Below are positions 1 to 34,986 of a stretch of 34,986 nucleotides of DNA, piece by piece; within the stretch, counting starts at the first letter, position 1, and the number at the start of each line of letters is the position of its first letter. Origin of the DNA: an uncultured Coriobacteriaceae bacterium (lineage in GTDB: Bacteria; Actinomycetota; Coriobacteriia; Coriobacteriales; Coriobacteriaceae); contig CASFXG010000010.1 of the NCBI GenBank assembly GCA_949298635.1, positions 1 to 34,986 of the forward strand, written 5' to 3'. A model generated the notes under the pieces. It searched no databases and was not told the origin of the DNA. It saw only the letters and a list, made by a program, of their open reading frames with translations. The translations under genes were made by a program, and so were the position numbers.

Positions 1-518
1 AGCGCGGCATAGGCGCGCGCGGGTTCGCGCAGCGCCCGATCGGCGAGGTCGTAGTAGCCGTAGAAGCTCAGGATGCCGAGCGGCTGCACCGGCTCCGAGC
101 CCGCGTCCCCGTCCGCCCGCCCTGAGCCGCCGCGCAACTCGCGCGCGAGCAGGAGCGCGAGGTACGCCCCGGCGGAGCGCCCGAAGAGGAAGTAGCCGTC
201 AAGCTCGCTCGCCGCGATGCGCGCGCCCACCGCTTCGTCCCACAGCGTCCGCACAGCGCGGACGACCTCGGGCAGGGCGGTCTCGGGGCAAAGCGGGTAG
301 TCGGCGCAGACGAGGGTGTAGCCCGTATCTGCGAAGGCGCGCACGTACGGCGCGGGCAGGTCGTCCCGCTCGCCATAGAGCAGGCCACCGCCATGCAGGT
401 AGAACACCGCGATACGCCGGTCGCGCGCAGGCGCGGGCGCGTAGACGGTCACGCGTTCGCCGCCCATGCCAGCCGTTGCAGCACCTGCGCTGCGCGCCGG
501 CGCGCCTATCTTGTCCAT
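1..518 (-). CDS. alpha/beta hydrolase (HSL/acetyl-esterase type), 3' end beyond the window
   Basis: Partial gene read leftward; the first ~172 residues are inside the window. The start is the ATG at 516-518, preceded on the minus strand by an AGGAAGG ribosome site. Seen: an HGGG oxyanion-hole motif (FYLHGGGLLYGERDDLP, about residues 44-60) followed by a nucleophile elbow GRSAGA. This pairing is typical of hormone-sensitive-lipase-like carboxylesterases. The catalytic Asp and His would lie past the edge. It begins one base after the stop codon of the PucR-type regulator, so the two are almost surely co-transcribed and translationally coupled. The substrate cannot be told from sequence. Because it is linked to a purine/ureide regulator it might hydrolyse an ester or amide in that pathway, but that is inference. 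Confidence 0.8.
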   Translation of the reverse strand, partial: MDKIGAPARSAGAATAGMGGERVTVYAPAPARDRRIAVFYLHGGGLLYGERDDLPAPYVRAFADTGYTLVCADYPLCPETALPEVVRAVRTLWDEAVGARIAASELDGYFLFGRSAGAYLALLLARELRGGSGRADGDAGSEPVQPLGILSFYGYYDLADRALREPARAYAA

Positions 519-519
519 C

Positions 520-2157
520 CTAGCCCTTCCTTCCGAGTGCGAAGATCTTGTCGGCGAGGATCACCTGCAGGAAGTCGTCGGACTTCCGCACGTCGATCCC
601 GTAAAGCTCCCGGATGCGCTCGGCGCGGTAGCGCACCGTCTTGGGGTGCAGGAACAGCTCGTCGGCGGTGTCCGGGTAGTTGAGGCTGTTCGCGCAGAGC
701 CGCGCCGCGGTGCGGAACAGGTCGTGGTTCTCCTCGTGCAGGCGCTTGAGCCGCGGGTCGATGAGGTCATCGAGCTGCGCGAGGTCGTCGGCTCCCAGGA
801 GCAGCTTGTAGATGCCCAGGTCGTCGAAGCGCAGGGACACGTTCCGATAGCTCGACCCGTCGAAGAGCCGGTAGGCGTTCATCACCTCGTTGTTCGCCGA
901 AGGGAGGCTGTAGCGGTCGACGGTGCTCGAGAGCACGGCGAAGTGCTCGAAGGGCGGCAGCGTGGACGAGGCGTGGAGCTCGTCGAGGATGCGCTGCACC
1001 TCATCCACGTCGATGCCCGAGAGCTCGCTTCTGAAGTTGCGCAGAATCACCAGGCGTTCGCCGTTGACGTACCAGACGATGCCGGGGTAGGCCGAGCGCA
1101 GCCGGCGCCGTATGGCCTGGTGCAGCTCGTCCTGGCGGTCGGCATCGCTCGGGTCTTCCAGCGTGGCGCGCACGAGCAGCGACTGGTAGCACGGGTAGCG
1201 GTCGATGTTCAGCAGCGCCAGCGCGTTGTCGATGCGCTCTCGCGTGGGGAAGCGCCCGAGCAGGAGGTCATGCACCGTGTTGTTGTTCTGGTAGAAGAGC
1301 TTCTGCTTCACGGCGTTCTGCTTGATGATCTCGATCTGCAGGAGGCTCACGATGTTTTCCACGAGCATGGTGTCGACAGGTGTGAGCTGCGCCGCGTCGC
1401 CATGGATGATGAGGTAGTAGTCGACCCCGTCCGAGCTGGGGATGCGGATGGCGAGGGCGTCACGCTCAGGGCGCTCGCCACCGTCTGCGCCTGCGCCATC
1501 GCCGCTCGCCGCGGCATCGTAAAAGAGCCGCGCGTCGAAGTACGCATGCGTCTGGTAGGGGCTCGGGTCGCGGCGGGCGAACGAGTACCCCGTGAACTCC
1601 GCGAGCGTGGCGTCGGTGCCCAGGCGGCGGTCGCGCTGGGAATCCAGGTAGGTGGTCTCGGCGTGGAGGGAGTTCTTGAGCGTGTTCAGGATGTAGGGGA
1701 TGGACGGTTGCTTGAGCGCGAGCGCCATGACGTGCTTGTGCGCCTCGTAGAAGCGGTTGAGCAGCGTCAGGTTCGAATCGAGGACGTGCCCGAGCACATC
1801 GGAGAGGATCGCCTCGTACTTGACCTCGGGCGACAGGCGGATGAGCGGCAGGTCGAAATCGTCGCAGAGCTCGATGATCTTCTGCGGAACCTCGTCGACC
1901 GCGCGTCCCAGCTTGATGGCGAAGGCGCCGATGCCGATGGTGCTCATGGTGCGGAAGAACCTGATCAGCCCGTTCTCGTCGAGGTTCATGAGGGCGAAGT
2001 AGCTTGAGATGATGAGCTGGTCGCGCCTGCCCCAGTTCTGGATGTCGGCGCCCTCGAGGATCATCGCGCTCGTGATCTCGTGATCGAGGAAGCCGCCGCC
2101 GGCGACGACCTGCGCGCCGGAGAACGAGGGAAGCGTGAGCATTTCTCTGACGAGCAA
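520..2157 (-). CDS. PucR-family transcriptional regulator
   Basis: A 545-residue regulator of the PucR/CdaR type. The N-terminal ~120 residues form the PucR ligand-sensing domain (LPSFSGAQVVAGGG near the start, then ILEGADIQNW and FDLPLIRLSPEVKYEAILSD). The middle is a degenerate GGDEF-like/GAF-like region. The C-terminal ~70 residues carry the HTH_30 domain (CANSLNYPDTADELFLHPKT then VRYRAERIRELYGID). A TTG start at 2155-2157 is chosen: it lies six bases after a strong AAAGGAG, and the protein then begins where PucR domains usually begin. An upstream in-frame ATG at 2289 would add 44 residues with no family similarity. It diverges from the allFG fusion gene, so it probably activates that cluster in response to a purine-breakdown metabolite such as allantoin or ureidoglycolate, as PucR does in Bacillus; that is inference. 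Confidence 0.88.
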   Translation of the reverse strand: MLVREMLTLPSFSGAQVVAGGGFLDHEITSAMILEGADIQNWGRRDQLIISSYFALMNLDENGLIRFFRTMSTIGIGAFAIKLGRAVDEVPQKIIELCDDFDLPLIRLSPEVKYEAILSDVLGHVLDSNLTLLNRFYEAHKHVMALALKQPSIPYILNTLKNSLHAETTYLDSQRDRRLGTDATLAEFTGYSFARRDPSPYQTHAYFDARLFYDAAASGDGAGADGGERPERDALAIRIPSSDGVDYYLIIHGDAAQLTPVDTMLVENIVSLLQIEIIKQNAVKQKLFYQNNNTVHDLLLGRFPTRERIDNALALLNIDRYPCYQSLLVRATLEDPSDADRQDELHQAIRRRLRSAYPGIVWYVNGERLVILRNFRSELSGIDVDEVQRILDELHASSTLPPFEHFAVLSSTVDRYSLPSANNEVMNAYRLFDGSSYRNVSLRFDDLGIYKLLLGADDLAQLDDLIDPRLKRLHEENHDLFRTAARLCANSLNYPDTADELFLHPKTVRYRAERIRELYGIDVRKSDDFLQVILADKIFALGRKG

Positions 2158-2431
2158 GTGGGTCTCCTTTGAACGTATGGCTTCCCACGATATACGCACC
2201 ACGGGCGCTTTAGGCCCGTCACTATCGCTATTTAGTATATCTGTTGCATCTACGTGCTCATTTCCCTTGCGGACAAAGTGTGGGCGCAAATCCTATCCGC
2301 CAAGCGCATCGAGTTGTGTCGCCGAGATGTTTCAATACGGGCAATCGCAGTGTGCGGATGCGTCCCGGGATTGCCGCACGAGCGCCCCGCAGCGGCGCGT
2401 CTGTATCCAACGTACGAACAGGAGGATCGCG
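2158..2431. promoter_or_regulatory. divergent control region between PucR-type regulator and allFG
   Basis: A 274-base non-coding region between two divergent starts. An A/T-rich island around 2225-2250 contains a -10-like TATACT on the minus strand (2233-2238). A short inverted repeat ACGGGC/GCCCGT (2201-2206 with 2214-2219) would form a hairpin in the regulator mRNA leader. On the plus strand AGGAGG at 2420-2425 is the ribosome site of allFG. No convincing -35/-10 pair was found for the plus strand. The PucR-type operator probably lies here, but I cannot point to it. Confidence 0.4.
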
Positions 2432-5400
2432 ATGCTGCAAACGGTAATCAAGCCGAATTCCTACCAGGATTCCATCAACTTGATGCTCCTCACGAACAAG
2501 ATCAACACCCTTGACGGCGTGATCCAGAGCCAGATCATGATGGGCACGGACGCCAACAAGGACATCTACAAGGCGGCTGGCCTGCTCACCGACGAGGCTG
2601 CTGCGGCCAACCCCTCCGACATGGTCATCGTGGTGGAGAGCGACGACGCCGCCATCCTCGACACGGTGCTCGCCGAGACCGAGGCCTTCCTCGCCGACCT
2701 TTCGGTCAAGAAGGAAGCCGCCGGCGGCCCCGCTGAGGCTACTAGCTGGGAGGAGGCCATAGCTCAGCTGCCCGATGCCAACATGGCGCTCTTCTCCATT
2801 CCCGGTGAGTATGCCGCTCCCGAGCTCGAGCGCGCGCTCGATCTGGGCCTCAACGTGTTCAGCTTCACCGACAACGTCCCGCTCGAGGATGAGGTTCGCC
2901 TGAAGCAGAAGGCGCATGAGAAGGGCCTGCTCTTCATGGGTCCCGACTGCGGCACCGGCGTCATCTCGAGCGTGCCGATCGCCTTCACCAACGTCATCAA
3001 CCCGGGCAACATCGGTATCGTGGGCGCTTCGGGCACGGGCATCCAGGAGGTCACCTGCATGATCGACCGCCTGGGCGGCGGTTGCGTGCATGCCATCGGC
3101 ACCGGCGGCCGCGACCTCAACGAGAAGGTCGGCGCGGTGACGGTGAAGGACGCCATCGTGGCACTCGAGCATCACGACCCCACCGACGTCATCTGCGTCA
3201 TCTCCAAGCCGCCTGCGCCCGCCGTGCGCGACGAGGTCGTCGACCTGCTGGAGAAGTGCAGCAAGCCGGTCGTCGCCATCTTCATCGGTGAGAAGCCCGA
3301 GGCGCATCAGGGCAAGGTCTACCTCGCCCACACGCTCGAGGAATGCGCGCGCATCGCCGTGGACCTCGCGAACGGCGCGGAGGTCAAGAAGAACTACCTC
3401 GAGCCGCTGAGCCTTACCGTTGACGAGCCGCTCGGCGCGGACAAGACCGTGATTGGCCTGTACTCCGGTGGCACCCTCGCCGGCGAGGCCGCCATGATGA
3501 TCACCGAGGCGCTCGACCTCGGCGAGATCATCAAGGAGGACGGCTATATGCTGCGCCATGGCGGCTACGACGTCATCGACCTCGGCGACGACGTGTACAC
3601 CCAGGGCCGTCCGCACCCCATGATCGATCCGGACGTCCGCATCAAGATGATGCGCGATTACGCCGCGATGGACACGACCGGTGTCATCGTCTTCGACTGC
3701 GTACTGGGCTATGGCTGCCATCCGGATATGGCCTCCGCGCTCGCTCCGGTCATCGCCGAGTGCAAGGCGGCCGCCGCGGCCGAGGGTCGCACAGTGCACT
3801 TCGTGGGCACCGTCGTGGGCACGAGCCACGATCCGCAGGACTACGAGCGCTCCATCAAGATCCTCGAGGATGCCGGCGCCATTATGGAGGAGTCCAACGC
3901 CATGGCCGTCCGCGCTGCGCTTGCCATGAAGGGCGTGGAGTTCACCGAGGAAGACCGCGAGGTCGTGCCGTACGAGGTCAAGGATGCGTCGCCCTTGCCC
4001 GAGCCGAGCGAGGCCGTCATGGAGCTCCTCACCACCAAGCCGCGTGTGATCAACGTGGGCGTCGAGAGCTTCAACGACCCGCTGCGCGCCTACGGTGCCA
4101 AGAGCGTCCAGTACACCTGGAAGCCCATGGCCGGCGGTAACAAGCGGATGATTCACCTGCTCACCGAGCTCGCAAAGGTCGAGGGCATCGACGAAGCCAA
4201 CGAGCGCATTTGCCAGCGCTTCAAGGAGAGCCAGCCGCAGCTCGTGGACGTCGTGGTGGCCAAGGACGTCATCCCTGAGCTCAATCGCGCGAAGAAGACG
4301 CTCCTGCATGCCGGTCCCCCGATCACTTGGGAGAACATGCAGGGCCCCATGCGCGGTTCATGCATCGGCGCCGCGCTCTTCGAGGGTTGGGCCGAGACGG
4401 AGGAAGAGGCCGTCAAGATGCTCGAGGTCGGCGAGGTCGAGTTCATTCCGTGCCACCACTGCCATGCCGTAGGCCCCATGGGCGGCATCACCTCCGCCAA
4501 CATGGCCGTGCTCAAGGTCGTGAACCTTGCGGACGACACCACCGCCTACTGCACCATGAACGAGGGCATCGGCAAGGTGCTGCGTTTCGGCGCGTACAGC
4601 CAGGAGGTCGTCGACCGCCTGCACTGGATGGCCGACGAGCTCGGTCCCGTGCTCTCCAAGGCGCTCAAGCTTTCCGATGGCGGTATCAACCTGAACGTCC
4701 TCATCGCGCGCGCTATCACCCAGGGCGACGAGTTCCATCAGCGCAACATGGCCGCGACGCTCAACCTCCTCAAGGAGCTGGCGCCGCTCATCGTGAAGAC
4801 GGACGCTTCCGAGGATGCTAAGGAGCGCGTGATCCAGTTCCTGGCCGATACGGATCAGTTCTTCCTGAACATCATGATGGCCATGGGCAAGGCGATCGTT
4901 GACTACGTGCGCAAGGACGAGGAGGGTTGCGTGGTCTCGACCATGACTCGCAACGGCTATGAGTTCGGCGTGCGCGTGACGGGCCTCGGCGATGAGTGGT
5001 TCTGCGCGCCGGTGAACACGCCCATGGGCCTGTACTTCACCGGGTTCACGGCTGAGGATGGCTGCCCCGACAACGGCGACTCCTCCATTACCGAGACCGT
5101 GGGCGTGGGCGGCATGGCCATGGTCGCGGCGCCTGGCGTGACCCGTTTCGTGGGTGCCGGCGGGTTCGAGGACGCGCTCAGCATCTCCAACGAGATGGAG
5201 CAGATCTGCGTCGAGCACAACCCCAACTGGTCCATCCCCACGTGGGACTTCAAGGGCACGTGCCTGGGCATCGACATCCGCAAGGTCGTCGCCACGGGCA
5301 TCACGCCCATCATCAACACCGGCATCGCTCACAAGAAGGCCGGCATCGGCCAGGTGGGCGCCGGTACGGTGCGCGCACCGCTCGCGTGCTTCGAGAAGGC

Positions 5401-5437
5401 CCTCGAGGCGTACTGCGCCAAGCTCGGCATCGAGTAG
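2432..5437 (+). CDS. allFG: oxamate transcarbamylase AllF-AllG fusion (FdrA + DUF1116)
   Basis: A 1001-residue protein made of two proteins that are separate in E. coli. Residues 1 to ~525 match FdrA/AllF, a relative of the succinyl-CoA synthetase alpha chain: GIVGASGTG at 195-203, GTGGRDL at 223-229, GLYSGGTLAG at 342-351. Residues from ~532 (RVINVGVESF) to the end match DUF1116/YlbE/AllG, including CHHCHAVGPMGG from residue 674. In E. coli AllF, AllG and AllH form the transcarbamylase that converts oxalurate plus phosphate to oxamate and carbamoyl phosphate. The start ATG follows AGGAGG by six bases; further upstream in-frame sequence is non-coding leader. It heads the cluster and is followed after 15 bases by allH. 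The fusion is uninterrupted, with no stop or frameshift at the junction, and has no sign of internal re-initiation. Confidence 0.9.
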   Translation: MLQTVIKPNSYQDSINLMLLTNKINTLDGVIQSQIMMGTDANKDIYKAAGLLTDEAAAANPSDMVIVVESDDAAILDTVLAETEAFLADLSVKKEAAGGPAEATSWEEAIAQLPDANMALFSIPGEYAAPELERALDLGLNVFSFTDNVPLEDEVRLKQKAHEKGLLFMGPDCGTGVISSVPIAFTNVINPGNIGIVGASGTGIQEVTCMIDRLGGGCVHAIGTGGRDLNEKVGAVTVKDAIVALEHHDPTDVICVISKPPAPAVRDEVVDLLEKCSKPVVAIFIGEKPEAHQGKVYLAHTLEECARIAVDLANGAEVKKNYLEPLSLTVDEPLGADKTVIGLYSGGTLAGEAAMMITEALDLGEIIKEDGYMLRHGGYDVIDLGDDVYTQGRPHPMIDPDVRIKMMRDYAAMDTTGVIVFDCVLGYGCHPDMASALAPVIAECKAAAAAEGRTVHFVGTVVGTSHDPQDYERSIKILEDAGAIMEESNAMAVRAALAMKGVEFTEEDREVVPYEVKDASPLPEPSEAVMELLTTKPRVINVGVESFNDPLRAYGAKSVQYTWKPMAGGNKRMIHLLTELAKVEGIDEANERICQRFKESQPQLVDVVVAKDVIPELNRAKKTLLHAGPPITWENMQGPMRGSCIGAALFEGWAETEEEAVKMLEVGEVEFIPCHHCHAVGPMGGITSANMAVLKVVNLADDTTAYCTMNEGIGKVLRFGAYSQEVVDRLHWMADELGPVLSKALKLSDGGINLNVLIARAITQGDEFHQRNMAATLNLLKELAPLIVKTDASEDAKERVIQFLADTDQFFLNIMMAMGKAIVDYVRKDEEGCVVSTMTRNGYEFGVRVTGLGDEWFCAPVNTPMGLYFTGFTAEDGCPDNGDSSITETVGVGGMAMVAAPGVTRFVGAGGFEDALSISNEMEQICVEHNPNWSIPTWDFKGTCLGIDIRKVVATGITPIINTGIAHKKAGIGQVGAGTVRAPLACFEKALEAYCAKLGIE

Positions 5438-5452
5438 GCGGGCGAGGCTGGC

Positions 5453-6346
5453 ATGGGCATCACCTCCGTGAGCGACTACGCATGGGGCCACCTGCCGCAG
5501 CATGCGACGGGTGCGGTGCACAGCGTCTTCTCTTCGAGCTTCAATGTCGAGCTCGACGGGCTGCTGCTGCATCTGGGGAGCAGCGACGCGCCGCTCTCCT
5601 GCCTGGGCGCGCAGGTTGATGCGGGGGAGATGTCCTTGCTGGTCGATACCGTGGCGCAGGGTGACCGCGTCGTCGTCTGCGACGGGGTGCTCCGCATCTA
5701 CGACCGTGCGCGCGTGAGCGAGCTCGATCTTGGCTCAGCGCCGGTGCGGTGCATGCACGTCCCCGAGCTCGCAGGTGCGTTTCCGAGCGACATCGATGTC
5801 GCTCTATTGCGCGAGATCGGTTCGCTCGACCTTATCGACCGGGCCGGTTTGCCATGGCCCGACCGGTCTCGGAGCGCTGTGTCCGAGCTCGCGCGGTTCT
5901 CGGCCATGTGCCGTCGCATGCTTGACAAGGGAGAACGGTCTTGCGGCGATGCGCAGGTTGAGGCTGCGGAGCGTGCTATGCGCGCAGCCGTCGAATACCT
6001 GGTGGGTAGGGGCCTCGGCCTCACCCCGTCGGGCGATGACGTGCTCATGGGCTTCGGCACGGCGCTTCGTTTCCTGTATTGCGGGGGCGTTTCGAGCATG
6101 GCGCAAGCCTTTTTCGAGACGGTATCAAGTGTGGTTTCCGGTAAAACCACCGCGGTGAGCGAGGCATATTACCGGGCCATGGGGGAGGGGTACGCAAACG
6201 AGGACTGCCTCGATCTGCTCGCTGTAGTGCGCGCGATGGACGAGCAGGCGCTCCCCGATGCGCTGGCACGGGTGCTCGAGCTTGGGCACACCTCGGGGGC
6301 CGACAGCCTCCTAGGGTTTGGCGCAGCGTTCTGTTGTTTGTTGTAG
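5453..6346 (+). CDS. allH: AllH, DUF2877 subunit of oxamate transcarbamylase
   Basis: A 297-residue DUF2877 protein (YlbF/AllH in E. coli). The diagnostic motifs are LTPSGDDVLMGF (residues 190-201), a KTTAVSEAYYRAM segment just after, and GHTSGADSLLGF near the C-terminus (from 278). The length is typical of the family. It lies 15 bases downstream of the allFG fusion, with only a weak GCGAGG-like ribosome site, so translation may be coupled. In E. coli all three parts are needed for oxalurate/oxamate transcarbamylase activity, so this gene together with the fusion gives a full enzyme. It is cytoplasmic with no membrane helix. Confidence 0.88.
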   Translation: MGITSVSDYAWGHLPQHATGAVHSVFSSSFNVELDGLLLHLGSSDAPLSCLGAQVDAGEMSLLVDTVAQGDRVVVCDGVLRIYDRARVSELDLGSAPVRCMHVPELAGAFPSDIDVALLREIGSLDLIDRAGLPWPDRSRSAVSELARFSAMCRRMLDKGERSCGDAQVEAAERAMRAAVEYLVGRGLGLTPSGDDVLMGFGTALRFLYCGGVSSMAQAFFETVSSVVSGKTTAVSEAYYRAMGEGYANEDCLDLLAVVRAMDEQALPDALARVLELGHTSGADSLLGFGAAFCCLL

Positions 6347-6385
6347 CGAAGGCGGCTTTGCCGCGTTTCGCGTCAGGAAGAAAGG

Positions 6386-7654
6386 ATGGAAATAATGGTT
6401 GCAGAAGGGAAGAAAAAGATCAGCGTCACCACGTGGATTGTGTTGTCCATGGTTGCCGGCGTGGCTGCTGGCGTAATCGGTGGCGAGGTCATGGCGAACA
6501 TTCAGTTCGTTGGTGACATCTTCTTCCGTCTCGTACAAATGGGCATCATTCCGTTCGTGATGTGCACCATCATTACCTCGGTGGGCGGGCTGTCTCCCCA
6601 AGCGCTTTCTGGATTTGGGCTCAAGGGAATCGTGATCTTCCTCATCTCATCGTTTATCGCTGCAGGAATTGGCTTGGGTTTGGCGCTTGTACTGCAGCCG
6701 GGTGCCGGTTTGGAGAACACCGCTCTCGTGCAAAACGCCGCCTATGAATCTGAGGCGACCGCGGTGACCTTCCAAGACACGCTGTTGTCGTTCTTCGGTT
6801 CTAACATCATCGCTTCCATGGGCAGCGGCTCCATGATTCAGTGCATCGTGTTCGCTATCGCGCTTGGCCTGGTTATTAGCTTCTGGCGCAACACCCATGA
6901 TGGCGAGTGCTTGGTATACGACGTGTGCAAGCAGCTGGCCGACCTGCTGCTCAACATCATCCGCGGCGTCATGACCATCGCGCCCATCGGCATTTTCTGC
7001 TACGTGAGCTCCATGGTGGGCAGCCTTGGGGCTGAGGTGCTCATCCCGCTCGTGAAGTACCTGGGTGTTATGGCGCTCGCCACCCTGATTATGTTCGTGA
7101 TCTACTTCATCGTGACCTCGGTGCGCTGCCGCCTCAATCCGTTCTCGCTGCTTAAGAAGATGTGGCCCATGTCGGCGCTTGCTTTGGGTACGATTTCGTC
7201 TGCCGTTACGCTGCCTACGGCAATGGAGGACACCAAGAATAAGATTGGTTGCGACAAGGCTGTTGCTGACCTGCTGCTCCCCTTGGGCATGCCGCTCAAC
7301 TCCAACGGCGCCGCCATTCATCTTGCGGTGACGGCCATCACTATCGCACAGATCTATGGCATCACCTTTGCGGGCGGCCAGCTGTTCTATGTCTGGATGA
7401 TCGCGTTCTTGCTTTCGCTCGCCAACGCTGTTTCGCCGGGCGCCTCGCTTGTCTCCCTCACCATGATCGTGCCCTCGCTCAACCTTCCCCTGGCTTCGAT
7501 CGGCATCTTCGCTGGCCTGGAGTATCCGACGGGCGCCATCCGTACCATTCTGAACGTGGACGGCGATGTGTTTGCCGCATTGTTGGTGGCAGGCGAAAAG
7601 GGTGTCGACCACGAGATTTTCGACGGGAAGAAGGAATACCAGGAAGCAGCCTAG
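6386..7654 (+). CDS. DAACS-family dicarboxylate/cation symporter, copy 1
   Basis: A 422-residue membrane protein of the sodium:dicarboxylate symporter (SDF/DAACS, GltP/DctA) family. Seen: several hydrophobic helices, the conserved SAVTLPTAMEDTKNKIG stretch and LPLGMPLNSNGAAIHLAVTA, which correspond to the re-entrant loop and substrate site of the family. The ATG at 6386 has AGGAAG five bases upstream. A second in-frame ATG at 6395 has AAAGG nine bases upstream and may be the true start. It lies 39 bases after allH. The cargo is probably an acidic ureide such as ureidoglycolate, allantoate or oxalurate rather than a C4-dicarboxylate, inferred from context only. A hairpin follows the gene (7678-7720). 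Confidence 0.87.
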   Translation: MEIMVAEGKKKISVTTWIVLSMVAGVAAGVIGGEVMANIQFVGDIFFRLVQMGIIPFVMCTIITSVGGLSPQALSGFGLKGIVIFLISSFIAAGIGLGLALVLQPGAGLENTALVQNAAYESEATAVTFQDTLLSFFGSNIIASMGSGSMIQCIVFAIALGLVISFWRNTHDGECLVYDVCKQLADLLLNIIRGVMTIAPIGIFCYVSSMVGSLGAEVLIPLVKYLGVMALATLIMFVIYFIVTSVRCRLNPFSLLKKMWPMSALALGTISSAVTLPTAMEDTKNKIGCDKAVADLLLPLGMPLNSNGAAIHLAVTAITIAQIYGITFAGGQLFYVWMIAFLLSLANAVSPGASLVSLTMIVPSLNLPLASIGIFAGLEYPTGAIRTILNVDGDVFAALLVAGEKGVDHEIFDGKKEYQEAA

Positions 7655-7677
7655 GGCTTTATCTTCCACCGGTAGCG

Positions 7678-7720
7678 GAGGCCGCCGCGTGCAAACCATC
7701 TCCTCTCTGCGGCGGCCTTC
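7678..7720 (+). terminator. hairpin after symporter 1, possible terminator or processing site
   Basis: GGCCGCCGC at 7680-7688 pairs perfectly with GCGGCGGCC at 7709-7717; A7679-T7718 extends the stem. The loop is 20 bases. Only TTCG follows rather than a U run, so termination may be partial. It would allow reduced expression of the distal genes. Confidence 0.45.
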
Positions 7721-7763
7721 GCAAATTGCGGGGGTAAATCCTGCGACGCCTTGAGTTCTCTTC

Positions 7764-7891
7764 CAAGGTTGGTCCCCACTCGGACCTAAAAGCCTTGTGC
7801 TGCGCGCCTACGGGACGCAGCCGCCCGGAGCCCTTCGGGCATCCCGGGTGTGTTTCATCCACCTACGTGGGGAAGAGTGGTTTCCCCGGGG
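7764..7891 (+). promoter_or_regulatory. structured mRNA leader before symporter 2 (four successive hairpins)
   Basis: Four hairpins occur in about 125 bases. H1: CAAGG (7764-7768) with CCTTG (7793-7797), enclosing GGTCC/GGACC (7771-7775 with 7782-7786). H2: GCTGCG/CGCAGC (7799-7804 with 7816-7821). H3: CCCGG/CCGGG (7824-7828 with 7844-7848), enclosing GCCC-TTC-GGGC. H4: GGGGAA/TTCCCC (7869-7874 with 7882-7887), directly before the GGGG ribosome site of the symporter. I do not recognise it as a known riboswitch class. The dense secondary structure next to the start site suggests a translational control element. Confidence 0.4.
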
Positions 7892-7901
7892 ATGTGATCC
7901 T

Positions 7902-9182
7902 ATGACAACCGAATCTGTCAACCCACCCAAGCGCTTTACGTACAACGCAACGCTCGCCATCGTCGTCGCCATGGTCGCCGGGTACTTCGCCGGCGTCATC
8001 GGCGGGGAGGGCCTCTCCCAGATCCAGTTCATCGGCGACATCTTCTTCAGGCTCGTGCAGATGGGCATCGTCCCCTTCGTGATGTGCACCATCATCGAGG
8101 CGGTGGGTGGCCTCACCGCGCGCGACCTCTCCGGTATCGGCGTCAAGGGCATCGCGTGGTTCGCGGGGTCATCGATCCTCGCTGGCGCTTGCGGCGTCGC
8201 TGCGGCGACGATCTTCCAGCCGGGCGCCGGCCTTGCCGACGCGGCTCTGGTCCAGGAGGCGACGTACGACGCTTCTGGCGCGACTGCGGTCACGGTCCAG
8301 GAGACGCTCACCAATTTCTTCAGCAGCAACATCGTCTCATCGATGGGCGCGGGCGCCATGGTGCCCTGCATTGTGTTCTCCATCGCGCTCGGCCTGGCGA
8401 TCAGCTGGTGGCGCAGCACCCATGAGGGCGAGCCATGTCCCGTGTTCAATTTCATCGCGCAGCTCGGCGAGCTTCTGCTCGTCGTCATCCGCGGCGTCAT
8501 GACCATCGCGCCCATCGGCATCTTCTGCTATGTGTCGTCGATGGTGGGGCAGCTCGGCCCCGAGGTGCTGATCCCGCTCCTCAGGTACCTCCTGGTACTT
8601 GGCGGCACGGTATTCGCCTTCCTCGTGCTGTGGATCATCGTGGTGTGCGTGCGCTGCTCGCTCAGCCCGATCGTGCTCATCCGCCACATCTGGCGCATGT
8701 CCTTTATGGCGATCGCGACCATATCCTCTGCAGTGACCCTGCCGGTCGAAATGGACGATGCCAAGAACAAGATTGGCGTTCGCGAAGATATCGCGGACCT
8801 CGTTCTTCCGCTTGGCATGCCGCTCAACTCAAACGGCGCTTCTATCCACCTCGCGGTGACGGCCATCACGATCGCGCAGATCTACGGCATGACCTTCGGT
8901 GGGTTGGACTTCGTATTCCTTACCGTGATCTCGACCCTGCTCTCGCTGGCAAACGCTGTGGCGCCGGGTGCGGACATCGTGTCTCTTACGATGATCGTTC
9001 CGCAGCTGGGGCTCCCGCTTTCGAGCATCGGTATCTTCGCGGGGCTCACGTATCCGGTCGGTGCGATTCGCACCATCCTGAATGTGGACTCCGATGTGTT
9101 CTGCGCCATGATGGTGGCATCGGGCGAGAAGGACGGTATTGACCGCGACGTGTTCTACGGGAAAAAGGCGCTCGAGAAATGA
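7902..9182 (+). CDS. DAACS-family dicarboxylate/cation symporter, copy 2
   Basis: A 426-residue paralogue of the upstream symporter, with the same order of helices and the same signature segments: FIGDIFFRLVQMGIVPFVMC, SAVTLPVEMDDAKNKIG, LPLGMPLNSNGASIHLAVTA. The start is ATG 7902. A weak GGGG ribosome site (7888-7891) sits between the last leader hairpin and the start. Upstream in-frame sequence is the structured leader and is not coding. Two closely related carriers in one catabolic cluster suggest different cargoes (for example uptake of the ureide and release of oxamate) or different affinities; this is inference. The gene ends 141 bases before the dehydrogenase. Confidence 0.87.
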   Translation: MTTESVNPPKRFTYNATLAIVVAMVAGYFAGVIGGEGLSQIQFIGDIFFRLVQMGIVPFVMCTIIEAVGGLTARDLSGIGVKGIAWFAGSSILAGACGVAAATIFQPGAGLADAALVQEATYDASGATAVTVQETLTNFFSSNIVSSMGAGAMVPCIVFSIALGLAISWWRSTHEGEPCPVFNFIAQLGELLLVVIRGVMTIAPIGIFCYVSSMVGQLGPEVLIPLLRYLLVLGGTVFAFLVLWIIVVCVRCSLSPIVLIRHIWRMSFMAIATISSAVTLPVEMDDAKNKIGVREDIADLVLPLGMPLNSNGASIHLAVTAITIAQIYGMTFGGLDFVFLTVISTLLSLANAVAPGADIVSLTMIVPQLGLPLSSIGIFAGLTYPVGAIRTILNVDSDVFCAMMVASGEKDGIDRDVFYGKKALEK

Positions 9183-9323
9183 TCGGGCGGGCTGCCTGAT
9201 TGCGTAGCGCGCGTTGCATCGTCTGAGTTGGCGGGTAGCCAGGCACGTTGCCCGCCGGTTCGCGCCAAGGTATCAAGCCCTGTGTTCGATGTGCGGGCAC
9301 GGGCGTAACGTAAGGAGGCTTTC

Positions 9324-10375
9324 ATGCTTGGTACTCGCGACGAACTCAAAAAGCTCATGAAGAAGAAGTTCATGGCCGCCGGCATGCACGACGACCATGC
9401 CGATGACATGGCCGAGGTGCTCGCCTGGTCGAGTGAGCGCGGCCTGCACTCCCATGGCGAGGTGCGCGTGGAGTACTACACCGAGCACATCTCCAAGGGC
9501 GGCATGACGGTTGACCCCAAGGTCGCCTGGACCCAGACCGGCCCGCGCTCCGGCATCCTCGACGCCGACAACGGCTGCGGCTATCCCTTCGCCATCGAGG
9601 GTATGCAGAAGGTGATCGACATGGCCAAGGAGCATGGTATCGGCTTCGTGGGCGTGGCGAACGTCTCGCACACCGGCGCCATCGGCTACTACACCGAGAT
9701 GGCAGCCAAGCAGGGCATGATCGGCCTCTCCTGCACCCAGTCCGACCCCATGGTCATCCCCTACGGCGGCGCCGAGCCCTTCTATGGTACAAACCCCATC
9801 GCCATCGCCGCGCCCACGGCCGACGGCCGCATCGTGAGCTTCGATATGGCCACGACCGTGCAGGCCTGGGGCAAGATCCTCGACGCCAAGAGCGCCGGCC
9901 GCTCCATCCCCGAGGGCTGGGCGGTCGATGAGGACGGTCGTCCCGTCACCGACCCGCACAAGGTGAACGCCCTCGTGGCCATCGCCGGCCCCAAGGGCTA
10001 CGGCCTCATGATGATGGTCGACATCCTCTCCGGCGTGCTGCTGGGAGTGCCGGCGGGCAAGCATGTCTCGTCCCTGTACCACGACCTCTCCGAGGGGCGT
10101 CGCCTGGGTCACCTGAACGTTGCCATCAACCCCGAGTTCTTCTGCGGCGACCAGAACTTCCGCGAGCATATGTCCGAGGTGCTGGACGAGCTCAACGCGA
10201 CGAAGCCGGGCGTGGGCTTCGACAAGGTCTACTGGCCGGGCGAGCGCGCGCAGAAGCGCATCCAGGCCACGAAGGACGTCGGCGGCATCGAGATGTGGAC
10301 GACATCTACGACTACCTCGTCTCCGACGACCTGTACCGCCACAGCTGGGACCACAAGAACCGCTTCGCGGAGTAG
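9324..10375 (+). CDS. allD: ureidoglycolate dehydrogenase-type oxidoreductase (AllD), frameshifted near the 3' end
   Basis: A member of the malate/L-lactate dehydrogenase 2 (LDH2_MDH2) family, best fitting AllD, which oxidises ureidoglycolate to oxalurate with NAD. Seen: RGLHSHGEVRV near residue 40 (family catalytic His), NVSHTGAIGYY, PYGGAEPFYGTNPIAIAAP, and GPKGYGLMMMVDILSGVLLG. The start ATG follows AAGGAGG. The frame that starts at 9324 runs past GGIEM and becomes low-complexity Thr/Ser sequence up to a stop at 10604. The adjacent frame from 10298 reads DDIYDYLVSDDLYRHSWDHK and stops at 10375. One missing base at about 10293-10298 explains this. The repaired protein is 350 residues, the family's normal length. 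It may be a real mutation or a sequencing error. If real, the last ~26 residues are replaced. Confidence 0.8.
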
Positions 10376-10472
10376 GGGTGCTGCGCGCGGTGGGTTGGCC
10401 GGGGCGACCTGCCGCCGGCCATCCTACCGACTAGCCATTCTGCATAAACGCATACGCGGGACACTGGAATAT

Positions 10473-10514
10473 GCATGGCGCTCGCCAGGAGCGGCGCCCT
10501 GGCGAGCGCCATGC
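10473..10514 (+). terminator. 17-bp perfect hairpin between allD and carbamate kinase
   Basis: GCATGGCGCTCGCCAGG (10473-10489) is perfectly complementary to 10498-10514, with an 8-base loop. It lies 98 bases after the allD stop. No long U run follows (CACTTTACC), so it could be a terminator of a less usual kind, an mRNA stabiliser or a small repeat element. Confidence 0.55.
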
Positions 10515-10617
10515 CACTTTACCGCTCTGACGTGCGATTCAAGAAACATCCATAGCGCATCGCGTTGGGCGGCGATTATCGACCGCTCAGCCGGTTCGCA
10601 ATGAAATATGTTGCTGG

Positions 10618-10651
10618 AAATGAATGAATTCGCGTCATTTGAGAATATAAT
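10618..10651 (+). promoter_or_regulatory. promoter and likely operator of the carbamate kinase gene
   Basis: A consensus -10 hexamer TATAAT is at 10646-10651. No good -35 is present at the right distance. That position is occupied by an inverted repeat AAATGA (10618-10623) / TCATTT (10635-10640), 17 bases centre to centre. A weak -35 with a palindrome over it suggests an activator or repressor site. The carbamate kinase ATG lies 71 bases downstream of the -10. PucR is the obvious candidate regulator but this is not shown. Confidence 0.5.
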
Positions 10652-10722
10652 TGCTAGCCTACTCGCGCGACGCTGCGTGAGTGGTGCATGTTGCGTGTAA
10701 TCGCTTCGAGAAAGGAACAGCC

Positions 10723-11685
10723 ATGCCCAAGACCCTTGAAGTGCCCAATCGCGTCGTCGTCGCTTTGGGCGGCAACGCTCTGGGCGATACGCCGGAAGAG
10801 CAGATCGAGCGCGCCAACAATACAGCTAAGGCGCTCATCGGCCTCATTGAGCAGGGCAACGAGATCATCATCACCCATGGCAACGGCCCGCAGGTCGGCA
10901 TGATTCAGAATGCGTTCGCTGCCGCCCACGATGCCATCAACACGCCCGCCATGGACCTGCCCGAGTGCGGCGCCATGAGCCAGGGCTATATTGGCTATCA
11001 CCTGCAGCAGGCCATCGGCCGCGAGATGCATCGTCGCTATAAGCGCTGGCACGTCGCGACCGTCGTGACCCAGATCGAGTGCGATCCGGACGATCCGGCG
11101 TTCCAGAACCCCACGAAGCCCATCGGCCCCTTCTACACCGAGGAGCAGGCCAAGGAGATCATGGCGGAGGATCCCTCCAAGATCTTCGTCGAGGACTCCG
11201 GCCGTGGTTGGCGTCGCGTCGTGGCCTCCCCCGAGCCCAAGAAGATCGTCGAGCAGCCCTCGATCCTGAACCTGCTCGATAACGAGTTCATCGTCATCGC
11301 CTGCGGTGGCGGCGGCATCCCCGTGGTGCGCGACTACACCGATCACGGCGTCTACAAGGGCGTTCCCGCCGTTATCGACAAGGACCTGGGCGGCGAGCTT
11401 CTGGCCGAGGACTGCAAGGCCGACGTACTCTTCCTGCTCACGGCTGTCGAGCATGTGGCGATCAACTTCGGTAAGCCCAACCAGGAGAACCTTACCGACA
11501 TTACGGCCGACGAGGCCGAGCGCCTGGCCGACGAAGGCCAGTTTGGCAAGGGTTCCATGGAGCCGAAGGTGCGCGCCGCCATCAAGTTCGCGCGCAGCCT
11601 CCCCGGCCGCGTGTGCATCATCGGCGCGCTCGATAAGGCCGCCGAGACCATGTCCGGCCTCTCCGGCACGCGCATCCACGCATAG
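10723..11685 (+). CDS. arcC: carbamate kinase
   Basis: A 320-residue amino-acid-kinase-fold protein of the carbamate kinase family. The motifs are VALGGNALGD (residues 13-22), THGNGPQVGM (around 49-58), an ACGGGGIPVV segment and PAVIDKDLGGELLAED, which are characteristic of ArcC/AllK. The ATG has AAAGGA seven bases upstream. The enzyme makes ATP, ammonia and CO2 from carbamoyl phosphate and ADP. As it follows AllD and AllFGH, its main role here is probably the energy-yielding last step of oxalurate breakdown (AllK role in E. coli). No arginine deiminase or ornithine carbamoyltransferase gene lies nearby, which argues against an arginine deiminase operon. It has its own promoter. Confidence 0.93.
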   Translation: MPKTLEVPNRVVVALGGNALGDTPEEQIERANNTAKALIGLIEQGNEIIITHGNGPQVGMIQNAFAAAHDAINTPAMDLPECGAMSQGYIGYHLQQAIGREMHRRYKRWHVATVVTQIECDPDDPAFQNPTKPIGPFYTEEQAKEIMAEDPSKIFVEDSGRGWRRVVASPEPKKIVEQPSILNLLDNEFIVIACGGGGIPVVRDYTDHGVYKGVPAVIDKDLGGELLAEDCKADVLFLLTAVEHVAINFGKPNQENLTDITADEAERLADEGQFGKGSMEPKVRAAIKFARSLPGRVCIIGALDKAAETMSGLSGTRIHA

Positions 11686-11711
11686 GCTTCGGATAGCTTC
11701 ATCTTCCCGAC

Positions 11712-11787
11712 GGCCGACCCGCTTCCCCTTTCGCTTGTCCTCGGCGCTTCGCGCCTGCGGAATCGCTCAAGGGGAAGCGGGTCGGCC
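11712..11787. repeat. 17-bp inverted repeat after carbamate kinase
   Basis: GGCCGACCCGCTTCCCC (11712-11728) is the exact complement of 11771-11787, with 42 bases between. It starts 27 bases after the arcC stop. It could act as a terminator stem, but the long loop and lack of a U run make a repeat element equally likely. Its right part overlaps the 81-base direct repeat below. Confidence 0.6.
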
Positions 11788-11905
11788 TGCATCTGTCGCT
11801 TCCTGCGCGTGGGATAAAGATGGTGCGCTTCGCGGCTGCGGAAACGCTCAGGATGAAGCCGCCCGCCCTGCGCGTTTAAGCTTCCTGCGCTCGGGAAAAG
11901 ATGGG
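11744..11905. repeat. two imperfect 81-base direct repeats
   Basis: Unit 1 (11744-11824) and unit 2 (11825-11905) align without gaps over most of their length: both begin GCGCTTCGCG, continue CTGCGGAA-CGCTCA, and end with CTTCCTGCGC followed by an AAAGATGG-type stretch. They differ at scattered positions. The region between arcC and the first zinc-ribbon gene (11686-12036) shows no credible gene. These look like decayed tandem copies of a non-coding element. Confidence 0.5.
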
Positions 11906-12036
11906 GCGCTGAGTCCTGGCGCTTATGGAACGTTTTCGTTTCGCTTATCGGCGCGGTCTTGTGAGCGGAACCTCCACGCGGTACAACTGAATAGATGCGA
12001 ATTGGGGTTTGCGCCAAGCGCGGGGGTGGTGCTTCT

Positions 12037-12864
12037 ATGGCTGAGGCTGCACGGTATTGTCGGGCGTGCGGAAAGAAGCTCAAGGGGGGAACGGCGTTCT
12101 GCCCGTACTGTGGCGAGCGCGTCGAAGCGCCGGGCGACTTGCCCGCCCCTGAGGTGCACGTTCCTGAAGCCGAGATTCAGACAGTCGCGCAGGACACGCA
12201 GGAAGCGGCGTCGAAGCAATCGCCCGCACCCGCGTCGGCGTCGCAGGCTCCCGCTACACACACGCGCGTCTTCAATCCCGTCACCACGCCTGCCCGCGCC
12301 TCCGAGCGCTTAGGTTCGTCGTCACTCGTTACGCTCGGCGTTTGGGTCACGGCGGGAATCGGTCTCGTTTCCGCAGCCGTCGTGCTCGTTTCGTTCATCG
12401 GTTCGCTCGGCCTGGCGGTCGCGGAGCTTTCCGTGTTTGCCGTGCCGCAGACGGCGCTCGGCGCGGCCATCTACGTTGTGGGATCCCTTGCGCTCATCTA
12501 CCTCATCGGGGGTCTGGGTATGGGGCTGTTGCGGCGCGTTCTTGCGCAAAGGCAACTGAGGCCGGGGCGCGTCGTTGCCGCGTTCGTCCGGGCACTCGTC
12601 GTCGCAGTAATCGTGGCCGCCGGGATGCTGTTCGTCGTGCCTGCGCTCGACGACGCCTCTCTGGCGCATCCGCTCGCGGCTTTCTTTGCCGGCAGCTCGT
12701 CGGGCGTCGCGAAGGGCTTGTTCCTCTTGTTCAGCCGCCTGTGGCCGATGCTCTCGAAGATGCTGCCCGTATTCGGTGTCGAGGCGGTGCTGCTCTTCGC
12801 GCTGCAGCACCTTATCCGGCGCGGAACGGTTACGACTTCACCTGCACCGCCGCAGGCGAGTTGA
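12037..12864 (+). CDS. zinc-ribbon multi-pass membrane protein, unknown function
   Basis: A 275-residue protein. Residues 5-25 form a CxxC-x10-CxxC zinc ribbon (CRAC at 8-11, CPYC at 22-25). An Ala/Pro/Thr-rich linker to about 100 follows, then about four or five hydrophobic segments (LVTLGVWVTAGIGLVSAAVV, a segment at AIYVVGSLALIYLIGGLGMG, then VVAAFVRALVVAVIVAAGML and a final one). The ATG at 12037 is chosen because the ribbon follows at once. An earlier in-frame ATG at 11995 lacks a ribosome site and adds 14 unlike residues. The next gene, also starting with a zinc ribbon, begins 52 bases on, so they are probably one operon. No family function is known to me. Confidence 0.7.
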   Translation: MAEAARYCRACGKKLKGGTAFCPYCGERVEAPGDLPAPEVHVPEAEIQTVAQDTQEAASKQSPAPASASQAPATHTRVFNPVTTPARASERLGSSSLVTLGVWVTAGIGLVSAAVVLVSFIGSLGLAVAELSVFAVPQTALGAAIYVVGSLALIYLIGGLGMGLLRRVLAQRQLRPGRVVAAFVRALVVAVIVAAGMLFVVPALDDASLAHPLAAFFAGSSSGVAKGLFLLFSRLWPMLSKMLPVFGVEAVLLFALQHLIRRGTVTTSPAPPQAS

Positions 12865-12916
12865 CCCCTCGCCGCTCCGTCGTCTCGAACCATCCGTCCC
12901 AACGAAATGAGCTCCC

Positions 12917-15900
12917 ATGAAACGCTGCAAAAACTGCAAAGCGCCACTCGATAAGCAAGCCACCGCGTGCCCGCAGTGTGGAACCCCGGTTCGCAGCATG
13001 AAGCTGAGACATAAACTGCTCATTGCGCTTGCGGTGCTTCTGCTCGTCATTGGTGGAATCATAGGCGCGCTCTTCGCAACGGGTCACGGCGATCTCATCA
13101 CCGGCTTGCCCGCGCGCATCGCTGCGGCGTTCAGCGGCGACGCGAACGGTGCGGGTCGCGCGGGTACGGACGGTACCGGCGGCTCGAGCGGGGGAGGCGC
13201 GACGGGTGGCGGTGCAAGCCCATCCGAGACGGACTTCGTCTTGCTGGGAAGCGGGTTCACCGACCGCACCATCGGCTCCGAGGATGATGCTCGCGCCGCG
13301 GTTGAGGATGCCGCGCCGGCGCTCGGCATGGAGGATGCGGACGCAGAGCTGGGGACGTGCGCCTCGAACGAGGTGATGGGCAATAGCTACTATCGCTTCG
13401 CGCAGGAATACGAGGGCATCACGGTGTACGGTCGCAGCGTGGTGGTGAGTGCCGACGGCTCGGGCGAGGCGCTTGGCCTCACGAGCAACTACGCCGCGGT
13501 GGGAGACATCGAGACCGAGCCGGCGATCGCAGCGGAAGAGGCTGAGGAGCGGGTCATTGCCAGCGTCGACGATGTCCAGTGGACGATGTCCGAGGGGCTC
13601 ACCATCTATTCGCTCTACGACACGGACCCGTTCGCCGCATGGCAAATTCTTGTCGTCACGGGCGATGGCGCGTACCGCTACTTCGTATCTGCGGAGACGG
13701 GCAGCGTCGTCGCGCGCGAGGTTGCGGGCAATACGGCGACGGGCAGGGACTTGAACGGCGATACCGTGCGATTCAACACGTCGCGCCAGGGCGATGGCTT
13801 CGCGCTCGTGGATTCCGAGCGCGGCATTTCCGCCTATGATGCGGAGGGCGATGGCCGTACCGAGATCTATTCGCATATCACTATGACCGGAGAAGACGGC
13901 GGTCGCGTTCGCCTTGCGCCCAGCGCGGCGGGCGGCGGGTATGTATGGGAGATCGAAGGCCATAGTTCAGCGACGCTCCTCGTGAACACGATGACCGGCC
14001 AATACCTGATCGAATATGAAGATGGGACGCGCGAGGCGATTGCGTCGACGTCGTTCGAGTATGGCGATCACCTCGTTACGAGCGAGAGCGATAGCGATTG
14101 GTCGAATGCGGGCGCGAGCACGCTTGTGGACTCCACAGCGACCGCGTACGACTATTATCTCGAGGTGCTCGGCTGGGAAAGCTACGACGGTGCGGGCGGC
14201 CCCATCCACGCGGTCTACGGCTTGCCCGAAAGCAATGCGTTCTCGTGGGTGCCCACGGGAGACTACGCGCTCCTCGCGGCGGGCGGCAGCATGCCGTACC
14301 CTGGGCGCATGGTGATCGGCCATGAATTCACGCACGCTGTCGTGAGCGCCACCTGCGCGCTCTCGGGCGATGAGACCGAGCAGGCGGGGCCGCTCAACGA
14401 GGCGGTTTCGGATCTTATTGGCGTTGCCATCTCGGATATGAACGATAACGGCATCGCCGATAACTCATATGACTGGGATATCGAGGGTACGGACAGAAAT
14501 CTTGAGGATCCGGAATCGAGCAATCTGCCGGACAGCGTGAATAGTAGGTGGTACTGGGACGAGAACCTCAACCCGCAGGCGGGATCCGACGACGACCCTT
14601 ATGAAGAGCACCACAATGCGACGGTCATAGGGCATGCGGGGTATCTCATGTGCGCGGAGGGATCCGAGGCGGCGGTGGTCGATGGCGACGCGCTCAGCAC
14701 CGAGGAGATGGCGAAGCTCGTGTTCGTCTCGTTCTTTACCATGCCCGCCGACTGCACCTTCAACGAATTCGCGACCATCATGCAGAACGTGGCGCAGACG
14801 TTCTGCTCGCAGGGGACGCTCACGCAGGCTCAGGCCGATCGTGTGACCTCGGCATTTGTGAATGTCGGGCTCTATGGGTATGACCGCGCCCTCACACTGG
14901 AGCCGGATGCAACGCTTTCGGTGCTCGACGTGAACGGTGAGCCCTACGGGTCGTATACCGTGGCGCTTGAAGCGGTATATGTGAAGGGCTCGCAGACCGC
15001 CGCCGAGCTCAACCAGAGCGGCGATATGCAGCGCACCGCCTCGTCGACCGACCCGCTGCCGCTCGACTTCCCGGCGGAGGGCGTCTACCGTATGACGTTG
15101 ACCGACGGCGCGAACTCCGCACGCTCCGAGGAGTTCGTCGTGTCGGTGCTCGCGCGCGGGGAGAGCTCTTGCGAGCTGCAGACCGATTTCGGCGGTGTGG
15201 ATCAGGCGTCTGCCCAGGCGGAGCGCACGCGGGTCATCACGGGGGAGCAAGACATCTCGTTGGTGCTCGACGTATCGAGCAGCATGAGCGGGAGCCGTAT
15301 CGAGCAGCTGCGCAGCGCGGCGCAGGGCTTCGTGGATACGGCGTTCGCAGATTCGAGCCAGGTGCGCGTCGGCATGGTCGCCTACAACCAGGACGTGAGC
15401 GTGCGCGTTCCGCTCGCGGTGGAGCCGGGGAGCCTCGAGAGCGAGATCGCATCGCTCGATGCGAGTGGGAGCACCAATATCGAGCTTGCGCTTCAAACCG
15501 CGCGGGCGCAGCTGGAATCGGGTACGGCAGACCGGAAGATCATCGTGCTCATGTCGGACGGCGAGCCGACGGACGGTGCTCAAGGCGACGACCTCATCGC
15601 GGTGGCAAGCGAGCTGAAGGAAGCTGGCTTCAAGATTTATACCGTGGGTGTTGAGCAAGCTCCGGGTGGTGAAGAGCTGCTCCGTGCCATGGCGAGCGAC
15701 GGTTGCTATTACTCGGTCGATGCCGAGAGTCTGAGTGCGTTCTTCGCGCAGATCGCTACCGAGATCAGCGGCGTGCCGTATATGTATGTGCGTATCGAGT
15801 GCCCGGTCGAGGTCACGGTGAGCTACAACGGCGAAACCCTGTCTTCGGCGGGAGATAATCCGAGCACGCTGACATCCTTCGGCTCGCTTGCGTTTGAGGC

Positions 15901-16327
15901 GGTAGAAGGCCAGGCGGCGAGCGACGGGACGCAAGAAACCGTCAAGATCTTGCGCCTGCGCGAAGGCGTGCCCTACACGGTGGAGATTGAGGGCACGGGC
16001 ATGGGCACGATGGACTACGTCATCGCGTTCGTGGACGAGCAGGGCGATTACGCGGATTTCCGCACGTTCGACGGGATCGAGATTACCAACCGCACCCAGA
16101 TCGAGACGGTGGCGGAATATGCGAGTGAGACGTTGCTCCAGGTCGACGAGGACGGCGACGGCGTTTGGGATCGCTCGTACCGGGCGGGGGTGAACGAAAA
16201 TGCCGTGCTTGTCGATAACGGCTGGGCGGCTATGGTGGTGTGCGCGGGCGCGGTCGGTGCGTTCGCGCTCATCGTCGCAGTGCGCGGGCGCTCGCTTCTG
16301 CGTCTGCTGAAACAAGCTCGTCGCTAG
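12917..16327 (+). CDS. doubly membrane-anchored zinc-ribbon / M4 metalloprotease / VWA protein
   Basis: A 1136-residue protein. In order: N-terminal zinc ribbon (C4, C7, C18, C21); transmembrane anchor 33-54; Gly/Ser-rich linker; a thermolysin-type propeptide region with YYRFAQEYEGITVYG near 155; an M4 peptidase domain with HEFTH at 469-473, the third zinc ligand in GPLNEAVSD (E495) and a candidate catalytic His (H565/H566, HHNATVIGHAGYL); a calcium-like DMNDNG loop at 507; a von Willebrand A domain with MIDAS DVSSSMS at 785-791; an EF-hand-like DEDGDGVWD at 1077; and a second transmembrane helix at about 1101-1121 with a basic tail. All M4 catalytic residues I can place are present, so activity is likely. 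Both ends would be cytoplasmic and ~1050 residues extracellular. No strong ribosome site precedes the ATG. The usual M4 enzymes are secreted, so this architecture is odd. Confidence 0.85.
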   Translation: MKRCKNCKAPLDKQATACPQCGTPVRSMKLRHKLLIALAVLLLVIGGIIGALFATGHGDLITGLPARIAAAFSGDANGAGRAGTDGTGGSSGGGATGGGASPSETDFVLLGSGFTDRTIGSEDDARAAVEDAAPALGMEDADAELGTCASNEVMGNSYYRFAQEYEGITVYGRSVVVSADGSGEALGLTSNYAAVGDIETEPAIAAEEAEERVIASVDDVQWTMSEGLTIYSLYDTDPFAAWQILVVTGDGAYRYFVSAETGSVVAREVAGNTATGRDLNGDTVRFNTSRQGDGFALVDSERGISAYDAEGDGRTEIYSHITMTGEDGGRVRLAPSAAGGGYVWEIEGHSSATLLVNTMTGQYLIEYEDGTREAIASTSFEYGDHLVTSESDSDWSNAGASTLVDSTATAYDYYLEVLGWESYDGAGGPIHAVYGLPESNAFSWVPTGDYALLAAGGSMPYPGRMVIGHEFTHAVVSATCALSGDETEQAGPLNEAVSDLIGVAISDMNDNGIADNSYDWDIEGTDRNLEDPESSNLPDSVNSRWYWDENLNPQAGSDDDPYEEHHNATVIGHAGYLMCAEGSEAAVVDGDALSTEEMAKLVFVSFFTMPADCTFNEFATIMQNVAQTFCSQGTLTQAQADRVTSAFVNVGLYGYDRALTLEPDATLSVLDVNGEPYGSYTVALEAVYVKGSQTAAELNQSGDMQRTASSTDPLPLDFPAEGVYRMTLTDGANSARSEEFVVSVLARGESSCELQTDFGGVDQASAQAERTRVITGEQDISLVLDVSSSMSGSRIEQLRSAAQGFVDTAFADSSQVRVGMVAYNQDVSVRVPLAVEPGSLESEIASLDASGSTNIELALQTARAQLESGTADRKIIVLMSDGEPTDGAQGDDLIAVASELKEAGFKIYTVGVEQAPGGEELLRAMASDGCYYSVDAESLSAFFAQIATEISGVPYMYVRIECPVEVTVSYNGETLSSAGDNPSTLTSFGSLAFEAVEGQAASDGTQETVKILRLREGVPYTVEIEGTGMGTMDYVIAFVDEQGDYADFRTFDGIEITNRTQIETVAEYASETLLQVDEDGDGVWDRSYRAGVNENAVLVDNGWAAMVVCAGAVGAFALIVAVRGRSLLRLLKQARR

Positions 16328-16379
16328 TGGATTTGCTAACGTCCAGCTTACCGGCTTGAACTATAGTTAAGTGAAAGCA

Positions 16380-16417
16380 CACCGCCGCGCGGTTTCACGA
16401 CATCTTGCGCGGCGGTG
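16380..16417 (+). terminator. hairpin after the M4-VWA gene
   Basis: CACCGCCGCGC (16380-16390) pairs perfectly with GCGCGGCGGTG (16407-16417), an 11-bp stem with a 16-base loop, 53 bases after the stop. No U run follows. A short palindrome AACTATAGTT lies just upstream at 16359-16368. Confidence 0.45.
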
Positions 16418-16499
16418 CACGGATGCTTCGCCGGCCACGCCGTTGCGGGAATTGCGTTGCGCCCGCCGGGCGACCGGGGATGGGAAGGGAAGGTAGATC

Positions 16500-17354
16500 A
16501 TGTTCTGTCCTTATTGCGGCACCCAACTGCCAGACGGTTCGGCCTTTTGCGGCAACTGCGGCAAGCCGCTGAGCCAGCAGCCGGCGGGCAACGCGGCTCC
16601 CGCTGCGCAGCCCGCTGGCATGCCGCCCGCGCCGGCACCCCAGCCGGGAAACGTGCCTCCCGCGCCGGCACCCCAGCCCGGAAACGTGCCGCCCGCGACG
16701 CCCCCAGACTTCAACCAGCAGACCCCGTTCGATGCCAAGCCCGCCAAGAAGCCGTTCCAAGTGACGCGTGGCATGACGATCGGTATCCTCGCAGTTGCGG
16801 TCGTCGCCGTGGTGGCTATTGTCCTCGCGGTGACCGGCGTTTTCGGCGGCGGTGGCGCGGGCGAGTCGAGCGCTAACGGTGTTGCCGACAGGCTCGGCGG
16901 CCTATACAACAATCTGGTTCAGAGCGATTTTGATAGCGATGCGTTCGAGTCCTTCGGCAACGGAATGCTCGACCTGCTTCCCGAGCAGCTGGTAGATGGA
17001 CAGCTCGAAAGCATGGGCTACGATTCCCGCGAAGACTTCTCTGAAGACATCGGGGAACAATACGGCTATGGGATGTCGTATTACGGCAATGTCCTCAGCT
17101 ATATGACGATCGAATTCGACATCACGACCGGCGATGCGCTCGACGACACTCAGCTCTACAATATAAACACCCAGCTTGAACAGTATGGCCTCGAGGCAAC
17201 CAGCGGCTTTTTGCTCGAGGCTTCCATTTCGGCGACGCTCACGGAGGATTACAACGGCTATAGCGCCGGTGAGCAGGAGTCTACTGAAACAAGCACGGGA
17301 ATGGCTGCCGTAGAGATCGATGGTCGCTGGTACTTGTATCCCGGCGTGTATTAA
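16500..17354 (+). CDS. zinc-ribbon single-helix membrane protein, paralogue 1
   Basis: A 284-residue protein beginning with a zinc ribbon (CPYC at 3-6, CGNC at 17-20). A Pro/Ala-rich linker to about 85 holds two exact 11-residue repeats APAPQPGNVPP (44-54 and 55-65). One hydrophobic helix (~92-113) ends in VTGVFGGGG. A C-terminal domain of ~165 residues follows, predicted outside the cell, rich in Asp/Glu/Tyr and Gly, ending DGRWYLYPGVY. GGAAGG precedes the ATG. The C-terminal domain has the look of a DUF4854/lumazine-like accessory domain, but I do not recognise it with certainty. It is about 35-40% similar by eye to the next gene. Function unknown. Confidence 0.75.
   Translation: MFCPYCGTQLPDGSAFCGNCGKPLSQQPAGNAAPAAQPAGMPPAPAPQPGNVPPAPAPQPGNVPPATPPDFNQQTPFDAKPAKKPFQVTRGMTIGILAVAVVAVVAIVLAVTGVFGGGGAGESSANGVADRLGGLYNNLVQSDFDSDAFESFGNGMLDLLPEQLVDGQLESMGYDSREDFSEDIGEQYGYGMSYYGNVLSYMTIEFDITTGDALDDTQLYNINTQLEQYGLEATSGFLLEASISATLTEDYNGYSAGEQESTETSTGMAAVEIDGRWYLYPGVY
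16629..16694 (+). repeat. two 33-base tandem repeats inside the linker of paralogue 1
   Basis: The linker sequence APAPQPGNVPP is coded twice in a row, with only third-position differences. Such Pro-rich repeats change number readily by slippage and set the distance between ribbon and membrane. Confidence 0.7.
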
Positions 17355-17387
17355 CGTGCTGAACTAGCTATAGTTCTGAGCGATGAG

Positions 17388-17425
17388 CCCGGGAGTCGGA
17401 TGGATGTGCCGGCTTCCGGGTTTTT
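17388..17425 (+). terminator. Rho-independent terminator after paralogue 1
   Basis: A 12-base stem CCCGGGAGTCGG (17388-17399) pairs with CCGGCTTCCGGG (17409-17420), with two G-U pairs, a 9-base loop and then TTTTT (17421-17425). It fits a classical intrinsic terminator and shows that the next zinc-ribbon gene has its own promoter. Confidence 0.85.
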
Positions 17426-17608
17426 GCATGTGGCTCCGTGGGCGGCGTTGGAAGCCCTTTCAAAGAATTAACCGGGAACCGGCTGTAAATGTAGTTACAC
17501 TAGTAGCACGTACGGCTAGGGGTTTCGCGACCGCTGTGCCGAGGTATGGCGAGCATGCATGGCCTGTTTGGCGTGAGGCGCTGCAGCGGCTGCGAGAAAG
17601 GGGTACCC

Positions 17609-18475
17609 ATGTTCTGTCCCTACTGTGGCACACAACTACCCGACGGCGCGGCCTTTTGCGGCACCTGCGGCAAGCCGGTGGGGAAGCAGTCGGCCGTCGC
17701 CGCGGCCCCCTCCGAACAGTCGGCTCCCGGGGTTCCCGCTGGCATATCGGCTGTGCCTGTTTCCCAAGCGACGGCTCCTGTGCCGCAGCCCGGCTACATC
17801 CCGTCGGCGCAGTCTTCGACGCCGCCGGATTTCAACCAAACTCCCGTCGTCGTCCAGGGCGCCAAGAGACCCTTCCGGGTGACGCGCGGCATGACGATCG
17901 GCGTGCTTGCGGCGGCAGCGGTTGTCGCCGTGGCGATCATCGCGTTCGCCGTGACCGGGATCTTTGGCGGTAGCGGCGCGAACAGCCCTGAGGGCGTGGC
18001 CAACAGGTTGGGAGCCGTATACACCGATCTGCTCCAGAGCGACTTCGATGAAGCTGCGCTCACGAGATTCGGCAATGATGCGCTCGATCTTTTGCATCCT
18101 TCGATGGTGGAGGAATCCATCAGAAGCACGGGCTACCACAGCCGCGATGAGTACGCGGAGGGTTTCGGCGAACGATACGGCTCTGCCTTTGCCAGCCTTG
18201 GCAGCATCTCTGAGTACGTCGACTTCACCGTCGATATCAGAGTGGGCGACAAACTTACCAGCTACCAGCTTGCGACCGTGAACGATTCCCTTGCTCGATA
18301 TGGGATTGAGGCGACGGATGGCTACAAGCTTGGCGGCACGATGACCGCAACGGTGCTGCGGGACTTCATGGGCTACAGCGCCGGCGACGTCGAAACGACC
18401 GACATGAGCTCGACGGGCATCATCGTTGTCAAGATCGACGGCAGCTGGTATCTGGTTACCGACATGTATGTGTAG
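17609..18475 (+). CDS. zinc-ribbon single-helix membrane protein, paralogue 2
   Basis: A 288-residue tandem paralogue of the preceding gene. Both start MFCPYCGTQLPDG and continue AFCG-x-CGKP, both have a Pro-rich linker ending in TPPDFNQ, the helix starts RGMTIG in both, and the C-terminal domain ends GSWYLVTDMYV versus GRWYLYPGVY. The start is ATG 17609 after AAAGGGG. The frame is open farther upstream, but that part is out of line with the paralogue. The linker here lacks the 11-residue repeats. The two copies are divergent enough that the duplication is old. Function unknown; a surface sensor or accessory protein for the neighbouring M4-VWA protein is possible. Confidence 0.78.
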   Translation: MFCPYCGTQLPDGAAFCGTCGKPVGKQSAVAAAPSEQSAPGVPAGISAVPVSQATAPVPQPGYIPSAQSSTPPDFNQTPVVVQGAKRPFRVTRGMTIGVLAAAAVVAVAIIAFAVTGIFGGSGANSPEGVANRLGAVYTDLLQSDFDEAALTRFGNDALDLLHPSMVEESIRSTGYHSRDEYAEGFGERYGSAFASLGSISEYVDFTVDIRVGDKLTSYQLATVNDSLARYGIEATDGYKLGGTMTATVLRDFMGYSAGDVETTDMSSTGIIVVKIDGSWYLVTDMYV

Positions 18476-18490
18476 CGCAGGCTAAGTTGT

Positions 18491-18629
18491 TCGCGCTGCG
18501 GGGGAGGGGGCGTAAAATTACCCCAGGGGTTTTTTGACATGACATGATTCGATAACTCTACCGAAGAGCATGCTCGGCATGTCATGTCAAAAAACCCCTG
18601 GGGTAATTTTACCTGCCCCCGCAGCGCGA
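18491..18629. repeat. long inverted repeat, palindrome family 1, copy A
   Basis: The inner arms (18512-18546 and 18578-18612, 35 bases each) are perfectly complementary. Reading inward they are GTAAAATTACCCC, AGGGG, TTTTTT, then GACATGACATG. A second 14-base stem TCGCGCTGCGGGGG extends outward to 18491 and 18629, separated from the inner stem by a small bulge. The 31-base loop contains AACTCTAC (18554-18561). It sits between convergent genes, 15 bases after the stop of paralogue 2 and 11 bases before the stop of the C39 gene. Confidence 0.9.
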
Positions 18630-18640
18630 TTGGCTGTGCT

Positions 18641-19855
18641 CTACAGGCTGAAGGTCCAGCAGACGCTGGCCTGCGAGAGCACGAATTTCAGATCCCATTT
18701 CTGCGCGGAACGATAGCTGCTATTCGGGTCGTGCATGTTGACCATGCCGGAGTCGTCGATACCGTACAGGATGATGAAGTGGCCGACCGTCGTGAAGTAT
18801 CCGGGGTTCAGGACGCAGACCACAGGTTCGCCTGCACGCAATGCAGAGATGATCTCGGAGGTCGAATTGGGGTTTATGGCGGTTCCAGTGATCCCGAGGA
18901 GCGCCGCGCCGTCTGTCATGAACGCGTGCTCGGTTGCGCCTGTAGGGGCGAAGTTGTGCTCGTCTGCGAAGGCGCACATGTCGCCGGCGTCCATGTCGGT
19001 GTTCCCGGTAAGATAGATATAGATCATGGCAAGACAGGTGGGGCCGCATCCATTGCGCTCGACGGTTCCTCCCGCATAGGGCTTGCTGGACCAAGCGGGA
19101 TCGGTCTGGTAGAGATAGGGCAAGCTGCCCTGCTCCCATTCCTCGCGCGGGGTGGATGCGGGGATTTGGGCTGCCGTCTTCGCCGGGATGTTGAGCAGCG
19201 ACGCCTCCGCCTCCGTTGCGAGGCCGATGCCATCTACGAAGAATACGGTCGAAAGCAGCGTGAGGATGCCCGCGCCCACAAGCGCGCAGCGCACGACCAC
19301 GGGAACTCTGAGTGCGGGCTGGGTGCGCCCCGAGGACCAACCGAGGGTGCCGTAGCGCATCGAGCCGAGGGAGCGGCGGCCGCGGCCCAGGCTGTTGCGA
19401 GACGGGTAGCCGGTACCTCTGTGCCCACGATGAAGAAGCCGGGAAATGGCGCTCGCCAGCGCAGAGATGAGTGCAACCGGTATGGCGATGATGATGCCGA
19501 GGGTGTTCAACGCAGGGTTTCTCGTGGGACGGGAGGTCGGCCGCATGCCGCCCCGGTGAGCTCTGCTACTCCCGTTTCGCTGCCTGGGCGGGCGGTGCTG
19601 TGCGTCTACCTGCCGATGCTGCGCGCGCTGCTGCGGGGCGGGGTGCCGCGGCTGCGAGCCCTGAGACGGGCGCGGCCTTTGCCGTTGTTCCCGCGTGTCG
19701 TATTCGGACGGGATATCTTGCCTGCGATAGGTGGCAAGCCGCGCAGAACGCAGCGTGGGCTGTCCGGCTCCGGTATACCGAGCGCGATTCGTGGGCGTGC
19801 CGACGCGAGGCTCGTCCCGCCCGTCGTATTGTGATGCGCCTGTGTTCCGAGCCAC
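18641..19855 (-). CDS. membrane-anchored C39-like cysteine peptidase
   Basis: A 404-residue protein. The N-terminal ~110 residues are Arg/Gln/Pro-rich and would be cytoplasmic. Hydrophobic segments are at about 117-136 (LNTLGIIIAIPVALISALAS) and 185-206. The C-terminal ~180 residues resemble the peptidase C39_2 fold: RNGCGPTCLAM with the probable nucleophile C270, GHFIILYGID with H359, and MHDPNS with D376. The GTG start at 19853-19855 has AAGGGA upstream. No ABC transporter or bacteriocin precursor gene is next to it, so it is more like the stand-alone cell-surface C39_2 proteins than a bacteriocin leader peptidase. It is convergent with the zinc-ribbon genes; a functional link is possible but unproved. 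Confidence 0.8.
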   Translation of the reverse strand: MARNTGASQYDGRDEPRVGTPTNRARYTGAGQPTLRSARLATYRRQDIPSEYDTREQRQRPRPSQGSQPRHPAPQQRAQHRQVDAQHRPPRQRNGSSRAHRGGMRPTSRPTRNPALNTLGIIIAIPVALISALASAISRLLHRGHRGTGYPSRNSLGRGRRSLGSMRYGTLGWSSGRTQPALRVPVVVRCALVGAGILTLLSTVFFVDGIGLATEAEASLLNIPAKTAAQIPASTPREEWEQGSLPYLYQTDPAWSSKPYAGGTVERNGCGPTCLAMIYIYLTGNTDMDAGDMCAFADEHNFAPTGATEHAFMTDGAALLGITGTAINPNSTSEIISALRAGEPVVCVLNPGYFTTVGHFIILYGIDDSGMVNMHDPNSSYRSAQKWDLKFVLSQASVCWTFSL

Positions 19856-19962
19856 GTTGCGTTCCCTTCAAGCAAATGCGGCTACCTGCAGCATCGTACC
19901 GCAACTGCCATGATATCGAAAACAGGAAGGCGCCGGGTTGTTTTGAAACCGCGCGCCAAGGG

Positions 19963-19968
19963 CATAAT
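19963..19968 (+). promoter_or_regulatory. candidate -10 for the phospholipase-like gene
   Basis: CATAAT at 19963-19968, with TTTTGA 16 bases upstream as a weak -35, 34 bases before the ATG. It is the best promoter-like pair in the divergent region 19856-20001. Confidence 0.35.
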
Positions 19969-20001
19969 GAACCCGGACAACGCGACCTGAAAGGGGATCA
20001 T

Positions 20002-20946
20002 ATGCCCGCCCTGATCACGCATCATCTGTTTGGCGAGGAAAGCATCGACCGGCTTCCTGCCGGCGTCATCGGTACCGACGAGGAGCGCCTCGCGTTCCTC
20101 TTGGCAAACCAGGGGCCGGATCCCTATTTCTTCCGCGTGAGGACTCCGCGCACCGCCCAATGCATGGACTTGGCGCGCTCGCTGCACCGCTGCAGGATCT
20201 CTCGGCAGTTCGAGGTGCTCCGCGACGGGGTCTCGCATCTGCGCCAGCACGACGCCCATGTGGGGCGTGCCTTCGTGCTCGGCCTGCTTTCGCACTACGC
20301 GCTCGACCGCGCCGCGCATCCGTTCGTGTATGCCCAGCAATGGGGCGTGCAGGAGACGGATGAGAGCCTGCAGAGTGCCGCAAACCAGGTCCACGCGATT
20401 ATCGAGGGCGATATCGATGTGCTGATGCTGCAGCTCAAGCGCAACGGAGCGACTACCGAGGATTACCCGCCGGAGGGCGAGCTCGTCACCACCGAACGCA
20501 TCAACAAGGTCGCGGGCACACTCATGAGCTATGCGGCGTTCAGCGTATACGGTATCGAGCTGGGCGCACCGGAGTACGGTGGAGCCGTTGCGGACATGAA
20601 GCTTGCGTACCGTATGGTCGAGCCTGCCGGGTCGCTGCAGTGCCAGCTCATCGGGAAGGCCGAGGCTGCCGTGCGCGGGAACTCGATCTTGGCGGCGCTC
20701 GCCCATCGCGTGACGACAGAACCGCCGCTGCGTGCGGGCAACATGGGCAAGCTCGCATGGGAGAACCCCTTCACCGGTGCGGTGAGCAGCGAGAGCTTTC
20801 CCGAGCTCTTCAATCGCGCCCTTGGCGAATATGAGGACGCGGCGGCACGTTTCATTGCTGGGGAGCCGCTTGCGCAGGTGACGCATCATATGAACTACTC
20901 CGGTCGTCCGCTCGGCGAAGACGAGGAATTCGACCGCGAGGAGTAG
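20002..20946 (+). CDS. zinc-dependent phospholipase C family protein
   Basis: A 314-residue protein of the zinc-dependent phospholipase C (S1/P1 nuclease-like) family. Seen: ITHHLFGEESI at the N-terminus, NQGPDPYFFR, and the His/Asp-rich helix segment LGLLSHYALDRAAHPFVYAQ. These are the zinc-ligand positions that recur in this family in Firmicutes and Coriobacteria. The start ATG has AAAGGGG upstream. There is no signal peptide, so it is probably cytoplasmic, which differs from the secreted clostridial toxins. The long in-frame upstream stretch (from 19600) overlaps the opposite gene and is not used. The real substrate is unknown. Confidence 0.8.
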   Translation: MPALITHHLFGEESIDRLPAGVIGTDEERLAFLLANQGPDPYFFRVRTPRTAQCMDLARSLHRCRISRQFEVLRDGVSHLRQHDAHVGRAFVLGLLSHYALDRAAHPFVYAQQWGVQETDESLQSAANQVHAIIEGDIDVLMLQLKRNGATTEDYPPEGELVTTERINKVAGTLMSYAAFSVYGIELGAPEYGGAVADMKLAYRMVEPAGSLQCQLIGKAEAAVRGNSILAALAHRVTTEPPLRAGNMGKLAWENPFTGAVSSESFPELFNRALGEYEDAAARFIAGEPLAQVTHHMNYSGRPLGEDEEFDREE

Positions 20947-20966
20947 CCGTGGCCGAAACGGGGACA

Positions 20967-21067
20967 TGCCCTGCCATTGGGGACGGGGGTTATTGGCTGG
21001 GCAGGGGCGATTGGCATCAAAAAGCGCCCCTGCCCAGCCAATAACCCCCGTCCCCAATGGCAGGGCA
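20967..21067. repeat. perfect 43-bp inverted repeat, palindrome family 2 (copy D)
   Basis: Arms 20967-21009 and 21025-21067 are perfectly complementary over 43 bases, with a 15-base loop. Reading inward the left arm contains CATTGGGGACGGGGG then TTATTGGCTGG. It starts 20 bases after the stop of the phospholipase-like gene. The outer right end, CCAATGGCAGGGCA (21054-21067), is duplicated directly at 21068-21081. Copies of the GGGACGGGGG-TTATTGGCTGG core occur again at 27348-27368. Confidence 0.92.
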
Positions 21068-21081
21068 CCAATGGCAGGGCA
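21054..21081. repeat. 14-base tandem duplication at the edge of copy D
   Basis: CCAATGGCAGGGCA occurs at 21054-21067 and again at 21068-21081, exactly. The first is the outer end of the palindrome's right arm. It looks like slippage or an insertion scar at the element boundary. Confidence 0.8.
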
Positions 21082-21241
21082 GGACTGGCATTTCCAGGAC
21101 ATGGAGCGGCGCCGGAGAACGCATGCGACCCCTTAACGACGTTTTGCCGCACCCCCTGCTTTACCAAATCATGACCGCCGCCAGCCGCGCCCTGGCGTAC
21201 TATTACAAGGTGCGCTTGTGCGCAGAGCCAAGGGGGTCAGG

Positions 21242-22492
21242 ATGAAATACACCAAGCAGGAACGCAACTGGGTCATGTACGACGTGGGCAACTCCGCGCT
21301 CGTGCTGTTCAACACGTCGGTCGTGCCCATTTACTTCGACGCCATCAACACGGCGGCGAATTCCGCGGAGCTCGTCACCGCGTGGGCGAATGCGCAGACC
21401 ATCGCCTCGCTCGTCGTAGCACTCCTCATGCCCATCCTGGGTTCGCTTGCAGACTTCGCCGGGAACAAGATTAAGTTCTTCCTGGGCTTCTTCTTCACGG
21501 GGCTTGTGCTCTGTTTTGCCCAGGCCATCCCCATGGGCGCGATGCCGTTTCTCGTGGTGTATGTCATCTGCACCATCGGCCTCAACTCGTCCATGACGTT
21601 CTACGACGCTATGCTGCCGGATATCACCACCGACGAGCGCATGGATACCGTGTCGAGCTCCGGTTACGCGTGGGGCTACATCGGTTCATGCGTGCCGTTC
21701 ATCGTGTGCATTGCGCTCATTCTGGGCGGCCCTGCGGCGCTTAACCTCGACATGCTGCTGTGCGTACGCGTGTCGTTCGTCATCACCGGCATCTGGTGGC
21801 TTACCTTCACGCTGCCGCTCGTGCGCACCTACAAGCAGCGCTATTCGAAGGAGCTCGCTCCCGGCGAGACGTTTGGGAGCGAGGTCATGAAGACCTTCCG
21901 CGGCCTGGGCGTCACCATGCGCCGCATCGCCCAGGACAAGGCGATTCTCATCTACATGATTGCGTTCTTCTTCTACATCGACGGCGTGCACACGGTTATC
22001 TCTATGGCCACGACGTACGGCACGTCGCTTGGCATCGACTCGACGCAGCTCATCCTCGCACTTCTGGTCACGCAGTTCGTGGCCTTCCCCTCGGCCATCG
22101 CCTATGGCAAGCTCTCGGGGAAGTACGGGACGCTTCGCATGATCATCATCGCTGTGGTGGCGTACGTGGCGATCGTACTCTTCGCGGCCTTCTTCCTGAA
22201 GACCGCCGTCGAGTTCTGGATTCTCGCGGTGGCGGTCGGCCTGTTCCAAGGCGGCATCCAGGCGCTTTCGCGCAGCTATTTCGGCAAGCTCATTCCCAAG
22301 GAGCGCTCGAACGAATATTACGGCTTCTTCGATATCTTCGGCCGCTATGCATCTGTTATGGGAACTCTGCTAGTATCTGTCGTGACATCGCTCACGGGGG
22401 ATGCTTCTTTAGGAGTGCTTTCCATCGGGATCCTGCTCATCGTGGGCCTTGTTATGCTCATCAGGCTTTCCCGCATCAAGGGCATGGCATAG
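21242..22492 (+). CDS. UMF1-family MFS transporter
   Basis: A 416-residue membrane protein of the major facilitator superfamily, UMF1 (Atg22-like) branch. Seen: the family N-terminus ERNWVMYDVGNSALVLF, NSSMTFYDAMLPDI, GYAWGYIGSC, and near the C-terminus FQGGIQALSRSYFGKLIP followed by YYGFFDIFGRYASVMG, with about 11-12 hydrophobic helices. ATG 21242 follows AAGGGGG; a GTG at 21218 is an unlikely alternative. Family members are putative permeases of poorly known substrate. It stands alone, with copy D of the palindromes upstream and a strong terminator downstream. Confidence 0.88.
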   Translation: MKYTKQERNWVMYDVGNSALVLFNTSVVPIYFDAINTAANSAELVTAWANAQTIASLVVALLMPILGSLADFAGNKIKFFLGFFFTGLVLCFAQAIPMGAMPFLVVYVICTIGLNSSMTFYDAMLPDITTDERMDTVSSSGYAWGYIGSCVPFIVCIALILGGPAALNLDMLLCVRVSFVITGIWWLTFTLPLVRTYKQRYSKELAPGETFGSEVMKTFRGLGVTMRRIAQDKAILIYMIAFFFYIDGVHTVISMATTYGTSLGIDSTQLILALLVTQFVAFPSAIAYGKLSGKYGTLRMIIIAVVAYVAIVLFAAFFLKTAVEFWILAVAVGLFQGGIQALSRSYFGKLIPKERSNEYYGFFDIFGRYASVMGTLLVSVVTSLTGDASLGVLSIGILLIVGLVMLIRLSRIKGMA

Positions 22493-22527
22493 GAACCGGG
22501 CGCGACGGTTTCAGACGCTGTGATGTG

Positions 22528-22556
22528 ACGGGGCGCCTTCGGGTGCCCCGTTTTTT
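22528..22556 (+). terminator. Rho-independent terminator after the MFS gene
   Basis: A ten-base stem ACGGGGCGCC with GGTGCCCCGT (one G-U pair) closed by a TTCG tetraloop, then TTTTTT (22551-22556). Classical terminator. Confidence 0.93.
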
Positions 22557-22569
22557 GCGAGATGGCGAT

Positions 22570-22727
22570 GGGTTTGGTTGGGGACGGGTTCGCCGGGAGC
22601 GGCATGTAAAATTACCCCAGGGGTTTTTTAACATGGCGTGCTGGGCGAGCTTTTAGTAGAGTTGCTGCGCCATGTTAAAAAACCCCTGGGGTAATTTTAC
22701 ATGCCGCCCCAGTCCCCAACCAAACCC
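22570..22727. repeat. long inverted repeat, palindrome family 1, copy B
   Basis: The inner arms 22601-22638 and 22668-22705 (38 bases) are perfectly complementary and share GTAAAATTACCCC-AGGGG-TTTTTT with copy A. Outside them, after an unequal bulge, 16 more bases GGGTTTGGTTGGGGAC (22570-22585) pair with 22712-22727. The 29-base loop contains GTAGAGTT (22656-22663), the complement of AACTCTAC in the loop of copy A, so the two copies lie in opposite orientation. It lies between the MFS terminator and the QueT gene. Confidence 0.92.
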
Positions 22728-22733
22728 AGCTCG

Positions 22734-22777
22734 ATGAGCATGAAGTAAAGCCCTCCAACAGATAGGTGTATGCTCAT
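22734..22777 (+). promoter_or_regulatory. hairpin that would hide the start of the QueT gene
   Basis: ATGAGCAT (22734-22741) is the exact complement of ATGCTCAT (22770-22777), which covers both possible ATG codons of the gene. The loop of 28 bases holds the AGGTG ribosome site. It does not match the preQ1 riboswitch classes I know. It may give translational control, or be chance. Confidence 0.35.
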
Positions 22778-23363
22778 GAAATCGAATGAAATCGCCCAGG
22801 TGGGTGTCATCGCCGCGGTATATGCGGCATGCACCCTCATCGCCCTGCTCTTTTTGGGAAGTCTTGCCTGGGGGCCGGTGCAATTCCGCGTTTCCGAGGC
22901 TCTCTGCGTGCTCGCGCTCTTCACGCCTGCCGCCGTGCCCGGTCTCACACTCGGGTGCGCCATCGCCAACATCGCCAACATCGCGTTCTCGGGTACGGGG
23001 ATGCTGGGTCTCCTCGACGTCGTCTTCGGTTCGCTTGCAACCTGTGCGGGGGCGGCGTTTACGTGGAAGATGCGGGAGCGTCCTGCGGTCGCGCTTGCGG
23101 GCCCTGTCATTGCCAACGCGCTCATCGTGCCCGTCTACCTGCCCATTCTGCTCCAGGCGACCGGATTTTACACCATCCCGTTCACCTCGATATCGCTCGA
23201 CGGGGCATGGCCGTTCATGTATCTCTTCGGGCTTGTCGCGACGGGTGTCGGCGAAGCGGTTATCATGTATGTACTGGGGTACCCATTAGGCAAGTCGCTT
23301 GCCCGCACGCCGTACTTCAAGGCTTCGTCGCCCTTCGCCCACGCGCGAGAATCCGTGCGATAG
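22776..23363 (+). CDS. queT: QueT-family queuosine-precursor transporter S component
   Basis: A 195-residue membrane protein of the QueT/DUF988 family: IAQVGVIAAVYAACTLIALL, then GPVQFRVSEALCVLALFTP, the family signature, followed by four or so helices. QueT proteins are substrate-binding S components of ECF transporters that take up queuosine precursors such as preQ1; the energising A and T subunits are not in this window and would be shared. The ATG at 22776 is preferred because AGGTG lies seven bases upstream and homologues begin like this; ATG 22770 is also in frame. It follows palindrome copy B by 48 bases. A glycosyltransferase gene starts 76 bases downstream. Confidence 0.82.
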   Translation: MKSNEIAQVGVIAAVYAACTLIALLFLGSLAWGPVQFRVSEALCVLALFTPAAVPGLTLGCAIANIANIAFSGTGMLGLLDVVFGSLATCAGAAFTWKMRERPAVALAGPVIANALIVPVYLPILLQATGFYTIPFTSISLDGAWPFMYLFGLVATGVGEAVIMYVLGYPLGKSLARTPYFKASSPFAHARESVR

Positions 23364-23439
23364 CACGGCGACGAGCCGTCCCGCAACGGGGCACGCGCGC
23401 GGCGGCCAGTGGCTCGTGAGCAGCAAGGGACGTGGTAAC

Positions 23440-24627
23440 GTGGGATCGGTCATCGTGATTCCTACGTATTGGGCAGATAATCGCGCCGAGCCGCATGCGC
23501 CCGGCGCGTATGACCACTCGACCCCGCTCAACGACCCCGCTCCGGACCTCGCCCGCTGCCTCGCCTCGCTCGAGCAGGTGCGCGATGTCGCGCCCATCGC
23601 CCTGCTCGTCGTGTGCCCTATCTCCGCGACCACCGAGGTCTCGCGACGCGTGAGCGCCATCGCCTCCGAACACCCCGCGCTCGATATCGCGGTTGTCACG
23701 AACACGCAGGCGGCGCGTGTCATGGAGCGCGTTGAAGAGCTCGCTCCGGGCAACACGGGAGAGTGCGTATCGCTTCGCGGCTACGGCGCCATACGCAACA
23801 TGGGGCTCGCCATCGCCGCGATCTTCGGTGCCGACCAGGTGATATTCCTCGATGATGACGAAGTCGTGATGGGTAGCGACTTCATGGCGCGAGCGCGGTA
23901 TGCGCTCGGCCAGCAGAACCGCCAAGGGTTGCCCATTCTGGCGAAGAGCGGCTACTTCTTCAACAAGAGCGGCTCTCCGCTCGCAAGCGATGCGAAGGCC
24001 GGCATCACCACGCGCTGGTGGACGAAGCGCGCTGAGTTCAACGCATGGATGCGCACGCGTCTGGCTGGGCCTCGCATATCGCGGTCGAATTATCTGTGCG
24101 GCGGCTGCTTCGCCCTGCACGCCCGCGCGTACATGCGCGTCTCGTTCGATCCGTTCATCACCCGCGGCGAAGACCTCGACTACCTCTTCAACCTGCGCCT
24201 TCATGGGCTCGATGTGTGGTTCGACAACGCATGGGCGGTGCGCCACCTCCCGCCGGCGTCCGCGCAACACGCGCCGCGCTTCATGCAGGATGTGTATCGC
24301 TGGTATTACGAGCGCGCGAAGCTCGCCTTCGCGAACCGCCGCAACGACCTCACCTCGGTGACGGCGGCGTCCCTCATGCCCTATCCCGGCCCGTGGATCT
24401 CGCCCGAGATTGAAGACCGCGTGGGCAAGACCGCGCTCGTGCGCGCCATCTTCACGCGCGAACACCGGGCGTACTGGCGCATCTGGCGGTACGGCCGCGC
24501 GCAGGCGAAGCGCTATGCCGAGGAGCATCACGATATGTACCTGCGATTCCAAAGCTTCTGGCCTACCATCATGGACGGCCTGTGGCGCGATGAGCGCCTC
24601 GCGGAGATGCTCAAGGAGGCGAGATGA
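23440..24627 (+). CDS. family-2-like glycosyltransferase
   Basis: A 395-residue cytoplasmic protein with a GT-A fold. VIVIPTYW opens the nucleotide-binding domain, FLDDDEVVMG holds the metal-binding acidic motif (138-141), and CGGCFALHARAYMRV and RGEDLDYLF are typical acceptor/catalytic segments of GT2-type enzymes. The GTG at 23440 is chosen, with AAGGGA upstream and the fold beginning at once; the frame is open to 23299 but lacks a site there and overlaps queT. Its TGA overlaps the ATG of the following histidine kinase by four bases (ATGA), so the two are co-translated. The acceptor is unknown; glycan or teichoic-type polymer synthesis is plausible. Confidence 0.75.
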   Translation: MGSVIVIPTYWADNRAEPHAPGAYDHSTPLNDPAPDLARCLASLEQVRDVAPIALLVVCPISATTEVSRRVSAIASEHPALDIAVVTNTQAARVMERVEELAPGNTGECVSLRGYGAIRNMGLAIAAIFGADQVIFLDDDEVVMGSDFMARARYALGQQNRQGLPILAKSGYFFNKSGSPLASDAKAGITTRWWTKRAEFNAWMRTRLAGPRISRSNYLCGGCFALHARAYMRVSFDPFITRGEDLDYLFNLRLHGLDVWFDNAWAVRHLPPASAQHAPRFMQDVYRWYYERAKLAFANRRNDLTSVTAASLMPYPGPWISPEIEDRVGKTALVRAIFTREHRAYWRIWRYGRAQAKRYAEEHHDMYLRFQSFWPTIMDGLWRDERLAEMLKEAR

Positions 24628-25970
24628 GTTCGCGTTCCCCGCTCACCACGCGCACCGACCGGCTTTCCGCCGTATGGATGATGATCGTTGTCGGCGCGCT
24701 CGTCCTGGCCGTGTACCTTCTGTTCCACCTTGCCGACGGCGAAGGGTCGGTGCCGTTCACGGTCGCCTGCGTGGCGCTCGCAATTCTCCTTGCAGGGATG
24801 GCGTTCGGCCTGCTCAACCCCGATCGTTTGCGTTCGCAATATACCGAGGAAACCCTCTCGCTCGCCTCGGACATGCTCGAGGACATCAAAGGCGGCCTCT
24901 CTGCGGAGAGCGCCGAGGCCATCTGCCGTCATCTCATGCCCGAGACGCACGCAAGCACCATCGCGGTGACGGACGAGACGCACGTGCTCGCATGCGTGGG
25001 CGATATGGTGGAGGACTTCCCGCCCGGATCGCTCATCCACACGCCCGCGACGCGCTACGTAATCGAGCACGGCATCGTGCAGTCGTTCACCCAGGCGATC
25101 GAGGTCAAGGGCGAGCGCGGCCGCAAGCGCCAGATCCCCGCAGGCATCATCGCGCCGCTCAAGGTGCGCGACCGCACCGTCGGCGCGCTCAAGTTCTATT
25201 TCAAGAACACCCATGAGGTGAACCGGACGCAGTACGCGCTTGTCGCGGGGTTCTCCGAGCTCATTTCCACGCAGCTCGCCATCCATGAGCTCGAGCTGCA
25301 AGAGGAACTCACCGCCCGCGCCGAGGTGCGTGCGCTGCAGGCGCAGATCAACCCGCACTTCTTGTTCAACACGCTCAACACCATCGCCTCGTTCACCAGG
25401 ACTGATCCCGCCCGTGCCCGCGAGCTCCTGCGCGAGTTCTCGTCGTTCTACCGCTCCACGCTCGACAACTCCGGCTCGCTCATCCCGGTCACGCGCGAGA
25501 TCCAGCAAACGAAGCGCTACCTCACGTTCGAGCAGGCGAGGTTCGGCGACGACCGCATCGAGGCGACGTTTACCGTCGAAGACGACGTGAAGGACGCCCC
25601 GGTTCCCGCCTTCATCATCCAACCGCTGGTTGAGAACGCGGTGCGCCATGCGATGCGCGACGAGGGCGCCCTGCATATCTTGGTATCCGTTCGCGCGGCG
25701 GGGGAGAACGCGCTCACCATCGAGGTGGAAGACGACGGCGTGGGCATGGACAAGGCAACGGCAACGCGCCTGTTCTCCGAATCCGAGCGTGCCGCGAATG
25801 TTTCTGCCCCGCAAGGCGGCGGTGCCGGCGTTGCCATGCACAACATTTCCGAGCGCATCAAGCGTTTCTATGGCCCGAATTCGTTCGCTCGCGTCGATTC
25901 TCGTCCTGGCAGCGGGACGGTTATCACCTTGCATCTAGATTTATTAGGAAGTATCTTCGTTGACGGGTAA
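24624..25970 (+). CDS. LytS/YehU-type sensor histidine kinase
   Basis: A 448-residue membrane kinase. Two N-terminal hydrophobic segments (~18-37 and ~43-63) leave only a short external loop. A GAF-like domain covers about 75-235. Then comes the His_kinase domain with ALQAQINPHFLFNTLNTIAS, the phospho-acceptor being H245. The ATPase part shows QPLVENAVRHAM (N box), DDGVGMD (G1) and GGAGVAMHNISERI (G2). This is the LytS class. The stimulus is likely sensed by the GAF domain or in the membrane, since no large sensor domain is external. The response regulator gene follows after 119 bases; the upstream glycosyltransferase gene overlaps by four bases. Confidence 0.92.
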   Translation: MSSRSPLTTRTDRLSAVWMMIVVGALVLAVYLLFHLADGEGSVPFTVACVALAILLAGMAFGLLNPDRLRSQYTEETLSLASDMLEDIKGGLSAESAEAICRHLMPETHASTIAVTDETHVLACVGDMVEDFPPGSLIHTPATRYVIEHGIVQSFTQAIEVKGERGRKRQIPAGIIAPLKVRDRTVGALKFYFKNTHEVNRTQYALVAGFSELISTQLAIHELELQEELTARAEVRALQAQINPHFLFNTLNTIASFTRTDPARARELLREFSSFYRSTLDNSGSLIPVTREIQQTKRYLTFEQARFGDDRIEATFTVEDDVKDAPVPAFIIQPLVENAVRHAMRDEGALHILVSVRAAGENALTIEVEDDGVGMDKATATRLFSESERAANVSAPQGGGAGVAMHNISERIKRFYGPNSFARVDSRPGSGTVITLHLDLLGSIFVDG

Positions 25971-26089
25971 AATAGGAACGTAGATTCGCCGCGGCGCGCA
26001 TTCACGGTTTGCGCGCTCGGGGTCGCATTCGATAGTGCGCGGCCGCCAAGGCTGTTCGGTTCCGTATAGGACGAAGGGAACACAAGGAT

Positions 26090-26806
26090 ATGCTACGTGC
26101 GATGATCGTCGATGACGAGGCTCCCGCCCGTTCTGAGTTGAGGTTCCTGCTCGAGCAGACGGGCAAGATCGCGTCGATTGCCGAGGCATCGAGCGTGCGC
26201 ACCGCCATCGAGATGCTCATGGAAAACCGCGTCGACGTCGTGTTCCTAGACATCTCTATGCCCGGAGCGTCTGGCCTGCAGCTGGCGGAGGCCCTGCATA
26301 AGCTGAAGAATCCGCCTTCGATCGTGTTCGTGACCGCCTATAGCGACCATGCGGTCGAGGCGTTCGATGTCGATGCCGTCGATTATCTGTTGAAGCCCGT
26401 GGAAGAAGCGCGGCTCGATCAGGCGATCGAAAAGGTGCTCGCCCGCACGAAACCCCAGACGGAAAGCAAGGTCACCATCGAGCGGATCCCGGTGGAGAAG
26501 GGCGGCCGCAAGGTGCTCATCCCCGTCGACCAGATTCGCTACATCATGGCGAAGGACGACTATTCCTGCATCTTCACCGACGATGACCGCTTCCTTTCCA
26601 CAACCTCGCTCGCGCAGTTCGAGGCCAAGCTCTGCGATTTCGGCTTCTTCCGCGTGCATCGCCGCTATATCGTGAATCTGGCGTGCGTGGAGGATGTCGA
26701 GACGATCCCCTCCGGTGCGATTCAGCTCGGCATCACCGGCATGGAAGACCGCGTACCGGTGTCGCGCCGTCGCGTGGTGCCGCTCAAGAAGGCTCTGAGC
26801 CTGTAG
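26090..26806 (+). CDS. LytTR-family response regulator
   Basis: A 238-residue regulator. The receiver domain (~1-120) has the acidic pair D8/D9, phospho-acceptor D54 in VVFLDISMPG, T82 in FVTAYS and K102 in LLKPVEE. The C-terminal LytTR DNA-binding domain (~135-236) has IRYIMAKDDYSCIF and FFRVHRRYIVNLACV, typical of the family. AAGGAT precedes the ATG. It is the cognate partner of the LytS-type kinase just upstream. The target genes cannot be told; no clear pair of LytTR direct repeats was found by eye in front of neighbouring genes. Confidence 0.93.
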   Translation: MLRAMIVDDEAPARSELRFLLEQTGKIASIAEASSVRTAIEMLMENRVDVVFLDISMPGASGLQLAEALHKLKNPPSIVFVTAYSDHAVEAFDVDAVDYLLKPVEEARLDQAIEKVLARTKPQTESKVTIERIPVEKGGRKVLIPVDQIRYIMAKDDYSCIFTDDDRFLSTTSLAQFEAKLCDFGFFRVHRRYIVNLACVEDVETIPSGAIQLGITGMEDRVPVSRRRVVPLKKALSL

Positions 26807-26815
26807 GGGCTGCGT

Positions 26816-27337
26816 ATGGCCGAGAGCGAAGCGAATATGGCGACGGCCGCTGCCGCAAGCGCGCAGGGTGCGACGGGCAGTATGCCGAAGCGCATCGACA
26901 TCATCTCCGACACGCACGGGTGGCTTTCAGACGCCCTGCTCGAAGAGCTCGAGGGTGCGGACCTCATCATCCATGCGGGCGATATCACGTCCGAGATGGA
27001 CTGGGAGCACTTGAAGACCATCGCTCCCATACGCGCCGTTTTGGGCAACAACGATTACTACCGTGACTACGGGCGCGACGTGGGGCGCATTCTGCGGTTC
27101 ACCTACGAGGGTCTGCGCTTCGTGGTCTCGCACTACCGCTCCGACCTGCTGCTCGATGAGGCGGACGTGGGGGTGTGCGGGCATACGCATCGCGCGCAGG
27201 TGCTCGAGGAGCATGGTTGCCTCGTGGTGAACCCCGGCTCGCCGACCTTCCCGCGCGGTGCCCGCGGCGCGACGATGGCTCGAATGTACGTGGCGGACGG
27301 CCGCGTGCTCTCGACGGAGATCCTCGACCTGGAATAA
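26816..27337 (+). CDS. YfcE/MJ0936-type metallophosphodiesterase
   Basis: A 173-residue protein of the calcineurin-like phosphoesterase family, YfcE/MJ0936 branch. The metal-binding motifs are in order: SDTHG (D32, H34), HAGDIT (D56), GNND (77-80), SHYR (H106) and GHTHR (122-126). The first 22 residues are an Ala-rich extension before the conserved core; an ATG at residue 23 is a possible alternative start, but only the first has a clear ribosome site (AGGGG). It follows the response regulator by nine bases, so it belongs to that operon. Probable activity: hydrolysis of phosphodiesters with divalent metal; natural substrate unknown. Confidence 0.87.
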   Translation: MAESEANMATAAAASAQGATGSMPKRIDIISDTHGWLSDALLEELEGADLIIHAGDITSEMDWEHLKTIAPIRAVLGNNDYYRDYGRDVGRILRFTYEGLRFVVSHYRSDLLLDEADVGVCGHTHRAQVLEEHGCLVVNPGSPTFPRGARGATMARMYVADGRVLSTEILDLE

Positions 27338-27368
27338 CCAGCCAACAGGGACGGGGGTTATTGGCTGG
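27338..27368. repeat. fragment of palindrome family 2
   Basis: CCAGCCAA (27338-27345) and TTGGCTGG (27361-27368) form a hairpin. The 21 bases 27348-27368 (GGGACGGGGG then TTATTGGCTGG) are identical to 20980-21000 in copy D. It touches the stop codon of the phosphodiesterase gene, with no gap after TAA. Confidence 0.75.
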
Positions 27369-27380
27369 TGGGCTCGCCCT

Positions 27381-27488
27381 GGATGTAAAATAACCCCAGC
27401 GACTTTTTTACATCGCACGGAGAAAGAGTTTCAGCTTTATGAAGTCGTCGCTGCGATGTAAAAAAGTCGCTGGGGTTATTTTACATCC
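27381..27488. repeat. long inverted repeat, palindrome family 1, copy C
   Basis: Arms of 37 bases (27381-27417 and 27452-27488) are perfectly complementary, with a 34-base loop. They share GTAAAAT-A-CCCCAG and TTTTTT-ACAT with copies A and B, but the GGGG block is CGAC on one side and GTCG on the other, so pairing is kept. It lies between convergent genes. The TAA and last codons of the AbrB-family gene (27476-27488) are inside its right arm. Confidence 0.92.
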
Positions 27489-28555
27489 CACAGATGCACG
27501 AAGAGCAGCGCTACCTGGGGCATGATGGCAGCCGCATAGGCGGCGCGGGCAATCTGCATGACGCCGATCTTGGTGAGGTCGGCGCCGAAATCGCCGGCGA
27601 TGAGCGCCATATCGCTCGCCCCGCCCGGTGAGGACGCGAAGAGAGCGCTCTTCATGTCGAGCATGCCGGTCTTGGCGGCGATGACCGAGAACAGTGCGTT
27701 CACCAGCATGTACATGACGATCATACAGATGAGCGGCCCCACGATCGAGCCAAGGTGCGAAACCGTCTCGGGTGTCACCGAGGAGCCAACAAGACTTCCG
27801 GCGAGAATCTGCGCGATGCGCTTGATGGTCATGGGCATCGCGGCGACATCGGTCGTGATGTTGAGCGCTGCGACGGCAACCAGCGAGAACACGAGCGCGC
27901 CCGCGGGTACGCCGCTCGTGTATCCTGCCGCACCACACGCGAGTGCTACCACCAGCGTGAAGACGGTCTTGCGCTCCGGCGTGGCGAGCAGCCGGTCGAG
28001 TGGTGTGGGGCTCGAGCCGGGTGACATGTCGAGCGGCTCGCTCGCGGCCGCGTCGTCGGGGACGTTTCTCGTCATAAAGCCGATCCACGAAGGCAGCACT
28101 GCGAGCACGAAGGCGAGGCGAACGGTCTGCATGATGGCGACGGTCGAGGCGTCGGCGTCCATGTCCATGGCGATGAGCGAGACATCGGCGATGCCGCCCG
28201 CCACGCAGGAAAGCAGGCCCGTCATGAGGTCCCAGCCGAAGACCACGTGAAACACAGTGCCCAAAACGAGCGTGTTCGCGGTGAGGAGCGTAAGGAGCAA
28301 GAGCAGCGGCTTGATCATATGCGGAATGTTCCGCACATCGCGCCTACCCACGGAAAGGCCGATGAACGCGCCCGAGATGCCCTGCGAAACCATCTTGACG
28401 GGGGCGGGCATCACGGCGAAACCGGTGAATGCGCTCACCAACCCCACAGCGAACATCGAGCCAATCATCGCAGGCGCGGGGATCCCGATGCGCCGGGCGA
28501 TGAAGTAGCCCACGACGCCGATCGCGATCGTTCCAACAATATGCACCAGATCCAT
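27476..28555 (-). CDS. AbrB-family (DUF, AbrB duplication) membrane protein
   Basis: A 359-residue membrane protein of the AbrB/ammonia monooxygenase-like family (PF05145), built from two related halves. Each holds helices with Gly-rich motifs: PAPAMIGSMFAVGLV and CVAGGIADVSLIAMDMDAD in the first half, and SPGGASDMALIAGDFGADLT in the second. The MIGSMF and GG-x-x-D-x-x-L/M-IA patterns are characteristic. Despite the name it is not a DNA-binding AbrB; a small-molecule transport role is likely but not known. The ATG has GGGAG upstream. The last residues VK and the stop codon lie inside palindrome copy C. It follows citC in the same direction after 28 bases, so it may serve the citrate cluster. 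Confidence 0.82.
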   Translation of the reverse strand: MDLVHIVGTIAIGVVGYFIARRIGIPAPAMIGSMFAVGLVSAFTGFAVMPAPVKMVSQGISGAFIGLSVGRRDVRNIPHMIKPLLLLLTLLTANTLVLGTVFHVVFGWDLMTGLLSCVAGGIADVSLIAMDMDADASTVAIMQTVRLAFVLAVLPSWIGFMTRNVPDDAAASEPLDMSPGSSPTPLDRLLATPERKTVFTLVVALACGAAGYTSGVPAGALVFSLVAVAALNITTDVAAMPMTIKRIAQILAGSLVGSSVTPETVSHLGSIVGPLICMIVMYMLVNALFSVIAAKTGMLDMKSALFASSPGGASDMALIAGDFGADLTKIGVMQIARAAYAAAIMPQVALLFVHLWDVK

Positions 28556-28583
28556 GCAGTCTCCCTCGAAGTGGATCGTCGCG

Positions 28584-29633
28584 TTAGTAGTGGATCACAT
28601 TGTCCGCAGCGCGCATGCGCTCGAGCACAGGCGCGGCCTCGACGCTCGTAAAGTAGTCGTACGTGCTCGCGGGCACCAGTTCACGCACGCGCTCGAAATC
28701 GCCGTCGCGCAGCGCCTGGCGCACCGCCGACGCGCTCACCGCAGCGCCGTCGGCCGAGGTAAGGCGCGGCACAACCTCGCAGGCGACGCCTGCTTTCGGC
28801 AGCTCTTCGAGCATGACGCGGTTGTAGAGGCTCGTCACGCGGCTCGTGGGCTCCTCGCCCACGAAGCGCTTCGTGATGCCGAGCGCCTGGGCGATGCGGG
28901 CAAACACCGCGATGTCGAGGCGCGCGTGTCCTTCGTTCACCGCAGCCGTGTCCTTCAAGAAGTAGCTCGGGAACGTCGCGGACGAGATGATGTACGGGCC
29001 GGAATCGTGCAGCACCACGTTGGGAAGGTCCGCCACGCCCTCCTGCACCAGGCGCCGACGCACCACGAAGGGCACGAGGCTCGCATCTTCGCTGAGCACG
29101 AACAGGTGCAGCACGTCGCATGCGCGCGCCGCCGTTTCCACCAGGTAGCGATGGCCGAGTGTGAAGGGATTGGCGTTCATCACGATGGCGCCGGCGACCC
29201 CGGGGCGACGCGTGGCGGCGAGGTCGCGCAGGTACCGGTCGAAGCCGTCCGGCCGGTTCTCGAGGAATACGAGCGTGCCGTCCACGCGGGCGATTTCGTG
29301 AAAGCCCATATCGTGAAAGAACTTGGCTGCCGCGACCTTCGTATACACAAAGAGGTGCAGGTTACCCAGGCCGCGCTCTTCCTCGATGAGGTGGTTTACG
29401 AGCTTGTTCATAAGGCCTTCGCCCTGGTGCGCGGAGTCTACGGCGAGGCAGCGCAGGGTATTGCCGAAGAAGCTGCCCGTGGCGACGACGTTGAGGTCAT
29501 CGTCGAAGATGGCACACGTGTAGTCGAGGTTCGCGTCGCGCTCGATGCCTTCTTGTGCCAGGAGCGCGTCGACCTTTGCGAGCATCGCGGCATCCTTCGG
29601 CCAAACCTTTCCGATGGTGTAATCCTCTGCCAT
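28584..29633 (-). CDS. citC: citrate lyase ligase ([citrate (pro-3S)-lyase] ligase)
   Basis: A 349-residue protein. An N-terminal GNAT-like domain (~35-125, with HQGEGLMNKLVNHLI) is joined to a nucleotidyltransferase domain with NANPFTLGH (153-161) and the ISSATFPSYFLK segment, the signature of CitC. The enzyme acetylates the prosthetic group of the acyl carrier subunit CitD with acetate and ATP, switching on citrate lyase. The length matches the family. The ATG has AAGGA upstream. Its neighbours are a LysR regulator upstream and the AbrB-family gene downstream, not citDEF as in most bacteria. Confidence 0.92.
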   Translation of the reverse strand: MAEDYTIGKVWPKDAAMLAKVDALLAQEGIERDANLDYTCAIFDDDLNVVATGSFFGNTLRCLAVDSAHQGEGLMNKLVNHLIEEERGLGNLHLFVYTKVAAAKFFHDMGFHEIARVDGTLVFLENRPDGFDRYLRDLAATRRPGVAGAIVMNANPFTLGHRYLVETAARACDVLHLFVLSEDASLVPFVVRRRLVQEGVADLPNVVLHDSGPYIISSATFPSYFLKDTAAVNEGHARLDIAVFARIAQALGITKRFVGEEPTSRVTSLYNRVMLEELPKAGVACEVVPRLTSADGAAVSASAVRQALRDGDFERVRELVPASTYDYFTSVEAAPVLERMRAADNVIHY

Positions 29634-29720
29634 ATGCTTCCTTCGCTCTGCGTGGGCGGGCGGTTTGACGGCTTATCGTCTCCGCTAAAGCTCGCCCATC
29701 TCACAATCTCCTTGCGCTCT

Positions 29721-30581
29721 TCAACCTCGATAGCCGTCTTGGATGAGCTCCACCATAGCCCGGATCTGCGGCAGCTCACAGGTTTCCTGGTGAGCGTTGA
29801 TGTACATGCGTCGCAGGAACGGCTCGCCGCTTGCGAACGTGCAAGGCGCGATGCTGCCCCGGAAGGATTCAAGGGCGATCTCGGGCAGAAGTGCCCAGCC
29901 AACACCCAACTCGACCAAGCTCATGCAGGTGTTGAGTTCGGCCACGCGGATGCATCGTTGGGGGTCGGCGAGTTTTTGCTCGCGGAGCCAGCGCAGCATG
30001 AGTGTCGTCTGGGCAGAGTCAGTCACATGTGAGATATAGGTGAGCTCTTCGAGGGGAGTGTCGGCGAGCTCTTGCGCGCGGGCGACGCAGACGCGTTCCT
30101 CGGTAAGGAGCCAGCGGGCGCCGTCCCAAGGGAGCTCTCCGCGCAAGACGGCCACGTCGAGCTGGTTCGCCTGCAGCTGCTTGATGAGGTCTCGGCTGTG
30201 TCCCACCTTGATATCGAGCTGAACCTGGGGGTAGCGGCGGTTATATTCCGCCAAGAGCTGGGGGAGCCGCGTCTGGGCGTAGTTAATCGAGAATCCGGCG
30301 CTCACCGACCCGCAGACCTCGTCCTGGACGCTTTCGATTTCGTGGCGCATCCGGCTCAGTTCGTGGCAGATGTGGTCGGTGCGCTGCAGTACGAGCTCAC
30401 CCTCGGGCGTGAAGCGTACGCCCTTGCTCGTGCGCACGAGCAAGGAGCATCCCAGGTCGCGCTCGATCGCCTTGATGCGCTTGGAGAGCGCGGATTGGGT
30501 GAGGTGGAGCTGGCTTGCGGCGCGCGAGATGTTGTTGTGTTCCTTGAGCGCATGAAGCAGGGCGAAGTCTTTCTCGTCCAC
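29721..30581 (-). CDS. LysR-family transcriptional regulator
   Basis: A 286-residue LysR regulator. The winged helix-turn-helix is at the N-terminus (ALLHALKEHNNISRAASQLH, then TQSALSKRIKAIERDLG). The substrate-binding domain follows from ~90 (GSVSAGFSINYAQTRLPQLL) and ends ELGVGWALLPEIALESF. The GTG at 30581 (AAGGAA seven bases upstream) places the HTH where LysR proteins have it. An ATG at 30614 lacks a clear site. It lies between citG and citC on the same strand, 87 bases from citC, and may control them. Its effector is probably citrate or a related acid; this is inference. Confidence 0.87.
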   Translation of the reverse strand: MDEKDFALLHALKEHNNISRAASQLHLTQSALSKRIKAIERDLGCSLLVRTSKGVRFTPEGELVLQRTDHICHELSRMRHEIESVQDEVCGSVSAGFSINYAQTRLPQLLAEYNRRYPQVQLDIKVGHSRDLIKQLQANQLDVAVLRGELPWDGARWLLTEERVCVARAQELADTPLEELTYISHVTDSAQTTLMLRWLREQKLADPQRCIRVAELNTCMSLVELGVGWALLPEIALESFRGSIAPCTFASGEPFLRRMYINAHQETCELPQIRAMVELIQDGYRG

Positions 30582-30685
30582 GTTCGATTCCTTCGCAAGT
30601 CTCGGCAAAGCCATTCCAATTGGTTATGACTCATAGTACTCGCGAATACGCTGCGCGCAGCGAATCAGAACAGTGGAAGAACAAG

Positions 30686-30716
30686 GGGTTGGTTGGGGAC
30701 GGGTTCGTTTCAACCC
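30686..30716. repeat. small hairpin sharing 19 bases with palindrome copy B
   Basis: GGGTT (30686-30690) pairs with AACCC (30712-30716). The 19 bases TTGGTTGGGGACGGGTTCG at 30689-30707 are identical to 22574-22592 in copy B. It sits in the gap between citG and the LysR gene. Confidence 0.6.
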
Positions 30717-30728
30717 ATCGCGGAGCGC

Positions 30729-30771
30729 GCGGGGCGTTGGCAGCATGCTGAGGTGTGCGGTTCTGCCCCGC
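30729..30771 (-). terminator. hairpin at the end of citG
   Basis: GCGGGGC (30729-30735) pairs with GCCCCGC (30765-30771), read leftward right after the citG stop. The long loop contains the perfect palindrome CAGCATGCTG (30741-30750). No U run follows. Confidence 0.3.
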
Positions 30772-30774
30772 CAG

Positions 30775-31752
30775 TTAGTACGCGAGGCTCTCGGGCGCGA
30801 GGACACCCTCAATAAGGGCGAGGAATACGGTGAGCGAGAGGAGGTCGGCGGCTCCGCCGGGGCTCACGTTCTGCCGGATGAGTTCGGCATCGTATGCATC
30901 GAGTGCGACGACGAGCGCTTCATCCTCGAGGTTTGCCGCATCGAGCTCCGTACAGAACTGTCGATGCTCCACGAGTGCCTGCTCGCCACCGCGGTGCACG
31001 ACGTTCGTGTCTTCGAGCAACGACATCGTCTTCACGAGTGTGCGCAGCAGCAGCATGCGGGCGGAGCCGGAAGCGGGGGACGACGTGTAAGCGGAAGATT
31101 GCGTCGTTCGATCTTCGCGCGCGCCGGCACGCTCGCGCACATACGGCAGCAAGACCTCGCGCACGAGCGGATAGCCCTGGGCCGCCTCGCCACGTACGCC
31201 CTGCATGCCGTGAGCACAAAGCGCGCGCTCCCCATGGGTGAGGTGCTGGTCGCCTCGCTGCATGCGGCCGCGCAGCGCCTCCCGATCTCGGTCGAAAAGA
31301 AGCCTGCCCATATGGGCGACGTTGCGAAGCACGAGGTCGGTTTCGGCGGGCTGGAGCGGCAGGCAGCGACCTTCGGAAAGATATGCGCCCGTCGCACCCA
31401 GGATGAGGGCGAGCGAGAAGTTCGCCCCCTTGTGCGTGTTCACGCCATCGGTCGCCGCGAACATGGCTTGTTCGGCGCGGATGCCCACGTGGCGCAGCTC
31501 GATTGCGAGCACCTCGGGATTGGCGTCGCCGTGCAATGCCGTTTGCAGCCCCGCTGCGGCATAGGCGCAAAACGACTCTTCAAGCGCGTTGGCACTCGCC
31601 ATGAAGGTCTCGATGGACATATCGGTGTGAGCGCCGTTGCCCAGGGCATCGACGAGTCCGGGTTTAGGCGTGAGCCGCGCCTCGGCGACGAGCGCCGTAC
31701 GCGCGAGGTGTCCCAAATGGGCTGCGAGTTTCGCGTTGTTATCGAATACCAC
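30775..31752 (-). CDS. citG: triphosphoribosyl-dephospho-CoA synthase (CitG)
   Basis: A 325-residue protein of the CitG/MdcB family, which makes 2'-(5''-triphosphoribosyl)-3'-dephospho-CoA, the precursor of the citrate lyase prosthetic group. Seen: TPKPGLVD (28-35), DGVNTHKGANFSLAL with the family HKG, and near the end SPGGAADLLSLTVFL. With citC next door it belongs to citrate lyase rather than malonate decarboxylase. The start is GTG 31750-31752, with an AAGGAA upstream. This makes it overlap the end of the GntR gene by 14 bases, so the two are co-translated. The frame is open farther upstream but that part overlaps the GntR gene. Confidence 0.88.
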   Translation of the reverse strand: MVFDNNAKLAAHLGHLARTALVAEARLTPKPGLVDALGNGAHTDMSIETFMASANALEESFCAYAAAGLQTALHGDANPEVLAIELRHVGIRAEQAMFAATDGVNTHKGANFSLALILGATGAYLSEGRCLPLQPAETDLVLRNVAHMGRLLFDRDREALRGRMQRGDQHLTHGERALCAHGMQGVRGEAAQGYPLVREVLLPYVRERAGAREDRTTQSSAYTSSPASGSARMLLLRTLVKTMSLLEDTNVVHRGGEQALVEHRQFCTELDAANLEDEALVVALDAYDAELIRQNVSPGGAADLLSLTVFLALIEGVLAPESLAY

Positions 31753-32440
31753 AGTTCGACATTTCCTTGCTGACCACGGTGTACGAATTCGCAAGATGCT
31801 CGCGCACGACCTGCTCGATCTTCTCTTCCGGCCCGAAGCGCATGGCAAGGTAGATGCCCCAGTGCTCGTCGAGTGCCTTGCTGCGACGTAGGTCGGGCTT
31901 AGCCGAGACGTTCCTGAAGTAGCGCGTGTATGCCTGGAGGGGCTCGAGGATGCTCTGCAGGCGCGGGGAATGGGCCTTCTTATAGATGAGATCGTTGAAG
32001 TCGTTCCAGTTCTGTAGCACGCCTTGGATATCGCCTGCAGCGTTCAGGCGTTGACCCTCTTCGAGCAGAAGGCGCATCTCCTCGAAATCTGCCTCGGTCA
32101 TGTTGCGCGCGGCCTTCGTGGCGGCGAGCGTTTCGAGCACCACACGGATCTCGAACGTCTCCTCGGCATCGTGCATGCTCACGCCGAGTACGGTGATGCC
32201 GCTGCCGGTTTTTCGCTCGACGAGCTGCTCGGAGGCGAGCTGGTCGAGGGCGGAGCGGATGGGCGTGCGGCTGATATGCAGCGCCTGCGATAGCTGTTTC
32301 TCGTTGATAATCGTTCCGGCGGGGATGCGCCCGCTGGTGATCGCTTGGCGAAAGGCGTCATAGACAACATTCTTGAGCGGGGCGTTTCTCGTCATATCGA
32401 GGAACTCGCATAAGGTAAGCATCAGCTCGTCGGTATTCAT
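31739..32440 (-). CDS. GntR-family (FadR/FCD) transcriptional regulator
   Basis: A 233-residue GntR regulator. The winged HTH is at about 18-85 (VYDAFRQAITSGRIPAGTII, then SQALHISRTPIRSALDQLAS). The FCD domain follows (~95-225) with FEIRVVLETLAATKAA and RLLLEEGQRLNAAGD. FCD members bind small carboxylic acids, commonly with a metal. AGAGGGG precedes the ATG. It is transcribed with citG, whose start overlaps its end. A palindrome next to a -10 box upstream suggests autoregulation. Confidence 0.9.
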   Translation of the reverse strand: MNTDELMLTLCEFLDMTRNAPLKNVVYDAFRQAITSGRIPAGTIINEKQLSQALHISRTPIRSALDQLASEQLVERKTGSGITVLGVSMHDAEETFEIRVVLETLAATKAARNMTEADFEEMRLLLEEGQRLNAAGDIQGVLQNWNDFNDLIYKKAHSPRLQSILEPLQAYTRYFRNVSAKPDLRRSKALDEHWGIYLAMRFGPEEKIEQVVREHLANSYTVVSKEMSNCGIR

Positions 32441-32481
32441 GCGGTGCCCCTCTCTTATATGAAGGCTCGACAGATCACGAA

Positions 32482-32502
32482 ATTATCTGCTACCACGTAG
32501 CA
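32482..32502 (-). promoter_or_regulatory. promoter -10 and candidate GntR operator
   Basis: On the minus strand GATAAT (32482-32487) fits a -10. Directly upstream is the 6+6 palindrome TGCTAC-CAC-GTAGCA (32488-32502), in the spacer between -35 and -10, where a repressor would block RNA polymerase. It lies 48-62 bases before the GntR start codon. Confidence 0.5.
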
Positions 32503-32595
32503 TAAAGCATCGCAGGTTGCCGCGTCGACATTGTGATATTCCATTTTGGAAGAGCTGGGCTCCGGAGAATGACACATTTGAGAAGGTGTACAACA

Positions 32596-32626
32596 AGCCC
32601 GCGGCCACCCAGGGCAGCCGCGGGCT
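32596..32626 (-). terminator. hairpin between the citrate transporter gene and the GntR gene
   Basis: AGCCCGCGGC (32596-32605) is perfectly complementary to GCCGCGGGCT (32617-32626), with an 11-base loop. Read leftward it would end the citrate transporter transcript, though it is followed by TGTTGT rather than a clean U run. Confidence 0.6.
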
Positions 32627-32704
32627 CGAGAAAGGAGACACAAGTGCGTAGCGCGCGAGGCATGCATGGTGCGCGCGGAGCACCTTGTTACGCGATGCTT
32701 CCCG

Positions 32705-34072
32705 CTACTGAGCGATGTAGAACGGGATGGCGCCGGTCGCCATGATCGCCACGACGAAGATCACGAAGATCACGGCAGCCCACTTGCCAGCGGCGCGCTG
32801 CCATTCGCCCAGATCCTGGTCCGTAAGACGCAGGAGCAGGTAGATGAAGGCGGTGAGTGGCGAGAGCAGGTGGAAGGCCTGGCCCATGACGGAGGCGAGG
32901 GCCATCTGCATGGGGGTGAAGCCGTAGGCATAGCCAGCCTCGCAGAGCGCGGGCATGACGCCGAAGTAGAAGCCGTCGTTCGAGATGAAGAACGTACCGG
33001 GCGCGGAGATGAGGGACACGATGAGGCCCCAGAAGCCAGCGAGCTGCTCGGGGATGACCGCGATGAGCGACTGCGCGATGGCGTCGGACATGGAGAGGCC
33101 GAGCTCGGTATCGCCGGAGAAGAGACCCATGAAGATGCCGGCGCCGAAGATGAGGATGACGACCTGCACCGCGTCGCCGCCGTTAGCACCGATGCGCGCG
33201 GACTGATCCTTGAGGTTGGGGTAGTTCACGAGGAGCGCGATGATGGTGCCCACGATGAAGAGCATCTGGTTGGGCAGGGCGATGGCCTCGATGAACGAAC
33301 CGGCCACGAGCCAAGCGATGAGCACGACGGTCATGATGACGTTGAAGAGCCAGTTCTGCGGACGGCGAAGCTCGATGGTCTCGGGGTCGTCGATGGCGCA
33401 GAGCTCGTCGATCTCCTCCTGGGTGAACTCGGTGATGCCCAGGCGCGCACGCTCCTTGCGACCCATGTAGGGCGCAACGACCGCGGCGACGAAGATGACG
33501 GAGATGATCATGCCGGGCATGAGGTAGGCGAGGATGTCGCCACCGGCGCCGGTGACCGCCATGGCGCGCGCGGTGGGGCCGCCCCAGGGCAGGAGGTTCA
33601 TGATCGTGTTCTGGAGGATGACCAGGACCGCGAGGTTCATCTTCTTCATGCCGAGCTTCTCATAGATGGGGAGGAACGCGGCGCAGCAGACGAGCGTCGT
33701 GGTGGTGCCGTCGCCGTTAAGCGAGATGGCAGCGGCGACGACGGCGGTCGCGATGAGGACCTTCATGGGGTCGCCCTTGGCGAACTCGATCATCTTCTTG
33801 GTGATGGGGTCGAAGAGACCCGCGTCGAGCATGATCGAGAAGTAGAGGATCGCGAAGAGCAGCAGGACGCCGGTGTTGGCGGTCGTGCCGATGCCGTTCA
33901 TGACCCAGTCGCCTAGGAGCGTCCACTTGTCGATGTTGCCTGTGAGAAGGAGCATGAGGAACGCGAAGATCATCGGGATCGTGACGAGAGCCACGAGCGG
34001 CGAGAGCTTCTTGGTCATGACGACCGCCATGAAGACGGCGATCATCACCCATGCGAGGATGGTTACTACCAT
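32705..34072 (-). CDS. citrate:cation symporter, CitMHS family
   Basis: A 455-residue membrane protein of the CitMHS family (TC 2.A.11), like CitM and CitH of Bacillus, which carry citrate in complex with a divalent metal ion. About 11-12 hydrophobic helices are seen. Family-type segments are ISLNGDGTTTTLVCCAAFLP, LPWGGPTARAMAV, and FGAGIFMGLFSGD. Near the end, GTFFISNDGFYFGVMPALCE and PLTAFIYLLLRL fit the family. ATG 34072 (AAAGGG upstream) is preferred over a GTG at 34081, three codons earlier. It is placed beside CitC and CitG and diverges from a decarboxylase-type gene pair, so citrate import to feed fermentation is the likely role. Confidence 0.88.
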   Translation of the reverse strand: MVVTILAWVMIAVFMAVVMTKKLSPLVALVTIPMIFAFLMLLLTGNIDKWTLLGDWVMNGIGTTANTGVLLLFAILYFSIMLDAGLFDPITKKMIEFAKGDPMKVLIATAVVAAAISLNGDGTTTTLVCCAAFLPIYEKLGMKKMNLAVLVILQNTIMNLLPWGGPTARAMAVTGAGGDILAYLMPGMIISVIFVAAVVAPYMGRKERARLGITEFTQEEIDELCAIDDPETIELRRPQNWLFNVIMTVVLIAWLVAGSFIEAIALPNQMLFIVGTIIALLVNYPNLKDQSARIGANGGDAVQVVILIFGAGIFMGLFSGDTELGLSMSDAIAQSLIAVIPEQLAGFWGLIVSLISAPGTFFISNDGFYFGVMPALCEAGYAYGFTPMQMALASVMGQAFHLLSPLTAFIYLLLRLTDQDLGEWQRAAGKWAAVIFVIFVVAIMATGAIPFYIAQ

Positions 34073-34570
34073 TGCCTTCACCCTTTCTTATCCATGCCGG
34101 TTACAGCATACGGTGGCTTGCGATAGGTGCAGCATTCGCAAGCGCCCGAAATCCGAAAGCAAAATAGCGCTCATTCCTCAGCGGAATGGCGAGATATGCC
34201 CAGAGGGAACACCGGAAGAACAATCCGAGCACACAGGGCAGCAAAATCGCAGGTCATAGTTGAGCGGACAAGAACACGGACGAACGCATGGTTGAAAGAT
34301 GCCGTTTACGGACGAATTTCGACCGTTCGCCGCTGCGCTGGTATGTTTTTGAAGGTTCAAGATGGGTCGGTGTGGGTTGTCCAATCATGCTGAGACGAAC
34401 GGAAAGACGAGGTCAAGGCCGTAAAACATCGGAAAGACACCCACGTACACGTGAGAACAGCAAAAGTGCAGCGTTATGAACAAGATAGACCTTAAGGTTA
34501 TGACCATACGTCATGGCAAGAACGGCGCGGCGTGCAAGTGCTGAGCCGAAAGAAGCGTCGAGGGAGGCGT
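34073..34570. promoter_or_regulatory. divergent control region of the citrate transporter and decarboxylase genes
   Basis: A 498-base region with no credible gene. Two features stand out: a 7-bp inverted repeat GCTTGCG (34116-34122) / CGCAAGC (34137-34143), 44-71 bases upstream of the transporter start; and ATGAC (34500-34504) / GTCAT (34510-34514), about 60 bases upstream of the rightward gene. They could be sites for the LysR or GntR regulator. The rest looks unstructured and less GC-rich than the genes around it. Confidence 0.35.
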
Positions 34571-34933
34571 ATGGGGCTTTTCGATTGGCTGAGGAATCGC
34601 AAGGGATCGCAAACGCTGGCTGCTGCTGATTCGGCGAATGACCCGGCTGCCAATGGTACGGCTGTGTCGGATGATGGCTGGGAGGAGCTGCCGATCTATG
34701 TTTCCGCCAATCCCCGCGAGCACATGCACGCGGTGGTGATTGCGTCTGCGATCGCGGCGGATGCACGGGCGCAGAGCGCGATGACGCTTCGTAGCGTGAA
34801 CGTCGCTAACCCCGAGTACCAAACGGTGGCATGCATCGCATCGGCGATCGCTGCAGGTGCGTTGGAGCAGAGCAAGCTGGTAGTGAAGAAGATATATAAG
34901 AAGACGGCAACGGAGGATAACCATGCTGCGTAA
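34571..34933 (+). CDS. small protein preceding a biotin carrier, possible OadG-like decarboxylase subunit
   Basis: A 120-residue protein. ATG 34571 has GGGAGG upstream; an earlier in-frame ATG at 34532 lacks one. The N-terminus MGLFDWLRNRKG is amphipathic, not a membrane helix. The C-terminal half holds two copies of an ASAIAA helix motif (VVIASAIAADARAQ and CIASAIAAGALEQ) and ends in a basic segment VVKKIYKK. The gamma/delta (OadG-like) subunits of sodium-pump decarboxylases have a similar A-I-A-A helix, but also an N-terminal membrane helix that is missing here. Its end overlaps the next gene, a biotin carrier, by 11 bases, which supports a role in a biotin-dependent carboxylase/decarboxylase. 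The identification is tentative. Confidence 0.55.
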   Translation: MGLFDWLRNRKGSQTLAAADSANDPAANGTAVSDDGWEELPIYVSANPREHMHAVVIASAIAADARAQSAMTLRSVNVANPEYQTVACIASAIAAGALEQSKLVVKKIYKKTATEDNHAA

Positions 34934-34986
34934 GTTCAAGATCTCGATCGACGGAACCCAGTACCTGGTGGAGATGGAGGAGGTCG
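34923..34986 (+). CDS. biotin/lipoyl carrier protein, 5' end only
   Basis: The ATG at 34923 follows GGAGG by six bases. The 21 residues in the window begin MLRKFKISIDGTQYLVEME, the typical first strands of a biotin carboxyl carrier subunit of methylmalonyl-CoA, glutaconyl-CoA or oxaloacetate decarboxylases (compare KYKVTVNGKEYEVEVEE). The biotin-accepting Lys (MKM) would be past the edge. It overlaps the previous gene by 11 bases. Together with the citrate genes it suggests oxaloacetate decarboxylation downstream of citrate lyase, but this cannot be decided from so little sequence. Confidence 0.6.
   Translation, partial: MLRKFKISIDGTQYLVEMEEV

Follow-up and report, generated by a model that had tools for sequence, protein, structure and literature searches.

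A predicted surface zinc protease of Coriobacteriia on a VWA-containing cassette shared with other hydrolases

The open reading frame at positions 12917-16327 (+ strand) of the stretch of DNA analysed here (the window, 34,986 nucleotides) begins with ATG and encodes a membrane protein of 1136 residues (P0001), in which a thermolysin-like (family M4) protease is followed by a VWA domain. On balance we favour, by inference from its sequence, a surface-displayed zinc protease carried on an exchangeable stalk. More tentatively, the protein may belong to a modular surface system of Coriobacteriia, in which a constant stalk made up of the VWA, the beta domain and the helix, served by a dedicated membrane partner with a zinc ribbon and several helices, would take interchangeable hydrolases (M4, S8, GDSL and class-3 lipase) and dock them to a conserved element of the cell's own envelope. 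Each domain is known; we found no description of the arrangement in the open-access papers searched. Unrelated hydrolases on one stalk with one membrane partner would provide a testable case of Gram-positive gut bacteria keeping degradative enzymes at their surface with neither a sortase nor a lipid anchor. This cassette and its partner carry the interest, beyond what a previous reading of the letters alone (the sequence-only reading) had seen.

Judged by its conservation, the frame is a real gene and not a chance open reading frame, since a full-length co-linear copy with 67-68% identity is present in [Collinsella] massiliensis (L020/L025), a same-genus relative of the window genome that NCBI taxonomy places in Enorma, and the overall dN/dS between these two Enorma-group species is ~0.26. 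The host genome (G000, Coriobacteriaceae; 1.93 Mb in 83 contigs) has one M4 gene. More distant full-length relatives with 37-39% identity occur in L026, L027 and L028, and 12 of the 396 genomes in a class-wide search of Coriobacteriia match at 1e-20; the genome search that had been proposed thus finds the M4-VWA architecture elsewhere in the class (L025-L028). Conservation is uneven along the chain. The VWA domain is the best conserved part between the two Enorma-group species (90% identical, dN/dS 0.08), whereas the M4 N-lobe is only 48% identical (dN/dS 0.27), and a constant VWA beside a changing M4 lobe points to a conserved VWA ligand.

The chain opens with a predicted zinc ribbon (residues 1-26; 12917-12994) of two CxxC pairs. 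Its cysteines 4, 7, 18 and 21 do not vary among six aligned sequences, of which five have a VWA tail and one has none; its Pfam match (residues 1-24, E 3.5e-5) scores 23.6, below the cut-off of 27. It is followed by membrane helix 1 (residues ~33-56; 13013-13084; hydropathy 2.46), preceded by basic residues and predicted to be a signal anchor with the N-terminus inside. The FTP/PepSY propeptide (residues 106-271; 13232-13729) contains an FTP match (154-187, E 7e-6, 26.2 bits against a cut-off of 21) and a PepSY match below its cut-off (229-267, E 0.005), and self-cleavage would be expected at ~271-272. The M4 catalytic domain (residues 272-652; 13730-14872) matches Peptidase_M4 (273-476, E 2e-10, 41.7 bits against 22.4) and Peptidase_M4_C (488-651, E 2e-10, 41.5 bits against 24.4). 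Next come an immunoglobulin/transthyretin-like (CnaB-like) domain (residues 659-755; 14891-15181), the VWA domain (residues 771-942; 15227-15742; Pfam match 779-940, E 6e-25, above the curated cut-off), a beta domain (residues 943-1099; 15743-16213) and, at 16226-16324, membrane helix 2 (residues ~1104-1122; hydropathy 2.54) with a basic cytoplasmic tail; all these features lie on the + strand. The M4, VWA and propeptide domains read earlier from the letters are thus borne out, and for the ribbon the four invariant cysteines go with a sub-threshold match; the Ig-like and beta domains were absent from that reading.

The active site follows the family pattern. HEFTH (469-473), with E495 and D499 in NEAVSD, corresponds to the HEXXH motif plus the NExxSD glutamate ligand of family M4, and H565, preceded by D560, aligns with the histidine of the bacillolysin VHTNSG motif, the equivalent of thermolysin H231. 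H469, E470, H473, E495, D499, D560 and H565 are invariant in the six aligned sequences, in agreement with the sequence-only claim that all key M4 residues are present. The nearest solved structures in the PDB are bacillolysin/Gentlyase, aureolysin and a neutral protease, all thermolysin-like. Of the VWA metal site (DxSxS...T...D), D785, S787, S789, T853 and D881 are invariant in ten sequences. The beta domain, conserved in ten cassette proteins, ends in a calcium-type DEDGDGVWD loop (1077-1085) and matches no Pfam family and no PDB sequence; we name it here as a conserved, un-annotated domain.

Structure prediction, which had been proposed as a check, was useful in one region. The AF2 models, built from only two sequences (the window protein and L020), reached a mean pLDDT of 49.8 for the VWA-beta-helix part and 37.1 for the propeptide-M4-Ig part; they were too poor to confirm the M4 or beta-domain folds, and Foldseek matches were used for the VWA only. 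The sole usable stretch is residues 659-755 (pLDDT 72-88), whose model aligns (VIA-align Z 6-8) with transthyretin-like domains, the carboxypeptidase D C-terminal domain and FbaB, and the domain between M4 and VWA accordingly looks like a transthyretin/CnaB-type beta-sandwich, a common fold. In the low-confidence model the beta/VWA region resembles pilus-tip adhesin folds (Foldseek). As in the adhesins SpaC and RrgA, a metal-site VWA would adjoin beta domains at the cell surface; unlike them, the window protein has a helix anchor instead of a sortase signal and is attached to enzymes.

The two strong hydropathy segments (~33-56 and ~1104-1122) are each flanked by basic residues on the predicted cytoplasmic side, and by the positive-inside rule this favours the two membrane helices and cytoplasmic ribbon proposed before. 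The pattern of secreted M4 enzymes, a cleavable N-terminal signal and no C-terminal helix, does not appear to apply, as a ribbon precedes helix 1 and helix 2 is followed by a basic tail. With the thermolysin family (bacillolysin, aureolysin, thermolysin) the protein shares the FTP/PepSY propeptide, the M4 N- and C-domains and HEXXH with the glutamate and catalytic histidine, but it adds a ribbon and an uncleaved-looking signal anchor before the propeptide, and Ig-like, VWA and beta domains and a helix after the catalytic domain. Other Coriobacteriia M4 proteins (L087-L101, L036) have the propeptide and catalytic domain in common with it, but carry secretion-signal or lipobox N-termini and neither ribbon nor VWA; the exception among the sampled M4 proteins of the class is L103, with a ribbon-helix N-terminus and no VWA tail. 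The contrast with normally secreted M4 enzymes is weaker in this class than had been drawn, because many of the other sampled Coriobacteriia M4 proteins are of the lipobox type; by their N-termini, membrane-held M4 is common in Coriobacteriia, through lipid rather than a helix. TcaA/YvbJ-type single-pass membrane proteins likewise combine a CxxC zinc ribbon, a helix and an outer domain; in the window protein the outer part is instead an enzyme plus VWA, and a second helix is added. Zinc ribbons commonly cap membrane proteins of Coriobacteriia on the cytoplasmic side, and no special role need be sought for this one.

The last ~365 residues, comprising VWA, beta domain and helix, form a cassette that is found behind different enzymes. 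Pfam searches of the relatives place M4 heads on it in L025-L028, a subtilase S8 head in L031, GDSL lipase heads in L032 and L034 (and, by its sequence, in L035) and a class-3 lipase head in L033. The catalytic motifs of the other heads are intact by eye, and every cassette protein retains the C-terminal helix and basic tail, irrespective of its head. Searched with a profile covering the beta domain and last helix, 13 of the 396 class genomes match, patchily spread over several families; elsewhere in the phylum the profile gave only partial, VWA-free matches. The distant phylum members G425 and G617 were rejected as carriers, having only a beta-domain-like stretch, as were the best-matching plasmid candidates from Monoglobus and Subdoligranulum, whose common part is the VWA only. 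Two giant single chains (L029, 6087-10334, - strand; L030, 8773-13065, + strand) contain a ribbon, several helices, an internal LTGC lipobox-like motif standing before the VWA, the VWA itself and the beta domain, and continue past it with further helices and a long outer C-terminal region.

Upstream of the protease gene lies the putative partner (12037-12864, + strand), a protein of 275 residues from the ATG at 12037 (the frame is open from 11995) with a zinc ribbon and ~4 membrane helices. At each M4- or lipase-headed locus that could be read, a partner-type gene (zinc ribbon plus 3-4 helices) precedes the cassette gene: directly upstream in the window, L025, L026, L027, L028 and L033, and two genes upstream in L032 and L034, with its 3' end visible in L035. 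In the S8 locus the upstream frame has only a short ribbon and one helix. The gap between partner and cassette gene is 52 bp in the window and ~6-13 bp in L025-L028, according to which start is taken, and in L033 stop and start overlap by 4 bp. A conserved one-helix protein of ~230 residues, with no Pfam match, stands between the partner and the GDSL-VWA gene only (L032, 6463-7149; L034, 1413-2087; L035, 7570-8271, - strand), and its junctions in the three GDSL loci also overlap.

Zinc-ribbon matches number 12-42 per genome in these bacteria, so a nearby ribbon gene alone means little. Among 197 genomes, full-length matches to a partner profile were found only in G000, G002, G013 and G056, each beside a cassette gene, and the other matches listed all extend over the ribbon and part of what follows it; since these cassette loci themselves supplied the profile, diverged partners would escape it. 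Partner identity is 58% between the sister species and 23-27% between genera, and with a partner so poorly conserved direct VWA-partner binding would be no more than a possibility. In L029 and L030 ribbon, helices and cassette are joined in one chain. The helix part of these chains matches the partner with 95% probability, against 0.1-0.2% for unrelated membrane proteins, while a single-sequence comparison matches best over the ribbon only; this weak similarity of the helix region to the partner is suggestive. Two further zinc-ribbon, one-helix proteins are encoded 3' of the M4-VWA gene (16500-17354 and 17546-18475, + strand), and similar ribbon proteins surround the relatives in L026-L028.

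In a tree of 24 M4 heads from Coriobacteriia the ribbon-bearing proteins group together, but a single clade of VWA-tailed heads is rejected (AU p 0.003), since a tandem M4 paralogue in L026, with a PdaC/DUF3298 tail instead of VWA, nests among them. This is consistent with the VWA tail having been lost or exchanged at least once while the M4 head stayed. The VWA-gene tree rejects neither M4-headed (AU p 0.38) nor GDSL-headed (AU p 0.16) cassettes as one clade, and exchange of heads therefore rests on architecture and not on that tree.

M4 zymogens cut their own propeptide/catalytic-domain junction, the enzyme removing the propeptide itself. For the window protein we propose that the chain is exported with both termini inside and that the propeptide keeps M4 inactive up to the point at which M4 itself cleaves the junction near residue 271. 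This cut would detach the N-terminal anchor, and the active enzyme would remain at the outer face of the membrane with the C-terminal helix as its sole tether. The VWA and beta domain would serve as a metal- and calcium-dependent stalk or dock on a conserved component of the cell's own envelope, perhaps via the partner protein, and present whichever enzyme is attached. The sequence-only description of a chain tied at both ends agrees with the two predicted helices but fits poorly as a working state, and it probably describes the zymogen, because self-removal of the propeptide would free the N-terminal anchor. Likewise, the suggestion that the chain cuts itself free is likely for the N-terminal tether and not for the C-terminal helix. 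A shed enzyme, for which M4 would cut at the propeptide junction and again close to the C-terminal helix, the anchors being delivery devices only, is improbable: related M4 enzymes are established to self-process, and the linkers flanking the Ig-like domain and preceding the last helix offer possible cleavage sites, but the C-terminal helix and basic tail also accompany lipase heads, which are unable to cut a protein stalk.

The sequence-only proposal that the VWA captures a protein which the adjoining M4 then cuts, in a chain tied at both ends, is weakened and now seems unlikely, if a little less so than shedding. VWA domains commonly serve to bind proteins, this one keeps an intact metal site, and the modelled resemblance to pilus-tip adhesins would suit such a role; however, relatives carry the same cassette on a subtilase, on GDSL lipases and on a class-3 lipase, the M4 substrate lobe has diverged far more than the VWA, and self-cleavage would break the N-terminal tie. 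Because the cassette also sits on a subtilase and lipases, the VWA ligand is unlikely to be the protease substrate and is more likely something common to all cassette systems; a constant stalk with a changing enzyme, found on lipases too, argues for a component of the cell's own envelope. The swapping of protease and lipase heads on a part that stays constant, the fast evolution of the head on a constant stalk and the patchy distribution would also suit a weapon or predation device used by contact on neighbouring cells or host surfaces. We regard this as less likely again than shedding, as no export or injection machinery and no immunity-like gene tied to particular heads accompanies the cassette, defence models gave no match for the M4 protein or its partners (for the S8 relative the only match is to a generic subtilase model), and proteases and lipases equally suit nutrition or envelope care. 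Least probable is an ordinary nutritional ectoenzyme, a surface protease that feeds an asaccharolytic gut bacterium and whose domains have no special function. The M4 proteins of the class are otherwise secreted or lipoproteins, which would fit, but such a role leaves the constant, highly conserved VWA cassette and the co-encoded partner unexplained.

Just 3' of the M4-VWA gene lies a perfect 11-bp inverted repeat (16380-16417), with no clear T-run on the + strand. Further upstream, one long frame (2135-5437, + strand) contains CoA-binding, CoA-ligase and AllG domains, so that oxamate carbamoyltransferase appears to have its FdrA/AllF and AllG parts fused; the frame is followed by genes for AllH (5453-6346), an AllD-like dehydrogenase (9324-10604) and carbamate kinase (10681-11685). 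By this content, the long frame together with the genes for AllH, the AllD-like enzyme and carbamate kinase makes up an allantoin/oxamate pathway cluster. In the sister species, two tandem carbamate kinase genes (L025, 4968-5933 and 6391-7353, - strand) are present where the window has one.
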